Below are positions 1 to 64,000 of a stretch of 64,000 nucleotides of DNA, piece by piece. Within the stretch, counting starts at the first letter, position 1. Every line of letters starts with the position of its first letter. The notes under the pieces are model-generated. The model was not told the origin of the DNA. It searched no databases and worked only from the letters and a program-made list of their open reading frames with translations. This DNA comes from Natronoarchaeum philippinense (GTDB taxonomy: Archaea; Halobacteriota; Halobacteria; Halobacteriales; Natronoarchaeaceae): positions 1 through 64,000 of the forward strand of contig NZ_OBEJ01000004.1 in assembly GCF_900215575.1 (NCBI RefSeq), written 5' to 3'. Made by a program: the position numbers and the translations under genes.

Positions 1-1176
1 GCGAACGCCGAACACGGCTACGCCGCGTTGAACCTGCCCGGGACGGCCGATCCCGACGCGATCAAAGCGACCGTCGAACCGGTGGCGGACGCCGAAGCGC
101 TGGTGATCGTCGGCATCGGCGGATCGGCGCTGGGCGCGGCGACGCTCGCCGACGCGCTCGACAGCGAGGTCGACACGTACGTTCTGGATAACGTCGACCC
201 CGAGCACACGACCGCCCTGCTCGACGACCTGCCGCTGTCCGACACAGCTGTGAACGTCGTCTCACGCTCGGGAACGACCGCGGAGACGCTGGCGAACTTC
301 CTCGTGGTTCGGGAGGCGTTCGAGACCGCGGGCGTCAACTGGACCGAGCGCACGGTTGTGACAACTGGTGAGGCGGGACCGCTGCGGGACCTCGCTCGCA
401 AGCACGACCTGCCCGTGCTGAAAGTGCCCGACGGCGTCCCCGGCCGGTTTTCAGTGCTGTCGACGGTGGGGCTGGCTGCGGCGGCGATTCGGGGCGACGA
501 CCTCGACGCGCTGCTCCAAGGCGGCCGGGATGTGGCCGAGAGCCTTTCGGGGTCGCTGTTCGAGTCGCCGGCCTACGCCTACGGCGCGACGACCTACGCG
601 TTAGACAACCGCGGCGCGTCGATCAACGCAATGATGCCCTACGCTGAGGGATTAGAGACCTACGCGGAGTGGTACGCCCAGTTGTGGGCCGAGAGTCTGG
701 GCAAGGACGGACTGGGCCAGACGCCGGTACGCGCGCTGGGGGCGACCGACCAGCACTCTCAACTCCAACTCTACCGGGCGGGACCGCGCAACACGATGGC
801 GACGTTCGTCCACCCGCGCGAGCGCGAGGACCGGGCGATCCCGGCGACCGACGTGGAGGGGCTGTCGTATCTCGGCGACGCCACGCTCGGGGAGCTACTG
901 GACGCCGAATTCGAGGCGACGGAGGCCAGCCTCGCCGCGGCGGGCCGGCCCAACGTCCGGATCGAAATCGAGCGCGTCGACGAGCGCGGGCTGGGGCAGT
1001 TGCTGTATGGGCTCGAAGCGGCCTGCGTGCTGGCGGGTGAACTCCACGGCGTCGACACGTTCGTCCAGCCCGCCGTCGAGTGGGGCAAAAACGCCGCTCG
1101 CGGGCTGCTCGGCGCCGACGGACAGTTCGAGGAAGTCCGCGCCGTCGAGGACAAAGAGCGGTTGGTCGTCGAGTAG
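1..1176 (+). CDS. pgi: Glucose-6-phosphate isomerase, 5' end outside window
   Basis: Interconverts glucose 6-phosphate and fructose 6-phosphate in the cytoplasm. The reading frame is open from the first base, so the start codon lies upstream of the window; 391 residues are visible and haloarchaeal homologues are only some tens of residues longer. Family features are clear: a sugar-phosphate (SIS) fold with VVSRSGTTAETLA, the segment GATDQHSQLQLY carrying the conserved His, and EWGKNAARGLL carrying the conserved Lys near the C-terminus. It converges on the fructokinase gene with a 32-bp gap. Its place beside fructokinase fits conversion of the fructose 6-phosphate made from imported fructosides. 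Identification is firm; only the N-terminus is missing. Confidence 0.93.
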   Translation, partial: ANAEHGYAALNLPGTADPDAIKATVEPVADAEALVIVGIGGSALGAATLADALDSEVDTYVLDNVDPEHTTALLDDLPLSDTAVNVVSRSGTTAETLANFLVVREAFETAGVNWTERTVVTTGEAGPLRDLARKHDLPVLKVPDGVPGRFSVLSTVGLAAAAIRGDDLDALLQGGRDVAESLSGSLFESPAYAYGATTYALDNRGASINAMMPYAEGLETYAEWYAQLWAESLGKDGLGQTPVRALGATDQHSQLQLYRAGPRNTMATFVHPREREDRAIPATDVEGLSYLGDATLGELLDAEFEATEASLAAAGRPNVRIEIERVDERGLGQLLYGLEAACVLAGELHGVDTFVQPAVEWGKNAARGLLGADGQFEEVRAVEDKERLVVE

Positions 1177-1208
1177 ATCGGCCGCGCGTTATGATAAAGG
1201 GCGGACAG

Positions 1209-2177
1209 CTACTCCTCTGTGCCGTTGGTTGCTGCGAACTCGGCGATCGTCGTCCAGTCTGGGGGCGCCTCCATCGCACCAGTTGTCGTGGCTGAAAGCG
1301 CCGCAGACGCGTTTGCGAGGTCGACGATGCGACCCGGATCGGCCACGCCGCGGTCGAGTGCAGCGACCGTCGCGGCGACGAACGCGTCGCCGGCCCCGGT
1401 GGTGTCGACCACGTCCACGTCGAACCCGCTCCGTTCGACGAATGTGGGCTCCCACGGGGCGTCTTCGGTCGCAAACGCCGTCGCTCCTTCGCCACCGCGT
1501 GTGAGAAAGACCGTGTGCGGGCCATCCCGACACGCGGCTTCGCACCGCGCTTCGAGCGAATCCTGCTGGTAGCCAAGCTCGGCAAGCTCGTCGCCTGTCG
1601 CTTTGAGCACGTCTGCCATCCCGACCGCGTCTCGCAGCACGTCCGTCTCGTCGTCGTCCCACAGCTCCGGCCGCCAGTTCGGATCGAAGTAGACCGAACA
1701 GTCGGCCTCGCGTGCGCGTTCCAGCAGATCGAGCACGGCAGACCGGGCCGGCTCGGCAGCGAGCGCGACGCCGCCGACGTACACCCACTCGATCGCTTCG
1801 AGCGCGGTCGTCGGGACGGCGCCGGTTTCGAGTCGCGTGTCGGCGGTCCTGTCGCGGTAGAACGTGAACGACCGATCCCGTTCCTCGTCGTGAGCGACGA
1901 AGGCGAGCGTGGTCTTCGCGTCTGCATCCTGCTCGACGAAGCGGGTCGCCACACCGCGGTCCGCCAGCGTCTCGACGAGAAAGTCGCCGAAGGCGTCGTC
2001 GCCGACGCGGGTCCAGAACAGCGGATCGGCGTCGAACGCGGCGAGGCGTGCGGCGACGTTGGCGGGTGCACCCCCGGCGCGGCGCTGGAACGACTCCACG
2101 CCGTGAAGTTCGCCCGGCGTCTCGGGCAGCATATCGACCAGCGTCTCGCCGACGACGAGGAGCGAGCGCTCGCTCAT
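1209..2177 (-). CDS. PfkB-family carbohydrate kinase, probable fructokinase
   Basis: A 322-residue ribokinase-fold kinase. It has the N-terminal substrate motif GGAPANVAARLAAF and the C-terminal ATP/catalytic motif DTTGAGDAF with the catalytic Asp, so it should be active. The start LLVVGETLVDMLPE is typical of bacterial-type fructokinases, and the neighbouring beta-fructosidases make fructose the most likely substrate (product fructose 6-phosphate). Fructokinase versus 2-keto-3-deoxygluconate kinase cannot be settled by sequence alone; the N-terminus and context favour fructokinase. Its start overlaps the stop of the upstream GfcR gene by 4 bp, so the two are probably translationally coupled and co-regulated. 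Confidence 0.85.
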   Translation of the reverse strand: MSERSLLVVGETLVDMLPETPGELHGVESFQRRAGGAPANVAARLAAFDADPLFWTRVGDDAFGDFLVETLADRGVATRFVEQDADAKTTLAFVAHDEERDRSFTFYRDRTADTRLETGAVPTTALEAIEWVYVGGVALAAEPARSAVLDLLERAREADCSVYFDPNWRPELWDDDETDVLRDAVGMADVLKATGDELAELGYQQDSLEARCEAACRDGPHTVFLTRGGEGATAFATEDAPWEPTFVERSGFDVDVVDTTGAGDAFVAATVAALDRGVADPGRIVDLANASAALSATTTGAMEAPPDWTTIAEFAATNGTEE

Positions 2178-2809
2178 TGTTCTCTCTCCACGTTCAAGTC
2201 GACCAGCGAGATGAGCGACCGGACCGGAACGTCGTCGACGCGGTCCATCCCACTTTTGTCGACGATGACGGCACAGCCGACGACGTTGCCGCCCTCGTTC
2301 TCGATCGCCTCGACCGTCTCGGTGATCGTCGTGCCCGAGGTGATCATGTCGTCGACGACGTAACAGTCGGCGCCGTCGACGGTCGAGAAGTTGTGCGAGA
2401 ACGACCCGCTGTACTGGTCGATGTCCCCCTCCTCCCAGCGGTGTTTCCGCGGGGTGTAGGTGCTGAGATCGACTTCCAACTCGCTCGCAACGGCCGTCGC
2501 CACCGGGACGCCCGCCTTTTCGATGCCGACGACGAGGTCAGCAGGACCGTCCGTCGAGAGCACGTCGGCGAGCATTCCTCCGAGGTGGTCGAGCCGACGG
2601 CCGTTCTGGCCGACCGTGCTCCAGTCGATGTGGATGTCGTGTGGCGACTGGCTGCGGTCGGGCGGTGTCTCCGTGTCTGGCGTCGCGCGATCGATGAGCC
2701 AGCTCGACGTTTCGCGGGAGACGTTGAGTTCGTCTGCGATCTCGCCTTTCGAGAGTCCGCTCTCGGCCAGTTCCGCTGCTTCGGTGACGAGGCTATCGAC
2801 GTTTTTCAT
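2174..2809 (-). CDS. gfcR: GfcR-type transcriptional regulator (orotate phosphoribosyltransferase-like)
   Basis: 211 residues. An N-terminal helix-turn-helix (about residues 15-45, SKGEIADELNVSRE) precedes a phosphoribosyltransferase fold with the PRPP-binding motif VVDDMITSGTT. Proteins of this build are often annotated as orotate phosphoribosyltransferase, but in haloarchaea the family includes GfcR, which activates sugar-degradation genes (semiphosphorylative Entner-Doudoroff pathway) in response to a sugar metabolite. Its 4-bp overlap with the fructokinase gene and its place in a fructoside locus support the regulatory role. Target genes cannot be read from this window. Confidence 0.85.
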   Translation of the reverse strand: MKNVDSLVTEAAELAESGLSKGEIADELNVSRETSSWLIDRATPDTETPPDRSQSPHDIHIDWSTVGQNGRRLDHLGGMLADVLSTDGPADLVVGIEKAGVPVATAVASELEVDLSTYTPRKHRWEEGDIDQYSGSFSHNFSTVDGADCYVVDDMITSGTTITETVEAIENEGGNVVGCAVIVDKSGMDRVDDVPVRSLISLVDLNVEREQ

Positions 2810-2926
2810 GGATGAGGTGGTTGGGCTGTGAGTTCCGGTGGTCGGTCTGTTCGACAGTGCTGTGCGTCTGGGTGAGCATTTGGGTAAATGTCCGGATGCG
2901 TTGCTGTTGTAGCGGTGCGCGTGTCT

Positions 2927-4177
2927 TCATGTCTGGTAGGTCGCTGCCAGTTCGTTCAGTGCGTAGATGGCCCGGAGCATCTCGGAGCTGTTGCCCTCGT
3001 CGAACACCAGATCGTCGGTCTCGCGGACGAACTCCAGCACGTCCGTCGAGGCGTGTTCGGGGGCGGCACAGATGCCGGCCTCGGACTCGGTGAGCCAGCG
3101 CATGACTCTGAGGTCGCTCTTGCTGTCGCCCATCGCAACGGCGAACGGGTCGTCGATGCCGAGCACGTCGAAGGCGGCTTCGACGCCGGCGACCTTGTTG
3201 AGTTCGAGGCTGCCGATCTCGGCGGCGTCGGCCTCGTAGTAGGCCACGTCGATACGTTCGAGAAGCGACGTGACATCGTCCGGAACGTCTTCGAGGGCAC
3301 ACGTGGCCGTCTCCTCCCGGTCGGTGAGGACGCCGTCGATTTCGGGATCTGCGTCCGCGTAGAACGCCTTCGTCCACTGGCGGCCGTCGTCGCTGGGGTA
3401 GCCCAACTGCGTCGCAACGGCGTCGCCGAGCAGTTCGATCTGGTGGACCAGCCCCGCGTCGATGATCTCACGTGCGCGCTCGGAGCCGATCTTGAAGTTC
3501 GGCTTCACCGTGATGTTGAACTCGTTGCCCTGCAGGTGACAGTTCCGTCGGAGCTTCTCGGGCGCGTCAGAGAGTACACGCGAGCGAACGGCGTCGAAGA
3601 TGTCGACGATCTCGTCGTCGAGCGATTCGTAGAGCAGGCGCTTCGTATCGGCGCCGTGTTCCGGCGTGAACACGCCGGTTCCGGCCTCGTAGACGATCGA
3701 GAGATTTCCGGAGTGAACGATCTCGCTGCCCAACCCCTGAATCATGAATCCCTTGACGTTCTCTAGGGTCTGGCCGGTACAGATCACGATCGGAACGCCC
3801 CGCTCGTGTAATTCGGTGAGGAAGTACAGCGCGTCCCGGGGAATCTCGTTGTCGGTCGTCGACGCCGACCGAAGCGTCTCGTCGACGTCGAGCACCAGCG
3901 CGTTGATCGGCCGCTCGTACTTGTTATACAGGTCGAGCGCCGTGAACGCCTGCGTCTCGGTCGCGTGGGCCGCAATCTCGGCGTACTCGTCACCGTTCGG
4001 GAAGCTACGGCGAATCTGGGTCTTCTGCTGGTCGAGGTCGTCCCGGACGGATTCCCACTGCTGCAAAGAGACCTGCGAGTCGAGCGGCGGAAACATGTTG
4101 ACGAGATCCTGCCGCGCCCTGAGCGTCTCGGTGTCGACGCTGTCATAGAGCTCGTATAACTGGTGATAGACTTGCAC
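2927..4177 (-). CDS. HAD-superfamily hydrolase of unassigned substrate
   Basis: About 416 residues. A helical N-terminal extension (about 90 residues) precedes a HAD core. Motif I is LVLDVDETLRS, where the usual DxDGT is DxDET, and the metal-binding motif near the C-terminus is AMGDSKSDLRVMRWL. It is probably a cytoplasmic phosphatase. The start chosen is the GTG at 4177: an AT-rich TATA element at 4201-4210 lies about 28 bp upstream, matching a leaderless transcript, whereas the in-frame TTG at 4201 would overlap that element. It lies between GfcR and a GH32 gene on the same strand, so a sugar-phosphate substrate is a reasonable inference, but no specific substrate is supported. Confidence 0.75.
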   Translation of the reverse strand: MQVYHQLYELYDSVDTETLRARQDLVNMFPPLDSQVSLQQWESVRDDLDQQKTQIRRSFPNGDEYAEIAAHATETQAFTALDLYNKYERPINALVLDVDETLRSASTTDNEIPRDALYFLTELHERGVPIVICTGQTLENVKGFMIQGLGSEIVHSGNLSIVYEAGTGVFTPEHGADTKRLLYESLDDEIVDIFDAVRSRVLSDAPEKLRRNCHLQGNEFNITVKPNFKIGSERAREIIDAGLVHQIELLGDAVATQLGYPSDDGRQWTKAFYADADPEIDGVLTDREETATCALEDVPDDVTSLLERIDVAYYEADAAEIGSLELNKVAGVEAAFDVLGIDDPFAVAMGDSKSDLRVMRWLTESEAGICAAPEHASTDVLEFVRETDDLVFDEGNSSEMLRAIYALNELAATYQT

Positions 4178-4200
4178 GGAATCCTGTTTGCTCGGCAGCA

Positions 4201-4210
4201 AAATAAAAGA
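4201..4210 (-). promoter_or_regulatory. TATA box of the HAD hydrolase gene
   Basis: On the minus strand it reads TCTTTTATTT. Its centre is about 28 bp upstream of the GTG at 4177, the distance expected for a haloarchaeal leaderless gene. It supports the later start codon. Confidence 0.55.
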
Positions 4211-4250
4211 TCCGTTACGGTATGGCGTCTCATGGCTCCCGCGTCAGTGC

Positions 4251-6512
4251 TTACTCGTATGCGCTATCAAGTTTCCACACCGCCAACTGTTCGATGGTCA
4301 CGTCTCCGTCGGCCCACGCTTCGATGCCGACCGATCGGTCGTCCTCCGGATACAGTCGCGTAGTGACGCTTTTCAGGCCGTTCACGTAGACTTCGAGCAT
4401 CGACCCGTCGAGGTACACGTGTAGGTCGAGATCCTCGCCGTCGAGGGCAATGTCGCCGCGATGGACCAGCGAGCTTCGCTCGGAGACTGCCGTTCGTGTT
4501 TCGATATTTCGAGTGCTGTGCTCGCGGTGGACGACGATCCGTCCCGTTCGCTCGTCGTAGTAGATGAAGGTCTCCTCGGAGCCATCGGGGGCAGCTCTGA
4601 CCCGCAGGCCGTATCGCTGGGCGCCGCCGGACGCCATCGTCGTTCGGATTTCAGCTGTCGAACTTCCAACGCCGGCGAGCTCGTCGTTTGCCGACGAAAG
4701 GTCGGCGTCCTCGACGTGCGCAAGCCGCTCGGCACGGAGCGTCTGGAGCTCCTCGATCGGCTCGATGCCGAGCCGGCCGTCGTCACGCAGGAACAGGTGG
4801 AGGGGGAGGCCGCCGTTGTGCGCCCAGCCGGCGTCGTAGTGGTCCTGCGGTCGGCGTCCGTCCTGTGCGATCGTGAACAGGAGGCTCCGGCCGGTCTCCG
4901 GGTCGACCATGCCGTGTGGCCCGGTGAAGTGAAAGTCGCCGTAGTCGATCAGGCGGGGCGCCTCGTGATCGGGATCGAACCGACACGCCGCGGCGTCCCA
5001 CTCGCCGAGCCAGTAGTACACCTCGACCTCGGCGGCCCCTTCGATCGGGCTGATGACGAGGACGTGCTTTTGAGCGCCCGTCTCGTCCTCACCGACCGGG
5101 AGCAAGACTGGGAGCTCCCAGACGTGACCGAGCTCCGGGTACTCCTCAGCGTCCGCGCTGTGGAGACAGCCACGGAACTCCCACTCGTCGAGGCTCGCGG
5201 ACTCGTAGATCAGTGCCGCACCGCCACGGCCGTCATCGAATCCGGAGCCGACGAGGCAGTACCACGTCCCGTCCTCCCGCCAGACGTACGGGTCACGGAA
5301 GTCGTTGTCCCGCAGCCCGATCGAATGGGGTCGCTCGATGGCCGCCTCGTCGGCCTGTCGCCACGACGCCAACTGAGGGTCGTCAGGATTCTCTGGCCGC
5401 GCCGTCACGACGCGCTGGTCCGGCGTGCGATCCATGTCGCCCGCCGTGAAGAGCACGACTGGCTCGCCGTCGGCGTCGTGCGTCGAGCCGCCAGACCAGA
5501 TGCCGTCGGGTGCGAGCCCGTCGATTTCGGGCGCAAGCGCTGGTCGGAGATGGCGCCAGTGGACGAGATCGTCGCTCACCCAGTGGCCCCAGTGGATGTT
5601 CCCCCAGTAGGGACCGCTCGGGTTGTGCTGGTAGAACAGGTGATACTGACCGTCGTGATACATCGGAGCGTGGGGCTCGTTCATCCAGTGGCCCGGCGGA
5701 ATCGGGTGGTACTGCGGCCGATGTCGGTCGTCGCTGTACCGGGACGGATCGAGGGCGATCGTCTCGTACTCCAGTTGTGCCTCCTCGGCCGACGACTCGT
5801 AGCGCGCCTCGATGTCGGCGTCCTCGAGGGCTCGGTCACTAATTCGAAGCTCGTCGATCGCGCCGGCAAATCTGTTCAATTCGAACGCGTCGCCGACGGA
5901 TTCTGTCTCGTTGTTCGCGCCGACCAGAACGGGAACGTCGGCAGGAACGACGGCGCTCTCGGCCTGGATCTGCTGCGACGCCACGCATTCACCGTCGACA
6001 TGGAGTGCGAGCACGCCGTCGTCACCGTCGAAGACCGCCGCGACGTGCGACCAGTCGTAGCGTGAGAGCGGGTCGTCTGCTCGGACAGACTCCCAAGAGT
6101 TGCCCAGCCCGACCTGCAACGAGCAGCGGCCGTGCCCGTCGAGCCCGAACTCGAATCCCCGGTCGTCGTCGATGGCGTGGTTGCTGACGATAGCAGAGAG
6201 GCGTTCCGACGCCCGCCCCTCGAACGCCCGAGGCGCGATCCACGCTTCAATCGAGAGCGCCGCTGTCTCGCCATCGAAGAGTTGCTCCTCGTGTGTGAGT
6301 CCCGTCGAGTAGCCGTCGAACAGGAGGGCGTGCCCATCGACGCCGTCGATCCAGCGCGGATCGCTATCCGCTTGGAATCGCGCGTCGTCGAACGCGTGCT
6401 CGACGGCGTTCCGGCGTCCGGACACGACCTCCTTGGCGGTCGATCCCGTCCCCTCGTCGAACGGCCAGTGTGCCACGGTGTCGGCTACGTCGCTCTCGTC
6501 ACGGTCGACCAT
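4251..6512 (-). CDS. GH32 glycoside hydrolase with N-terminal LamG domain; nucleophile Asp replaced by Glu
   Basis: 753 residues from the start chosen. Residues about 12-235 form a concanavalin/LamG-like domain, 265-560 the GH32 five-bladed propeller and the rest the GH32 beta-sandwich. There is no signal peptide, so it acts in the cytoplasm, on imported fructosides by inference. Landmarks are the nucleophile block WMNEPHAP (Glu279 where family members have the Asp of WMNDPNG), the stabiliser block FRDPYVW and the acid/base block HVWELPVL. The Asp-to-Glu change makes catalysis or specificity uncertain; a beta-fructosidase, levanase or fructan-modifying role are all possible. The start at 6512 is preferred because a TATA box (6535-6541) sits 26 bp upstream; a longer in-frame start at 6596 would lie beyond this promoter. 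Confidence 0.88.
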   Translation of the reverse strand: MVDRDESDVADTVAHWPFDEGTGSTAKEVVSGRRNAVEHAFDDARFQADSDPRWIDGVDGHALLFDGYSTGLTHEEQLFDGETAALSIEAWIAPRAFEGRASERLSAIVSNHAIDDDRGFEFGLDGHGRCSLQVGLGNSWESVRADDPLSRYDWSHVAAVFDGDDGVLALHVDGECVASQQIQAESAVVPADVPVLVGANNETESVGDAFELNRFAGAIDELRISDRALEDADIEARYESSAEEAQLEYETIALDPSRYSDDRHRPQYHPIPPGHWMNEPHAPMYHDGQYHLFYQHNPSGPYWGNIHWGHWVSDDLVHWRHLRPALAPEIDGLAPDGIWSGGSTHDADGEPVVLFTAGDMDRTPDQRVVTARPENPDDPQLASWRQADEAAIERPHSIGLRDNDFRDPYVWREDGTWYCLVGSGFDDGRGGAALIYESASLDEWEFRGCLHSADAEEYPELGHVWELPVLLPVGEDETGAQKHVLVISPIEGAAEVEVYYWLGEWDAAACRFDPDHEAPRLIDYGDFHFTGPHGMVDPETGRSLLFTIAQDGRRPQDHYDAGWAHNGGLPLHLFLRDDGRLGIEPIEELQTLRAERLAHVEDADLSSANDELAGVGSSTAEIRTTMASGGAQRYGLRVRAAPDGSEETFIYYDERTGRIVVHREHSTRNIETRTAVSERSSLVHRGDIALDGEDLDLHVYLDGSMLEVYVNGLKSVTTRLYPEDDRSVGIEAWADGDVTIEQLAVWKLDSAYE

Positions 6513-6534
6513 ACTGTCACCCGATGTGCCGCGA

Positions 6535-6541
6535 GCATAAA
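6535..6541 (-). promoter_or_regulatory. TATA box for GH32/LamG gene
   Basis: CTTTATG on the minus strand, centred 26 bp before the ATG at 6512, fits a leaderless transcript. It shares the short intergenic region with the divergent regulator gene. Confidence 0.6.
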
Positions 6542-6601
6542 GATTCCTTTCGGCAGTCGAATCCACCGAGCTCGGACTAGCGGTTGCTGACCGCACAAAC
6601 T

Positions 6602-6609
6602 ACTATACT
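6602..6609 (+). promoter_or_regulatory. TATA box for TrmB-kinase fusion gene
   Basis: ACTATACT centred 27 bp before the ATG at 6632, giving a leaderless transcript. The 119 bp between the divergent ATGs at 6512 and 6632 hold both core promoters, so one operator here could control both genes. Confidence 0.6.
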
Positions 6610-6631
6610 CCTCTGGTCCATCGGCGAGTAC

Positions 6632-8863
6632 ATGAGCGGTTACGAGGACCTAGACGAATCGGAAATCCGCAACTCGTTGCAGCGACACGTCGACATGTCG
6701 GAGTACGAGTCGCAGGTGTATCTCGCTCTCGTACAGACTGGCAAGCAGTCGATGCGGGATCTATCTGAGACGAGTGGCGTCCCCAAACAACGCGTCTACG
6801 ACATCGTCGAGGAACTCAGAGAGCAGGGGTTCGTCGAACTCGACGACAGCTATCCCAAGAAAGCCTACGCGGTCGACCCGACGAAGACGCTCGGGCCGAT
6901 CCAGACGCACGTCGAGCAGGTCCAAGACGCGCTCGAAGAGTTCCACAAGTCGGTGTCCGATGTCGACAGCGGCGTCGCCCAGTTCCGGAACCGGTCGACG
7001 ATCGAGAAGTACATCACGGAACTGGTCGACAGCGCGGAGCGAACGATCTTCCTGATGACATCGATCGACCGGCTGCGGATCGTCGAGGACGCGCTGCGAA
7101 ACCACTCCGACGTGCAGATACGGGTCGTTCTCACGGGACTCGACGAGGGACACGTCGTCGACGACCGGATCGAACTGAACAGCCCGATTCGGGAGTTTGC
7201 CGACTACGTTCGGGGAACGGTTCGGAGCGAGCCGCTCGTCCTCAGCGTTGACCGGAGCGCGGGATTCTTCTGGCCGACCGCCGACAGCCCGCGACAGCGG
7301 CCGCGAGAAGGGTTTTACGTCACCGACGAGGATCTGTCGTTCCTGTTCGATCGGTTCCTCTCGGACACGGTCTGGCCGCTGGGCTATCCCGTCAATCCCG
7401 AACAGCGGCGCTCCACGTCGCTTCCCCAGCGGTACTACCGGATCCGTGACTGCCTTGCTGATCTCGAAGTGCTCACCGACTCCGTTCCCCTCCGGACGTT
7501 GACGGTTCGGTTCGAGGGGTACAACAACGTGTCCGGGGAGCAAATCACCCGAGACGGACGCCTCGCGGGCTTTTACGCCTCGGAGTTCGACGACCGCGCC
7601 TACCTCGAAGTCGACCTCGTCGAGGGCGACAGCGGAACCACCCGGACGGTGACGGTCGGCGGCTGGCACTCCCGCCGCGAGGATTTCATGGCGACGAGCA
7701 TCGAACTGGAGAAACACGAGGACTGGTCGGCCGAAGAGCTCGACGACGAAACGCTCGACCACATCGAGGCCTGCCGGAGAGAGCTCCCCGCCGAGATCGA
7801 CGCCGGCGATGCCATCGTGGGGTTCGACGGCTACATCGACTACATCCGGTCGCTTGTCGGCGAGCGAAAGAGTCCGCGGATGTACGACGAGATCAACGAG
7901 TTCGACACGCTGCGCGAGATGGTGACGAGGGCGTCAGCACAGGATAAGACGCTCCAGTTCGAGTGGGTCGAAAGCAAGCGACTACCGGGCGGACACACTG
8001 CACACGTCGGGCAGGTGCTCGATACGGTCGGCTACGACGCGCAGCTCGTCGGCTTCTTCGGCCAGCCGATCCGCGAGGAGTTCAGCGAGGTCTTCGAAGA
8101 GGACAATCTCCTCAGCCTCGGCCCGCCGACCGTGACGGAGTACCTGCAGTTCGGCGACGGAAAGATGCTGTTCACCGACTCGGGCGGCCATCAGGCACTG
8201 AACTGGGAGACGCTACGGGAGTACGTCCCGTTGGAGACGCTGGCCAACCGGCTCGACGGATCGGACATCGTGAGCATCGGTGGCTGGGCGCTCATTCCGG
8301 AGATATCGACGATCTGGGAAGGCATCTACGAGCAGGTGTTTCCGCGGCTGTCGTCGCCGCCGAACGACATCGTCGTCTGTACGAGCGACGTGGATCACCT
8401 GACCGAGACGACGCTACGTTCGGACCTAGAGTCGCTGGGCATCCTCGACGACGCCATCCCCGTGACGGTCGTGACGACGAGCGAGCAGGCGGCGCATCTG
8501 GGTGATGTTCTCCTGTCCGGTGAGCAGGGCAAACGTGCGCTCCAAGCCACCGCCGAATCGCTCCGGAACGAGATCGGTGTGTCGCGGTTCGCGGTGACAT
8601 CGGCGAAGGAGTCGGTCCTCGTCGGACCTGAGGGGAGCCAGCGGATCCGGTCGGCGCTGATTTCGGACCCGGCGGAGGAAGGAACGTTTGAGGACCACTT
8701 CAGCGCGGGCATCGCGCTGGGGCGTGCGGAATCGCTCTCGGATACGTCGACGCTCGCGCTCGGAAGTGCCGTGGCGAGTTATTTCAAGCAGCACCAAGAG
8801 ACGCCCTCGCTCTCGGAGATCCGGACGTTTCTGGACACGTACGAAGATCAGGGAGCAGCCTGA
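6632..8863 (+). CDS. TrmB-type regulator fused to a PfkB-like sugar-kinase domain
   Basis: 743 residues. Residues 10-85 form the winged HTH typical of TrmB (SMRDLSETSGVPKQRVYDIVEELREQGFVE). A coiled linker (about 90-112) follows, then a TrmB-like regulatory/sugar-binding region to about 370. From about 393 the chain reads as a ribokinase-fold kinase: AIVGFDGYIDYI, then LPGGHTAHVGQVLDTVGYDAQLVGFFG, and finally GTFEDHFSAGIALG at 684-697. In active PfkB kinases that last motif is GAGD; here the Asp (688) is kept but the glycine-rich anion hole is TFE. The domain may therefore bind sugar, nucleotide or sugar phosphate as a sensor rather than act as a good kinase. It stands alone on the plus strand, divergent from the GH32/LamG gene and facing the importer genes, and is the likely local regulator. 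The ATG at 6632 is chosen over an in-frame ATG at 6584 because of the TATA spacing. Confidence 0.85.
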   Translation: MSGYEDLDESEIRNSLQRHVDMSEYESQVYLALVQTGKQSMRDLSETSGVPKQRVYDIVEELREQGFVELDDSYPKKAYAVDPTKTLGPIQTHVEQVQDALEEFHKSVSDVDSGVAQFRNRSTIEKYITELVDSAERTIFLMTSIDRLRIVEDALRNHSDVQIRVVLTGLDEGHVVDDRIELNSPIREFADYVRGTVRSEPLVLSVDRSAGFFWPTADSPRQRPREGFYVTDEDLSFLFDRFLSDTVWPLGYPVNPEQRRSTSLPQRYYRIRDCLADLEVLTDSVPLRTLTVRFEGYNNVSGEQITRDGRLAGFYASEFDDRAYLEVDLVEGDSGTTRTVTVGGWHSRREDFMATSIELEKHEDWSAEELDDETLDHIEACRRELPAEIDAGDAIVGFDGYIDYIRSLVGERKSPRMYDEINEFDTLREMVTRASAQDKTLQFEWVESKRLPGGHTAHVGQVLDTVGYDAQLVGFFGQPIREEFSEVFEEDNLLSLGPPTVTEYLQFGDGKMLFTDSGGHQALNWETLREYVPLETLANRLDGSDIVSIGGWALIPEISTIWEGIYEQVFPRLSSPPNDIVVCTSDVDHLTETTLRSDLESLGILDDAIPVTVVTTSEQAAHLGDVLLSGEQGKRALQATAESLRNEIGVSRFAVTSAKESVLVGPEGSQRIRSALISDPAEEGTFEDHFSAGIALGRAESLSDTSTLALGSAVASYFKQHQETPSLSEIRTFLDTYEDQGAA

Positions 8864-8975
8864 GACGACCCCATTTCTCGCGTTTCAATAGCACGCCAAA
8901 ACGAGACCTGACCGTTGGCGTCGAAAAGAGGCAGGAGACAACGGTTCTCGAAGGCGGCCAGCGACAGTCCGCTCT

Positions 8976-9257
8976 TCAGCGGCTCGTGACCACGAGGATG
9001 CTCCAGAGCGCGATGATGAGCAGGAGACACATACCGAGCACGACTGCCGTCGCCCCGATCAGCCCCGAAATCTGGTGGGCGAGTTTCGTACTGTCGGTCA
9101 TCGGACCGGCCGCAACGTCGATCACAGCCCCGATCGTCGCCAGAACGACGGTCGCTCCGAACGTGTACACCAGCGCCTGATACTGGTCGAGCAGGATGCG
9201 TAGCCGACTGCGTTCGCGGGACTGCTCCGTGCCCCACTCGGCGTCGTCCACGCTCAT
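8976..9257 (-). CDS. Small two-helix membrane protein coupled to the ABC ATPase
   Basis: 93 residues with an acidic cytoplasmic N-terminus and two strong hydrophobic segments (about residues 27-50 and 60-90). Its start overlaps the stop of the double ATPase gene by 4 bp (ATGA), so it is the last gene of the importer operon. I recognise no family. The coupling suggests an accessory role with the transporter, but that is inference from position only. Confidence 0.7.
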   Translation of the reverse strand: MSVDDAEWGTEQSRERSRLRILLDQYQALVYTFGATVVLATIGAVIDVAAGPMTDSTKLAHQISGLIGATAVVLGMCLLLIIALWSILVVTSR

Positions 9258-11545
9258 CGGTCGTCCCTCCCTTCGTCGCCGGAGCGGTCGTCTGCGACGC
9301 GCTCTCCGCCGTCGGGGGCAGCCCGCTCTTCGGGGGGCTGGTCGGGGCCGAAGATGCTCTCATCGCCGTCGGCGCCGTCGAGCGGTTCGCTGTCCCAGTA
9401 GGGGTGATCGCCGTCACACTCTCGGAAGCAGGCGATCTCGTGGTCGTTGCCCGAACTCCCGTCTGCCGGGTCGAGCGACGGACACTCTTGGGTGCAGTGT
9501 TCGCGCGCTTTCGGACAGCGCGTCTGGAACGGACAGCCGCTCGGCGGGTCGACGGGATCCGGAATGTCGATGCTTCGGACCGGAAGCTCTCCCCCGCCGT
9601 CGTCGGGATCGATGTCCGCGGTCGACCAGCGGAGGATCTTCGTGTAGGGATGACGCGGGTTCTGGATGATCTCCTCGGCGGGCCCGATCTCGACGACGTT
9701 CCCGAGGTACATCACGCCGATCCGCCCGTCGACCTTCCCGGCGAGATACCGCGCGTTCTCGAAGTTGTGCGAGATGAACAGATAGGACGTGTCGAACCGC
9801 TGTTGCAGTTCGAGCATCAGGTCCATCATCTCGACGCGCAGGGACACGTCGAGCGCGCTCACCGCCTCGTCGGCGAGGATGAGGTCGGGGTTCATAAACA
9901 GCGCGCGAACGAGCGCGACGCGTTGTTTCTCGCCGCCTGAAAGCTGGTGGGGGTAGCGCTCGGCGTAGTCTCGCGCCGGCGAGAGCCCGACGTAATCGAG
10001 CATCGCAATGATCCGTTCCCGGCGGTCCTTGAACGTGAGTTCCTCTTGGGCCTGCTTGAGCGGCGTCTCCAGAATCTCCTGTACGCTCCGATTCGGGTTC
10101 AGCGAGCTGCCGGGGTCCTGATGGATGATCTGAAGCGACGAGCGGATCTCGTCGTAGACATCGTCGCCGTCGTCACGGGCGTCCCAGACATCGGTGCCGC
10201 GGTGGGAAACGGTGCCGTCGGTCGGCCGTTGGACGCCGATCGCCGTCTTCCCGAGCGTCGTCTTGCCACAGCCGGACTCGCCGACCAGCGCGACCACGTC
10301 GTTCTCGTAGATGTCGAGGTCGACATCGTTGACGGCGTACACCGTGTCGGTGTCACCGGTGAGTTTCGACCGAAGCCCCGAACTCTGTTCGAAGTGGACG
10401 TCCACGTCATCGAGCGAGAGCACCGGATCCTCGGACTGGTGTCCGGTGACGGCGTCCGTTTCGACGTCTTCGAGACTCTCCGTCGGGTTGAAGGGGATCT
10501 CTTCGCGTGCCTGCTCCCAGTGATGACACGCCGTTTCGTGATCCTCGCCGGCCTCGAAGAACGGCGGATCTTCCGAGCGACACTCGTCGGTCGCAAGGGG
10601 ACACCGGGACGCGTAGCGACAGCCCGCCGCCGTGTCGACGGGATCGGGCGCCTGTCCCTCGATCGGCGTCATGGCATCCAGCGGCGTTTCGAGATTCGGG
10701 ACGGCGTTGAGCAGATCCCGCGTGTAGGGGTGTGCAGGGTCGCGCAGGATCTCGTCGGTCGGCCCGACCTCGGCCATCTGGAAGGCGTACAGGACGCCGA
10801 TGCGGTCGGCCAACCCGGCGACCAGCGGGAGGTCGTGAGTGATAAAGACGACCGTGAGGTCGTAACGCTCCTGTAGGTCTTCGAGGAGGCTCAGGATCGA
10901 CCGCTGCATCAGCAGGTCCAGCGCTGCGGTCGGCTCGTCCATCACCAGCACTCTCGGTTTCAGCACGAGCGAGAGCGCGATGAGCGCGCGCTGTTGCATC
11001 CCGCCGCTCAGTTCGTGGGGGTACGCGTCGAGCACACGATCGGGGTCTAGGTGAAGTTCCCGTAACAGTTGGCGGGCGTGGTCCATCCCGTCTTTGAGGT
11101 TGTGGTTGTGGGCCTTCAGCGTCTCTGTGAAGTGGTCACGGATCCGCTGGGTCGGGTTGAACGAACTCATCGCCCCTTGGAACACCATCGAAATCTCCTT
11201 CCAGCGATACTGCTTCAGCAGATCTTGGTCGGCGTTTGCGATGTTGACCGGATCGCCGTTTTCGGGGTGGTAGATCACCTCTCCGGAAAGTTGGCCCGGA
11301 TCGACCACCGCGTCCAGCAGCGCCGAGGCGAACATCGACTTCCCGGAGCCGGATTCCCCGACGACGCCGAGGATCTCGTTCTGCCGGATGTCCATTGACA
11401 CGTTGTCCAGAACGCGCGATGTCCCGCGTTCCATCTCGAACTCGACCGAGGCGTTTCGCACCTCTATGATCACGTCCTGATCGGCCGATTCCGTGTCGGT
11501 TGTGCGCTGTGCGTCGTGTTCGTGCGTGTCGTAATCGGAACTCAT
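9254..11545 (-). CDS. Opp/Dpp-type ABC transporter, two ATPase domains in one chain
   Basis: 763 residues made of two ABC ATPases in tandem (OppD-OppF order). The first has Walker A GESGSGKS, signature LSGGMQQRALIAL and Walker B VLVMDEPTAALD. The second has GESGCGKTTLGK, LSGGEKQRVALVRAL and LILADEAVSALD. Each is followed by the Opp-type C-terminal Cys-rich region (CRYASRCPLATDEC; CPFQTRCPKAREHC) that may bind a metal or Fe-S cluster. It energises uptake with the two permeases upstream. A strong Shine-Dalgarno GGAGG (11551-11555) 6 bp before the ATG at 11545 sets the start. Family-5 importers are named for peptides, but in haloarchaea several sit in sugar loci; context here points to fructo-oligosaccharides. 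Confidence 0.92.
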   Translation of the reverse strand: MSSDYDTHEHDAQRTTDTESADQDVIIEVRNASVEFEMERGTSRVLDNVSMDIRQNEILGVVGESGSGKSMFASALLDAVVDPGQLSGEVIYHPENGDPVNIANADQDLLKQYRWKEISMVFQGAMSSFNPTQRIRDHFTETLKAHNHNLKDGMDHARQLLRELHLDPDRVLDAYPHELSGGMQQRALIALSLVLKPRVLVMDEPTAALDLLMQRSILSLLEDLQERYDLTVVFITHDLPLVAGLADRIGVLYAFQMAEVGPTDEILRDPAHPYTRDLLNAVPNLETPLDAMTPIEGQAPDPVDTAAGCRYASRCPLATDECRSEDPPFFEAGEDHETACHHWEQAREEIPFNPTESLEDVETDAVTGHQSEDPVLSLDDVDVHFEQSSGLRSKLTGDTDTVYAVNDVDLDIYENDVVALVGESGCGKTTLGKTAIGVQRPTDGTVSHRGTDVWDARDDGDDVYDEIRSSLQIIHQDPGSSLNPNRSVQEILETPLKQAQEELTFKDRRERIIAMLDYVGLSPARDYAERYPHQLSGGEKQRVALVRALFMNPDLILADEAVSALDVSLRVEMMDLMLELQQRFDTSYLFISHNFENARYLAGKVDGRIGVMYLGNVVEIGPAEEIIQNPRHPYTKILRWSTADIDPDDGGGELPVRSIDIPDPVDPPSGCPFQTRCPKAREHCTQECPSLDPADGSSGNDHEIACFRECDGDHPYWDSEPLDGADGDESIFGPDQPPEERAAPDGGERVADDRSGDEGRDDR

Positions 11546-11606
11546 GGTTGCCTCCTCGCGTGTGGCGAGTAGCTTGCTGGTGATACTCGATGCACTGGTG
11601 CGGCCG

Positions 11607-12605
11607 TCATTTCGACTCCCCTCCTTCGTGCCGATCACGTACTCTGACGTTGACGACCCGATCGAGACCCTGCGAGAGCATGATGAGCCCCCACGACAGG
11701 AGCACGATCGTCAGAAGTGGCCACAGCACTGTGTAGTACAGCTCCGACGACGTGACCGCGCCAGCGTCGTACGCTTTCTGCAGCATCACTCCCCAGTTGA
11801 CTCCCTCGACCGGGAGGACTCCGAGGAAGTACAGCGCCACGGAGTTGAAGATCACGCCGCGACCCGACATCACGAAGTTGACGAGGATGAGCGGGAGTAG
11901 CTGGGGCGTAATGTCTTTGCGCATGATCGTGCCCGAGGAAACGCCCATGATCCGCGACGCTTCGACGTACTCCTCCTCGCGGATCGTGAGCACCTGCGAT
12001 CGAAGCGATCGAGCCGTTCCGGCCCACGCGTTGATCGACACGAGGATGCCAACGAGAATCGGGCTAGTGGGTTCCCAGATCGCCCCAACGATGATGATCA
12101 ACGGCAGCCCCGGAATCATCATGGCCGTGTCGGTTAGCGTCATCATGATCTCGTCGACGCGACCGCCCTTGTAGCCCGAGATGATCCCGACGGCCGCGCC
12201 GATACCCGTCGCAAACACCGCACCGCCGATCAGCATCAACAGCATGTCCGGCGTCGCGTGGATCAGCACTGCGAGGATGTCCTGCCCGAACTGGTCGGTC
12301 CCGAGAGGGTTCTCGCCGGCGTACGACGGGCTGTCCCACTTGCCCCCGTCTTGGTACGTCGGAGGAGCGGTGGTGTACACACCGACTGTCCCAGCATAGA
12401 CGAACCCGAGCAGGACGAGGAATCCAGCCTTGAATCGCCAGTCCGACCACGCCAACAGGAACGTCTCCCAGTACCCCCGGAACTGCTTGGCGAGCCGGTC
12501 CCAGCGAGAGACGTCCTCGACAGAGACGCTCCCGAGCGGGATGTCCGACGACTGCACGTCCCCGCCGTCGGCCATCGGATTCCGTTCCTCGTCAGTAGGC
12601 TTCAC
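11607..12605 (-). CDS. ABC transporter permease, DppC/OppC type
   Basis: About 332 residues. A cytoplasmic N-terminus is followed by about six membrane helices. The OppC N-terminal region ends in the typical loop ENPLGTDQFGQDILAVLIHATPDML, and the EAA coupling loop reads EEEYVEASRIMGVSSGTIM. It pairs with the DppB-type permease to form the importer channel. The GTG at 12605 is chosen because a perfect anti-16S site (12609-12618) sits just upstream; the in-frame GTG at 12614 overlaps that site. The start overlaps the end of the upstream permease gene by 14 bp, a normal operon arrangement. Confidence 0.9.
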   Translation of the reverse strand: MKPTDEERNPMADGGDVQSSDIPLGSVSVEDVSRWDRLAKQFRGYWETFLLAWSDWRFKAGFLVLLGFVYAGTVGVYTTAPPTYQDGGKWDSPSYAGENPLGTDQFGQDILAVLIHATPDMLLMLIGGAVFATGIGAAVGIISGYKGGRVDEIMMTLTDTAMMIPGLPLIIIVGAIWEPTSPILVGILVSINAWAGTARSLRSQVLTIREEEYVEASRIMGVSSGTIMRKDITPQLLPLILVNFVMSGRGVIFNSVALYFLGVLPVEGVNWGVMLQKAYDAGAVTSSELYYTVLWPLLTIVLLSWGLIMLSQGLDRVVNVRVRDRHEGGESK

Positions 12606-13602
12606 TCTGATCACCTCCTGCGCCCGCTCGTGGGTCGATGAGTCCGTACGTTAGGTCTGCGACCGAGACGGCGATGACCACCGCGACGGAGATGATGAGG
12701 AAACCACCCATCATCAGCGGGTAGTCGCGGGCCGCGATCGCGTCGAAGAAGTAGAATCCGACACCGGGGTATCGGAAGATGTCTTCGAGGATAATCGAAC
12801 CGCCGAAGATGAACCCGATCTGGATGACGAAGCCGGTGTAGATCGGAAGAATGGCGTTCCGGGCCACGTACTGGTTTGCGATGCGACTCGTGGGGAGCAT
12901 CCGCAGTCGCGCGACGCGGATGTAGTCCTCGCCGAGGATTCTGATGCTGTTCGACCGCATTGCGAGCGTCTGCACGCCGAACCCGGTGACGATGACCGAA
13001 AGCATCGGCAAGGTCGCGTGTCGCAACAGATCGAGGATGTAGGGAATGTTAAAGCCCGGCGTGACGCCGAGACTCGTCCGGCCGGAGAGCGGATACATCC
13101 CCAGATTGGTGACGAAAACCGCAATGAGGATGATCGCCGCCACGTAGTACGGCACCGAGTTCAGTACGATGGCGATAGTGCTGATCGCCGAATCGAAGCG
13201 GCTGCCCTCCTTGTAGGCCAGCAGTGCGCCGAGCGAAATGGCGATGGCGAACGTCACGAGCATCGCCGTCCCGAGGACGAACAGCGTCCACGGGATCGCC
13301 TCCGCGTAGATCTGTGCGACAGGCTCGTTGTAGTACGTCGACTCGCCGAGATCGCCCTGCAGGACGTTCGTCACGTAGTTCCAGTACTGGACGTAAATCG
13401 GCTCGTCCGGTTTGACGCCGACGTAGGCCTGAACCAACTGGTCGACCTGTTCGGCGGGCATATCCGGATTCTGCTTGCGGAGCTTCGCGCGCATGTAATC
13501 CACGGGCCCACCGGGCATCAGTCGCGTGAGACCGAACGTGATCGAAATGACCAGTACCAGCGTCACGAACGACCGTATCACGCGTTTCACGTAGTAGTTC
13601 AC
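12592..13602 (-). CDS. ABC transporter permease, DppB/OppB type
   Basis: About 336 residues with six membrane helices. The N-terminus is the DppB pattern (RVIRSFVTLVLVISITFGLTRLMPGGPVD), and the coupling loop reads LGEDYIRVARLRMLPTSRIANQYVARNA. It is the first of the two channel subunits. The GTG at 13602 is preferred since GAGGTG (13609-13614) lies 6 bp upstream. A TATA-like element around 13678-13686 in the 100-bp gap after the GH32 gene may give the permease-ATPase operon its own promoter. Confidence 0.9.
   Translation of the reverse strand: MNYYVKRVIRSFVTLVLVISITFGLTRLMPGGPVDYMRAKLRKQNPDMPAEQVDQLVQAYVGVKPDEPIYVQYWNYVTNVLQGDLGESTYYNEPVAQIYAEAIPWTLFVLGTAMLVTFAIAISLGALLAYKEGSRFDSAISTIAIVLNSVPYYVAAIILIAVFVTNLGMYPLSGRTSLGVTPGFNIPYILDLLRHATLPMLSVIVTGFGVQTLAMRSNSIRILGEDYIRVARLRMLPTSRIANQYVARNAILPIYTGFVIQIGFIFGGSIILEDIFRYPGVGFYFFDAIAARDYPLMMGGFLIISVAVVIAVSVADLTYGLIDPRAGAGGDQSEAY
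12609..12618 (-). promoter_or_regulatory. Full-length Shine-Dalgarno site deciding the permease start
   Basis: Minus-strand GGAGGTGATC, fully complementary to the 3' end of 16S rRNA, followed after three bases by GTG at 12605-12603. Such complete sites are uncommon in haloarchaea, where most first genes are leaderless; here the gene is internal to an operon. Confidence 0.7.
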
Positions 13603-13702
13603 GCGCACCACCTCTCGATCGTATTTTTCACTCTCATAGTGCTAGCAGTTGTGACAGGCGTACCCAAATGTCGAAGTTGTATATAGTTAACGATCATCTG
13701 TA

Positions 13703-15928
13703 TCAGTCCAGACCCGCTTCGGTACCGAAGGAGGCTTCGGCCTCTGAATTGCGGACAGCCGCCTGATTGAGCGTCCAGACGTCGCCGGAGTGGAGATCGA
13801 CATTCCCACCAATCGCTCGAAGCGCGACACCGGTGCTGTCGGGACGAGTCGGATAGATACGGCTGCTCACGCAGGTGCGGCCGTTGACGAACACTTCCAC
13901 GACGGATGCGTCGACGAGGACGCGCAGGTTCACGACGCCGTCGTCCGTCTGGGGTGCCTCGTCGATAGATTGTGGCTCAGCGCTCGCGGCGTCTGACAGG
14001 CTGGAGTCATCACGGTCGACGATCAATTGGTCGTCATCCGTGTAGCGGATCGGCGTCCGTTCCTCGCCGTCGTCCGAACGGGCGACGACGAGCTCGAACG
14101 CGTCGGCGTCGCCGAGTTCGAACTCGAGTTTGATCTCGAGCGCGTCGCCGCTTGCCTCGTCGCAAAGCAGCGGTTCGTCAGGAGCGAGCACCTGACCGTC
14201 CACCGCCGTTCGATCATCACGAAGTCGTGCGATTTCCTCCGCGGGCCGTACTTCGAGCGAGCCGTCCGCCGAGAGCGAGAGCGACCGCGGGACCGACATG
14301 ACGCCGGACCAGCCGGCGTCCCACTGTGCGGAGTCGCTGCGGTCCTCACGGATCCAACCCCACGAGAGGTACCGGTCGCCACCGTCGGAAATCGACTGCG
14401 CAGCGTAGTAGTTCCCGTGATCGAGCGTCCCGGAGTCCTCCCGGTCGAAGGACTCGCCGTCGAACGTCCCGAGGAAGTACGCGACCTTGTCGTAGTTCGA
14501 AACCTGCAGCATCTGTCTGTCGCCGAAATCGAGCAGTTCGGGACACTCCCAGATCGGTCCGTCCTCCTCGCGGTCGCCGATCAGAATCGGGCCGACATAG
14601 GACCAGTCCAGCAGGTCGTCGGACCGGTACAGCAGCGCCGTCCCGCCGCCGTCCTCGGTCCCGGAGCCGATGAGGTGGTACCAAGTGCCGTCCTGCTTCC
14701 AGACATCGTGGTCCCGGAACTCGGCGTTCCAGTCGTCGTTCGAGAGGATGGTCGGCTGTTCGGGGGGCTCATCGATGATCGGGTTTCGCTCGGACTTCAC
14801 CCAGCTGTTCAGATCGCTGTCAGCCGCGCGAGCAAGGCAGGGGAGTTGGTCACGGCCGTCGCCGCCGGTGTAGACGAACGTTGGAACGCCATCGTCGTCG
14901 AGCACCGTACAGCCGGACCAGCAGCCGTGCTGGTCGGGACCGCCAACGTCGGGTTCCAGAGCGACGGAGCGGTCCTCCCAGTGGACGAGGTCCTCGCTCA
15001 CCGCGTGTCCCCAGTGGATCGAGCCGTGATAGGGACCGGCCGGATTGTACTGGTAGAACAGATGGTACTCCCCGTCGTGCTTGACGAGGCCGTTCGGGTC
15101 GTTCATCCAGTTTGCCGGCGGTGCGAAGTGATACGACGGTCTGTGCGGATCGTCCTGTAGATCTGCCCGGATCTGGGCCAGTTCCTCGCCGGTTCGAGGG
15201 CGAGCGTACGCCGCAGTTTCGCCCTCGGCGACGCGTTCGATCGCGCCGCGCAGGACGTTTTGTAGCGGTGCGCGGTACTCCGAAGGCACTCCATCGAACG
15301 AGAAATGCTGTCCGATGCCGACGGCGGTGCCGGCTCCGACCTGCCAGCCGATCACACTGTTTTCCTGTGGAATGTCCTCGTCGCCGACCGTCGCACTTGC
15401 GAGCACTGTCCCATGCTTGGGGACCTGCTTCTCGTATGCGACTTGCGGAGACGCTTCGCTTCGGGAGGGCTGCGTATGAACGCGAGTCCCGTCGCAGTAG
15501 TCGAACACCGTATCTTCGGTAAATCGCGATCCGATCAAGAATCCAGCGGGGCGTTGACCCCACTTGTGGACTGGTTTGTACGTCTCGTCGACGAGATCAG
15601 GCGATCGTGGGTCGATCTCCAACGCCTCGACGGCAGTGAGTCCGTACAGACTCAAGAGGAGCCCGCCGCCGTCGTCGAGATACGATGTCACGGCGTCGGC
15701 TGCCCCAGCCGGGAGCGTATCGCCCGAGAGAGGAGAATCACGGTGCCACCAGAGCACATCGAACGATGATAGCGAGATCCCGTCGGCCAGCTCGTCGAGC
15801 AGCACGCGATCGACAGTCGCAGTTTCCCGTGCGGCGTCGAGCGCCGCACGTTGCTCATCCGTCAACTCTCCCGAGGTTAGAAACCCCAGGCGCGGGGAGT
15901 CTTTCAACTCCTCGTCCTCAACTTGCAT
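13703..15928 (-). CDS. GH32 beta-fructosidase with N-terminal amidotransferase-fold-like domain
   Basis: 741 residues. The GH32 part has the nucleophile block WMNDPNG (residues 274-280, Asp277), FRDHDVW in place of FRDP for the transition-state stabiliser, and the acid/base block IWECPELLDF. It should hydrolyse terminal beta-fructosides such as sucrose, inulin- or levan-type oligosaccharides. Residues 1-240 are an extra alpha/beta domain resembling class I glutamine-amidotransferase/ThuA-like folds (LGFLTSGELT..., FDVLWWHRDS, YLDDGGGLLLSLYG) with no obvious catalytic Cys triad. There is no signal peptide, so hydrolysis is inferred to be intracellular after import. The start at 15928 is supported by a TATA box 23 bp upstream. 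It stands between the binding-protein gene and the permease genes. Confidence 0.9.
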   Translation of the reverse strand: MQVEDEELKDSPRLGFLTSGELTDEQRAALDAARETATVDRVLLDELADGISLSSFDVLWWHRDSPLSGDTLPAGAADAVTSYLDDGGGLLLSLYGLTAVEALEIDPRSPDLVDETYKPVHKWGQRPAGFLIGSRFTEDTVFDYCDGTRVHTQPSRSEASPQVAYEKQVPKHGTVLASATVGDEDIPQENSVIGWQVGAGTAVGIGQHFSFDGVPSEYRAPLQNVLRGAIERVAEGETAAYARPRTGEELAQIRADLQDDPHRPSYHFAPPANWMNDPNGLVKHDGEYHLFYQYNPAGPYHGSIHWGHAVSEDLVHWEDRSVALEPDVGGPDQHGCWSGCTVLDDDGVPTFVYTGGDGRDQLPCLARAADSDLNSWVKSERNPIIDEPPEQPTILSNDDWNAEFRDHDVWKQDGTWYHLIGSGTEDGGGTALLYRSDDLLDWSYVGPILIGDREEDGPIWECPELLDFGDRQMLQVSNYDKVAYFLGTFDGESFDREDSGTLDHGNYYAAQSISDGGDRYLSWGWIREDRSDSAQWDAGWSGVMSVPRSLSLSADGSLEVRPAEEIARLRDDRTAVDGQVLAPDEPLLCDEASGDALEIKLEFELGDADAFELVVARSDDGEERTPIRYTDDDQLIVDRDDSSLSDAASAEPQSIDEAPQTDDGVVNLRVLVDASVVEVFVNGRTCVSSRIYPTRPDSTGVALRAIGGNVDLHSGDVWTLNQAAVRNSEAEASFGTEAGLD

Positions 15929-15946
15929 ACCTACTACACCGGGCAC

Positions 15947-15954
15947 CTTATACA
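15947..15954 (-). promoter_or_regulatory. TATA box of GH32 gene
   Basis: Minus-strand TGTATAAG about 23 bp before the ATG at 15928. The same octamer precedes the binding-protein gene, which suggests matched promoters within the locus. Confidence 0.55.
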
Positions 15955-16143
15955 AAAACGTTTTGGAAATATAAAACAACTATCCGTAAAGAGGCTCATA
16001 ACGACCTGAAACGCAGATATAGAAATCTTGGTTGCTATTTTTATATTCTAGTCGGGGCTATCAAGCCGCTATACCGGAGAGCTGCTCAAGCCCGATGGCA
16101 AGCAGCGTGGTCGAGCAGCCGACGTAGCTATCCGGAACGGCGA

Positions 16144-18000
16144 TCACTCGCTGGGAGTCGGGTACCCCTGTCGGACAGGCCAATCCTGCACGCTCGGCGT
16201 CTGCATGATCGAACTGTCGGCGTCGGGCCAGCTCCAGTCCCCAGTGTCGTAGTACTCGGAGGCGATGTACAGCGTCCACGGGCCCCAAGAGGCGTCCATC
16301 CAGTTCCAGAACCACGCGAGCTCTTGGATGTGCGGGCGCTGTTCCTCTTTGGACTGACCGCGAGCGATTGCCTGCAGGTGATCTCTGAGGTTGACCTCCC
16401 GGAGTTCACCCTCGGGCTCCCCGATCGGCGGGACTTCCATGATGAACTCGCTCGTTCCTTCACCGTTCCACTCAGAAGCGGACGGAACGCCGAGGGGATA
16501 CGCGGTCACCCACGCTTCGTTGATGAGGTGGTTCTGGAACCCTTCGTACGGGAGCGGTGCAGACTGTCCGACCCACCAGTTTGTGAGGTCGTAGTTTCGC
16601 TGCGGGATCGTCTGGCCGAAGTACGTCGTAGCTTCGACGATGATAGCTTCGGTCTCGACGCCGAAGTTGCTCAGGATTCGCGAGGCAGTCTGGGTTCGGT
16701 TGCTGTGGAACCCGGCGTCTCGGAAGGTGAGCGTGAACTGCTCGCCGTTGGGCTTGTACCACGTGCCGTCCTCCCGAGTGAACCCTTCACCGCGGAGGAG
16801 TTCGGCGGCGCGCTCGGTCCCGCCGTCGAACTGCATGAACTGGTCTTTGACGTCGCCGAGCCACTCGTTGATGAGCGGCTGAGACATCCCCGCCGAGAGG
16901 TTGACCGCCTCCTTGTTGACATCGGAGAGCGGTAGGTTCTGCATCAGCGTATCGTGGCGCGCGCGGAGCACGTTCGAGAGCGCCCAGCGCACTCGCTGGT
17001 TGTCCAGCGGCGCCCGTCGGCAGTTGAACGAAATCGACTCGCCGCTGTGGCTGTAGAATCTGACGGACTCGTAGTTGTCCGGGATCTGGTTGGCCTGCGA
17101 CGAGTTGAACGCCACGTTGTGAAGCGCGTCGACTTCGTTGTTGCGTAGCGATCGGAGTTTCTCTTGGGGCCCCTGAAGCGGCAGCGCCTCCATCGTGTCG
17201 AATTCGATGTCGTCTGCCGAAATGTGGGGGTTCTCGTAGTCCTCGTACTTTTCGAGGAGCAACTGATTGGCGGTCGCCTCAGACGGTATGAACGGGCCGT
17301 TGCCGAGCCCCTTCTCTTTGACCTCCTCGAGCGAAAAGCTCGTTTCGGCGAGCTCCTGAAGGATGGCACTCCGATCCTCGTCAGATTCGGCGCTTTCCAT
17401 CCGTTCGAGGTAGTCTCTGAATACGTCGAATTTGAACTTCCAGTTGGTCGGCGCGTCGCCCATCCCGAACAGGGCGTTCTCGAATAGGCGAGTGTCGATC
17501 TTCTCAGCAAGCGTCATCTCGACTGTGTGCTCGCCCGTCTGTTCGACGCCGTCGAGGAACTCCCAGACGCCGTCGTTGTTCACCTTGCGCCAGCGCATCT
17601 GGCCGACGAAGTCCTCGGCTGTGTACGAGTCGCCGTTGAACCACGTGTAGCCATCGTAGAGATCGAACCGGACGGTCGCTCCCGACTGCACCGTCGAGGG
17701 GTACTCCCAGTTCTCGACGAGCAGGGGCACCCACTGCTCCTCGTCGGCGTACCATCGGGCGCCCTGTTCGAAGATGATCTTGTTCAGGACGCCAGGTGTC
17801 TGTTGCCCGTAGGGGTTGTAGTTGATCTGGTTCGGCTGGTTGCCCATCTCGACGCGAAGTCGGCTCGAATCGGAGCTGTCACTGCCGCTTCCGAAACAGC
17901 CGGCGAGAGAGGCCGCACCAGCGCCTGCGATACCTTTCAGCACCTGCCGACGGTGGGAGGCTGCACGCTCCCCACCGTCGCCGGGGTTGTCGGCTGACAT
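16144..18000 (-). CDS. ABC transporter substrate-binding lipoprotein, family 5, Tat-exported
   Basis: About 618 residues. Residues 17-40 carry a Tat signal (SHRRQVLKGIAGAGAASL) ending in the lipobox SLAGC, so the mature protein is lipid-anchored outside the membrane. The rest is a family-5 (Opp/Dpp) extracellular binding protein: ...QINYNPYGQQTP..., VPLLVENWEY, YTAEDFVGQMRW. It delivers substrate to the permeases encoded downstream. The start at 18000 is chosen because the upstream in-frame ATG at 18036 lies inside the TATA box (18028-18035). It heads a run of same-strand genes (binding protein, GH32, permeases, ATPase). The ligand is inferred from the GH32 neighbours to be a fructo-oligosaccharide or sucrose. 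Confidence 0.9.
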   Translation of the reverse strand: MSADNPGDGGERAASHRRQVLKGIAGAGAASLAGCFGSGSDSSDSSRLRVEMGNQPNQINYNPYGQQTPGVLNKIIFEQGARWYADEEQWVPLLVENWEYPSTVQSGATVRFDLYDGYTWFNGDSYTAEDFVGQMRWRKVNNDGVWEFLDGVEQTGEHTVEMTLAEKIDTRLFENALFGMGDAPTNWKFKFDVFRDYLERMESAESDEDRSAILQELAETSFSLEEVKEKGLGNGPFIPSEATANQLLLEKYEDYENPHISADDIEFDTMEALPLQGPQEKLRSLRNNEVDALHNVAFNSSQANQIPDNYESVRFYSHSGESISFNCRRAPLDNQRVRWALSNVLRARHDTLMQNLPLSDVNKEAVNLSAGMSQPLINEWLGDVKDQFMQFDGGTERAAELLRGEGFTREDGTWYKPNGEQFTLTFRDAGFHSNRTQTASRILSNFGVETEAIIVEATTYFGQTIPQRNYDLTNWWVGQSAPLPYEGFQNHLINEAWVTAYPLGVPSASEWNGEGTSEFIMEVPPIGEPEGELREVNLRDHLQAIARGQSKEEQRPHIQELAWFWNWMDASWGPWTLYIASEYYDTGDWSWPDADSSIMQTPSVQDWPVRQGYPTPSE

Positions 18001-18027
18001 ACCAATGCCACCTTCTGGTTTGTCATA

Positions 18028-18035
18028 CTTATACA
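18028..18035 (-). promoter_or_regulatory. TATA box of the binding-protein gene
   Basis: Minus-strand TGTATAAG about 31 bp before the ATG at 18000, identical to the octamer in front of the GH32 gene. Confidence 0.55.
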
Positions 18036-18036
18036 T

Positions 18037-18612
18037 TTGGGAACAACAGGGTGAGAGGATGTTCGAGGTGGCGTGGCCGAGAGTAGCAAAATGCGTCGAA
18101 CACCGTGCAGAGACGTGCAGCCGTTAGAGAGGGCCAGCACGGACTTGCGTACGACTGCGGTAGCACGTCGGTGCCGTGCCGGTCGAAGACGAAATGAAGT
18201 GAGCCAGTAGCCAGCCGGTCGGACATTGGTGCGCTAGAATAATATTCACAGTGGCAGTGAACAAAAGTGAATATAATCAGATAGGATTCTTCCGATACAG
18301 AGTGAACTCGGAGTTGCACAGCGAATTTCTATGCGTACGGATCTCAAACAACAGAATCCATCTTCATTATCGAAAAGGAAGATTATGTACTGGGAGGGAT
18401 AGATGTGTTCACTCCGAGGAGAAATCCTCTCAGAAGTGCCATCGAGCTGTTGGAGATTACGGGCATAACAGTGTAAGCCAGAGTACCGAGCAGAGAGTCG
18501 GTTCAGAGATGGCTAGCCGGCGGAACGCCACGAGTATCGCCCCAACCAGTGGCACCAGTACACTGCGATACAGAGTGACAAGCCTTTTATTTTCTCGACA
18601 GAAAGCACGGCT
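18037..18612. other. Gene-free stretch between importer locus and small membrane gene
   Basis: No convincing coding region. The 13-mer CGATACAGAGTGA occurs twice (18293-18305 and 18566-18578), which may be chance. A TATA box for the next gene lies at 18584-18593. Confidence 0.5.
18584..18593 (+). promoter_or_regulatory. TATA box of the 81-aa membrane protein gene
   Basis: CTTTTATTTT centred 25 bp before the ATG at 18613, giving a leaderless transcript and supporting that short gene. Confidence 0.6.
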
Positions 18613-18858
18613 ATGAACACGTTCAAAAATCGGTTTTGGGAGCGCGTCCGGGACTACGAGTTGGTCCTCCAGTTGTTCTTCGTGGCGGATTTGCTGTTTC
18701 TCGTACTTGCCCTTGTGACGTATCCATTCGTCGAGTCCGGTTCCGCCGCCCACGTGCTGGTAGTGCTCGATCTAATCATCTTCGCTGTGTTGCTCGTCCC
18801 ACTGGCATACTTGCTGTATCAGTGTCGCAAGCGACAGTTGCAAGAAGAACGGCTGTAA
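18613..18858 (+). CDS. Small two-helix membrane protein
   Basis: 81 residues. A short charged N-terminus (NTFKNRFWERVRDYE) leads into two hydrophobic helices (about residues 17-40 and 46-68) and a basic tail (QCRKRQLQEERL). The layout resembles an isolated N-terminal part of haloarchaeal ion-channel-like proteins, but no family is recognised with confidence. The well-placed TATA box and good codon use support a real monocistronic gene. It is isolated between two gene-poor stretches. Confidence 0.7.
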   Translation: MNTFKNRFWERVRDYELVLQLFFVADLLFLVLALVTYPFVESGSAAHVLVVLDLIIFAVLLVPLAYLLYQCRKRQLQEERL

Positions 18859-19390
18859 AGGACACGAACGGAGGATCCGATTGCGGTGTGGTGAGCGACC
18901 GGGGGAAAAGTGATCGGCCATCGACAGCGAGAGAAAATTACAAACATACGAACGTAATATAGTGTTCCGAGACGAGTGAGCAATCGGTACGCTGGTCGTT
19001 CAGCGACGATTGCATGCGGCCCGTCGTTTCGTGTTGGCTTTCGAATCGGCGTCCCCAATCGATCAGTCTCGAGCGGCTCAGTTGAGTCGAACGGAAAGCG
19101 TGACCCCGACGCTGCTGGTGACGCTCAGATACGTCGACATCGATATTAATTACCAATTCTTGTCATTATATGCATTTTGAACTATTCAGTTATGAGAATT
19201 CTCGGGTATCATTCACACGATCCGAGAAGCGGGATAGTACAGGCGTCTCATTTTCTCGTCGATCACGTCCAGTGTATATCGGTTGCACTACGTTGAGCGA
19301 CGTTCCGATGGGAATCCTTTGCATAGACGCCAAGCTCTATCGGACGTATGTGTCGGAGTTTGCGACGCCGACCACGGTGCATGCTGGCCA
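18859..19390. other. Gene-free stretch
   Basis: About 530 bp with lower G+C than the surroundings and no coding region or RNA that I can support. Confidence 0.5.
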
Positions 19391-19618
19391 CTACACAACG
19401 TCTTCAGGGTCGGCCTCTTCGAGCATGACACAGAGCCCAGCCGAAATTGTCCTTTCCTGTGAACACATTTTGCATAGTGACCGGTCCCCGTTAAGTTCAG
19501 ATTTTCGAACGGACTCGACGTACGGTGCACAGTTCAGGGTAGAACAATCACGTGCCGTGTGATACGTCTCTCCGGGCCTCGTAACGTACACACGTTCGTT
19601 CTCGTATTCTTTTGTCAT
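19391..19618 (-). CDS. Small Cys-rich protein, probable metal-binding domain
   Basis: 75 residues: RVYVTRPGETYHTARDCSTL, then a LCKMC segment. The order of Tyr-His, a Cys after the hairpin and a later CxxC resembles the widespread small domain in which VYxTxxGxxYHxxxC...CxxC binds zinc. Here an extra Cys (NCAPY) is present. The gene is isolated, so no pathway is suggested. A role in metal or nucleic-acid binding is inference. Confidence 0.6.
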   Translation of the reverse strand: MTKEYENERVYVTRPGETYHTARDCSTLNCAPYVESVRKSELNGDRSLCKMCSQERTISAGLCVMLEEADPEDVV

Positions 19619-19904
19619 GTTATCTCAGTTCACTTTCCCATGTTGCTATCACAGGGGGTAGAGCACGCTACATACTCATCAAACATATAGTTTTGGCCTC
19701 GAAAAATCATGATGGGAAATTACGGCGTGCTATTGAGAGAATCACTGGACGAGTGTTTGGTAGATCGGGCTGTACGAATAGCTACTCTGCTGAGAAAAGT
19801 CGATACAAACTGGAACCGGAGACGCTGCAGTTATTTCTCGTGGTCGCGCTATCGAGGAGCGGGGGCAGTGAGGCGAGGTTCAGGACGCGTGAGCGACGCC
19901 GTAA
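19619..19904. other. Gene-free gap
   Basis: About 285 bp, AT-richer than its neighbours; no feature that I can support. Confidence 0.45.
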
Positions 19905-20666
19905 TCAGTAATCCCGGAGGTTCACCTCGACCCGGTTTTTTGCGGCTCGCAGCCGATCCGGCAGTGTTTCTCGGTACCAGTCGTCGGTCATCTCGGCTGC
20001 GGGACCGGAGAGACTGATCGCACCCACGACAGCGTCGTCGGGCCCGAACAGCGGCACGCCGACACAGCGAAGACCGCGGCCGTACTCCTCCTCGTCGAAC
20101 GCGACGCCACGCTCGTGAATCCGATCGAGTTCCTCTCGCAGTGCCGCCCGCTCAGTGATCGTCTGGTCGGTGTACCCGACAAGGTCGATCGAATCGAGCA
20201 GTTCTTCGCGTCGCTCGGTCGACACGTGAGCGAGTATCGATTTTCCGGTCGCCGAACAGTGCAGATCGTGGGTTTCTCCGGCTCGCGTCGAAAAACGGAT
20301 GTCGTCGCTCCCGCGGGATCGGTACAGGTACACGCCGTCTCCACGCTCCTCGACGGCGAGGTTGCCGACGAGATCCGTCCCTTCGACAAGATGTTCGATT
20401 TGTGGCCGCGCAACCTCGAACAGACCGGTCCGCATTCGCGTCGTCTCCCCGATTCGGAGAAACTGTAGGCTAAGCCAGTACTGCCCGTCCTCACCAACGA
20501 CGTATCCCTGCTGTTCGAGCGTCGTCAAGTGGTTGTGGGCAGTGCTCTTCGAGACGCCGACCGCGTCGGCGATCTCGGTTACGCCAGCCTCGCCAGACTG
20601 TTCGAGATACTCCACGAGCGAGAGGAGCGTCTCGACCGAGCCGACGGGTGCATTTGAGCGGTCCAT
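19905..20666 (-). CDS. IclR-family transcriptional regulator (first)
   Basis: 253 residues. A winged HTH occupies residues 9-70 (GSVETLLSLVEYLEQSGEAGVTEIADAVGVSKSTAHNHLTTLEQ...) and an IclR effector domain the rest (DLHCSATGKSILAH, VGVPLFGPDDAVVGAISLSGPA). It probably controls the aldehyde dehydrogenase gene directly upstream on the same strand. The start at 20666 is supported by GAGAGG a few bases upstream and by the family's N-terminus; a longer in-frame start at 20795 would add an atypical extension. Two inverted repeats lie upstream (20808-20827 and 20863-20883). Confidence 0.9.
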   Translation of the reverse strand: MDRSNAPVGSVETLLSLVEYLEQSGEAGVTEIADAVGVSKSTAHNHLTTLEQQGYVVGEDGQYWLSLQFLRIGETTRMRTGLFEVARPQIEHLVEGTDLVGNLAVEERGDGVYLYRSRGSDDIRFSTRAGETHDLHCSATGKSILAHVSTERREELLDSIDLVGYTDQTITERAALREELDRIHERGVAFDEEEYGRGLRCVGVPLFGPDDAVVGAISLSGPAAEMTDDWYRETLPDRLRAAKNRVEVNLRDY

Positions 20667-20807
20667 GTTGGCCTCTCTTTGTCTCCCCGGTAATTGTAGT
20701 TTGCCCACGATCGCGTTCTGTATATCAGAACAGATCGGCGGCCGCCCCCGACACTCGGCGTGAACAGCTGTCATTGGTGTGGTGTCGTTGCTCACGCTCG
20801 GACTACT

Positions 20808-20827
20808 TTACAAAAATAACTTTGTAA
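20808..20827. promoter_or_regulatory. Inverted repeat upstream of the IclR gene
   Basis: TTACAAA and TTTGTAA separated by 6 bp form a perfect palindrome, a plausible dimer operator. It lies about 140 bp before the IclR start, so its target is uncertain. Confidence 0.4.
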
Positions 20828-20862
20828 TCTCTCGGCCCGGAAGTCCGTTCGGGCTGTCGAGT

Positions 20863-20883
20863 CTGTTCTGCTTTGCAGAACAG
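20863..20883. promoter_or_regulatory. 9-bp perfect stem-loop after the aldehyde dehydrogenase gene
   Basis: CTGTTCTGC, loop TTT, GCAGAACAG. It lies 97 bp beyond the stop of the dehydrogenase gene and before the IclR promoter. It could be a terminator/processing hairpin or an IclR operator; sequence alone does not decide. Confidence 0.4.
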
Positions 20884-20979
20884 TTGTTTTGGGGCAGGAA
20901 GAGCCCTCACGATACGAGGAACTCACGGGTACCGGAGGGAAAGACTGCAGACAGCGGCCAGAAAGACGATCGTCGGGCG

Positions 20980-22422
20980 TCAGTAATTGAGATACACCGT
21001 CTTACTCGTCGTGAAGAAGTCCAGCCCGGCGTCGCCTTGCTCGCGCCACGTCTCGCTCGAGGAGTTTTTCATGCCGCCAAACGGTACGTGGAGTTCGAGG
21101 CCGGTCGTCTTCTCGTTGATCTTCACGACACCGGCTTCGACGTCGTCGACGAAGCGGTTGGCCTGGGAGAGATCGTCCGTAATGACGCTCGCTGACAGTC
21201 CGTACTGGCTGTCGTTGGCAATCGCGACCGCTTCATCGAAGTCCGAGACAGGAATGACGGAGACGACCGGCCCGAAGATTTCCTCTTGCGCGATCGTCAT
21301 ACTCGACTCGACGTCGCTGAAGACGGTCGGTTCGACGTAGTGGCCGTCGGCGTCGAGATCGGGAACGCCGCCGCCCGTTTCGAGCGTGGCTCCTTCTTCG
21401 TTCCCGACTTCGATGTACTCAAGCGTCCCTTCGAGTTCGGACTCGGTCACCTGCGGCCCCATGTCGGCTTCGAGGCCGGGACCGATCTCGAGATTCTCCG
21501 CATACTCGACCAGTCCGTCGACGAACTCCTCGTAGACTGATTCGTGGACAATCGCCCGCGAGGTCGCAGTACAGGCCTGTCCGGTGACGCCGAAGGCGCC
21601 GCTACCGACGATATCTACTGCTTCGTCGATGTCGGCACTCGATGTCACGACTGCTGGGTTCTTTCCTCCCATTTCGAGTTGGATCCGCGCGCCGGTTTCG
21701 GAGGCGGAGTCGCGGACGATCTCGCCGACCGCCGAACTGCCGGTGAACGAGATCGCGTCGATCGCTTCGTGTGACGTGATCGTCCCGCCGACCTCGCTTC
21801 CGGAGCCCGTGACGACGTTGAAGACGCCGTCTGGTAGTCCGGCCTCGTCGAGACACTTCGTCAGTTCGTGGACGACGGTTGGCGCCTGCGACGCCGGTTT
21901 TAGTACGACTGCGTTGCCGGCAGCCAGCGCCGGAGCGGCCTTCCAGGTCGGGATAGCGATGGGGTAGTTCCACGGCGTGATGAGGCCCACGACGCCGACA
22001 GGCTCAGTCACAGTTCGCAGGCGACTGTCCCGGCCGCTGGGCGCCTTGGCATCGCCCGCGAGATCACTGGCCTTCTCGGCGTAGTAGTACAGGATATCGA
22101 CAGCGCGCTGGACCTCGCCGGACGCTTCCGCGAGTGCCTTGCCTTCTTCGCGGGTCAGCGTTTCGGCGACATCGTCCGCTCGGTCCTCCAAGAGTCCAGC
22201 GGCGCGGCGAAGGATTGCACCCCGTTCGGGACCGGGCGTGTTCGCCCACGCGTCCTGCGCGTCGACGGCCGCTTGGACCGCTCGTTCGGCGTCAGCCGCC
22301 GTCGATTTCGGGAACTCCGCGATAACCGACTGATCGGCGGGGTTGGTCACGGTGAACGTTTCTGTCGATTCTGACTCGACCCACTCTCCGTTACAGTAGT
22401 TGGTACGCTGTTGAGCAGCCAT
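20980..22422 (-). CDS. NAD(P)-dependent aldehyde dehydrogenase
   Basis: 480 residues, the full family length. It oxidises an aldehyde to a carboxylate. Catalytic elements are present: TPWNYP (residue 149 on), the general base in QLEMGGKNP (Glu250), GSSAVGEIV for cofactor binding, and the nucleophile in GQACTATSR (Cys284). The sequence style resembles 2-oxoglutarate-semialdehyde dehydrogenases of haloarchaeal pentose/uronate pathways, but the substrate is not fixed. It sits between two IclR genes on the same strand and close to the amidohydrolase-Rieske-BCCT operon, so it may finish the degradation of that operon's substrate. Confidence 0.9.
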   Translation of the reverse strand: MAAQQRTNYCNGEWVESESTETFTVTNPADQSVIAEFPKSTAADAERAVQAAVDAQDAWANTPGPERGAILRRAAGLLEDRADDVAETLTREEGKALAEASGEVQRAVDILYYYAEKASDLAGDAKAPSGRDSRLRTVTEPVGVVGLITPWNYPIAIPTWKAAPALAAGNAVVLKPASQAPTVVHELTKCLDEAGLPDGVFNVVTGSGSEVGGTITSHEAIDAISFTGSSAVGEIVRDSASETGARIQLEMGGKNPAVVTSSADIDEAVDIVGSGAFGVTGQACTATSRAIVHESVYEEFVDGLVEYAENLEIGPGLEADMGPQVTESELEGTLEYIEVGNEEGATLETGGGVPDLDADGHYVEPTVFSDVESSMTIAQEEIFGPVVSVIPVSDFDEAVAIANDSQYGLSASVITDDLSQANRFVDDVEAGVVKINEKTTGLELHVPFGGMKNSSSETWREQGDAGLDFFTTSKTVYLNY

Positions 22423-22538
22423 CTACAGTCACAATTTCAGTTACCACCACAAATAGGTTATCCCTCTCTGGACGGTCGGCGAAGAGGCAGACCAATCACC
22501 CGTCTTACGGACGACGGACGCGTCGTAGCGCTCTCGCG

Positions 22539-23309
22539 TTACTGTGCGCTGTAGTTCAGTTCGATAATGTTGGCCGTCGAGAGAAGCTCGGTCGTCAGTT
22601 CGTCCTCGACCTCTGGCTCCTGTAGTCGGTGAACTGGCCCGGTCACGCTGAGGCCGCCGAGAACGTTCCCGGTGGCATCTTCGATCACCGTCGAGAACGT
22701 CGTCATCCCCGTCCTGTACTCTTCGCGGTCGAACGAGACGCCGCTCTCTCGAATGCGCTCGAACTCGTCTTCTAGCTCGTCACGGTCGGTTATCGTGTTC
22801 TCCGTCCGCGCCGGCATGCCGTGCTTGTCGAGGATTTCGGTCACGCGCTCGTCGGGATACTGTGCGAGCATCGCCTTCCCGACGCCCGAAGAGTGCATGT
22901 GGAAGTGCGTACCGTCGGTAAAATCGTAGGAGATGCTCTGTTCGCCCTGAACGACATCGAGTGCGACGCACATCCCGTTCTGTTCGACCGACAGGGTGAC
23001 GAGTTCGCCGGTTGACTTCTCCGCGAGGCGGCGGATCTCGGGCTTTGCGACGTTGTACAGAGCGACATCTTTCCGGACGCGCCCGCCGAGCTCCATGAAT
23101 CGGAAGCTGAGCTCGTACTGGCCGCTCTCGTCTTGTACCACATAGCCCAGTTGTTGGAGCGTGCTCAGATAGTCGTGGACGACGCTACGCGGTCTGTCGA
23201 GCTCCTCGGCCAGCGCGGTGACGCTGCCCTCGCTCTCTCGATCCAGTACGGTCACGATTTCGTCCATCGTCAGCAGTGCTTTGATCGGACGGTTTGCTTC
23301 GTCACCCAT
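22539..23309 (-). CDS. IclR-family transcriptional regulator (second)
   Basis: 256 residues, with an N-terminal winged HTH (MDEIVTVLDRESEGSVTALAEELDRPRSVVHDYLSTLQQLGYV) and an effector domain (HMHSSGVGKAMLAQYP, FSTVIEDATGNVLGGLSVTGP). It is divergent from the amidohydrolase-Rieske-BCCT operon, the usual arrangement for a local IclR switch. A TATA box at 23334-23340 lies 28 bp before the ATG at 23309; the upstream in-frame ATG at 23336 overlaps that box and is rejected. A palindrome at 23346-23362 directly flanks the promoter and suggests autoregulation. Confidence 0.9.
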   Translation of the reverse strand: MGDEANRPIKALLTMDEIVTVLDRESEGSVTALAEELDRPRSVVHDYLSTLQQLGYVVQDESGQYELSFRFMELGGRVRKDVALYNVAKPEIRRLAEKSTGELVTLSVEQNGMCVALDVVQGEQSISYDFTDGTHFHMHSSGVGKAMLAQYPDERVTEILDKHGMPARTENTITDRDELEDEFERIRESGVSFDREEYRTGMTTFSTVIEDATGNVLGGLSVTGPVHRLQEPEVEDELTTELLSTANIIELNYSAQ

Positions 23310-23345
23310 ACGTTGCCAATCTGTAGCAATGCACATATACGTTCG

Positions 23346-23362
23346 GAATTGTCGAACAATTC
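23346..23362. promoter_or_regulatory. Candidate IclR operator, copy 1
   Basis: Perfect inverted repeat GAATTGT-CGA-ACAATTC. It adjoins the TATA box of the IclR gene and contains the 11-mer ATTGTCGAACA, which recurs inverted at 23434-23444. Confidence 0.5.
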
Positions 23363-23433
23363 GACTGGAAGCGTCAATCTGCTATCGGATGCTGATCCAG
23401 TGTAAGCGGATCTCGGAGGGTTTGGTGAGATAC

Positions 23434-23444
23434 TGTTCGACAAT
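23434..23444. promoter_or_regulatory. Candidate IclR operator, copy 2
   Basis: TGTTCGACAAT is the exact reverse complement of the core of copy 1. Two 11-bp matches within 90 bp of a divergent regulator region suggest a pair of binding sites. Confidence 0.45.
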
Positions 23445-23588
23445 ACCGAATTTTTCGCCATCTGTTTAAAAGATAGACGAACACAAATTTCTGCGAATAG
23501 TGGCGACTGACGGCCTGTATCCGCAGTTCCGCCCTATCGGAGAGGATAACATTTATGTAGGGCTGTGATTTCATATCTATGTGGAACT

Positions 23589-24701
23589 ATGACACAGGAT
23601 TCCCCGGGGGCGGCGACGCAACAACGCCCCGAGTCGGAATTGACGTTAGTCGACGCCGACATCCACCAGCGGTGGGCGGACAACGAGGAAATCGTCCAGT
23701 ACCTTCCGGAACGGTACAACGACGACGGACTCGTGTTGCCGGAACTGCTGTACCGCAACCCCGGGGAGTTCCTCCGGCAGGACGAAAAGACGGATGACGG
23801 CAACAAGCCCGGGTCAGATCTCCAGAAGATCGTCGAGGAACATCTGGACGAGCACGATATCGATTACGCGATGCTGACGGGCAACTCGTGGTTCAACCTC
23901 GCTGCGTTGCCCAACCGCGATTACGCGAACGAACTGGCGCGAGCGTACAACGAGTGGCTCGTCAACGACGTTCTCCCGGTCGACGATCGGTTCATGGGAT
24001 CGCTGTACGTCGCGCCGAAGGCGCCGGAGAAAGCCGCCGACCTCATCCGCGAGTACGGGGATCACCCACAGATTCGGCAGGTGATGCTTCCCGGCGGCGC
24101 GGAAGTGCCGTACGGTCGCCCTCAGTACTGGCCGATGTACGAAGCCGCCGAAGAACAGAACCTAGCGATGGCGGTCCACCCGTTCTCGGAGGGCCACGGC
24201 ACGAGCAACCCGCCGACCGGCGCCGGTCATCCCAACAACTACATCGAGTGGCACACGCTTCTGGGCGCCTACTACATGGGCCAGCTCGCCTCGATCGTCA
24301 CCGAAGGGGTGCTGGTCGAGTATCCCGACCTCCGGTGGGCGTTTATCGAGGGGGGCTACGGGTGGCTTCCGCACTTCATGTGGCGGCTCGACAAGAACTG
24401 GAAGGGGCTTCGATCGCAAGTGCCGTGGCTCGAAGAGAAGCCGAGCCACTACATCCGGAACAACGTCTGGTTTGCGAGCCAGCCCGTCGAGGAACCCGAG
24501 CGCCCGGAGCATCACGACCAGATTCTCGAGATGATGCACGCGGATGAGATGCTCATCTACGCCTCGGACTACCCCCACTGGGACGGTGACGATCCCGATT
24601 GGGGACTCCCGCCGATGGACGACGAAATGGAGCGGGCTATCAAACACGAGAACGCGGCCGAGCTGTGGGATCTACCCACGGACGGCAGTTCGCTGGAGTG
24701 A
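23589..24701 (+). CDS. Amidohydrolase-family 2 metalloenzyme
   Basis: 370 residues. Features of the amidohydrolase_2 (ACMSD-like) TIM-barrel family are visible: an early metal-site-like DADIHQRW (in place of DxHxH), MAVHPFSEGHG with the barrel His, FIEGGYGWLPHFMWRLDKNW, and the C-terminal SDYPHWDGDDP with the conserved Asp. Relatives are decarboxylases or hydrolases of unsaturated or aromatic acids. It opens a three-gene operon with a Rieske ferredoxin (5-bp gap) and a BCCT carrier. The start at 23589 follows an ATTTATG element at 23551-23557. The substrate is unknown. Confidence 0.85.
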   Translation: MTQDSPGAATQQRPESELTLVDADIHQRWADNEEIVQYLPERYNDDGLVLPELLYRNPGEFLRQDEKTDDGNKPGSDLQKIVEEHLDEHDIDYAMLTGNSWFNLAALPNRDYANELARAYNEWLVNDVLPVDDRFMGSLYVAPKAPEKAADLIREYGDHPQIRQVMLPGGAEVPYGRPQYWPMYEAAEEQNLAMAVHPFSEGHGTSNPPTGAGHPNNYIEWHTLLGAYYMGQLASIVTEGVLVEYPDLRWAFIEGGYGWLPHFMWRLDKNWKGLRSQVPWLEEKPSHYIRNNVWFASQPVEEPERPEHHDQILEMMHADEMLIYASDYPHWDGDDPDWGLPPMDDEMERAIKHENAAELWDLPTDGSSLE

Positions 24702-24706
24702 TCACA

Positions 24707-25192
24707 ATGAAAGACAAACGATTCGAGATTTGTCCGGCCGAGGAGTTCGACGCCGGGGAGCGACGTATCGTCAATCTGGATGGGTTCTCGGTCGGCGTGT
24801 TCAACGTCGACGGCGAGTACCATGCGATGAAAAACGACTGTCCCCACCAGCGCGCGCCGCTCTGTGAGGGGAAACTCGGCGGCACCACGGAGTCAGACAC
24901 GCCCGGTGAGTACGACTGGGTCCGGCCGGGACAGGTCGTTCGCTGCCCGTGGCACGGGTGGGAGTTCGACGTCACGACCGGTGAGTCCGTGTTCAATCCG
25001 CACAAGGTGAAAGCCAAGACCTTCAAAGCCCGCGTCGAGCCCTCTCAGGCCGATGATGCGGACGACGCCGATCAAGAGGCCGCTGCTGACGGTGGCTGCG
25101 ACGGCTGCAAGGTTGATCTCGAGGGCGACGATCCGCCCGTCGAGACGTACGACGTCGAGGTCGAGCGAGGAACGGTGGTGGTGTACCTATGA
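24707..25192 (+). CDS. Rieske [2Fe-2S] ferredoxin-like protein
   Basis: 161 residues. The cluster ligands are CPH (Cys45, His47) and CPWHGW (Cys80, His83). An unusual acidic spacer follows (about 107-132) with an added CDGC motif before the last beta strands. It is a soluble electron carrier of the type that serves ring-hydroxylating or related oxygenases, but no oxygenase large subunit is encoded nearby. The ATG at 24707 lies 5 bp after the amidohydrolase stop, and its own stop overlaps the next start (ATGA), so three proteins are made from one message. Confidence 0.9.
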   Translation: MKDKRFEICPAEEFDAGERRIVNLDGFSVGVFNVDGEYHAMKNDCPHQRAPLCEGKLGGTTESDTPGEYDWVRPGQVVRCPWHGWEFDVTTGESVFNPHKVKAKTFKARVEPSQADDADDADQEAAADGGCDGCKVDLEGDDPPVETYDVEVERGTVVVYL

Positions 25193-26832
25193 GTACGGAC
25201 TCTCAGGGCCGACTGGCAGCCTTCCGCGACGAGATCGATCCGTTCGTGTTCGTCGGCGGCGCGCTCGTTACCATCATCGCCATCGGCTACATCGCCGCTC
25301 GACCGACCACCGCAGCGGAGATGCTCACGAACGCAAACAACTTCCTCTGGAGCGAACTCGGCTGGCTCTTCCTCTGGGCGATGTTCCTCGCCGTCGTGTT
25401 CTGCCTGTGGCTCCTGATCGGGCCGTGGGGCAAGATCAAGTTCGGCGGCCCGGACACGGAGCCGGAGTTCTCGTACTTCTCGTTCCTCGCAATGCTGTTC
25501 TCGGCGGGGCTCTCGACCGGGCTGGTCTTTTACGGCCCCGCGGAGGCGCTGTTCCACTTCTCGTCGGGCCCGCCGTTCTTCGGCGCCGAAGCCCAGAGTG
25601 CGGCGATCGTCCCGGACGCGGTCCAGTACACGATGCTACACTGGGGCATCTCGCCGTGGGCGGCGTATCTCGTCGTCGGCATCACGATCGCGTACTACGT
25701 TCACCGCAAGGGCGCACCGATCAAGCCGTCGACGGTGTTTGCCCCCTTCATCGGCGTCGAGAACCTCGACAAGAAGTGGGTGAAGCCGCTCGACCTGATG
25801 ATGGTCGTCATTTCGGTCGGTGGCGTCGCCGTCTCGCTCGGCTTCGTCGTCACCCAGTTCCTCGCGGGGCTGAACTACAACTACGGCGTCGAGTTCGGTA
25901 ATCTCGGAACGATACTCGTCACCGTCGGGCTCACCGTCGGATTCACGGCCTCCGCCGCGCTGGGGGTCAAACGCGGTATCCGGCGCGTCTCGACGTTCAA
26001 CATGTACCTCTTTACGTTCCTCCTCGCGGTCGCGTTCGTGTTCGGCCCGACGGCGTTCCTGCTCAGCACCGGCACGCAGGCGCTCGGCGGGTACGTCAAC
26101 GACTTCGTCAGCATGAGCCTCTACATGAACGCGGCCAACGGCGGGACGTGGGTCGGCGGCTGGACCGTCTTCTACTGGGCGTGGTGGTTCTCGTTCGCGC
26201 CCATGATCGGCATCTTCATCACGCGCATCTGCCGCGGCCGCACCATCCGCCAAGTCGTCTTCGCCGGACTCGTCGGGACCACCGCGGCCTCGTTCCCGTG
26301 GTTCATCGTCATGGGCGGGTCGTCGCTGTGGGTCCAGACGCAGGGCTCGCTCGACCTGCTTTCGATCGTGTTCGCCCAAGGCCGAGAAGTCGCCGCCTTC
26401 CCGCTGTTCGAGACGCTCATGCCCTTCGGCGGCATCTTCGCGGTCGCGTACCTGGTGCTCGTGCTCACGTTCCTGATCACGACGGTCGACTCGACGACGC
26501 TCAGCCTCGCGATGTTCACTACCGACGGGAGCGAGAACCCCTCGACCGCCAACCGCGTCACTTGGGGCGGGCTCGTAGGACTGCTCTCCTCGCTTCTGCT
26601 CATCAGTGGTGGCCTCGCCGCACTCAAGGACTTCGTCGTCCTGCTCGGGTTCCCGATCGCGTTCGTCATCGGCATGTGTATCGTTGGACTTACCATCGAG
26701 TTCGAACAGCTCCACCCCGTGTTGCTGACCGAGCGCTACGAAGGCGACGCCCCCGAGGACGACGATCAACAAACGGTCGCCGGGCTCCTCTCGGATCGTC
26801 GCCCGACGTGGATGGGAGGTGCCGACGACTGA
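25189..26832 (+). CDS. BCCT-family transporter (betaine/choline/carnitine type)
   Basis: 547 residues with about 12 membrane helices. The family's FYG motif appears as SAGLSTGLVFYGPAEALFHF, and the signature helix-8 region as FYWAWWFSFAPMIGIFITRICRGRTIRQVV. It would import a zwitterionic or trimethylammonium-like substrate driven by sodium or protons. Its start overlaps the Rieske stop by 4 bp. Placement in a catabolic operon under an IclR regulator suggests nutrient uptake rather than osmotic protection. The C-terminal tail is acidic and short, without the long osmosensing extension of BetP. Confidence 0.9.
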   Translation: MSTDSQGRLAAFRDEIDPFVFVGGALVTIIAIGYIAARPTTAAEMLTNANNFLWSELGWLFLWAMFLAVVFCLWLLIGPWGKIKFGGPDTEPEFSYFSFLAMLFSAGLSTGLVFYGPAEALFHFSSGPPFFGAEAQSAAIVPDAVQYTMLHWGISPWAAYLVVGITIAYYVHRKGAPIKPSTVFAPFIGVENLDKKWVKPLDLMMVVISVGGVAVSLGFVVTQFLAGLNYNYGVEFGNLGTILVTVGLTVGFTASAALGVKRGIRRVSTFNMYLFTFLLAVAFVFGPTAFLLSTGTQALGGYVNDFVSMSLYMNAANGGTWVGGWTVFYWAWWFSFAPMIGIFITRICRGRTIRQVVFAGLVGTTAASFPWFIVMGGSSLWVQTQGSLDLLSIVFAQGREVAAFPLFETLMPFGGIFAVAYLVLVLTFLITTVDSTTLSLAMFTTDGSENPSTANRVTWGGLVGLLSSLLLISGGLAALKDFVVLLGFPIAFVIGMCIVGLTIEFEQLHPVLLTERYEGDAPEDDDQQTVAGLLSDRRPTWMGGADD

Positions 26833-27119
26833 GCGTTGGATGGTCGCGATCGATCGGCCGTCTTCATTGTGAACCGTTGTCCACTTCTCTTTCCACAGAA
26901 CCGCAACGACCGTCTGATGGCGTCTGTCCGAGTCGCTCGTCCGAATTGAAAACAGCAGACGGCCGCTTCGGTGGCTCTTGTCGGGGGGCTTAGAGTCACT
27001 AACCAATTCCGTGTTCTACGTCTCTGCACCAGCCAATTGCTCACGCCGGCTTAGTCGACGCTATCGAAGGTCGTCTCCGCTGTTGGATCTACCTGCTCTG
27101 CAAAAATGCCGCAGTTGAT

Positions 27120-27545
27120 TCACTCGATTGCGACGTTGATGACCGGCGCCGGCGAGTCGAAGATCACGTCCTGCGTGACGCTCCCGAACAGCGCCTTGCC
27201 GGTCGGCGAGCGCTGTCGGCCTCCGATAACGACGTACCGCGCTTCTTCGTCGTCTGCGTACGCTGCGATCTCAGTTCCGGGGTCACCGACGCGAACCGAG
27301 ATGTTGGGTTCTGGGTCCGAGTTGTCCAGCGCTCGGTCCACGAGATTCTCACCGACTTGCTGGACTTCGTAATTGTCAGTCAAGTCCTGCCCTTCGACAT
27401 CTTTTTCGAGCACTTCGACGAGCTCCGAGCGTTCTAGGACGTGAATCGCGTGCAGTTCCTCGTCGAGGTCGGCCGCGAGTGTCTGGGCCTCTGCGAGGAC
27501 TGTCGCTGCTCTGTCCGAATCGTCGATGGCTGCTACGATCGCCAT
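27120..27545 (-). CDS. UspA-family universal stress protein
   Basis: 141 residues of the USP alpha/beta fold: AIVAAIDDSDRAATVLAEA at the N-terminus and the ATP-site segment VIGGRQRSPTGKALFGSVTQDVIFDSPAPVINVA, close to the G2xG9xGS/T pattern. It likely binds ATP and acts in the cytoplasm. It is monocistronic, downstream of the convergent BCCT gene and upstream of the MFS gene on its own strand. The specific stress is not indicated. Confidence 0.88.
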   Translation of the reverse strand: MAIVAAIDDSDRAATVLAEAQTLAADLDEELHAIHVLERSELVEVLEKDVEGQDLTDNYEVQQVGENLVDRALDNSDPEPNISVRVGDPGTEIAAYADDEEARYVVIGGRQRSPTGKALFGSVTQDVIFDSPAPVINVAIE

Positions 27546-27711
27546 AGGAGACCAACGCGATCGACCTGCAAAGATGTTTCGGCGGTGCGAGAGTTAGACA
27601 GCCGGAACTAGCCAAGACGGCCCACCGAGAATATGTCGGTATCGTCAAGCTATCTCCCCCGTGGACGGCAGCAGCACGTCACGGTCGGCGTTGCGGGGGA
27701 TGGACCAGCAG

Positions 27712-28875
27712 TCACCGACTTCCGAGCCAGAGCAACGCGAGCATGGTCAGACCGAAACAGAGCAAGAGGCTGGAAAACGACACCGTGTAGCTAAACCGAG
27801 TGGCGACGGTCCCGACGTACGCCGGGCCGAGACTACCGACGGCGAAGTACACTCCTCGCAGCGCGCCGAGATCGCTGCCGACCGTCTCTTGGGCGAGAGC
27901 ATCGGTCAGGTAGACGAACATGACCGGCCAGATCGTGGTCAGGCCGACGGCGAAGACGACCAGTCCGACGCCGAGGCCGACGAGCGAATCGGTCCCGAGG
28001 ATGGCGCCGAGACCGACAATTCCGAACCCGGTTGCGCCGACGCCGAGGTTGATCGGACTCCACCGCTCGCAGAGGGCGCCGGCGATCGGCGTAACGAGCA
28101 TTCCGATGAGAAAGATGCTTGCGAACGCGACCGTCGCCTGAAACGATGTGAGCGACTTCTCGACCTGCAGAAACGTCGGTAGAAAGCTCGCGCTCCCCTG
28201 CCAGACGAAATTGAACACGGCCAAGACGAACAGGATCGCGTACGTCTCCCGGGATCGAAACAGTCGGGTCCCGACCGACTGCACGTCGAGGGGCACTCGC
28301 GAGACAGTGTACGGTTCGCGGTTGAGTCGATGCCCGCCGACAACGAGGACGCCGAGCAGTGCGACGACGGGCACGAAGGCGGCCCGCCACGCGGCGGCGC
28401 CGACGACGGTGATCGCCAACACCGCCGACAGCGCGCTTCCGAGGTTAGCGGCAGCATCCCTGATACCGAGGGCCTGCCCGCGGTTTTCGTCGAAGAGATT
28501 CTGCAGGAGTACGATCCCCGCCGGTTCGAACATCCCGTAACCGAATCCGATGAGACCGATGGCGACGATGAACAGCGGGAACGCGTTCGAGAGCACGAGC
28601 AAGAGAAAGCCCGCACCCATCACGCCTTGGCTCGCAAGCAAGACGACGTTCGACGACAGCCGCTCGGAGTAGCGACCGCCGGGGTACTGTGCGAGGGCGT
28701 TGCACGCCCACATGAACGAGATCGACCCGCCGGCCTCGGCGGCAGTGATGCCGAAATCGTCGATTATCTCCGGCAGCATCGGTGCGATAACGAGGATACC
28801 AGATAGGGAGACGACGATTCCGAGCGCGTGGAGGTTTAGCTGCTTACCGTTGTAGCCGTACAGTGTCTCTAACAT
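27712..28875 (-). CDS. Major facilitator superfamily transporter
   Basis: About 387 residues with 12 predicted membrane helices. The loop 2-3 motif reads YPGGRYSERLSS, a variant of GxxxDRxGRR, and the helix 4-5 region reads GFGYGMFEPAGIVLLQNLFDENRGQALGIRDAAANLG. The substrate is unknown. The ATG at 28875 is chosen because the hydrophobic core begins soon after; a GTG 45 bp upstream is possible. The EamA-like gene follows upstream on the same strand. Confidence 0.85.
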   Translation of the reverse strand: MLETLYGYNGKQLNLHALGIVVSLSGILVIAPMLPEIIDDFGITAAEAGGSISFMWACNALAQYPGGRYSERLSSNVVLLASQGVMGAGFLLLVLSNAFPLFIVAIGLIGFGYGMFEPAGIVLLQNLFDENRGQALGIRDAAANLGSALSAVLAITVVGAAAWRAAFVPVVALLGVLVVGGHRLNREPYTVSRVPLDVQSVGTRLFRSRETYAILFVLAVFNFVWQGSASFLPTFLQVEKSLTSFQATVAFASIFLIGMLVTPIAGALCERWSPINLGVGATGFGIVGLGAILGTDSLVGLGVGLVVFAVGLTTIWPVMFVYLTDALAQETVGSDLGALRGVYFAVGSLGPAYVGTVATRFSYTVSFSSLLLCFGLTMLALLWLGSR

Positions 28876-28988
28876 CGAGAGTCGATCCCCGGCGAGGTCG
28901 CTGTTTTTGACCACGACCACGTCCTCGCGGCCACCACTGTTCTCGTCTGCGGTCCGCAGTTGCCTGCCCGGTGTGGCGTCTCCATTGG

Positions 28989-29399
28989 CTACCTCGACAG
29001 CAGAATGACAGCGACGACCGCGAAGCCGAGGCCGGTGATTTCGACCATCGTCAGCGATTCGTCGAGAAAGACGACCGCCAGAATTGCCGTCCCGAGGATG
29101 TACATTCCGCTGATGCTGGTTGCGATGGCGGCGGAGCCTGATCCGAGGGCGAGGTAGTAGGCGATCGTTCCACCGCCGAGAAAGAGGCCTGCAACCAGTG
29201 CGATGCCGATACTACCGGGCGCAGCGACAATCGCATCCCCGCTGAACAGAACGTACGTCACGGCGACGCCGATGCCGGCCGTGTAGGTGTAGACGACAGC
29301 CTGTTCCGCCGGGAGACCGCCCGTGGCGACTTTGGCGAGAAACGCCCACCCGGTGTACAGAAGCATAGCTCCCACTGCAAAGGTAATGGTCTTGCTCAT
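28989..29399 (-). CDS. Half-size EamA/DMT membrane transporter
   Basis: 136 residues with about five membrane helices forming one EamA domain (ISGMYILGTAILAVVFLDESLTMVEITGLGFAVVAVILL is the typical end). Most EamA carriers have two such domains, so this one probably works as a dimer. It faces the saccharopine-dehydrogenase-like gene divergently and may export or import a related small metabolite. The substrate is unknown. Confidence 0.82.
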   Translation of the reverse strand: MSKTITFAVGAMLLYTGWAFLAKVATGGLPAEQAVVYTYTAGIGVAVTYVLFSGDAIVAAPGSIGIALVAGLFLGGGTIAYYLALGSGSAAIATSISGMYILGTAILAVVFLDESLTMVEITGLGFAVVAVILLSR

Positions 29400-29488
29400 C
29401 CGTGTGTTAGCGCTCTCAGTCGGGACAGATAGATGTTACGCAGCCAGAGATGCTGGCGAGCAGCGTATCGTGTTGCGCCGGGCCGTAG

Positions 29489-29497
29489 TTTTATATT
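29489..29497 (+). promoter_or_regulatory. TATA box of the saccharopine-dehydrogenase-like gene
   Basis: TTTTATATT about 32 bp before the ATG at 29525, in the 125-bp divergent region shared with the EamA gene. Confidence 0.55.
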
Positions 29498-29524
29498 GAT
29501 TCGGGTTCACAATCGAGTGAGTAC

Positions 29525-30772
29525 ATGAGTAGCAAGACTGTCGTGCTAGGCGGTTCTGGCGCGATGACGTCAGGATGCGTCTATGACCTTCACCAGACAA
29601 GTGACTTCGGCGAAATCGTCGTCGCGGACGCTGACGAAGAGAACGCGCGCCGTCTCGTCGAACTCGTCGACGACGACCGCGTTCGATTCGAGTCGGTCGA
29701 CGCGACCGACACGGACGACCTCGTCCGAGTGCTCGAGGGAGCCGACTACGTCGTCAACGGGCTGCCGTACCCCTTCGAGGAGAACGTCCTCGACGCGATG
29801 CAGGAAGTGGGCGATCTCACGGGCGTCGACCTGAACGCGTTCGACTTCGACGAGGTGCTCGATCGGTCCGACGAGTTCGCGGAAGCGGGCAATTCGCTGT
29901 GGTTCGCCAACGGCGGCCTCGTGAGTACCATCGCACTCGGGATGGTCGCCTGCGAGCGCTTCGACGACGTGTCCGACGTTAACTTCTACTGGGGGATGTG
30001 GCGCCTCCTTACCCAGACGACGCCTGGACTCACCGACACGGTTACTTATGAACACGACCCCGACGTCGACGAGCGGGCCAAGTGGGAAGACGGAGAAGTC
30101 ATCAACGACCTGCCGGCGTTCAGCGAAAAGCGGACGTTCGAATTCCCGGAGCCGATCGGCGAGGAAGAGACGTACGTCATCTCTCACCCGGAACCGATTA
30201 CGTTCCCGGAGGCACCGGTCGCACAGGAGAAGAACGTCGACCGCATCATCACACGCGGCGCGTGGCACGACGAGTGGAAGCGGTACGAGCGAACGCTTCA
30301 CGCGGCGAACGCCTTCGAGACAGACGCCATCGAGGTGGACGGAGCGGAGGTCGACCCGGTCGAAGTGATGCAAGAGCAAGTGAAATCACAGGGAGTCGAA
30401 CTCGAAACCGAGTGGAAGCCGCCCGAAGAGCTCTCCCCGGAGACGGAGTGGACTCCCCAGACCATCCTCTCGGCCGAGGTAACCGGGTCGGTCGACGGTC
30501 GCGACGACCGCGCAGTCTTCCACTTCGAGCAGCCGTTCCCGTTCTTCGGCGGGAACGACATCACGCTGATGCGCGAGTACGGTTGCTACGTCGGCGTCCC
30601 GCTGTCCGTGACGCTCCAGCTCATGGCCGACGGCGCAGTCGACGAGGACGGCATCTTCATCACCGAGACGAGCGGACTCGACGCGGACCGATACTTCGAG
30701 GAGATGGAAGATCGCGGATTCGATCTTATCGACGAACAAGTTCCTGAGCAGACCATTCGGGCACAGGACTGA
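29525..30772 (+). CDS. Saccharopine-dehydrogenase-like oxidoreductase
   Basis: 415 residues. The N-terminal Rossmann fold reads TVVLGGSGAMTSGCVYDL, followed by IVVADADEENA and ADYVVNGLPYPFEENVLDA, as in the LYS9/carboxynorspermidine dehydrogenase group. The catalytic domain contains FANGGLVSTIALGMVACERF. It would reversibly join or split an amino acid and an oxo-acid using NAD(P)H. The exact substrate (saccharopine, carboxynorspermidine, an opine-like compound) is not evident. It is single, divergent from the EamA and MFS genes, which might move its substrate. Confidence 0.83.
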   Translation: MSSKTVVLGGSGAMTSGCVYDLHQTSDFGEIVVADADEENARRLVELVDDDRVRFESVDATDTDDLVRVLEGADYVVNGLPYPFEENVLDAMQEVGDLTGVDLNAFDFDEVLDRSDEFAEAGNSLWFANGGLVSTIALGMVACERFDDVSDVNFYWGMWRLLTQTTPGLTDTVTYEHDPDVDERAKWEDGEVINDLPAFSEKRTFEFPEPIGEEETYVISHPEPITFPEAPVAQEKNVDRIITRGAWHDEWKRYERTLHAANAFETDAIEVDGAEVDPVEVMQEQVKSQGVELETEWKPPEELSPETEWTPQTILSAEVTGSVDGRDDRAVFHFEQPFPFFGGNDITLMREYGCYVGVPLSVTLQLMADGAVDEDGIFITETSGLDADRYFEEMEDRGFDLIDEQVPEQTIRAQD

Positions 30773-30866
30773 TCGACAGCCGGGACAAGCCGGGTACCGG
30801 AGCATCGTCTGAAAAACCGGAAAATATACGTATTTATACAGGCTGCATCTCTCGGACGCATCGTGT

Positions 30867-31502
30867 TTAGTTACGCGAGTTCCCCCAGACGGGGAAGGCT
30901 TAGAGCCACGATTCAGCGGTTACTAGTTCAACGTGGCAGAAACTATTGGTAAACGAAGACGTTCGTCGTTTTACCCCTCGAAAGATACGTTCGACAGCAT
31001 TTTGATTTCCATGACGAGCCGGGGGTAATCGGAGTCCTGCTCGTTGCAGTGCCGCCGCTAGATGTTGGGCATGATCGACGAGAAACACGGTGTCGCCGAG
31101 ATCGGATTTCTCACAAAGCTCTCGCAGAAATTGTTGCGATAATGCCGTTGTAGTCGTGGTAAGCAGCCGAATGTGCAGAAATTTGTTCGTTGTTGGATCG
31201 ACAGCAGCGTACAGCCAGAACTGTTGGCCGTTGATTCGGATCACCGTTTCGTCAAGCACAACGTGATCCGGACTCACGTCAGTCGCGGGCTGTAGACCGG
31301 CTTTGTGGACCCGGTCGTGAACGGCTTTCCGCGACCGTTCGACACCGAACTCCTCTAATTCTGAAACTGTATTCAAAAGTGATAGTTCAACCAATTGGAG
31401 CCGAATACCGAGCTCCATTAGCTCGCTCGGAGTCCGCTCTCGCTCTACAAACTCCAAGTCCATCCAGTCGCTACGACCGCTGAGGCGTTCGATTTCTGCC
31501 AT
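30867..31502 (-). pseudogene. Degenerate IS6-family transposase
   Basis: The frame from the ATG at 31502 encodes the haloarchaeal IS6 type: an N-terminal MAEIERLSGRSDWMDLEFVE, then the catalytic triad in VLDETVI (Asp), FLVDHA (Asp) and NAVERIFRGVKRRT (Glu). The residues around the second Asp (DHAQHL) and before the Glu (LRLPPARHGNQN) are unlike working copies as I know them. A stop after AESWL (30900-30902) interrupts the frame, which then continues AFPVWGNSRN to a second stop at 30867, matching the usual C-terminus. I see no clear terminal inverted repeats. It is probably an old, inactive remnant beside the parA cassette. Confidence 0.75.
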
Positions 31503-31661
31503 CAACCAACCGGAATCCGTCTCGCCCCACTTTTCAGCCGTAGCTAAACACGGCCCGACTCGATCCCCAAGCTCTACACCAGTGACCACTACAATAGGCT
31601 TCTATTGCAGATATTCTATCCCAGCAACCAGCGTACGACGCGAAATATGCAGACAAGTCAC

Positions 31662-31830
31662 CTATTGTAACTACCTCAGCTACCGCAACTACTCCAGCTA
31701 TTGCAACTACAGTAGCTCGCTTACCTGCAAAAGGTTTAGTATGGTTGCCCGACGCATACCGGACGATGCACGATACCCGAACCACCTACTGCAACTACCT
31801 CAGCTATTGCACCTATTGTAACTGAACCAG
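31662..31830 (+). repeat. 18-bp iteron array upstream of parA, candidate partition site/operator
   Basis: Three head-to-tail 18-bp units (31662-31679, 31680-31697, 31698-31715) follow the consensus CTAYYGYAACTACCTCAG. After a 70-bp interval come another unit (31786-31803), a half unit (31804-31812) and a diverged unit (31813-31830) that ends 2 bp before the parA ATG. A further half unit lies at 31602-31610. Direct repeats beside parA are the usual form of plasmid centromeres (parC/parS), and their overlap with the parA promoter suggests autoregulation by the partition complex. Confidence 0.7.
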
Positions 31831-31832
31831 CC

Positions 31833-32699
31833 ATGACGACAACAACCCCACGCGCCGTCGACGTCGTGATCCTGAAAGGCGGCGTCGGCAAGTCGACGAT
31901 TTCGATGAACCTCGCGCGCCAGCTCGCCGAACAACACCGCGTCCTGTTCGCGGATCTCGACCCGAACGGCCACGCAACCAACGGGCTCGGTTTCGAGGAC
32001 GCGTACCAAGCCGAGATCGACATCGGAGACGTGGTGCTCGATCAGGGAGACGCGACGCTAGACGATCTGATCCGGACGACGGAGTTCGGCTTCGACCTGT
32101 TGCCGTCGTCGAACTCGCTTGAGGATGTCGAGAACGACCTCAAGGGGGCAATCCAAGGCTCGGCACGCGTCAAATCCAACGTCGTCGACCCACTGTTGGG
32201 CGACGTATACGACTACATCGTGTTCGACAGCCCAGCGTATCCGGGTATGCTCAACAACAACGCGCTGGTTGCGACGGGGAACGTACTGATCCCGATCGCG
32301 CCGGGGTCGAGCGCAATCGGCGGGTACAAACGAACCATGGAACGGCTGATCGCACCGGCACAGGAGTACATCGACATCGATGTCCTCGCACTCGTTCCGA
32401 ACCAGATTCAGGATCGGATCGACCAGCAGACCGAAGCGCGCGAGCTACTGGAAAATCTCAACACGGCCGATTCGACCGAGGGGAAAGTCCCCGCGTTCGC
32501 GCGCATCACCGAATCGGAGTTCGAACAGATCGACAGCGGCGAGGTGACACCGCCGAAACCCGGCATCCGCCACCGCGCCGCTCTTTCCCGCTCGTTGAAA
32601 TATAATCAACCGCTGTTAGACTACGATCCGGAGAACGATCAGCTCGCCCACTTCGAGGAGTTGGCACGGATCGTCGAGAACGGGGGCATCGACCGATGA
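31833..32699 (+). CDS. ParA-family partition ATPase
   Basis: 288 residues. The deviant Walker A motif KGGVGKST is at residues 15-22 and the Walker B-like YDYIVFDSPAYPGML follows near residue 130. There is no N-terminal DNA-binding HTH, so it is of the short type Ib/SojA size class. It moves DNA by ATP-dependent patterning with a partner bound to the centromere. The coding sequence begins right after the iteron array and ends overlapping the next gene by 4 bp, a complete partition cassette layout. Its presence next to an IS remnant suggests a plasmid or integrated-element origin. Confidence 0.88.
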   Translation: MTTTTPRAVDVVILKGGVGKSTISMNLARQLAEQHRVLFADLDPNGHATNGLGFEDAYQAEIDIGDVVLDQGDATLDDLIRTTEFGFDLLPSSNSLEDVENDLKGAIQGSARVKSNVVDPLLGDVYDYIVFDSPAYPGMLNNNALVATGNVLIPIAPGSSAIGGYKRTMERLIAPAQEYIDIDVLALVPNQIQDRIDQQTEARELLENLNTADSTEGKVPAFARITESEFEQIDSGEVTPPKPGIRHRAALSRSLKYNQPLLDYDPENDQLAHFEELARIVENGGIDR

Positions 32700-33121
32700 C
32701 CGACAACCCCTTCGACGATCTCGGGTCGATCAGCGAGGACGATACGTCGTCGCCCGATCAAGTTCCGGAAGACGACGACCAGCCAGCAGAAGACGGGATC
32801 GGTGCCGCGACGGAACCGGCGGAGGATACGTCAGTCGATGCTGCCACTGGCGAGTCAGCCCCCGACGAGTCAAGTCCGACGAACGGCCCGGCGTTTCCCT
32901 ACGATGACGTGACCCAGCGCCCGCTGTACGCCCGGGAGGCTGCGTGGAACGCCTTCGAAGACGCACTGGAGATAGAGGTCGAGCAGACGCTCCGCGAACA
33001 CGGCGTGCGTGACGCGGCCGGCCGCGAACTGCACGACGCCGCGCTGCGAGTCGCAGCCGAACACCCCGAAGCAATCGCGGACCGCCTCCTCGAACTCCGC
33101 GGGGTCGACGTAAACCGGTGA
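32696..33121 (+). CDS. Acidic ParA-partner protein (putative centromere-binding factor)
   Basis: 141 residues and translationally coupled to parA (ATGA overlap). The first 65 residues are a disordered, highly acidic Asp/Glu/Pro-rich region; the rest (about 70-141) is a helical domain (YAREAAWNAFEDALEIEVEQTLREHGVRDAAGRELHDAALRVA). It has no ParB signature. By position it takes the ParB slot, as small unrelated partners do in many type Ib systems. DNA binding to the 18-bp iterons is a prediction. Confidence 0.72.
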   Translation: MTDNPFDDLGSISEDDTSSPDQVPEDDDQPAEDGIGAATEPAEDTSVDAATGESAPDESSPTNGPAFPYDDVTQRPLYAREAAWNAFEDALEIEVEQTLREHGVRDAAGRELHDAALRVAAEHPEAIADRLLELRGVDVNR

Positions 33122-33403
33122 CGGCGATACACAATTTCAGCAGACAGCGGCGTTTGTATCTACAGCCCCAGCTGAACGCCCAGCGTGCCCGACACGTCGG
33201 TCGCAAACGACTGAGTGAGTACCACCACACGAAAGTGATCACAGAGGTCAAAAGCGCGGTATCCAAGCAAAATAATCAAGCAAGTAAAATTAGGCATCCG
33301 GTATACAGAAATTACTAAAATTTACCCGAGGTCTACTTTTTCTCGCTGGCCCGTATTCGGAGAATTACGATAATGTTGGTTCGGTAAGGTGATGCTGCAC
33401 ACC

Positions 33404-34015
33404 ATGCAACGACGCACGTTCCTGAAAGTCACGGGCGGTGGCGCAACGGCAGCGGCAACCGGTATCGGTGCAGTGGCACTCTCCGGTAGTGCAGCGGCGT
33501 CCTCGAGCGGTTCGTTCACCGCAGAAAACGCCTCGGTCACGAACCACGATGGCGAGGTATCGAAGGTCACGGCGACGCCGACGGGCTCGGTGTCGTGGTC
33601 GAACTTCGACGAGGATGTGACGACGGTCGACATCACGATCGACTCGCGCATCCTGTCGTCCGACCAGAGCTCCGTCCTTCGCGGGTGGGAGCAGGTGTAT
33701 CACAACGCGTTCGCGCTTGACGGCTACGCCGACCACAGCAAGTCCTTCAGCGGGCAGTCGCTCGGGACCATCACGCTGTACGGCGGCGATAGTGGCCGCC
33801 CCGCCGATGCGTTCGACGAGCCCGACGACGGCGCCTCGAACGACGTGGTCGTGCAACTGCGCGTGAGCATCAACCTGCTGGGCGGCGACGGCAACCTCGC
33901 GGACCCACAGGACGAAGCGACAATCGTCGACGACCAGATCAAGTTCCGCGCGACCGCGACGAACGCCGAGGCCACCAGTGCCGCCAGTGGCTCGTTCAAG
34001 ACGGATATGAGCTAG
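33404..34015 (+). CDS. Small Tat-exported protein of unknown function
   Basis: 203 residues. MQRRTFLKVTGGGATAAATG is a Tat signal, with likely cleavage near SAAAS around residue 32. The mature part is an acidic, beta-rich domain with no recognised motif. The start at 33404 puts the twin arginines at positions 3-4; an in-frame GTG at 33389 would add five residues. A T-run follows the gene. It lies directly after the par cassette and may belong to the same acquired segment; a structural protein of a provirus or element is possible but unproven. Confidence 0.75.
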   Translation: MQRRTFLKVTGGGATAAATGIGAVALSGSAAASSSGSFTAENASVTNHDGEVSKVTATPTGSVSWSNFDEDVTTVDITIDSRILSSDQSSVLRGWEQVYHNAFALDGYADHSKSFSGQSLGTITLYGGDSGRPADAFDEPDDGASNDVVVQLRVSINLLGGDGNLADPQDEATIVDDQIKFRATATNAEATSAASGSFKTDMS

Positions 34016-34052
34016 ACGCCGTCCGTCGGGTGTTCGGACATTCGCGCGTCTC

Positions 34053-34058
34053 TTTTTT
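34053..34058 (+). terminator. T-run terminator after the Tat-exported protein gene
   Basis: CTCTTTTTTCG about 38 bp past the stop at 34015. Archaeal termination commonly needs only such a U-run. Confidence 0.5.
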
Positions 34059-34229
34059 CGAAGTCGTCAAGGACGGATGGTAATGCTCGTTGAGTCGGTC
34101 GTCGCCGAACGCGCGAGTTCGCCGGAACCACAACATGATAAAGTATCAAGTGTCTAGACGGCTCTGCGCTGCCAGTATCCGAAACTGAGACGACGTGTAC
34201 ACCCCATCGAAAGAGACGACCACTCGATC

Positions 34230-34949
34230 ATGTCACCAGAACAACTTATCGCAGACATCGAGCGAGCGCTGGAACCGGTACGAACCATCATGACGCCGAT
34301 CCTCTCGGACCCGTTCGTGATGGGACTCTGGAGCCTGCTCGTAGTGGCGGCTGTCGGGACGCTCTGGTGGGACATTCACGAGCGAAACCGGGCCATCCCG
34401 TCGATGATGAAAGGCGTCTGGACGCTCGTCGTAGTGTATTCGGGACCGTTCGGACTCGCGGTCTACTGGTACTCCGGGCGGACACAGATCTCCAACGACT
34501 CGCTGTGGCGCCGCGGCTTCCGATCGACGGCGCACTGCTACTCGGGTTGTGGCGCCGGCGAAGTCGTCGGCTTCGTGTTGCTCGCCGGCCTGCTCGCCCT
34601 CGAAAGCACGCTCGTCGTCACCGCGGGTACGTTCGGGTTCGCGTACCTGTTCGGCTACGGGCTCACGGTCGGCCCGCTCATGCAGGAGGGCGTCGGCTTC
34701 GGCGAGGCGATGCTCGACGCACTGTACAGCGAGACGCCGAGCATCACCCTCATGGAGGTCGCCGCCATCGGGACGGACCTGTTGATCGCGGGGCAGGCCC
34801 ACATCGGCGATCTCCTGTTTTGGGGCGCGCTCGTGTTCTCGCTGTCGGTCGGGTTCGTCGTCGCCTTCCCCGTGAACGTGTCGCTGGTCTACGCTGGCGT
34901 CAAAGAAGGGATGAAAAATCCCGCCGAACTCGGTCAACAGACGGGCTGA
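34230..34949 (+). CDS. DUF4396-type membrane protein
   Basis: 239 residues with about six membrane helices. The segment HCYSGCGAGEVVGF matches the conserved His-Cys...Gly-Cys motif of DUF4396 proteins, suggesting a metal site in the membrane. The family has no assigned function. The flanking charged loop WDIHERNRAIPSMMKGVWTLVVVYSGPFGLAVYW is also typical. It is a single gene facing the histidine kinase convergently. Confidence 0.82.
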   Translation: MSPEQLIADIERALEPVRTIMTPILSDPFVMGLWSLLVVAAVGTLWWDIHERNRAIPSMMKGVWTLVVVYSGPFGLAVYWYSGRTQISNDSLWRRGFRSTAHCYSGCGAGEVVGFVLLAGLLALESTLVVTAGTFGFAYLFGYGLTVGPLMQEGVGFGEAMLDALYSETPSITLMEVAAIGTDLLIAGQAHIGDLLFWGALVFSLSVGFVVAFPVNVSLVYAGVKEGMKNPAELGQQTG

Positions 34950-35000
34950 CGGGAGTACCGCGACGCCGCCACCGACCGAGCGGCGGCGTCAGCAAGCGAG

Positions 35001-37166
35001 TTACGAATCGGTGCGTAGCTCGAAGCGGACGCCGTCGAGTCGCTGGGCGTCCTCAATGCTGATTTCCCAGCCGTGTGCGAGGACGATCTGGCGGATGCTC
35101 GCCATCCCCATGCCGATGCCCTCCTCGCCCTCTTTGGTCGAGTAACCCGGTGTGAACACCCTCGTCCGATGCTCCGGATCGATCCCCGGCCCGTCGTCCT
35201 CGTAGTAGAACCCCTCGTCGCGTGGACCGACCCGAATGTCGACGGCATCGCCGCCGTGTTCGATCGAGTTGCCGACGAGGTTTTCGAGCATGCGCTGGAA
35301 CGCGTCCGGATCAGCCTCGACGGTACACTCCGTCGGCACGCGAAAGGACGCCGCGTTGGGCGGGTCGATCGCCGACCAGACCGCGTGCATAGCGGGTTCG
35401 ACACCGACCTGCTCGGTCGCCGAGACGATCTCGCCGGTCCGGAGCGTGTTCACGAGATCGGCCCGCAGTTCGTCGACGCGGTCGATGGCGTCGACCGCCT
35501 TCTCGACGTGGTCGAGATCGCCGGTGTCGAGGGCGAGCTCCAGTCGGCCCTTGACGGCTGAAACCGGACTCTGTAGGTCGTGAGAGACGAAACTAGCGAA
35601 CTCGTCGAAGCGCTCGTTACGCCGTTTGAGTTCGCGTTCGCGTCGCTTACGCTCGGTAACGTCGGTCGCCGAGACGACGATCCGAGTGACCTCGCCGTCG
35701 GCGCCGGTGACGGGACGGAAGTTCCCTTCGACCGTGATCGGCGCCCCGTCGTCAGTAGAATGCGTGGCGTCGTATTCGACGTACTTCCCGTCGGCGGCCG
35801 CGTCGACCCACGCCCGAACGTCATCGCGCTGGTCGTCAGTCCACCATGGGGTGTCCCAGAACGGGCGTCCGAGAACGTCGTCCCTGTCCGCGTCGAGGTA
35901 CTCCAGCGAGGTGTCGTTGACATCGCGGACCGTGCCGTCGGTATCCAGCAGTCCAACCAAGAGGTTCGGGTCGTTGAAGATGGCCTCGAAGCGGTTCTCG
36001 TTCCGCTGTAGCGTCCGCTCGCGCTCTTTCAGTTCGGTTACGTTTCTCCCTTCGGGGACCAACATCGTCACGTCGCCGTCCTCGTCGGTGATCGGCCGGA
36101 TCGAAAAGTCGACCACGGCCACCTCGTCCTCGCCCTGAATCGTGAACTCCTCGCGGAACAGTTCGCCGCGACGGGCGGTCTCGACGGCCTCGCGGACGGT
36201 TTCGGAGGCTCGCTCGTTCGATTCGAACCACGCCCCCTCCCACAGCGGCGTCCCGACGGCCTCGTCACGGTCGATGCCCGCGAACGAAAGCGCGGCCTCG
36301 TTGACCTCGACGATCCGACCGTCGGGATCGATAAGCCCGGTGAACTGGTACGTGTTGTTGAAGATGGCCTCGAAGCGCCGTTCCCGGCGCTTTGACTCGG
36401 TGATATCGGTGATAAAGCCCTCGATAGCCTCGACCTCGCCGTTCGTCGCTTCGACGCCGCGCCCGCGCTCCCAGATCCACTTGGTCTCGCCATCGGCAGT
36501 CGTGATCCGGTAGGTACACTCGAAGGGTTCGTTCTGGTCGATCGCGTGCTGTACCTCGTTCCAGACCTTCGCCTGATCGTCCTCGTGGACAACATCAGTC
36601 CCCCAGACGATATCACCAGCTTCGATCGCAGCGGCGGAATAGCCCGTCAGCTGTTCGCACTCGCCTTCGACATCCTCCATGGGCCACTCGGGGTCGTTCG
36701 AACACCGATAGACGATGCCGGGAAGGTTGCTGACGAGCGTTTCGAGGCGGCGCTTTTGTCGTTCGACCGCTCGCTCGGAGCGATAGCGCTCGACCGCGTT
36801 TTCGATGCGGTTGGCGAGCAGGGTGTAGTGGTCCGTGCCGGTTTCTTTCTGCAGGTAATCGGTGACGCCGGCCGAGACGGCCTTGCTCGCGACAGCCTCG
36901 GAGCCCTTGCCGGTGAAGAGAATGAACGGGAGATCGGGATTTTCCTCTCTGATCGCTTCGAGAAACTCGATACCGTTCATGCCGGGCATGTCGTGGTCGG
37001 AGACGATACAGTCGATATCGCGGCGGTCGAGCACTTCCATGCCCGCCTCGGCGCTCGTCTCGGTTACGACATCGAACCGGTCGTCGGCGCGTCGGAGAAA
37101 GTCCGCAGCCAGCTCGGCAAATTCAGGCTCGTCGTCGACGTGAAGCACCTGAATAGACGCAGTCAT
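35001..37166 (-). CDS. Receiver-PAS-PAS-PAS sensor histidine kinase
   Basis: 721 residues, soluble. Residues 1-120 are a receiver with the acidic pair (VLHVDDEPEF) and the phospho-acceptor in CIVSDHDMPGMNG. Three PAS domains follow (about 140-260, 260-385, 385-510), then HisKA with the phosphorylated His in FASFVSHDLQSPVSAVKG and HATPase_c with DDGPGIDPE and GIGMGMASI. It is a typical haloarchaeal cytoplasmic kinase with N-terminal receiver. The start at 37166 begins exactly at the receiver; longer in-frame starts add a non-family leader. It is divergent from a second, related kinase. Confidence 0.9.
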   Translation of the reverse strand: MTASIQVLHVDDEPEFAELAADFLRRADDRFDVVTETSAEAGMEVLDRRDIDCIVSDHDMPGMNGIEFLEAIREENPDLPFILFTGKGSEAVASKAVSAGVTDYLQKETGTDHYTLLANRIENAVERYRSERAVERQKRRLETLVSNLPGIVYRCSNDPEWPMEDVEGECEQLTGYSAAAIEAGDIVWGTDVVHEDDQAKVWNEVQHAIDQNEPFECTYRITTADGETKWIWERGRGVEATNGEVEAIEGFITDITESKRRERRFEAIFNNTYQFTGLIDPDGRIVEVNEAALSFAGIDRDEAVGTPLWEGAWFESNERASETVREAVETARRGELFREEFTIQGEDEVAVVDFSIRPITDEDGDVTMLVPEGRNVTELKERERTLQRNENRFEAIFNDPNLLVGLLDTDGTVRDVNDTSLEYLDADRDDVLGRPFWDTPWWTDDQRDDVRAWVDAAADGKYVEYDATHSTDDGAPITVEGNFRPVTGADGEVTRIVVSATDVTERKRRERELKRRNERFDEFASFVSHDLQSPVSAVKGRLELALDTGDLDHVEKAVDAIDRVDELRADLVNTLRTGEIVSATEQVGVEPAMHAVWSAIDPPNAASFRVPTECTVEADPDAFQRMLENLVGNSIEHGGDAVDIRVGPRDEGFYYEDDGPGIDPEHRTRVFTPGYSTKEGEEGIGMGMASIRQIVLAHGWEISIEDAQRLDGVRFELRTDS

Positions 37167-37410
37167 GGAACTACCGTTGCACTGCCAGACTAATAGAAAT
37201 ACTGCCCAATTCGATAACCAGTCCCGAAGAACATCAGCAGTAATAGTGTAGTTTATGTAAATGGACACCCATCTGTAAGCCAATGCGGCAACTCGCGGGT
37301 ACGAGAACGCAACTACGGACGGGACACCCGCATCGGCGCGGTTACATCCAACCGATCCGACACGATCCCGCGACGGCTGAAACAGTTCCGAGTTCGATGC
37401 AGGTGAGTCG

Positions 37411-39585
37411 ATGACGTTCGATGGGACGCTACCGGAGTCTCCCCTGCGCGACTCGACACCGATTGACATTCTTCTCGTCGAGCCCGATGCGGAGTTCGCG
37501 GAGATGGTCGCAGCGTGTCTCGAACGGGACGACGGGGAGTTTGCCGTCTACATCGAAGCCAATCCCGACGATGCCATGGCCGTCATCCGCGACGAGACGA
37601 CAGCGGTCGACTGCGTCGTCAGCGGCTACGACATGCCGGAGATGGACGGCCTCGACCTGCTCGACGCCGTCCGCGAACGGGATCCGGACCGACCGTTTAT
37701 CCTCTTCACCGGCGAGGGATCGGAAGCGCTCGCGAGCAAAGCGATCAGCGCCGGCGTCACCGACTACGTGCGCAAGCGCGGCGGGACCGAGCAGTGTCAG
37801 GCGCTCGCAAACCGGGTTCGAAACGCCGTCGAGCGCTACCGGGCGGAGCAGTATCTCGATCGTGGACGACAGGCGATCGAAAGTGCACACGACGGAATCA
37901 GTATTATCGATAGGGACGGGCGAATTCGGTATCTCAATACGGCGTACGCCGAGCTATTCGGCTACGACCGGGCCGAACTGCAAGGCCGCCACTGGGAGTT
38001 GCTCTACCGCGAGGACGACCTCCAGAAGGTCTACGACGTGTTGCTACCCGAAGCCCGCAGCGGTCGCTGGAGTGGGAGGACGGAGTTCGTCCGGAAGGAC
38101 GGCGACGTGATCGACGCCGAGCACACCCTCACGTACACCGACGGCGGCTGGCTCGTCTGCACGGTGGCGCCGCCGCAGGACGAGCAGGCAGAGCAGCATC
38201 TCTCGGTCAAAGGCCGGGCGATGGACGAAGCGCCTGTCGGCATCGTGCTGACCGACCCGTCCGCGGCTGACAATCCGATCATCTACGCCAACGACAAGTT
38301 TGTCGACCTCACGGGCTACGAGAAATCCGAGGCCATCGGTCGGAACTGCCGGTTTCTGCAGGGCGAGCGGACGCGTGAGGAGCCGGTGAGAAAGCTACGC
38401 GAGGCCGTCGAAGCGCGCGAGCCTGCCACCGTCGAACTACGGAACTACCGCGCCGACGGCACCGAGTTCTGGAACCGCGTCCGAATCGCGCCAGTGTTCG
38501 GGAACGACGGCGACGTGGAGCTGTTCGTCGGGTTTCAGAGCGACGTGACGACTCGGAAAGAGCGCGAGCAGCAGTTGCGGTCGAGCACGGCACGCCTCGA
38601 AGCCCTCTTCGAGAACTCGCCGGACATGATCGCCATTCACGACGCCGACGGCACCATTCGGGACGCCAACCGGAGAATGTGCGAGGAGTTGGGCTACGCC
38701 AGATCCGAACTCGTCGGCAAATCGGTCTGGGAGCTCGATCCGACGGTCGATCCCGACGAGGCGCGCTCGTTCTGGAACGAGTTACCGATGCAGACGCCGA
38801 GGCGGTTCAACGGAGAACTGGAGCGAAAGGACGATACGACCTTCCCGGTCGAGATTCACCTCATTCGGGTCGACCTCGACGGCGAGGATCGGTTCGTCGC
38901 CATGGACCGCGACATCAGCGACCAGCAGAAACGCGAGTCGAGACTCGTCGAGCAGAACCAGCGACTCGACCGGTTCACGAGCGTCGTGAGTCACGACCTG
39001 CGGAACCCGCTGAACGTCGCCAAGGGCCGACTGGAACTGCTCCGCGAGGACTGCGACAGCGATCAGATCGAGGACCTCGATGTCGCCCTCTCACGGATGG
39101 ATAACATGATCGACGACCTGCTGACGCTCGCACAGGAGGGCGAGCGCGCCATGGAGATCGAAACGCTCGACGTGACAACCGTCGTCGAAGCCTGCTGGGA
39201 AACGGTGGCAACAGGGGACGCGACGCTCGACACCGACATCGACGCGACCGTCGACGCCGACCGGGATCAGCTACAGCAACTCTTCGAGAACCTCATCCGA
39301 AACGCGGTCGAACACAGTTCCGCGAGCCCAGACTCGGAACACGGCGGCGATACTGTCACGGTGACGGTCGGCGAGATAGATCGAGGGTTCTACGTCGCCG
39401 ACGACGGTCCCGGTATCCCGGAGGACGAGCGCGACGACGTGTTCGAGGCCGGCTACTCGACCGAGGCCGGCGGCACCGGTTTCGGACTGAGTATCGTCGA
39501 GCAGGTCGTCGACGCGCACGACTGGACGATCACCGTCACCGAGAGCGACGACGGCGGGGCACGGTTCGAGATCCGGACCGACTAG
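37411..39585 (+). CDS. LOV-domain (blue-light type) histidine kinase with degenerate receiver
   Basis: 724 residues. The order is receiver-like domain (15-130), PAS (about 150-255), LOV (about 265-395), PAS (about 395-515), HisKA (FTSVVSHDLRNPLNVAKG) and HATPase_c (DDGPGIPEDE, GTGFGLSIV). The LOV core has GRNCRFLQG at 310-318 with the flavin-adduct Cys313, plus NDKFVDLTGY and RNYRADGTEFWNRV, so it should bind FMN and respond to blue light. The receiver lacks the phospho-acceptor (Gly72 in VVSGYDMPEMDG) and the acidic pair (LLVEPDAEF), so it cannot be phosphorylated in the usual way. It is divergent from a similar kinase with an intact receiver and next to a Bat-type regulator. Confidence 0.9.
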   Translation: MTFDGTLPESPLRDSTPIDILLVEPDAEFAEMVAACLERDDGEFAVYIEANPDDAMAVIRDETTAVDCVVSGYDMPEMDGLDLLDAVRERDPDRPFILFTGEGSEALASKAISAGVTDYVRKRGGTEQCQALANRVRNAVERYRAEQYLDRGRQAIESAHDGISIIDRDGRIRYLNTAYAELFGYDRAELQGRHWELLYREDDLQKVYDVLLPEARSGRWSGRTEFVRKDGDVIDAEHTLTYTDGGWLVCTVAPPQDEQAEQHLSVKGRAMDEAPVGIVLTDPSAADNPIIYANDKFVDLTGYEKSEAIGRNCRFLQGERTREEPVRKLREAVEAREPATVELRNYRADGTEFWNRVRIAPVFGNDGDVELFVGFQSDVTTRKEREQQLRSSTARLEALFENSPDMIAIHDADGTIRDANRRMCEELGYARSELVGKSVWELDPTVDPDEARSFWNELPMQTPRRFNGELERKDDTTFPVEIHLIRVDLDGEDRFVAMDRDISDQQKRESRLVEQNQRLDRFTSVVSHDLRNPLNVAKGRLELLREDCDSDQIEDLDVALSRMDNMIDDLLTLAQEGERAMEIETLDVTTVVEACWETVATGDATLDTDIDATVDADRDQLQQLFENLIRNAVEHSSASPDSEHGGDTVTVTVGEIDRGFYVADDGPGIPEDERDDVFEAGYSTEAGGTGFGLSIVEQVVDAHDWTITVTESDDGGARFEIRTD

Positions 39586-39633
39586 CTTGGCAGCACCGAG
39601 CCGGGAACGGCGCCCTCACCAATCTTCTCACAA

Positions 39634-40278
39634 TCACCGCGTCTCGACAAAGTGCGTGAGGACCGCCGATTCTGCCTTCCGAACGAGTTCGCCGGCGGTG
39701 CTCGTCGAGCAGTCGATCGTCGCCGCGATATCCGAAATCGTCCCCTCGCGTGGGACCCGGTAGTAGCCGACCGAGACGGCAGCATCGAGCGCCTCGCGCT
39801 GGCGGTCGGTGAGCCGCGACGGCGACGGCGTCCGCTCGAACGGCCGAACCCGCTCGATGGTGGGCGTCCCGACGGCCGAAAGCTCCTCGTGGAACGCGCT
39901 GAGTGCCGCCGTTTCGCCGACGGCCTCGAATCGCACCGCGCCGGTGTCGAGGAAGACCACCGGCGGGAGAAAGATTACGTTTGCTCCGGCGACGAGGTCG
40001 AGCACCGCCTGCGGGAACTCGTAGTCGGCCTGCCGCAAGAAGGCGTACGTCCCATCCGTATCCTCGACGAAGCTCCGGGCGAGCAGCGAGTCGATGCCCT
40101 CGATGACTCGTTCGGTCGCGTCCCGGTCGCCGTCGCACCACAGCAGCGTCGTCGCATCCGCCGTCGGACTCCACGTCAGTAGCTCGGCCCGCGTAATCGG
40201 CGTCGCCTCGACGATCTGCCGATGGAGCGGGTGGACGAGCTCCGCCGGATAGTCGACCGAGAAGCGGATCCGTTTCAT
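39634..40278 (-). CDS. Bat-type HTH_10 transcriptional regulator
   Basis: 214 residues. The C-terminal third is the bacterio-opsin-activator HTH_10: LTDRQREALDAAVSVGYYRVPREGTISDIAATIDCSTSTAGELVRKAESAVL. The N-terminal part (KRIRFSVDYPAELVHPLHR...) is the usual alpha/beta sensor-like domain of this group. The start at 40278 follows the family N-terminus MKRIRF. It converges on the LOV kinase gene (48-bp gap) and could be its output, but that is inferred only from position. Confidence 0.88.
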   Translation of the reverse strand: MKRIRFSVDYPAELVHPLHRQIVEATPITRAELLTWSPTADATTLLWCDGDRDATERVIEGIDSLLARSFVEDTDGTYAFLRQADYEFPQAVLDLVAGANVIFLPPVVFLDTGAVRFEAVGETAALSAFHEELSAVGTPTIERVRPFERTPSPSRLTDRQREALDAAVSVGYYRVPREGTISDIAATIDCSTSTAGELVRKAESAVLTHFVETR

Positions 40279-40402
40279 GCTCGTTGTCCGCCGTTTGTCA
40301 GAGCGATACATCAATTACCGTGGCTCGAGGCCGCCATCGCGTCGGTGTCGTTCGAGACTGCGAGATCGGCGGGGAACGTAGCCATGGCCCGAAGCCGGTA
40401 TC

Positions 40403-41299
40403 TCACCGGTGCTCGTCCAGTAGCTTCGGGACGGCCCGGAGCAGCGCTCGGAGGTGGTCCGCGCCATCGAGCGCGCGCACCTGCGCGGTCGGAATCTGTG
40501 TTGCGAAGCGCCGAGCGTCCTCGATCGGCACGTTCGTGTCGGCGTCGCCGTGCCAGAGGTCGACAGCGGCGTCGACGGCGTCGAAGTCAACGCCCCAGTC
40601 GTCGGCGGTATGTCGGAATTCGGTGATGGCGCCGCTGCGATGCCGGGCGAACGCCTCGACGAAGTCTGCCCTGACGAGTTCCTCCGCGTCCTCGGAAATC
40701 GGCTCGTCGATGCCGTCAGTGGTGTACTGGTCGACGACGACCGACGGACCGAGACGCTGGGCGAGCCACGCCTGCCCCCGGAATAGTCCACCGAGAACCG
40801 ACGGCGTCGTCGAGGCGAGACCGGCGAGAAGCCGCTGCACCCGCGGCGTCGCCTCGCTGGCCGACGGCGGCGTCGCACCGGAGACGATATCGAGCCGATC
40901 GATCCGATCCGTGCGTGCCGCCGCCGCGAGGGCGTACGGAGCACCGCCAGAGAAGGCGACGAGGCCGGCAGTCGGAATATCGAGCCCGTCGAGGAGATCG
41001 TCGACAAGTAGTCCTGTGTCGACGACCGACCGGTCCGGCCACGGATCGGACCGCCCGTAGCCCGGCCGATCGGGCGCGATCAGCCGAACGCCGCAATCGC
41101 GTGCGGCGGCATCGAACAGCGCGCCGATCCGGCGGGATCCCGGCGTTCCGTGGAGAAAGACGACCGGAGCACCGTCTGGACGCCCGTACTCTGTGTACGC
41201 GAGCTGCCGGTCGCCCTCGACGACGATCGACGCGGGGCGATCGCCATCCGAAGTCGATGAAGCCGTAGATCGGCCCGGTGAGCGTAGTGGCATTGGCAT
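40403..41299 (-). CDS. Alpha/beta hydrolase
   Basis: 298 residues. The oxyanion-hole motif is VVFLHGTPGSRR, the nucleophile elbow LVAFSGGAPYALA (Ser in FSGG), the acid in LWHGDADTNVP and the catalytic His in GADHLRAL. Substrate unknown; soluble. TATA-like elements lie around 41339-41355. It is on the same strand as the HTH_10 gene, 124 bp upstream. Confidence 0.86.
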   Translation of the reverse strand: MPMPLRSPGRSTASSTSDGDRPASIVVEGDRQLAYTEYGRPDGAPVVFLHGTPGSRRIGALFDAAARDCGVRLIAPDRPGYGRSDPWPDRSVVDTGLLVDDLLDGLDIPTAGLVAFSGGAPYALAAAARTDRIDRLDIVSGATPPSASEATPRVQRLLAGLASTTPSVLGGLFRGQAWLAQRLGPSVVVDQYTTDGIDEPISEDAEELVRADFVEAFARHRSGAITEFRHTADDWGVDFDAVDAAVDLWHGDADTNVPIEDARRFATQIPTAQVRALDGADHLRALLRAVPKLLDEHR

Positions 41300-41848
41300 G
41301 GCGTACGCGCCAAGTCTCCGAGAGTGTATTCCCGGATCTATACGGGAGTATATAAGGAACGAGCTTGAGTCTCCGGGAAGCCGGCTGAAATCGAGAGGGG
41401 TGAAAATAACTAAGAATTCGTATGAATACCCTAAAATGACGTGTATTAAATATAGAGGTAGTAAGTAACCTGAGCACGTAGAGCTGTTAGTCGGAGCACA
41501 CAGCGAGAAAACACCCCGACTACGACGATTGGTGTGGACTCAAACTGAGGGCGTCGTATACTGGCCATTCAGGCTCCTAAACGGCGGAGATAAGTTTCAA
41601 ATCAGTATAGATGTTCCTGTCGTCCAACTGGATTCGTCTCTGCGGAGAAGCCGCGGAGCCTTCGATTCAGCACAAGAGTTGCGCTCAGCCGCGGTCAGCG
41701 ACGTGGAACGGCTACGAGTCCGTGGTCGGTCGTTTAGTCTCAGTACGCGGAGCCGTTGGCGGTGGCTTAGATGTAAATACCATATAAATATACTATACTA
41801 AAAAATTATAATTAGATCGACGCCGGAAACGACGCCGCCACGTCGGTA

Positions 41849-41866
41849 GCACGGCGATCGCCGTGC
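41849..41866. repeat. Perfect 18-bp palindrome
   Basis: GCACGGCGATCGCCGTGC reads the same on both strands. It lies just after the AT-rich segment; operator, terminator hairpin or restriction-related site are all possible. Confidence 0.5.
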
Positions 41867-41968
41867 CGGGGTGCAGTGGCAGGTCGACCGCAACAGCGGC
41901 GCCGTCGGCAGGTAAAACGCTGTTTAACCCCTTTCGCACAACTGGAGAGCGGTGAGTATACAGCTTGT

Positions 41969-41990
41969 AACTATTGGGTGCGAAATAGTT
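41969..41990. promoter_or_regulatory. Inverted repeat before the zinc-finger gene
   Basis: AACTATT, 8-bp spacer, AATAGTT, ending 10 bp before the ATG at 42001. Position suits an operator over the transcription start. Confidence 0.4.
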
Positions 41991-42000
41991 GTGACTTCAC

Positions 42001-42150
42001 ATGCCACACTGTGAGAACTGTGGTGGGTTCGTCACCCGGAACTTCGTTCGGGTGTTCGGCGACAACCACGACAACGTCCAAGGCTGCATGGAATGTTGCG
42101 ACCGAACTGCGGTCAGAGAAGGCGGCGTCGTCGCAAACCCGACGACCTGA
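42001..42150 (+). CDS. 49-residue zinc-finger protein (DUF7563-like)
   Basis: The short frame begins MPHCENCGGFVTRNFVRVFG and carries a second Cys group (GCMECC). Two Cys pairs (C4/C7 and CMEC) would bind one zinc ion. Haloarchaea have many such single-finger mini-proteins starting MPxCxxCGxFVTxxFxRVF, which supports a real gene despite its length. Function is unknown; small haloarchaeal zinc fingers have been linked to regulation and biofilm behaviour in a few cases. A 7-bp inverted repeat lies just upstream. Confidence 0.78.
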   Translation: MPHCENCGGFVTRNFVRVFGDNHDNVQGCMECCDRTAVREGGVVANPTT

Positions 42151-42315
42151 GCTGCTGTCGGGCGGGTACACGACCGTATCGGTTGTTTGTAGCGACGCTA
42201 TAACAATCACCGTCTTAGCTCTGTCCCCGAGTGATGCGTAACACCTGTACAGCATCGACCTGTTCGAAGCCCGTCGAGTCGCTGGACCGATCGAGTTCGG
42301 CCCCACGAGAACGTA

Positions 42316-43305
42316 ATGTTCGGTGACTCGACGGCCGACCTCGAAGCCGTCGGAGTCGCGGCAGCGGTGCCGCTCGGGCTGTTGCTCTCGGGGATCGCTG
42401 CCGAGTCGGTGCTTCGGCCTGTTCTCGCCGCACCGCTGTTGACCGTTATCCCGGGGTACGCGGTGCTAGCGGCGGTATCTCCGGCAAGCGGGCCGCTGTC
42501 TCGAGCGGGGTCCAACGGTGCCGATTCCAGCGGCCGGTCTCGACAGTTCGACGGTGGGACAGCCGACTCGCGGCTCACCGGTATTGCGTGGTGGATCGGA
42601 ACGCTCGTCGTCGGCGTGCTCGCCGTAGCGGTACTGGCGCGAGCGCTGCTCGCCGCGCCCGTCAAGTACGACGCCGAATCGCTGCTGGTCGGTGTCACGG
42701 TCGTCGTCGCTGTGGGGTTGCTCGTAGCCGCGCTTCGGCGCCGCCACCGATCGCCAGGACACCGATACGACCCGCGGCCGCGTTCGTGGATCTCCGGCAT
42801 CGGCAGCGTCTTCGGCGCCGACGACGCGGGGGACGCCGTGCTGAGTATCGTCCTCGCGGGCAGTCTCGTGCTGTTGCTCGCCAGCGCCGGGTTCGCGGCC
42901 ACGGTCGACCAGCAAAGCGAGGAGTACACCGAGCTGTACCTGCTAAATCAGAACGAGTCGGAGACCGTCGCCGGGAACTATCCGAGCGAGGTCGGCTACG
43001 GCGACCGGGTCGAGCTGACCGTCGGGGTCGGCAACCACGAAGGCAACACAGAAACGTACACCGTCGTCGTCGAACTCCAGCGGGTACAGAACGGCACCGT
43101 CGCGGAGCGTCAGACCGTCACCCGAATGGGAGTGACGGTGGGTCCCGGAGAAACGTGGCAGGGGCCCCACTCGTTCGAACTTCCGTTCGAGGGCGATGGC
43201 GCTCGCGTGCGCTACTACCTGTACCGCGGTGATTCACCGACGGATCCGGACGCCGAAAGCGCCTACCGCACCCTCGAACACTGGCTGACGGGATCCGGAT
43301 CGTGA
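42316..43305 (+). CDS. DUF1616 membrane protein (first copy)
   Basis: 329 residues. Four or so membrane helices in the first 200 residues include the family start (AAPLLTVIPGYAVLAAVSP). An outside domain follows (LYLLNQNESETVAGNYPSEVGYGDRVELTVGVGNHEGNTETYTVVVELQ) and ends in the RVRYYLYRGDSPTDPDAESAYRTLEHWL pattern. The family has no proven function but clusters with haloarchaeal surface-polysaccharide genes. A related copy is at 52421-53458. It converges on the beta-helix gene with 27 bp between stops. Confidence 0.85.
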   Translation: MFGDSTADLEAVGVAAAVPLGLLLSGIAAESVLRPVLAAPLLTVIPGYAVLAAVSPASGPLSRAGSNGADSSGRSRQFDGGTADSRLTGIAWWIGTLVVGVLAVAVLARALLAAPVKYDAESLLVGVTVVVAVGLLVAALRRRHRSPGHRYDPRPRSWISGIGSVFGADDAGDAVLSIVLAGSLVLLLASAGFAATVDQQSEEYTELYLLNQNESETVAGNYPSEVGYGDRVELTVGVGNHEGNTETYTVVVELQRVQNGTVAERQTVTRMGVTVGPGETWQGPHSFELPFEGDGARVRYYLYRGDSPTDPDAESAYRTLEHWLTGSGS

Positions 43306-43332
43306 GCCCCAATCGACGCCGCCGAGTCGTCG

Positions 43333-45219
43333 CTATCGGGGGTGACCGATGCTGCCGTCGGGTTCGCTGTCGCCGAAGTGGCAGTTCTGGATCGTAGTGT
43401 TCACCGCCTCCCAAGAATCGGCCGACTGCGCGAAGTTGATCGCTTCGCCGAACTCACCGGTCGGCTCCGGTTCCGGATCGTAGAACCACGAGTTTTCGAC
43501 TTCGAGTCGGCCGGGCGAGGTGCTCCCACGAATGCCGATCGCGGTCGACTCGCGGCCACCCTCCTCGAACTCCGGATGGTCGACTTTGTGCGTCGCTTCG
43601 ACGGTCACGTTCCGGACGTACATCTCGGCGTCCGAGTTGGGGCCGTGATGATCGATCACGAGCCCCAAAGAATCGGGACCGAACCAGCAGCCGTCGATGG
43701 TAAAGCTCCCGTCGCCGGATGCCGTGGCCACCGAGTGGCGGTTGTAGTTGAACGTGCAGTGTTCGATCGTGGGATGGCCGCTGCCGATCACGACGCCGTA
43801 GCCGAGTCCGTCGCGGGCGTTGCGCCGGATGTCGCAGTGGTGGACGTGAGTGTCGTGGTTCTGGACCTCGACGCTGGCGTGTGAGAACCCACGGAGGCGA
43901 CAGTTGTCGATCTCGACGTTCGTCCCGGCGACGCGCACACCGGTCGACACGGGATAGCCCTGTCTGACCTCGAACTCCTCGACCGGACCCTGTACGGTGA
44001 GACCGGTAACGCGGACGCCGTCGCCCGCTTCGAGTACGGGGAACGAGTCCGCCGACGTGTGCAGGCGTGCCCCGTCCGAGCCCTCGATGCCGCGGTCGGA
44101 CGCCAGCGTGACGCCCGCCGGAACGGCGTGTGTCTCCGTGATTTCGATGTCTGCAGTGACGTAGACGGTGTCGCCGCTCCCCGCGCTCCCGAACGCGCCC
44201 TGTAGTTCTGATTCGGTCGCTACAGTGTAGTCAGCCGCCGATGCCGCGACGGTGTTGGGGTATCGGTCGCCGCCGCCGCCGAGATAGTCACCGTGTTCGA
44301 CGGGATCCTGTTGGCTGTCGTCGGTGCCGTCGTCGGTGCTATCGTCAGTACCGTCCTGTCCGGCGCCGTCGTCAGTGCTGTCGTCCTGTTGTGTCCCGTC
44401 GTCGGTACTGCCGTCCTGTTCGGTCTGGTCACCGCCGTCCTGCTGGGAGCCGTCGTCCGGTTGTGGCGGCTCTTCGCCGACGAGCTCGTACGGCGTCATC
44501 GAGGTCCCATCGAGGGTCACCGTATGCGTTCCTTCGAGCGGGCAAAACTCCACGATGTCGCCCTCGAAGTGGAACGTATCGGCGTAGTCGTCGCTGGTGC
44601 AGCCAAACGCCGTCCAGTTACCGTCGTCGCCCTGCAGGATCAGCGTGTGGTCGGTCTCGCGTTCGGTCCCGTCGGCGGTGCTGGTCTTCGAGATTTCACC
44701 TGTGGTCGTGAACCGATAGGTGAGCCGCGAATCGGCGTCGATCGAGAGCGATCGTAGTCGGTCAGGTACGAGAGCGTCGAGGTCGTCGCCGAAGCGAACG
44801 TCGGCCGGTCCCGAAACGTAGAACTGCTCGATCGTTCCCGAGAACATGTACGCGTTTCTCGACCCGTCGACGGTGCCTGCGACGGTGGCGCCGTCGATGC
44901 TGTCGTCGGTGTTTTCGATCCCGTCGACGTCGGCGACTGCCTTCGTGACTGAGAACTCGTATTCGGTCTCCATCTCCGTCCCGCTGCCGTCGACGACGAT
45001 CGCCCGCGACAGGTCGGTTTCGGTCGCGCTGCCGTGGAGCGTCGCCAGCGCGGTGCCGGCGGTCGCAACGCCCGCCAACTTGAGATACGATCGTCGACCG
45101 TACCCACCGCTGTTTGCGTCGTCCTCGTCGGTAATGGACGCGTTAGATACAGATTTATCATCAGTAGCTGTAGTAAGGCCGCGCTTACTACCGCCGTCGT
45201 CGTCAGGTTGCTGTCCCAT
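43333..45219 (-). CDS. Tat-exported right-handed parallel beta-helix protein (first)
   Basis: 628 residues. A Tat signal (YGRRSYLKLAGVATAGTALATLHG) starts near residue 40. Next comes a beta-sandwich-like domain (about 70-250) with IVVDGSGTEMETEYEFSV and FSGTIEQFYVSGPADVRF. A low-complexity Asp/Gln/Thr-rich linker (about 255-315) then leads to a beta-helix (about 330-628) with turns such as NVEIDNCRLRGFSHASVEVQNHDTHVHHCDIRRN. It is probably a surface protein that binds or cuts polysaccharide; no catalytic residues are evident. A second member at 61867-63642 carries the same small domain at its other end and the same 5' hairpin. Confidence 0.85.
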   Translation of the reverse strand: MGQQPDDDGGSKRGLTTATDDKSVSNASITDEDDANSGGYGRRSYLKLAGVATAGTALATLHGSATETDLSRAIVVDGSGTEMETEYEFSVTKAVADVDGIENTDDSIDGATVAGTVDGSRNAYMFSGTIEQFYVSGPADVRFGDDLDALVPDRLRSLSIDADSRLTYRFTTTGEISKTSTADGTERETDHTLILQGDDGNWTAFGCTSDDYADTFHFEGDIVEFCPLEGTHTVTLDGTSMTPYELVGEEPPQPDDGSQQDGGDQTEQDGSTDDGTQQDDSTDDGAGQDGTDDSTDDGTDDSQQDPVEHGDYLGGGGDRYPNTVAASAADYTVATESELQGAFGSAGSGDTVYVTADIEITETHAVPAGVTLASDRGIEGSDGARLHTSADSFPVLEAGDGVRVTGLTVQGPVEEFEVRQGYPVSTGVRVAGTNVEIDNCRLRGFSHASVEVQNHDTHVHHCDIRRNARDGLGYGVVIGSGHPTIEHCTFNYNRHSVATASGDGSFTIDGCWFGPDSLGLVIDHHGPNSDAEMYVRNVTVEATHKVDHPEFEEGGRESTAIGIRGSTSPGRLEVENSWFYDPEPEPTGEFGEAINFAQSADSWEAVNTTIQNCHFGDSEPDGSIGHPR

Positions 45220-45225
45220 ACCACC

Positions 45226-45240
45226 GTAAGACTACCCTAC
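45226..45240 (-). promoter_or_regulatory. Conserved 5' hairpin before the first beta-helix gene
   Basis: Minus-strand GTAGGGTAGTCTTAC, able to fold into a 5-bp stem (one G-U) with a 5-nt loop, ends 6 nt before the ATG. The matching gene at 63642 has GTAGGGTGGTCCTAC with exactly the same 6-nt spacing. Confidence 0.6.
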
Positions 45241-45560
45241 TGTTAAGTTTTTTATTGCAGAATTAGTTATTTAAGAAAATAATAGTTGCTATTTTTTGGA
45301 ATATAGCAAGATATCACTGCTGGTTAATTGCGCTTCACTGTCGTCGACCGGTCGAACACCGAATCAGGCAAGTTGAAGCGAACCGGCCGTACGGACCCCC
45401 AATCTGCGAGAGAATCAGCTAAACGTCGGCACGTTAATCGAAAAATAGACGCTCGGATACAGGCGACAGCAGGGCAGCTTTCGGCGTCGACGAGGCGGCG
45501 GGGAAACGATATCAAGAAAGTGCGTCGACCGAGAGCGCAGACTGGACGCGGCGGCTGTGC
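45241..45560. other. Promoter and spacer region, no gene
   Basis: About 320 bp. The part next to 45241 is A+T-rich and holds the promoter of the beta-helix gene (minus-strand AATAAAAAACTTAAC). The rest shows no coding signal. Confidence 0.5.
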
Positions 45561-47474
45561 CTACGACTCGACGCGCCACGCGAGTCGGTCTTCGCCGTTC
45601 GTATAGACGATGGAATCACGGGCGTACGGTCCAGGAAGGTCGCCATAGACGCGATAGCGCGTCCCCTCGTACCGGACGTAGTAGGAGGCGTGGTTGGTGT
45701 CGGCGTACCCGCGATAGACGACGAGCGTCTCGCCGTCGAACGTCGTGCCGGGCGTTTCGTACGCCGTTGCGTACCGCGCAGTTGGGTGGTCGTAGTACCG
45801 CGAGAGCACCTGCCAAGCGGAAAAGTCGGCGACGACCAACGTTTCGTCGGCGGCGCTGTCGACGGTGAACCGATACAGCGACGCTTCCTGCGCGGTCGTT
45901 CCAAGCCGTCCCGCGCTGGGCGACTCGTCGAGGAGTGGATCGTCGGGCGCCCCGGCGCCGTTGCCCGTCATGACGACCAGATACGGCGCCCCCACGAGGA
46001 GACAGACGAGCGCAATCGCAGCGATCGAGTGGGGAGCGGACCGAGCCCGCGAGAGCAACGCCACGATCGCGGGCGCCGAAAGTACAGCGAGGAGTACGTA
46101 CAGAAACGTCGTCCAACGACCCGAGAGAAAGGCGCTCACGCCGACCATCGGCAGCACGAAGACAAAGACGCTGGTCGTGACGACGCCGACGCCGAGCGAG
46201 AAGGCGATGCGGCCGTCGTCGCCGTCGCGCTGGGCCAGCCAGTAGACGGCGCCGGTTACCGCGAGCGCGAACAGCAGTCCGGTTCCGAGCACCTGTACCC
46301 ACGAGAGCGCGTCCGCCCCCGAGAGCGCGGCTGCGGCATCGGCCGGCAGCCGCGCTGACGCCCGCGAGGTCGCCCCATCGAGGAGGCCGGTCAGCTCGTT
46401 GGTGATCCACGTGCCGGTCACCAAGATGAAGCTCGGGGCGTCACCGGCCGGCCCGTTGTACCGGGTGATGCTCGCCTGCAGGAGAAACGCCACCAGCAAA
46501 AGCGCCTGTATCCCGCCGACCGTCCGGTCGAGCGTTCCGCTCCAGAACAGGCTCCCGAGCAGGTAGGCGTTGAGGGTCACGACCGCGACGAACAGGCTCA
46601 GTTGGTGCGTCCCGACGAGTCCGGCGAGCGCGACGAACAACAACGCACCGACGGCTCTCGACCGGGTCTCGATGTACCACTCGGTACAGCACAGCAACAG
46701 CGCGAACAGCGCGACGCCGATGGTCGTCGGCGTCGTGTGAATCGTCGCAAAGATCACTTTGTCGGCCGCGAGGAGCACCGTCGCGCCGACCAGCCCGACG
46801 GTCGGTCCCCAGACGCGGTCGAGTAGGAGGAAAACCGCGCCGGCGACGACGACGGTCGAGACGACGGTGACGAGCACGAACGCGGCGTGACGGGCCGACA
46901 CGCCCATCGCCTCGGCGCCGCTCGCGGTGAGCAGGTGATACACCGGAGCGTACCAGTACTTCGAGGTCGCAAGCGGTGCCATCGACTCCGCGGCCGCGAT
47001 AGCCTCGGCGACACGGTTGTGATACAGCGCGTCCATCCCGATCTGGATCGCGCTCGCGTAGTACACCATCCCGCGGTGGACGACGCCGGTCGTCACGACC
47101 AGTCCGAACCCAAGACGGGGCGACTCGAGCGCGAACGCGCCCAACACCGTCACAAGATACAGCACGAGCACCAACGCGTGGACCTCGATCGGCCGGGAGT
47201 AACCGTTGGCGCCGTAGAGTGCGATTGCACCCGCTGCAACGAGACAGTAGGCGGCCAGTACGAGTCGCGGGTCGAGCCGTTCGATCGTCGTCTCGATCGA
47301 CGCCGTACGAACGGCGTAGCCCAGCCCGGCACCGGCGGCCAGCAGCGGCGGGATCACCGTCGTGTACGGGTTCGAGACGACCAGCGCCAGCGCCACGCCC
47401 ACGATGCCGGCGAGCATCGAGATGCCGGCGACGAACTGGGCCGAGAGCGCGATCCGGCGCGCGTTTCGATACAT
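45561..47474 (-). CDS. Large polytopic membrane protein, glycosyltransferase-like (GT-C style)
   Basis: 637 residues with about 13 membrane helices over residues 1-520 and an outside C-terminal domain (DETLVVADFSAWQVLSRYYDHPTARYATAYE...). The first outside loop after helix 4-5 (HRGMVYYASAIQIGMDALYHNRVAEAIAAAESM) and the KYWYAPVYHLL segment resemble the lipid-linked-sugar enzymes of GT-C fold, which suggests transfer of a sugar outside the membrane. No clear Asp-rich catalytic motif is proven. It lies next to surface-protein and cell-shape genes. Confidence 0.65.
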   Translation of the reverse strand: MYRNARRIALSAQFVAGISMLAGIVGVALALVVSNPYTTVIPPLLAAGAGLGYAVRTASIETTIERLDPRLVLAAYCLVAAGAIALYGANGYSRPIEVHALVLVLYLVTVLGAFALESPRLGFGLVVTTGVVHRGMVYYASAIQIGMDALYHNRVAEAIAAAESMAPLATSKYWYAPVYHLLTASGAEAMGVSARHAAFVLVTVVSTVVVAGAVFLLLDRVWGPTVGLVGATVLLAADKVIFATIHTTPTTIGVALFALLLCCTEWYIETRSRAVGALLFVALAGLVGTHQLSLFVAVVTLNAYLLGSLFWSGTLDRTVGGIQALLLVAFLLQASITRYNGPAGDAPSFILVTGTWITNELTGLLDGATSRASARLPADAAAALSGADALSWVQVLGTGLLFALAVTGAVYWLAQRDGDDGRIAFSLGVGVVTTSVFVFVLPMVGVSAFLSGRWTTFLYVLLAVLSAPAIVALLSRARSAPHSIAAIALVCLLVGAPYLVVMTGNGAGAPDDPLLDESPSAGRLGTTAQEASLYRFTVDSAADETLVVADFSAWQVLSRYYDHPTARYATAYETPGTTFDGETLVVYRGYADTNHASYYVRYEGTRYRVYGDLPGPYARDSIVYTNGEDRLAWRVES

Positions 47475-47594
47475 TGCCTAGGTAGCGTACCAGACGGGGG
47501 TGGCTTTGTTATAGATTCTATTCGGGGCCGTTGCCGGACTGCTACAGCAGGTGAGAGGAGGATCAAAAAGCGTGAGAAGCGACTCGTCGACGGG

Positions 47595-49550
47595 TTAGAT
47601 CTCGGTGACGCGCTCGTGGGGCGTTTCGACCGCCGCGGCGTCCTCTTCGAGCAGTGCGACGACGAGGTACGGAACGTGTTCCTCGAAGTACTCGATCAGC
47701 GCGGCGATCCGATCGGAGTCGATGGCTTCCAGCGAGTCCAGTAGCATGAACGGCACCGTCTGGTGCACGTCGTGGACGAGATAGCCTGCGAGCGCGAACA
47801 CCAGTCCCGTCACCTCGCGCTCGCTTTCGCTGAGGTGCGTGATGTCGTCCTCGTAGGCAGCGCCGTGGTCGGTGCTCCGGACAATCTTCAGATCGAACGA
47901 GGATTTCGAGACCTTGCGACGCCCCTCGCGGACTTCCTGTTCGGTGCGGTCGATCCAGATCCGATCGAGGTTCTCGTAGCCGAGCACGTCGAGGACCTGC
48001 TCCATGTGCTCGTTGAACTCCTCGACGGCGTCGGCTTCGATCCGGTCGATGCGAGTCCGAAGCTCGGTCAGCTCCTCCGCGACGGCCTCGCGGCGCTGTT
48101 CGAGTTCCTCGCGCTGTTCGAGCCGTTCTTCGATCGACTCGATCCGCTCTTCGACATCGTCGCGGTTCCCTTCGAGGCGTTCGAGTTCGAACTCCAGTTC
48201 GTTGACCTCCTTGTGCTGGTCGAGCAGGTCGTCCTGAACGTCCTCTTCGAGTTGCTCGACAGCGGCTTCGAGCGCCTCGATCTCGTCGGTCAACTCGTCG
48301 CGCCGCGACTCGTACTCCTCGATGCGCTCGCGTCGCTCGTCGATCTCCTCGTCGATGTTGTCGAGCTTGTTCCGCGTGCGTTCGAGTTCCTGCCGTCGGT
48401 CGCGGAGGTCGCTGAGTTCGGACCGGGCGTCGCGCAGCGACGACGAGATTTCGCTGCGCTCGTCGAGGCGCTCTTGGCGCGTCGAGCGGAGCTGTTCGAT
48501 CGTGGTCTCGATCTGTTCGCGGGCGACCGACGAGCCGCAGGTCCAGCACTCGACCGTTTCGGAGTCGGGCAGCAGCTGGTCGGTCAGATCGCCGCCGCTG
48601 GACTCGCTGGCGTCCGCTGTCCCGCGCGCGGCGTCGAGCCGCTCTTCGTTGAACTGGATCGTGCTCTGGAGCTGACTGATTTCGGCCGTGAGCGCCTCTT
48701 TCTCGTTCTGCAACTGGTCGATCTCGGTCTCCAGTTGGTCGATCTTGTCGACCGGACGCTCCGGAGTGTCTTCGAGTTCGTCGGCGAGTTCTTCGCGCTC
48801 GTCCTCGAGCGCGTCGATACTCTCGCGTTCGGTGTCGATCCGCCGGCGGACGCGTTCGAGCTCCGAACGGGTTTCCTGCAGTTCGTCGAGTTTCGCGTCG
48901 AGTTCGTCCTTGTCCTCTCTGGTCTCTTCGACACCGGCTTCGGCCTCTTCGACCCGGTCGGTAGCCTCCGAGAGTTCCTCGCGCAGCTCCTCGATCTCGC
49001 CGGTCAGTCGCGTCCGCTTTTGTTCGAGATCGGGGAGCTTCGCCGAGAGATCGTCGAGTTCGTCGAGTCGCTGGTCGATGTCGCGTTTTTCCTGTTCGGT
49101 GCGCGAGATTTCTGTGCGAATCGCGTCGGTGTCGACCGGGCGCATGATGATATCGCGGAGGTCGTCGCCGCGGGCGACGGCACGCCGAGCCTCGTTGTTT
49201 TCGAGGAGGAACGCGAAGAGATCCGCGAGTTCGCTGTCCTCGAGGTACGGATCGCCCTCAGTAACGATCGTCCCGTTTCGCCGTTCCAGCGTCCGGTCGT
49301 AGCTCTCGTCGCCGACTTCGAGCGTCACGTGCCCGGAATCGGCGTCGGCTTTCAGCGACGCGTTATCGCTGCCCAGCGCCGCCATGATCGCTTGCAGTAG
49401 CGACGTGCGGTTGGTCGCGTTGCGTCCAGTCAGTGCTGTGACACCCCGGTGAAGCGTCACTTCAGTTTCGTCGATACCGCCGATGTTCTCGACACCAAGC
49501 GTGACGCTCTGTGGCATCGTCGATCGCTGCTGTCCTGAATGAGAACTCAT
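47595..49550 (-). CDS. Archaea-specific SMC-related protein (Rad50/SMC-like ATPase)
   Basis: 651 residues. An N-terminal ABC-type head has a variant Walker A (TGRNATNRTSLLQ, with Arg where Lys is usual). Two long coiled-coil arms flank a zinc-hook-like ECWTCGSSV near the middle. The C-terminal head has the signature THLSESEREVTGLVFALAGYL and Walker B VPFMLLDSLEAIDSD. It is inferred to organise DNA or a large complex by ATP-driven head dimerisation. In Haloferax volcanii an SMC-like gene of this kind neighbours the rod-determining factor rdfA, as here. The ATG at 49550 is supported by a TATA box at 49573-49581. Confidence 0.88.
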   Translation of the reverse strand: MSSHSGQQRSTMPQSVTLGVENIGGIDETEVTLHRGVTALTGRNATNRTSLLQAIMAALGSDNASLKADADSGHVTLEVGDESYDRTLERRNGTIVTEGDPYLEDSELADLFAFLLENNEARRAVARGDDLRDIIMRPVDTDAIRTEISRTEQEKRDIDQRLDELDDLSAKLPDLEQKRTRLTGEIEELREELSEATDRVEEAEAGVEETREDKDELDAKLDELQETRSELERVRRRIDTERESIDALEDEREELADELEDTPERPVDKIDQLETEIDQLQNEKEALTAEISQLQSTIQFNEERLDAARGTADASESSGGDLTDQLLPDSETVECWTCGSSVAREQIETTIEQLRSTRQERLDERSEISSSLRDARSELSDLRDRRQELERTRNKLDNIDEEIDERRERIEEYESRRDELTDEIEALEAAVEQLEEDVQDDLLDQHKEVNELEFELERLEGNRDDVEERIESIEERLEQREELEQRREAVAEELTELRTRIDRIEADAVEEFNEHMEQVLDVLGYENLDRIWIDRTEQEVREGRRKVSKSSFDLKIVRSTDHGAAYEDDITHLSESEREVTGLVFALAGYLVHDVHQTVPFMLLDSLEAIDSDRIAALIEYFEEHVPYLVVALLEEDAAAVETPHERVTEI

Positions 49551-49572
49551 TACGAACGTCTTCAGCACGATT

Positions 49573-49581
49573 GTATTTATG
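49573..49581 (-). promoter_or_regulatory. TATA box of the SMC-related gene
   Basis: Minus-strand CATAAATAC centred 27 bp before the ATG at 49550, so the gene has its own leaderless promoter in the gap after rdfA. Confidence 0.6.
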
Positions 49582-49676
49582 TGTTGGCACTCTCTGACAC
49601 TCTCCGCCGGTTCAGCCACCAATTTATTACGTCCATATGCGTGTAAATGCCCGGCACGAAGTCAGCGCGAGCCAGC

Positions 49677-50300
49677 TCACTCACCCGAACAGTCACACGC
49701 GCCCGCGTCGAGCAGTTCGCCGACCGTGTAGTGACTCCCACAGTCTTCACAGACGACTGTGACGTCGACGAGGACGCTGTACTCACCGATCGACAGTGCG
49801 TCGGCGTTGTCGAGACGCCCGATCGTGTCGTCGGTGACCGCGACAGTACGATTCTGCAGCGCCCGCACCGTGTCGCGTGCGTTCTCGATCCGCTCGTCGG
49901 CGTCCGGCTCCTCGATCGAGGCCGCGAGACAGTCCGTCAGGTGGGTATGAACCGTCTGGTGGGAGACGAAATCGCGTTCGACTTGCTCGATCGGTACCGA
50001 GGCGTGTTCGAGCTCCCGCCGTGTCTCGGTTCGGCTCCCGCTGCTGACGTCGTCGTCGGTGAGAATCCGATAGATGTTCTCGAGTTCGCCGTCTCGGTAC
50101 TCCATCGCGGCCTCGTCCATCGCCGATCGGAGCACGCGCCGATTGACTTCGTGGGCGAGTTGCCGGAGACTACGCCGTTCACCACGGGCGCCCGTCCAGT
50201 CAGCCACGAGGTCGTCGTTCAGTGCCGCAAGGTCGTACTGATCGATGATGCGACCGACTTTGCAGCCACAATCCTCGCCGGAATCGTCGTGTTCGCTCAC
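49677..50300 (-). CDS. rdfA: Rod-determining factor RdfA
   Basis: 207 residues. Characteristic stretches are CGCKVGRIIDQYDLAALND near the start, SLRQLAHEVNRRVLRSAMDEA, ENIYRILTDDDVSSGSRTET, DFVSHQTVHTHLTDCL, and a C-terminal zinc-ribbon-like CEDCGSHYTVGELLDAGACDC. In Haloferax volcanii RdfA is needed for rod-shaped cells; the mechanism is unknown. The GTG at 50300 gives the family N-terminus MSEHDDSGEDCGC. The SMC-related gene lies directly downstream. Confidence 0.88.
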   Translation of the reverse strand: MSEHDDSGEDCGCKVGRIIDQYDLAALNDDLVADWTGARGERRSLRQLAHEVNRRVLRSAMDEAAMEYRDGELENIYRILTDDDVSSGSRTETRRELEHASVPIEQVERDFVSHQTVHTHLTDCLAASIEEPDADERIENARDTVRALQNRTVAVTDDTIGRLDNADALSIGEYSVLVDVTVVCEDCGSHYTVGELLDAGACDCSGE

Positions 50301-50603
50301 ACGTCCCCCTATGAGGTGTCGGCTCAAAACTGTTGTTGATCGTCACCGGACACCGTTGACAGGGGAGTATGGAAACGCTACCGGAGGCGCATCTTGCAGT
50401 CACGGTGAACAGCGGGACGGTCGCGTCGCTGGTTTGACACCGTCGATTTCAACCGTACGCTGATACTATACTCTAGTAGCCTTCACGTACTTCCGGCTAT
50501 TTTGGCATGTAAGGCACTCTATGGGCGTCTCCCAGCCGAATAGCGATACGATTATGGTGCCGGATACAAGGAGTTACAGCCGACGTTCACTACCGACTTT
50601 ACC
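50301..50603. other. Divergent spacer between rdfA and a HalOD1 gene
   Basis: About 300 bp; contains the promoters of both flanking genes but no coding region that I can support. Confidence 0.45.
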
Positions 50604-50957
50604 ATGACTAGCAATATGACGCTTCCCCCCTTGAGAGACGAGACGGCGACGCAAACGTCGACAGCCGACGGCACGCAGTCAGCGGCGGCGACAGCAGACG
50701 AGCATCGGCTACAGCACGATTTTCAGGACGAGCAACGGCTCAGCACCAGCGTGGTGCGCGCCGTCGCAGCCGCGCTCGAGACCGATCCGCTGGCGCTGGA
50801 CGAGCAGTTGCACGACGCCATCGATCCCGATGCGCTCGATCGCTTACTCGGTGGAGATCCCAATAACGGCAGTGGCTGTCGGCTTTCGTTCGAATTCGCA
50901 GGCTGTGCGGTGACGATACGCGGCGACGGTCAGATCATCGCCCGTCCGAACGCGTGA
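50604..50957 (+). CDS. HalOD1 output-domain protein
   Basis: 117 residues. A disordered N-terminus (to about 40) precedes the HalOD1 domain: SVVRAVAAALETDPLALDEQLHDAIDPDALDRLL and FEFAGCAVTIRGDGQIIA. This small haloarchaeal domain is usually attached to, or near, signal-transduction proteins and is presumed to be an output module. Here it is free-standing, divergent from rdfA. Partner unknown. Confidence 0.85.
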   Translation: MTSNMTLPPLRDETATQTSTADGTQSAAATADEHRLQHDFQDEQRLSTSVVRAVAAALETDPLALDEQLHDAIDPDALDRLLGGDPNNGSGCRLSFEFAGCAVTIRGDGQIIARPNA

Positions 50958-51046
50958 CAGACGGGCAACGTAGGGAATCCCACGGGACCATTTGGACCAC
51001 ATTTCACAGAAGTAACCAAAGGAAAACTACAGGTGCCGGTAGTAAT

Positions 51047-51054
51047 TTATACTA
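51047..51054 (+). promoter_or_regulatory. TATA box of the 39-aa gene
   Basis: TTTATACT centred 26 bp before the ATG at 51076, the standard leaderless spacing. Confidence 0.6.
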
Positions 51055-51075
51055 CTAAGTTGAAGCTACGATCTC

Positions 51076-51195
51076 ATGACAGGATGGCTGTCGGAGAGCG
51101 ATCGCAAGCGCATCGAGGAGTTCGCACAGACGCCCAAATACGAGCGAAGTCCGGAGATGCTGTCGCCGGACGCGGAGGATGACGACGAAGAGTAA
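51076..51195 (+). CDS. 39-residue acidic mini-protein
   Basis: The frame begins MTGWLSESDRKRIEEFAQTP, has a basic-acidic helix, and ends in an acidic tail (DAEDDDEE). The perfectly placed TATA box, the charged haloarchaeal composition and resemblance to small haloarchaeal proteins of the form WLSExDRKRIEEFxxTPxYER support a real gene. Function unknown. Confidence 0.68.
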   Translation: MTGWLSESDRKRIEEFAQTPKYERSPEMLSPDAEDDDEE

Positions 51196-51617
51196 GGTCG
51201 ACCGAAGCGGAGATCGAGGTGAGAGGGGAGAGATTCCGAAACGAAGAACACGAACGACCGGACGAATTTGACGCTGCCATCGCAGTCACAGCCCGTTTTT
51301 CTTCGCGATGAGTCGGTTTCCCGGAATCGCCGCCAGTCACGCATCGTGAGGTGCCATAGAGCCACATCGTCGTGACTGGGCAGAAAGTCGACCCCGCCGC
51401 CGTGGCGAGAGACAAAGAGCTCTGGCGAGAGTTCACTACGGGACGCTCGCGCGCAGTCCCACGACGGCGTCGACGGCACGCTCGATTGCCCGGCGCTCAC
51501 GCTTGCCGACAGCGGCGTCACGTCCGATCACAGGTGCTGACGGTCGGCGATGCAGTCGGGCAGCTGCTGGTGGACGCCGACGCTGCCGCTACGTTCGTGC
51601 GGGCACCGGCAGCAGCC
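51196..51617. other. Gene-free stretch
   Basis: About 420 bp; long frames here lack family features and start signals. I see nothing else in it. Confidence 0.45.
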
Positions 51618-51896
51618 TCACTCGACCATGTTCTCGGCCTGAATCTGCTGCCAGATCTCCTCGCCCGGCTCGGTGATGCCGTACACCCGGCCCTTCTTGC
51701 GGTCCTCCGAGACCAGCAACTCGACGAGCTCGCGCTCGCGGAGGCTGCTCAGCGCACGCGAGATGTGCGCGATGCCGGCGCCGGAGTCCGTCGCAATCTG
51801 TGTGGGCGTCGCTGGCCCCTCCGACAGCCGCCGGAGCACTTCGACCCTGTACCTCGAACTGATAACGAATCCAATCTCGTCCCACTCGTCGTTCAT
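51618..51896 (-). CDS. Winged-helix transcriptional regulator
   Basis: 92 residues, almost entirely one MarR/ArsR-like winged HTH: FVISSRYRVEVLRRLSEGPATPTQIATDSGAGIAHISRALSSLRERELVELL, with the wing in DRKKGRVYGITEPGEEIW. It lacks an effector domain, so it may bind DNA constitutively or sense through its dimer. Target unknown. Single gene flanked by empty stretches. Confidence 0.85.
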   Translation of the reverse strand: MNDEWDEIGFVISSRYRVEVLRRLSEGPATPTQIATDSGAGIAHISRALSSLRERELVELLVSEDRKKGRVYGITEPGEEIWQQIQAENMVE

Positions 51897-52420
51897 GGTA
51901 TCAACACGCTTGTTTCCTTTTGCTATGCGGCAAGCGGCTTAATACATGTCTATCGTCAAAACTGAATTCCCCAGACGATCATACTTTAAGCTACGGAAAA
52001 CTGTGACGACTGGAAAGTTCATCTACAGTATGTTCGGTGTACTTTGGTCTGAAGACAGATGGCAATCACTACCTACGTCTGGCTCGGTGTAGTTGTCAGC
52101 CGGCTGCCGATACGTATCGCCACTCGGGGTGTGGTTACACCTGCCATGGCATACTGTCGTCGTAGCTACCGCCACATCGTCATGACCGAGCTCCGAGAGA
52201 CGATGAAATGCCGTTATAGAGCCAGAAATCGACATTCTGCGAGTCGTTGTGGTATTCGTCGACTGCCGACCGGCTATCGGCTGATTGCTAAGGACGGTAT
52301 TACAAAGCGCCGAATCGGCAAGTCGCTCACACGAGTGACCTGTATGACACGCGAGCCAGTGACTGTCGAGTCGGGCGCGAGCGCGTCGGCTAGTGATCGA
52401 TCGGCTCCACCGCTACCTCG
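51897..52420. other. Gene-free stretch
   Basis: About 520 bp between the regulator and the second DUF1616 gene, AT-richer at its left end. No supported gene or RNA. Confidence 0.45.
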
Positions 52421-53458
52421 ATGACCCACGGCGATGTCGAGACGGGTTGGCGGGCCAGACTCCGCCGTTCCGCCCAATCGGTCGCACTGGACGGCGCGGC
52501 GATCGCAGGTTATCTGTCGATGGTGGCCGCGTGGCTGTACCTGTTCGACCCCGGCGGCGTGTTGCGGTCGTTGCTCGGAGTGCCGCTAGCGCTGTTTCTG
52601 CCGGGGTACGCCGCCGTCGCCGCGGCGTTTCCGTCGAACGGGTCACAGAACAACCGGCACGAAACAGCGACGCCGAACGGACTGGTAGCGGACGGCGTTC
52701 CGGGATGGTACGAGCGGCTGGCGCTATCGCTGGCTGTCAGTCTCGCGCTCTTGCCGTTGCTCGGACTGGTGCTTGCGAGCACGCGGTGGGGATTTAGCAC
52801 CCGAGCGGTGCTCGTTTCGCTGGGCGGGCTCACCGTGCTCGGCATGTTCGTCGCGGTGCTCAGGCGGGCGCAGCTCCCGGCGCAGGCACAGTTTCGGGTT
52901 CCGATCGACACCGCCTCGACCGACGCGTATCGCGGGCTGTTCGCGCCGGAAACCCGGTTCGATGGTGCGTTAAACGTGGTGTTGATCCTGAGTATCGTCG
53001 TGGCGACGAGCGCGGTCGGCTACGCGCTGATCGCGCCACAAAGCGGTGGAGGTGGATCGACCAATTTCCAGTTGTTGACCGAAAACGAGTCAGGCGAGCT
53101 CGTCGCGTCGGGCTATCCCGACTCGATTCCACCGGGTGGAAGCGCTGACATGGTCGTCGCGGTCACCAACAGCGGCGACGAGCAACGGGAGTACACGGTC
53201 GTCGTCGAGACCCACCGCGTCGCCGAGACGAACGGCTCGCTGGAGGTGCTCGAACGAGCCGAGCTGACGCGTTTAGAGATGACAGCCGCACCCGGATCGA
53301 CCGCGAGGACGCCGCATACGATTTCGCCGTCGCTGACGGGAGAGACGCTCCGCATCAACTACTACCTGTATCAGGGCGATGCGCCGGACGATGCCGACGC
53401 CGAGAGCGCCGATCAACATCTCTGGATCACCGTCAACGGGTCCGCGGGCGGCGCCTGA
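52421..53458 (+). CDS. DUF1616 membrane protein (second copy)
   Basis: 345 residues. Same build as the protein at 42316: VPLALFLPGYAAVAAAFP near residue 50, four to five membrane helices to about 205, then an outside domain (NFQLLTENESGELVASGYPDSIPPGGSADMVVAVTNSGDEQREYTVVVETHR) and the ending RINYYLYQGDAPDDADAESADQHLWI. It is probably a paralogue with a shared role at the cell surface. Followed by a short tandem repeat and a convergent regulator gene. Confidence 0.85.
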   Translation: MTHGDVETGWRARLRRSAQSVALDGAAIAGYLSMVAAWLYLFDPGGVLRSLLGVPLALFLPGYAAVAAAFPSNGSQNNRHETATPNGLVADGVPGWYERLALSLAVSLALLPLLGLVLASTRWGFSTRAVLVSLGGLTVLGMFVAVLRRAQLPAQAQFRVPIDTASTDAYRGLFAPETRFDGALNVVLILSIVVATSAVGYALIAPQSGGGGSTNFQLLTENESGELVASGYPDSIPPGGSADMVVAVTNSGDEQREYTVVVETHRVAETNGSLEVLERAELTRLEMTAAPGSTARTPHTISPSLTGETLRINYYLYQGDAPDDADAESADQHLWITVNGSAGGA

Positions 53459-53512
53459 TCGACGTTTTCCTTTCTACTCGGGGATGCTGCCTCACGCGCG
53501 CGAGTGACCACT

Positions 53513-53590
53513 GACGAAGCAGGACGGAGGGACACGTGACGAAACAGACCGGATGAACACGTGACGAAGCAGGACGGATCGACGAAGCAG
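53513..53590. repeat. 25-bp tandem repeat, about 2.7 copies plus a partial unit
   Basis: Units start GACGAARCAGRMCGGA at 53513, 53538 and 53563, and GACGAAGCAG recurs at 53581-53590. Two units end in ACACGT. It lies between convergent genes. Confidence 0.65.
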
Positions 53591-53681
53591 CCCGAATCGA
53601 GATCGTGCCGGCGTCCGAGCGACGGCATTGAGTTGGCGGTCGGTCGGTGGCATCGAACCACTCGACGGATCTGGTGGCCGA

Positions 53682-54236
53682 CTAGCGCTTGCGGTCGTCG
53701 ATCAGTTCCGTCGAGATCTCCGTGCCGCTTCGCTGGGTGTCGATCAAGTGAACGATAGCGGTGGCGGCAAAGGCTGCGATGATGATCAGACCGGCAGTGA
53801 ACTCGCCCAGCGCGGCGAAGGGGCCGATTCCGAGGGCCACGACGAGATAAAAGAGCGCACCTGCGACGGCCAGCCCCAGATAGTACTGCTGCCACGGGCG
53901 GCTGTCCTCTTCACGCGAAAGATACGCGCTGATGTCGTCGGCTTGGTCGGCGAGCGCCACGGTCCCGCCGTCGGAGTCGTACTCGATAATCCCGGCGTCT
54001 TCCATCTTGGGAACGTGGGTCTGATACAGGGAGACGTAGACGCGCTTGCGCTGCTGGCTCGTCAAGTCGTCGACGGCCGTCTCGTTCTCCCAAGCGGCAA
54101 CCTCGTCCGCGAGCTCGCCGATCTCTATCTCGCCGTCGACCTGGTTGAGATAGTACAGGACGAACCGTCGGCGAGGACTACTCAACAGATCAAACACTAC
54201 GTCTTGGGAAAGTGCGTCGCGGTCGGGATGGGACAT
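53682..54236 (-). CDS. HTH-membrane regulator, DUF7344 type
   Basis: 184 residues. A winged-HTH-like N-terminal domain (LSQDVVFDLLSSPRRRFVLYYL... QQRKRVYVSLYQTHVPKMEDAGIIEYDSD) is followed by two membrane helices (about 118-160). It would link DNA binding to the membrane. Such proteins are frequent beside haloarchaeal exopolysaccharide or glycosylation genes, which fits the sugar-nucleotide operon starting 440 bp away. Target unknown. Confidence 0.8.
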   Translation of the reverse strand: MSHPDRDALSQDVVFDLLSSPRRRFVLYYLNQVDGEIEIGELADEVAAWENETAVDDLTSQQRKRVYVSLYQTHVPKMEDAGIIEYDSDGGTVALADQADDISAYLSREEDSRPWQQYYLGLAVAGALFYLVVALGIGPFAALGEFTAGLIIIAAFAATAIVHLIDTQRSGTEISTELIDDRKR

Positions 54237-54544
54237 TACTTACGTGTCATGCTCGGCGCTCGCCTGGGTGCGGTTCCGAACCTCTACAGCATGCTGTCTT
54301 TCAATCGGTACTTTGTTACATAGTCACTAAAAAGGGACCGTGCCGAAACCGCCGCATTCGACCGGCGATCGACTGGGGTTCGGTCGCGGCTCACACTCGG
54401 CTAGCACGGCGAAGTAGTAAGACTATTTTCGCAGGAAGGAGCGGCGATAAGCGGCGATCTACGAGACACGCAACGAGCGCATAACAAAGGCGATACGTTG
54501 ATAAGCGGCGGGTAGTCCGAGACGCCGACCGACTCCGATATACC
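54237..54544. other. Divergent spacer, no gene
   Basis: About 300 bp containing promoters for the DUF7344-type gene and the sugar-nucleotide operon; nothing else supported. Confidence 0.45.
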
Positions 54545-54682
54545 ATGTGTTCGACACACCGATTCGACCCAGAACCACACGATCGACTCGCATCGCCGGA
54601 CGTGCCGGCGACGCCACTCTCGACTGACCGACAGCTGTCGACAGCAGCACAGACCGCCGCCGGCGAGGAGGGGATTCCGTGA
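54545..54682 (+). CDS. Possible 45-residue leader protein overlapping the aminotransferase start
   Basis: A frame beginning MCSTHRFDPEPHDRLASPDV ends exactly at the GTGA overlap with the aminotransferase start. The overlap could couple translation, and composition is acidic-Thr/Ala-rich as in haloarchaea. No family is recognised, and a GATATA element lies too close to the ATG for a clean promoter. It may be a real small gene, a leader peptide or a chance frame in the 5' leader. Confidence 0.3.
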   Translation: MCSTHRFDPEPHDRLASPDVPATPLSTDRQLSTAAQTAAGEEGIP

Positions 54683-55767
54683 CGACAATTCCGATCGCGG
54701 ATCCGGACCTCGGTGAGGAGGAGCGACGGCGCGTCGGCGACGTGATCGACAGCGGCGTCGTCGCCGACGGGCCCACCGTGCGGCGGTTCGAAGAAGAGTT
54801 CGCAAGCTACTGCGAGGCAGACCACGCCGTCGCCACCTCGAACGGGACGACGGCGCTCCACGCCGCGTTACACGCGCTCGGCATCGGCGAGGGCGACCGA
54901 GTCGTGACCTCGCCCTTTTCGTTTGTCGCAAGCGCGAACTCGATCCGGGTGAACGGCGCGACGCCGGTCTTCGCCGACATCGACCCCGAGACGTACAACC
55001 TCGATCCCAGCGCCGTGGCCGATCGCTTCGAGGAACATGACGGCGATATCGACGCGATCCTCGCAGTGCATCTGTACGGCCTGCCGGCCGACATCGAGAC
55101 GCTGTCGGCCATCGCAGACGAGCACGACGCCGCGCTGGTCGAGGATGCCGCGCAGGCTCACGGCGCGACCTATCAGGGGCAGCCGGTCGGGTCGCTGGGC
55201 GACGCGGCCTGCTTCTCGTTTTACCCGACGAAGAACATGACGACCGGCGAAGGCGGGATGATCACGACCGACCGCGCCGACGTTGCCGAACGGGCCGCTC
55301 GCTTCGTCAATCATGGCCGGAACGATACGTACGAACACGTCGAGGTCGGCCACAACTTCAGGATGACGAGCATCGCCGCCGCGATCGGGCGCGCGCAACT
55401 GGAGAAACTTCCCGAGTACGTCGACGCTCGCCGGCAAAACGCCCGCCAACTCACCGACCGGCTCGGCGGGATGTCGGCGGTCGCACCGCCGTTCGATCCG
55501 CCCCAGTCCCGCCACGCGTACCACCAGTACACGATCCGGTCGGCCGACCGCGACGGACTCAAAGCGTATCTGGAGGATTCGGGCATCGACACCGGCGTGT
55601 ACTACCCGACGCCGATCCACGAACAGCCAGCCTACGAGCACGTCGACGCCGACGCGCCGGTCGCCGAACAGACCGCCGGCGAGGTGCTGTCGCTGCCGGT
55701 GCATCCGAAGCTATCCGACGACGACGTGCGGACGATCGCAACAATCGTGCAGTCGTACTACGAGTGA
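54679..55767 (+). CDS. DegT/DnrJ/EryC1/StrS-type PLP aminotransferase
   Basis: 362 residues. It transfers an amino group to a keto-sugar nucleotide. Motifs are SNGTTALHAALHALGIGEGDRVVTSPFSFVASAN, LVEDAAQAHGA (Asp contacting PLP) and FSFYPTKNMTTGEGG with the Schiff-base Lys. The GTG start at 54679 is fixed by GGAGG at 54667-54671. It is followed after 4 bp by a Gfo/Idh/MocA oxidoreductase, the classic pair that oxidises C3 of a UDP-sugar and then aminates it, giving amino sugars for surface glycans. Confidence 0.92.
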   Translation: MTTIPIADPDLGEEERRRVGDVIDSGVVADGPTVRRFEEEFASYCEADHAVATSNGTTALHAALHALGIGEGDRVVTSPFSFVASANSIRVNGATPVFADIDPETYNLDPSAVADRFEEHDGDIDAILAVHLYGLPADIETLSAIADEHDAALVEDAAQAHGATYQGQPVGSLGDAACFSFYPTKNMTTGEGGMITTDRADVAERAARFVNHGRNDTYEHVEVGHNFRMTSIAAAIGRAQLEKLPEYVDARRQNARQLTDRLGGMSAVAPPFDPPQSRHAYHQYTIRSADRDGLKAYLEDSGIDTGVYYPTPIHEQPAYEHVDADAPVAEQTAGEVLSLPVHPKLSDDDVRTIATIVQSYYE

Positions 55768-55771
55768 TTAC

Positions 55772-56746
55772 ATGACTCAGAGCCAACTCAGAACTGGCGT
55801 CATCGGCGTGGGAAGCATGGGCCAGCACCACGCCAGAGTGTACCGCGAGCTACCCGAAACCCGACTCGTCGGCGTTGCCGACGCCGATGCCGACGCCGCC
55901 CGAGCGGCGGCCGACACGTACGAGACGGCGGCCATGGAGATCGAGGAACTGCTGGACGCCGTCGACGCGGTTTCGATCGCCGTCCCGACGCCGTACCACT
56001 ACGAAACCGCGAGTGCAGCTCTCGACAGTGGCGTCGACGTGCTGGTCGAGAAGCCGTTCGTCGACTCGCTGGACGCCGGTCGCCGGTTGATCGACCGCGC
56101 CCGCGAGCGCGGTCGCACGCTACAGGTCGGACACATCGAACGGTTCAACCCCGCAGTCAGGGCGCTGACCGATATTGTTCCCGATCTGAACGTGATCGCT
56201 GTCGACGCACGGCGGCTCGGGCCGCCACTGGACCGGGATCTCGAAACCAGCGCGGTGCTCGATCTGATGATCCACGATATCGACGTGTTGCTGGCACTGA
56301 TCGGCGACGACGTGACCGTCGCCGAGGCCGCGGGCACAGCTGACGGCCAGTACGTCACCGCGACGGTCGAACTCGGGGACGGCGTCATCGGGTCGCTGAC
56401 GGCCAGCCGCGTCACCCAGCAGAAGGTCCGCGAGCTGTCGATCACCGCCGAGGAGTGTCAGGTCCACGTCGACTACATCTCGCGATCGGTACAGATCCAC
56501 CGTCACTCGATCCCGGAGTACATCGAGCGCAACGGCGACATTCGCTATCGCCACGAGAATATCGTCGAGCACCCCACCGTCGACAACGGCGAGCCGCTCA
56601 AAAAGGAGCTGTCGGCGTTCGCAAGCGCCGTCGAAGACGGGACCGAACCGGTCGTCACGGCCGAAGACGGGCTCAAAGCGCTCGAACTGGCCCGCGAGAT
56701 CGAAGACGAGGCGACGGCGAGCGCACAGCTCACCGCGAAACAATGA
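55772..56746 (+). CDS. Gfo/Idh/MocA-family oxidoreductase, probable UDP-sugar 3-dehydrogenase
   Basis: 324 residues. The Rossmann motif is GVIGVGSMGQHHARVY, and VLVEKPFVDSLDAG contains the EKP signature with the catalytic Lys; MIHDIDVLLALIG supplies the conserved His-Asp. Together with the upstream aminotransferase it resembles the two-step UDP-GlcNAc to 3-amino sugar route known from archaea and bacteria, which is inference. The stop overlaps the next ATG (ATGA). Confidence 0.9.
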   Translation: MTQSQLRTGVIGVGSMGQHHARVYRELPETRLVGVADADADAARAAADTYETAAMEIEELLDAVDAVSIAVPTPYHYETASAALDSGVDVLVEKPFVDSLDAGRRLIDRARERGRTLQVGHIERFNPAVRALTDIVPDLNVIAVDARRLGPPLDRDLETSAVLDLMIHDIDVLLALIGDDVTVAEAAGTADGQYVTATVELGDGVIGSLTASRVTQQKVRELSITAEECQVHVDYISRSVQIHRHSIPEYIERNGDIRYRHENIVEHPTVDNGEPLKKELSAFASAVEDGTEPVVTAEDGLKALELAREIEDEATASAQLTAKQ

Positions 56747-58128
56747 GCGAGGCGGTCGCTCGGCCGGACGTGACGAGTCTCTATCGGAGCGACGCCGACG
56801 CCGCGGCGCAGCGGGAGGCGTTCCGGGCTGGCGACGTGCCGACCGCGGTGTACGGACTCGGACGCATCGGACTGCCGCTATCGCTGGTTTACGCCAGCAC
56901 GACCGGCGAGGTGGCCGGCGTGGCGTCCGACCGCGAGACCGCCCGCCAGATCAACGACGGCGAGTGCCCGATCGCTCACGAGCCCCGCCTGAAATCGCTG
57001 TTGCGAACCGCCGTCGGCGCCGAGGCGCTCACCGCCACTGCCGACGTGTCGACGGTCGCAGCGGCTGCGAGCGTCCACGTCGTCGTCTCCGAAACGGGCG
57101 TGCGAGCGGACGACGTACCGGACCTCTCGACGCTCCGTACGACGCTCCGAGACATCGCGCGGGAGCTCGATCCGGGCGATCTGGTGCTCGTCGAGTCGGC
57201 AGTGCCGCCGGGAACCTGTCAGGATATCGTCGCGCCGATTCTCGAAGCCGGAAGCGGGCTCGACAAGGGCGAGTTCGGCGTCGCCGCCTGCCCCTCGCGG
57301 GCGGCACCCGGTCGGGCGCTGACTGACCTCCGCGGGAGCCACCCCAAGCTCGTCGGCGGCGTCGACGCCGAGAGCACGCGGGCTGCGGAGCTGGTTTACG
57401 ACGAGTTGCGCGTCGGGGAGGTCGAGACGGTGCCCGACAGCACCGTCGCGGAGTGCGCGAAGGTGATCGAAAGCGCCTACCGTGACGTCAACGTCGCGCT
57501 GGCCAACGAACTCGCGCGTTTGGCCGGCGAACTCGGCACCGACGTGCGCCGCGCCATCGAGGCCGCGAACACCCAGCCGCACTGTCAGGTTCACAACCCC
57601 GGCCCCGGCGTCGGCGGCCACGCGCTGCCGGACCATCCCCACTACCTCGCCGGCGAGTGTGCCACCGAGACGCCGCTGTTGTCGGCCGCCCGTGAAGTCA
57701 ACGAGGAGATGCCGGCGTTCACCGCCCGGACGCTCGTCCGCGAACTGGCCGCCGTCGACACGCACGTCGAAGACGCCGTCGTCGTGCTGTTCGGCCTCTC
57801 CTATCGACGGGCCGTCGCCGACGCCAGAAAGTCACCGGCCTTGGGGCTCGGCGAGACGCTGAGCCGGTTCGGCGCGACCGTCGTCGGCGTCGACCCGCTG
57901 CTGGAGGACTTCTCGGCGTTCGACGACATCTACCTCGCCGATCTCGAACATGTCGGTGAGATGGATGTCGACGCCGCGGTGCTGGTCACCGACCACGACG
58001 AGTTCTCGTCGTTCGACTGGGGGACGTTCGACGATCCGATCGTCCTCCTCGACGGGCGGGACGCGCTCGGCGATGCGGGCGTCCCCGACTCGCACCGCGT
58101 CTACACGATCGGGCGCGGCGGCGACTGA
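56743..58128 (+). CDS. Nucleotide-sugar dehydrogenase homologue lacking catalytic Cys and Glu
   Basis: 461 residues. The fold is that of UDP-GlcNAc/ManNAc or UDP-Glc dehydrogenases: Rossmann VYGLGRIGLPLSLVYA, ESAVPPGTCQDIV, the conserved Lys in AECAKVIESAYRDVNVALANELA (Lys240), and the C-terminal LFGLSYRRAVADARKSPALGLGE. Two key residues differ: the oxidation Cys in GGHC is Ala294 (GGHALPDHP), and the Glu of CPER is Ser185 (CPSRAAPG). A normal two-step oxidation to the uronate is therefore unlikely. A non-oxidative, aldehyde-forming or regulatory role is possible. Start fixed by the ATGA overlap. Confidence 0.85.
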   Translation: MSEAVARPDVTSLYRSDADAAAQREAFRAGDVPTAVYGLGRIGLPLSLVYASTTGEVAGVASDRETARQINDGECPIAHEPRLKSLLRTAVGAEALTATADVSTVAAAASVHVVVSETGVRADDVPDLSTLRTTLRDIARELDPGDLVLVESAVPPGTCQDIVAPILEAGSGLDKGEFGVAACPSRAAPGRALTDLRGSHPKLVGGVDAESTRAAELVYDELRVGEVETVPDSTVAECAKVIESAYRDVNVALANELARLAGELGTDVRRAIEAANTQPHCQVHNPGPGVGGHALPDHPHYLAGECATETPLLSAAREVNEEMPAFTARTLVRELAAVDTHVEDAVVVLFGLSYRRAVADARKSPALGLGETLSRFGATVVGVDPLLEDFSAFDDIYLADLEHVGEMDVDAAVLVTDHDEFSSFDWGTFDDPIVLLDGRDALGDAGVPDSHRVYTIGRGGD

Positions 58129-58134
58129 TCGGGA

Positions 58135-58145
58135 TTTCTGTTTTT
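58135..58145 (+). terminator. T-rich terminator after the sugar-nucleotide operon
   Basis: TTTCTGTTTTT begins 7 bp after the stop at 58128; a U-rich stop signal suits archaeal transcription. Confidence 0.5.
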
Positions 58146-58211
58146 AAAGATTGTCAGAAGAGCTGCCAGCGTAGCCTTCAGCGCGCGCAGGGGTCGTCGA
58201 CTCCTGATGGC

Positions 58212-58262
58212 GGTCAGCTACTGATAGCGTCGCGCCCCGGTCAGCTACTGATAGCGTCGCGC
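58212..58262. repeat. 24-bp direct duplication, period 27, at the end of the PGF-CTERM gene
   Basis: Identical 24-bp copies at 58212-58235 and 58239-58262. The second contains the last codons and stop of the PGF-CTERM protein gene; the first repeats them in the same frame just past the stop, so readthrough would give another ARRYQ ending. Confidence 0.7.
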
Positions 58263-59354
58263 TCCGACCGCGACGGCCGCGAGCGCAACGAGAGCGGCCG
58301 CGACGCCGAAGCCGGGTAGCACGTCTGCGGGCCCCGATCCGCCGGCACCACCGACCTGAACGCTCGTCGTGGTATCAGCGACCGCGATCTCGTAGGTGCC
58401 GGCGTCCTCGAACGTCGTCGACACCGAGAGTTCCCGGCTCTCGCCGCTTTCGAGTTCGATCTCGCGGGTGTCGATCACCTCGCCGCCGACGGCGATCTCG
58501 ACCGAGAACGACCCCGCTCGGCTACCGTCGTTCTGGACCGTAGCCTGAATGTCGACCGTCTCGCCGGGGTCGGGACTCGACGGCGAGGTCGTCACCGACG
58601 AGGCGGTGAGTTCGGCACAGCGACCCGCCGACACCGTCACCTCCTCGGTGAGGCTATCGAGCGCCGTGCGGTTGTACTCGCCGCCGGACGCCGAGACGAC
58701 ATCCCACTGGGTGATGTCGCCGTCGTACTCCCGGAAGTCGGCGCTGTCGTTGAAGTACGGCGTGATCGTCACGTCCTCGCCGAAGCCGCGGAGGGCGCCG
58801 CCGTCGTTGCGTCCGCCGGTGTAGGCCCACGTCGCCCGGGCCGAGGTCCCGGAGTGGCTCCACTCGTCGAGGTTGCCGCCGGGACGAGTGCCATTATAAA
58901 CGTCGTCCTGGACGGCCCACTCGCTGTTCTCGGCGAGCCCGTCGAACTGCATCGTCACGGCGCCGCCGTCGGAGTCGTCGCCGATGCGCTCGTGGATGAC
59001 GACGAGGCTCGTGCCTTGGCTCCCCTCGTAGACGAACATCGTCGTCGTGTCGCCGCGCTGGAGTTCCTGCGTACCGTAGGAGCTGTAGACGTTGTTCGGT
59101 CCGTCGTGGGTCTCGGGGTTCCGGTAGTCGTAGAACTCCTCGACGGTCTGAGAGCCGTTGCCGAGTGCCTGAATCTCGATACACTGGTCGCCTTGGGTTA
59201 CGGCGTACGTCTGGGAGTCGCCCTGCTGCAACTGGGCAGCGCCCTGCTGGGTAGCGGGAGAGTGCCCGCCAGCCAACGGCTGGGCGACCGCCCCGGTCGC
59301 CAAAGCGGCGACGCAGACGAAACACAGTACTGCGGCGGTGATGCTGTCGCGCAT
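58245..59354 (-). CDS. Secreted surface protein with CARDB-like domain and PGF-CTERM anchor
   Basis: 369 residues. A Sec signal peptide (TAAVLCFVCVAALATGAVAQ) is followed by a Gln/Thr-rich outside region. An adhesion-like CARDB domain (ASSVTTSPSSPDPGETVDIQATVQNDG...) covers about 255-335, and the C-terminus LPGFGVAAALVALAAVAVGARRYQ has the PGF motif, a hydrophobic helix and a basic tail. This is the archaeosortase A sorting signal: the helix is removed and a lipid attached, fixing the protein to the cell surface. Ligand unknown. Its 3' end carries a small tandem duplication. Confidence 0.85.
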   Translation of the reverse strand: MRDSITAAVLCFVCVAALATGAVAQPLAGGHSPATQQGAAQLQQGDSQTYAVTQGDQCIEIQALGNGSQTVEEFYDYRNPETHDGPNNVYSSYGTQELQRGDTTTMFVYEGSQGTSLVVIHERIGDDSDGGAVTMQFDGLAENSEWAVQDDVYNGTRPGGNLDEWSHSGTSARATWAYTGGRNDGGALRGFGEDVTITPYFNDSADFREYDGDITQWDVVSASGGEYNRTALDSLTEEVTVSAGRCAELTASSVTTSPSSPDPGETVDIQATVQNDGSRAGSFSVEIAVGGEVIDTREIELESGESRELSVSTTFEDAGTYEIAVADTTTSVQVGGAGGSGPADVLPGFGVAAALVALAAVAVGARRYQ

Positions 59355-59685
59355 AGTCGTGTCGTGGCCGCCCCTACCGACCTCGCCGGCTTAGTAATGG
59401 TGCGTCCAAGCGCGTACAGCGGTGGCTAGGCAGTCGCTGAATCGGCTGGGTGTCCTACTGCGGGCAGGTCGTGAACTAGTACGCAGGGATCAGACGCAAG
59501 CAGTCGTTGTCCGAGCAGACGCGAGGCGGCGCCGGGACGAAACCAAGCGACGGTAGCAGCCGGACGAGCGCGGACGGGCAAGCCGCGTATAACAATGAGG
59601 CGCTCTATCTTCTGGAACGACGAGCCAATGGAGCACTCAGTAGCGGCCGGGGAACGAACCACAAACGCGGCGCCGAGGGGAGGCA
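59355..59685. other. Divergent promoter region
   Basis: About 330 bp with no gene. CGTATAACAATG at 59585-59596 is a TATA-like element 90 to 100 bp before the GT2 gene; the same 12-mer recurs at 60818-60829 before the tRNA-like sequence. Confidence 0.45.
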
Positions 59686-60735
59686 ATGTATCGCGGGCGT
59701 AGCGTCGGCATCGTCATCCCGGCGTACAACGAATCGGGATTCGTCGGGGACGTGATCGAGTCAGTACCCGAGTACGCCGACCGCGTCTACGTCGTCGACG
59801 ACTGCTCGACCGACGACACTTGGGACGAGATCCAGCGTCACGCACGGGCGGTCAACGAGGCGTCAGAAATCGCCGTGATGGACGGCGGAGCAGCGAGCGA
59901 GACCGGACAGACTGTCGCCGGGGGAGGCGATCCGGGGGGAAGCGGGCAGTTCGAGCGGCGCGTCGTCCCGATCCAGCACGAGCAGAACCGCGGCGTCGGC
60001 GGCGCCATCAAGACGGGCTACGAACACGCCCGAGAGGACGGGATCGAGATCACGTCGGTGATGGGCGGCGACGGCCAAATGGATCCCGAGATACTGGATC
60101 GGCTGCTCGATCCGATCGTCGAGGATCGGGCGGACTACGTCAAGGGAAATCGGTTAGTCGATCCGGCCGACCGCGAGGAGATGCCGACGTTCCGGCTGAT
60201 CGGCAACGGCATCCTCTCGGTGCTGACGAAGATCGCAAGCGGCTACTGGAAGATCGGCGACCCGCAGAACGGGTACACAGCGATCTCGCTCGACGCCTTA
60301 GAGTCGGCGCCGGTCGAGGACATGTACGAGTACTACGGCTACTGCAACGACCTGCTGGTCAAGCTCAACGCCTGCGAGCTGCGCGTCGCCGACGTGCCCG
60401 TGCCGAGCCGGTACGACGACGAAGAGAGCCACATCAGCTACGGCGAGTACATACCGAAAGTGTCGCTGATGTTGCTCTCGAACTTCGTGTGGCGCCTCCG
60501 CGTGAAGTACCTCGCGCGGGACTTCCACCCGCTCGTGTTCCTCTACGCGCTGGGCGCTGCGGGCAGTCTCGCCGGACTCGGCCGGGCGCTGCGAAACGTC
60601 ACGCCGACCGACGACGCCGAGGATTCGCGGGCGAGTAGCCTACCGATTGCGCTGCTCGGCGCCCTCTCGCTCGTGCTGGCGATGATCTTCGACATGCGTG
60701 CCAACGAGGATCTCGAAGAACGGGACTTCGAGTAA
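59686..60735 (+). CDS. Family 2 glycosyltransferase, dolichol-phosphate-sugar synthase-like
   Basis: 349 residues. The GT-A domain has IVIPAYNESGFVGDVI, VVDDCSTDDTWDEI and the metal/nucleotide motif GGDGQMDPEIL; the acceptor region reads GNRLVDPADREEMPTFRLIGNGILSVLTK. Two hydrophobic segments near the C-terminus (about 282-300 and 315-335) anchor it. The family loads sugars onto polyprenyl phosphate for glycan assembly. A low-complexity Gly-rich insert (about 65-90) is unusual. The start at 59686 follows GAGGGGAGG directly upstream. Confidence 0.9.
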   Translation: MYRGRSVGIVIPAYNESGFVGDVIESVPEYADRVYVVDDCSTDDTWDEIQRHARAVNEASEIAVMDGGAASETGQTVAGGGDPGGSGQFERRVVPIQHEQNRGVGGAIKTGYEHAREDGIEITSVMGGDGQMDPEILDRLLDPIVEDRADYVKGNRLVDPADREEMPTFRLIGNGILSVLTKIASGYWKIGDPQNGYTAISLDALESAPVEDMYEYYGYCNDLLVKLNACELRVADVPVPSRYDDEESHISYGEYIPKVSLMLLSNFVWRLRVKYLARDFHPLVFLYALGAAGSLAGLGRALRNVTPTDDAEDSRASSLPIALLGALSLVLAMIFDMRANEDLEERDFE

Positions 60736-60899
60736 CGAGCGACCGTCAGGTTGGCTGTGGCTCCGATCGGTGGCCCAGCAAAACACCAGTAAAGAGGATC
60801 TACTGGCGGGGTATACGCCGTATAACAATGGTGGCCCTGCGCTTACGGTGTGATGGCGTCAGTGCCCCTGGCCCACTGCACCGCTGACCCACACTCTTT

Positions 60900-60979
60900 G
60901 GAAGGGTAGCTCAGTGGCAGAGCACCACCTTCGGGTGGAAGCCTCACGGCTTCGCGTGGTTCAAATCCCGCCCCTTCCG
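60900..60979 (+). tRNA. tRNA-like sequence without a normal anticodon loop (probable pseudo-tRNA)
   Basis: Acceptor arms GGAAGGG (60900-60906) and CCCTTCC (60972-60978) pair perfectly. The D arm GCTC-AGTGGCA-GAGC is normal, and the T loop TTCAAAT lies over a GCG(T)GG/CCCGC stem with one bulged T. Between them are two hairpins: CCACC-TTCG-GGTGG where the anticodon arm should be (4-nt loop) and GAAGCC-TCAC-GGCTTC like a class II (Ser/Leu) variable arm. With no 7-nt anticodon loop, no amino acid can be assigned. It could be a decayed class II tRNA or a tRNA-like RNA. CCA is not encoded. Confidence 0.5.
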
Positions 60980-61465
60980 CTTTTGCGAGGAGTGGACACG
61001 ACGAGCAAAGCGTAAACCGAGGGATTTGAGCAGGGAGGCCGCAGCGCCGAGCGAAGCGAGGCGACCGTCTTCCTGAGTTCAAATTCCGATCGACGCGGTC
61101 GATCGGCGTTCGAGATCCGGAGGATCTCTCACTCCCGCCCCTTCCGCTTTTGCGAGGAGTGGACACGACGAGCAAAGCGTAAACCGAGGGATTTGAGCAG
61201 GGAAGCCGCAGCGCCGAGCGAAGCGAGGCGACCGTCTTCCTGAGTTCAAATCCCGCCCCTTCCGCTTCTCGATTCACCACCAGCGAGGCGTTTCATCGCC
61301 GGGCGATGCGGATGAATCGTGTTCGGCAGACCAAGGGATTTGAACGAAAGGAGTCGCAGCCCGCGCAGCGAAGCGAGCAGGAACGTCTCCGAGTGGTTCA
61401 AATTCCGATCGACTACGTCGATCGGCGTTCGAGATCCGAAGGATCTCTCACTCCCGCCCCTTCCG
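60966..61465 (+). repeat. Array of tRNA 3'-end duplications with hairpin inserts
   Basis: The terminal CCCGCCCCTTCCG of the tRNA-like sequence recurs ending at 61146, 61264 and 61465. Two segments of about 119 bp (60966-61084 and 61133-61251, offset 167 bp) differ at a single base. A 70-bp piece (61078-61147) recurs with a few changes at about 61397-61466. The inserts carry hairpins, for example CCGATCGAC-GCG-GTCGATCGG and GAGATCC-GGA-GGATCTC. This is the pattern left by repeated integration at a tRNA end or by spread of a hairpin repeat. Confidence 0.75.
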
Positions 61466-61582
61466 CTCACCAGAACCATTTTGCGAGGCGTTTCATCGCC
61501 GAGCAACTGCTGTTCTGGTGGATCGGCCGACGAAGGATTCGAGCGAAGACAGGCGCACAGCAAAAGCGGACGAGAGGCCGCG

Positions 61583-61792
61583 TTATCGACAGTCGCGCAC
61601 GTCACAGACGGCGCTGTCCGACGCGACGATAAAGGCGTCGGCGCGGAGGGCGTCTTCGTCAGCGGGCAAAAAGAGCAACTGGTGTTTGCCGTTGCTCTCT
61701 GCGGAGACGACATCGAGCTCTAGGGGCTCGTAGCCGAGATCGTCCTCGGGATCGGGGTCCATCGGGAGCGACTCCCACTCCTTGGGAGACAT
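61583..61792 (-). CDS. Small conserved haloarchaeal protein (DUF7511-like)
   Basis: 69 residues with the core YEPLELDVVSAESNGKHQLLFLPADEDALRADAFIVA, which resembles a small beta-rich haloarchaeal family of unknown function. It lies 74 bp beyond the stop of the second beta-helix gene on the same strand and may be co-transcribed. No function can be offered. Confidence 0.65.
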   Translation of the reverse strand: MSPKEWESLPMDPDPEDDLGYEPLELDVVSAESNGKHQLLFLPADEDALRADAFIVASDSAVCDVRDCR

Positions 61793-61866
61793 TCAGACCA
61801 CCGCCGAGGGCGACGCTCTCGATGGGGCGCCGCTGGCCGGGTCAGTTCGGTCGCGGACCGCCGAGC

Positions 61867-63642
61867 TCATTCTTGGGTTTCGAATTCGACGGTCGCGTCG
61901 CCGCAGACCTGCATGCTCGTGACGGTCCCGGAGTACCGGTAGCCGTCGACGCCGTCGCGGACGATGCCCAGAACCTTGCCGTTCGAGACGTTCGAGGCCA
62001 GCGAGTCCCACGCCGAAGCGTTGCTGGGCGTCGAGGTCAGTTCCTCACTCTGCCGGATCTCGCCCGAGACCTCGAAGGAGTACGTGCTCGACGAGTCGGT
62101 ATCGGAGCCGTCGATCACGATCGCGTTCGGCAGCCCGTCGTCGGCGTCGCCGCCATCGTCGGCCGCCGTCTGGGCGACCAGCTCGTCCTCGGAGACCTCC
62201 GAACCGTCGAGTTCGATCCACATCCAGTCGGCGTTGTCGACGGTCACGTCGGTGACCTGCCCGTACACCTCGTAGGCGTCGCCGTAGCCGTTGCCGGTGT
62301 ACCCCGAGACGTTGTGGACGCCGTCGTCGCCGGCCTCGACGGTGAAGTTGCTCGTCGCGCGCACCTCGTTACCGCTCGGGCTGGAGTACGGCGAGTCGCT
62401 GACCGGGACGACCGGGCCGTCGGCGGCGAACTCGTAGGTCGCTTCGCCGGCGTCTTCGGTCGAGACGAACGACACCAGATGGGGATCCATATCCGGCAGA
62501 TCGTCGCCGCCGTCGCTCGAGGTCGTCTCCCCGTCGCGTCCCGCGTAGGTGTGGATCGGAATCCGAGGCTTGTCGGTCGCCTGCTGGGCGTCGCTGCCGG
62601 TGACGGTGCCGGTCGCCTCGATGCCGATGTCGAAGCTGCCGTCGCCGGTGAGGTGGACGTTCTCGGCGCTCCAGCCGTCGCCGTGGTTGCCGATCGCCAT
62701 GCTGGAGGAGTTCGTGTAGATCCGGGTGTTCCGGATGACGCCGCTGCCGCCCGAGAACTGGCTGGACATGTCGACGGGGTAGTAGCTGTCCACGCTGTGA
62801 TAGATGTCACAGTCCTCGACGACGATGTTCTCGCCTGGCTGGCGGATTCGGAGGTTGCGCTGGTTCCAGACGCCGTCGTTGGGTGGCGAGGGGCCGTCGT
62901 GGACCAGCGTGACCTCGCGTGCGACGCTGTTGCTCGATCCCAGCCGGAGATTCGAGATGTTGTTGTTCTTGTAGAGACCGCCCTCGACGATCACGCGACC
63001 GTCTTCGGCGTCGTCGAAGCCTGCACCGGGACCGCTGGCGTACAGCCCGTTGTCCGAGAACCCTTCGACGTAACAATCGATGAACTCGATCGTGCCGGCG
63101 TGGTCGGCGCCGACGTAGAGACCGACCGCGTCGTCGCCGTCGACGACGCCGTCGGGGAGCCACACCTTGTCGAGCACCATTCGCGCGTCCTCGTCGCGGG
63201 CCTCGGCGCGGAGCTTCGCCTCCTCACCGCCGGTCGCGCCGCGGATCGTGATGTTCTCCAGTCGTACTTCGCCGCTCTGGGCGCGGACGGCGTTGTACCG
63301 GTACTCGCCCTCGGGATGGTGGAATCGGACGGCGCCGGGCTCGCCGTCGCCGATCAGCGCGGCGTTCGAGTAGTCGCCGCCGAGGCCGCCGCCGTTCCAG
63401 TCGTAGTCGCCCGGCGGAACGTGAACCTCGTTGCCGCTCTGGAAGTGATCTTCGAGATACCCGTCGATCTCGTCGCCGTCTTCGAGCCCTTCGTCGCCGA
63501 GGTCGACGGTGGCTGCCGCCGCCGTTCCGCCGAGTAAGCTCGTCGTACCGACCGCCAGCCCTGCAGCGCTGGCGAGCTTGAGATACGATCGTCTGTTCAC
63601 GCCGGGGCTACCGTGTTCGGCCGCGTCGTTTGGATCTGCCAT
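61867..63642 (-). CDS. Tat-exported right-handed parallel beta-helix protein (second)
   Basis: 591 residues. The Tat signal (NRRSYLKLASAAGLAVGTTSLLGGTAAAA) starts near residue 16. A beta-helix (about 50-400) follows with pectate-lyase-style turns (DYSNAALIGDGEPGAVRF, NIVVEDCDIYHSVDSYYPVD, NTRIYTNSSSMAIGNHGDGWSAENVHL). A C-terminal domain (about 500-591) carries IVIDGSDTDSSSTYSFEV and RYSGTVTSMQVCGDATVEFE. That C-terminal domain matches the N-terminal domain of the protein at 43333-45219. Probable surface polysaccharide-binding or -cleaving protein. The ATG at 63642 is chosen because the conserved hairpin ends 6 nt upstream; a longer frame to 63723 would cover it. Confidence 0.85.
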   Translation of the reverse strand: MADPNDAAEHGSPGVNRRSYLKLASAAGLAVGTTSLLGGTAAAATVDLGDEGLEDGDEIDGYLEDHFQSGNEVHVPPGDYDWNGGGLGGDYSNAALIGDGEPGAVRFHHPEGEYRYNAVRAQSGEVRLENITIRGATGGEEAKLRAEARDEDARMVLDKVWLPDGVVDGDDAVGLYVGADHAGTIEFIDCYVEGFSDNGLYASGPGAGFDDAEDGRVIVEGGLYKNNNISNLRLGSSNSVAREVTLVHDGPSPPNDGVWNQRNLRIRQPGENIVVEDCDIYHSVDSYYPVDMSSQFSGGSGVIRNTRIYTNSSSMAIGNHGDGWSAENVHLTGDGSFDIGIEATGTVTGSDAQQATDKPRIPIHTYAGRDGETTSSDGGDDLPDMDPHLVSFVSTEDAGEATYEFAADGPVVPVSDSPYSSPSGNEVRATSNFTVEAGDDGVHNVSGYTGNGYGDAYEVYGQVTDVTVDNADWMWIELDGSEVSEDELVAQTAADDGGDADDGLPNAIVIDGSDTDSSSTYSFEVSGEIRQSEELTSTPSNASAWDSLASNVSNGKVLGIVRDGVDGYRYSGTVTSMQVCGDATVEFETQE

Positions 63643-63648
63643 ATCTCG

Positions 63649-63663
63649 GTAGGACCACCCTAC
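63649..63663 (-). promoter_or_regulatory. Conserved 5' hairpin before the second beta-helix gene
   Basis: Minus-strand GTAGGGTGGTCCTAC: perfect 5-bp stem GTAGG/CCTAC, loop GTGGT, 6 nt before the ATG. Equivalent to the element at 45226-45240. Confidence 0.6.
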
Positions 63664-64000
63664 ACAAATAGTGATTTTTACCGGATTCGTCTCGAAAACA
63701 GCAGGATCACCACTGATACGCACGAATAGTAGAGAGATACGTCAAGAATACTTGCTAGTCGGGTACCGATAGCAAACCGGTCGGGTAGCATGCACTTACC
63801 CACGCGACGGCATCGAGCGCGCGCTCGGAGGAGTGATCGGTTCGTGGTAGACCGAGCGTACCAGCCGGAGAGCGCATCCATCGCTGATAGTCGCCGCGAC
63901 GATACCGGAGCGATGCCGAGGGAGGGATTCGAGGGTAGAAAGCTTGGATTACCGGTAAGCCGAGGGTTACCGCGTCCGAACGGTTTCGCCGTTCCCGGGT
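63664..64000. other. Window end, promoter side of the second beta-helix gene
   Basis: About 340 bp. The AT-rich GGTAAAAATCACTATTTG (minus strand) next to the hairpin is the likely core promoter; nothing else is supported. Confidence 0.45.

Follow-up and report, generated by a model that had tools for sequence, protein, structure and literature searches.

A TrmB regulator fused to a degenerate ketohexokinase domain, a probable sugar sensor beside GH32 genes in Natronoarchaeum philippinense

The window, by which we mean the whole stretch of DNA that was analysed, comprises positions 1-64,000 of the forward strand of contig NZ_OBEJ01000004.1 (assembly GCF_900215575.1) of Natronoarchaeum philippinense. 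Its fructan cluster includes a single reading frame in which a TrmB regulator is joined to a domain derived from ketohexokinase (KHK), and the genes and features considered here are the following:

1212..2177, minus strand: separate PfkB kinase, fructokinase-like (PF00294, 1.6e-55), with intact DTTGAGD and NxxE motifs
2177-2809: GfcR regulator gene (HTH and phosphoribosyltransferase-like), in the same fructan cluster as the fusion
4254..6512, minus strand: GH32 gene (LamG and GH32N/C; PF00251, 1.8e-61), divergent from the fusion
6632..8863, plus strand: TrmB-KHK fusion gene (stop included; coding 6632-8860), 743 aa, single frame
6677..6880, plus strand: TrmB winged-HTH DNA-binding domain, residues 16-83 (PF01978, 1.7e-18)
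6983..7711, plus strand: TrmB effector-binding domain, residues 118-360 (PF11495, 2.6e-22)
7739..8842, plus strand: ketohexokinase-derived (ribokinase-fold) domain, residues 370-737 (PF25270 Khk, 3.2e-105)
8477..8488, plus strand: degenerate NxxE motif TSEQ, residues 616-619 (canonical N[RKQ]xE)
8684..8695, plus strand: degenerate anion-hole/catalytic motif TFED, residues 685-688 (canonical S[AS]GD), catalytic Asp688 retained
9257..13611, minus strand: transporter operon, from sequence inspection and synteny with the related loci L076 and L077
9257-11638, minus strand: fused ATPases, and 11610-12614 and 12595-13611, minus strand: permeases (roles predicted on the same basis)
13706..15979, minus strand: second GH32 gene of the cluster (PF00251, 2.3e-77)
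16147..18036, minus strand: family-5 solute-binding protein of an Opp-type transporter (PF00496, 2.8e-26)

In Pfam, the N-terminal HTH of the fusion passed PF01978 with 66.6 bits (cut-off 25.6), the effector domain passed PF11495 with 79.7 bits (cut-off 22.2) and the C-terminal half passed PF25270, 'prokaryotic ketohexokinase', with 352.8 bits (cut-off 35). The union of TrmB and kinase fold proposed in a sequence-only reading of this DNA is thereby borne out, with all three domains in one 743-aa frame. The HTH was aligned with those of TrmB 3QPH and TrmBL2, and G344 and E350 of the effector domain align with the VGG...IED segment of P. furiosus TrmB, whose G320/E326 pair is reported as sugar-binding (residue table, PMC4158304). 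The nearest NCBIfam model for the N-terminal half was haloarchaeal TrmB NF047392, at 121.4 bits and below its 500-bit cut-off; the TrmB half thus represents a paralogous subfamily and is not the orthologue. Pfam scans of the genome and of the protein did not place the fusion among the matches to PF00294 (PfkB), and a PDB sequence search returned no relative of its KHK half. Because AlphaFold modelled the whole protein poorly over 394-521, fold claims rest instead on a domain-only model of the KHK half (pLDDT 81.7). The top Foldseek match of this model was 1VM7, a T. maritima ribokinase, and it superposed on ribokinase 3IN1 with a VIA-align Z of 27.0 and an rmsd of 3.4 over 296 residues. The KHK half is predicted to have a ribokinase-type three-dimensional fold, as the earlier reading had supposed, but it descends specifically from a ketohexokinase, as opposed to PfkB kinases at large or an ADP-dependent kinase.

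When 392 genomes of the order were scanned, stand-alone KHKs of ~370-400 aa appeared together with long frames of ~740-820 aa, which had Khk scores of 310-390 bits (576 in one, G437) and read out as TrmB-KHK fusions. A search for the two-domain fusion elsewhere in haloarchaea had been suggested beforehand, and it does recur: 17 distinct loci across Halobacteria carry a TrmB fusion with a degraded kinase, and a rarer form has an intact active site. Carriers identified in a named scan were Haloferax gibbonsii ATCC 33959 (two copies), Halogeometricum limi, Halomicroarcula rubra, Haloarcula amylovorans, Haloarcula pellucida, Halogranum amylolyticum and the MAG QS_4_62_28; in the same scan Halospeciosus flavus had a fusion with the intact motif. 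A single-protein scan of the genome contigs gave no match, but an alignment-based scan did find the fusions. The closest relatives of the window fusion, L076 and L077 (86-87% identical) and L079 (57%), come from other families of the order, and L076 and L077 share the whole gene order of the window cluster; a transfer of the cluster would be a likely explanation. A fusion created by sequencing error was excluded, because this two-domain frame is found in many independent genomes, these three among them.

Two observations concern the structure of individual loci. In L073/L074 (G659:C3), a stretch of ~19.8 kb that includes the fusion cluster is present in two copies, 99.87% identical, on a single 363-kb contig, representing either a recent duplication or an assembly overlap, and one of the copies (L073) has a broken fusion frame. 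At the cluster edge of L076 (1-2754) and L077 (1-2790) there is a very long GH32 frame (~1420 aa open, two GH32N matches).

The KHK half of the window fusion has neither of the intact motifs of the family. S[AS]GD was present in all 25 stand-alone haloarchaeal KHKs compared, within the segment TTS[AS]GDHFNAG, and the corresponding segment of the fusion is EGTFEDHFSAG. The alteration to TFED at residues 685-688 had been noticed before, though measured against GAGD, which is not the motif of this family; the anion-hole Gly is lost and D688 kept. The second lost motif, NxxE replaced by TSEQ at 616-619, was absent from that account. We take N616/E619 and G687/D688, by motif, to correspond to N187/E190 and G254/D255 of ribokinase. 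The anion-hole Gly687 was found in 25/25 stand-alone KHKs and in both full-length intact fusions, versus 0/17 degraded fusions, in which the position is occupied by Asp (10), Glu (6) or Ile (1) and is acidic in 16/17. Glu619 of NxxE, the Mg/phosphate motif, was likewise present in 25/25 stand-alone KHKs versus none of the 17 degraded fusions (15 Gln, 1 His, 1 Asp), and the catalytic Asp688 in 25/25 versus 7/17 (otherwise 7 Glu, 2 Ala, 1 Asn). That the KHK half of the degraded fusions is a pseudokinase is well supported by these sequence comparisons; in the clade of the window fusion, which has lost Gly687 and Glu619 but kept Asp688, residual kinase activity is possible because of that retained residue.

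The gene neighbourhood of the degraded fusions was equally distinctive. The genome search gave 15 degraded fusions once a near-identical duplicate had been set aside, and 14 of them had a GH32 gene within 10 kb, compared with 4/41 stand-alone KHKs (Fisher 7e-9, a descriptive value, since the loci are related and the counts are not independent events) and 0/3 intact-type fusions. With L086 and L089 added the count becomes 16/17, so that the association is close to, but short of, the constant one that had been asked about; the one degraded fusion without a GH32 nearby, L070, has an ABC transporter gene and a DUF2961 gene next to it. GH32 is the divergent neighbour in 13 of the 17 (in L067 a short ORF lies between), which places the fusion where a local regulator would sit. 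The separate PfkB at 1212-2177, whose closest NCBIfam model is fructokinase at a score below the cut-off, lies near genes for glucose-6-phosphate isomerase and GfcR, and with an intact kinase at hand a second one would be dispensable in the window cluster. The GfcR encoded at 2177-2809 is another enzyme-derived sensor in the same cluster. Other fusion clusters carry a CUT1-type transporter (solute-binding protein, permease and MalK-type ATPase), whereas at 9257-18036 of the window the GH32 genes are paired with an Opp/family-5 transporter, which suggests uptake of fructo-oligosaccharides by a transporter of the peptide class.

Inspection of the intergenic regions yielded three candidate regulatory elements:

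6594..6614, plus strand: promoter block CACAAACTACTATACTCCTCT upstream of the fusion, identical in the window, L076 and L077, with diverged flanks
13627..13643, minus strand: weaker candidate operator with 2 mismatches, upstream of the permease operon, identical in sequence in L076
18245..18261, minus strand: candidate operator, a perfect TTCAC-N7-GTGAA palindrome upstream of the solute-binding protein gene, perfect in L076 and L077 too

The 21-base block is a candidate core promoter and/or operator. One-mismatch copies of TTCAC-N7-GTGAA were found at GH32 starts in L078 and the H. rubra group; in L069, L072 and L075 they precede the ATPase gene, and in L079 the permease and fusion genes. A gap of 7 gave 21 intergenic matches with at most one mismatch, versus 2-7 for gaps of 3-6 and 8-11, and the exact sequence occurs 5 times in the window's genome, versus 0 for the reversed control. 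The four other exact sites are L092-L095 (G000 C1 183690, 791120 and 827581; C2 275631). The candidate resembles the TGM of TrmBL1, TATCAC-N5-GTGATA (PMC4158304). No operator-like site with fewer than 4 mismatches was found in the intergenic region between the divergent GH32 gene and the fusion in the window, and a search of the window for the H. rubra-type operator TCACAACTATCGTGA gave only chance-level matches. We infer that TTCAC-N7-GTGAA is the operator of the fusion, although a different regulator, for instance the nearby GfcR, may be the one that uses it.

Taking together the architecture, the loss of two catalytic motifs, the conservation and the gene neighbourhood, all legible in the sequences themselves, we consider it probable (roughly 70%) that the protein is a TrmB regulator with a pseudo-ketohexokinase whose sugar side has been kept as a ligand-binding sensor for a fructan-derived sugar. 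The ligand and the direction of regulation are inferred. Imported fructo-oligosaccharide or sucrose would give rise to fructose or fructose phosphate, which would occupy the pseudokinase pocket, while a second sugar might fill the TrmB pocket. The ligand-bound dimer would then change its grip on operators near the GH32 and transporter promoters and so switch the fructan-use cluster, and phosphoryl transfer would be left to separate kinases such as the intact PfkB. The sensor idea of the sequence-only reading survives in part: the fusion is real, its kinase is degenerate, and its association with GH32 and its conserved sugar-side residues are present; the idea does not extend to all TrmB-KHKs, some of which have an intact active site.

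Residues expected to bind sugar are conserved in both halves of the window fusion: G344/E350 in the TrmB half and D403, G453, G454 and H458 in the KHK half, the latter taken by motif to be D16, G41-G42 and N46 of ribokinase. D403, G453 and G454 are kept in 17/17 degraded fusions and H458 in 16/17. This near-invariance argues against a KHK half that serves only as a structural or dimerisation module and leaves all sensing to the TrmB half, an alternative we regard as unlikely even though stand-alone haloarchaeal KHK is a homodimer (PMC11519228) and the TrmB pair is kept in the window. The TrmB Glu equivalent to E350 is moreover lost in several fusions (e.g. L066, L068, L069 and L071), a pattern as if sensing had there moved to the KHK half. 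The sugar-side invariants R430, R451, A504 and E506 are lost in the degraded fusions, which probably means a remodelled pocket, one that may not accept fructose. A wholesale loss of the ATP side with retention of the sugar side was considered but not upheld as a general trend: on average across all invariant columns, retention is 57% in the N-terminal part and 53% in the C-terminal part of the domain; the contrast between the two sides holds only for the named motif residues.

It is also conceivable, but quite improbable, that the fusion is a bifunctional trigger enzyme, in which the KHK half continues to phosphorylate fructose, if in an unusual way, and its turnover is coupled to regulation. 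The retention of D688 in the window clade would fit such an enzyme, as would the sister fusions L064 and L065, which have an intact active site. These lie inside operons encoding a solute-binding protein, permease, fusion, ATPase, zinc alcohol dehydrogenase and DeoC-family aldolase, and a third intact-type fusion, L080 (kinase part shortened by a frame break), lies inside an operon with a solute-binding protein and two permeases. Such operons resemble the mannitol/sorbitol pathway of H. hispanica, in which KHK phosphorylates the fructose that dehydrogenases produce (PMC11519228). In these polyol-type operons an active kinase would have a purpose, while fructan clusters have less need of one, and the existence of the intact forms means that not every TrmB-KHK is a dead sensor. 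For the degraded fusions, however, both catalytic motifs are lost in 17/17, an acidic anion-hole residue should repel the gamma-phosphate, the catalytic Asp itself is gone from 10/17, and the window cluster already has its intact PfkB.

The KHK half of the degraded fusions is under strong purifying selection. Between the window fusion and L076/L077, dN/dS was 0.08 in the KHK half, like the 0.07-0.08 of the TrmB half, which argues against a decaying relic; in other fusion pairs the KHK half gave 0.11-0.25. The replacements are themselves conserved in the degraded fusions, acidic at 687 and Gln at 619. Although the duplicated copy L073 has a broken frame, an artefactual or decaying fusion without maintained function can be dismissed, given its recurrence in many genomes, a dN/dS of ~0.08 in both halves and the conserved synteny.

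On the KHK-domain tree, built without the motif columns, the 17 degraded fusions formed one clade (99/100), with the full-length intact fusions L064 and L065 placed elsewhere among the stand-alone enzymes; a single clade of all fusions was not rejected (AU p 0.13). On the tree of TrmB halves, 13 degraded and 3 intact-type fusions grouped together (100/100) and were separate from 30 other TrmBs taken from the same genomes (the unfused G444 protein not being among them). In 195 genomes scanned with a single fused TrmB half as query, the remaining fused halves scored 298-450 bits, one unfused relative (G444) 210 bits and everything else <123. Because degraded and intact forms share a single clade of TrmB halves and the fused halves outscore the unfused ones, the simplest reading suggested by the sequences is one fusion event followed by loss of catalysis in fructan clusters. 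The KHK tree requires one change each for G687 and E619 and five for D688, indicating that the first losses were early and that the Asp was lost repeatedly later. The G444 protein (L134 427-2616, G444:C89; L157), which among unfused proteins comes nearest to the TrmB half of the fusion, adjoins a PfkB-like kinase of 323 aa with GSTD in place of the GAGD motif. Transposase-like ORFs lie alongside, and the regulator and kinase are perhaps a parallel split pair. More tentatively, and at somewhat less than even odds, a single fusion may have left an active bifunctional form that persists in polyol operons, with its descendants in fructan clusters being dead two-pocket sensors that read both TrmB and KHK-pocket signals.

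The ROK repressors NagC, Mlc and XylR and yeast Gal3 are sugar kinases turned transcriptional sensors, but they derive from ROK and GHMP kinases rather than the ribokinase fold and have no TrmB half. The principle of a kinase turned sensor is already known; the TrmB-KHK architecture is a new form of it. The suspicion that it had no characterised precedent held up, as the literature searched on TrmB-sugar kinase fusions and pfkB pseudokinase regulators contained no description of it. Haloarchaeal KHKs (HVO_1812, HAH_1078, rrnAC0343; PF25270) share the domain family of the C-terminal half but stand alone with NxxE and S[AS]GD intact, whereas the window fusion is joined to TrmB and has lost both. 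They are ATP-dependent homodimers that make fructose-1-phosphate and are only distantly related to eukaryotic KHK (PMC11519228), and HVO_1812 is the KHK orthologue of H. volcanii (PMC8305020). TrmB and TrmBL1 have the same HTH and effector domain with the G320/E326 pair, and a response of TrmBL1 to fructose has been reported (PMC4158304), but known TrmBs stop after the effector domain and the TrmB halves of the fusions form their own clade. Haloarchaeal GfcR likewise joins an enzyme-derived domain to an HTH and acts in sugar catabolism, although its HTH and enzyme fold are different.

For annotation, these results mean that kinase activity does not follow from a PF25270 match or from the name ketohexokinase. 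Culturable haloarchaea contain the plain enzyme, the fused enzyme-regulator and the pseudokinase-regulator side by side, and one carrier, Haloferax gibbonsii, is related to H. volcanii, a genetic model. How an enzyme evolves into a sensor and how TrmB gains a signal thereby become directly testable. If the more tentative reading above is true, the TrmB-KHK proteins would be a living series from enzyme to regulator within one protein family.
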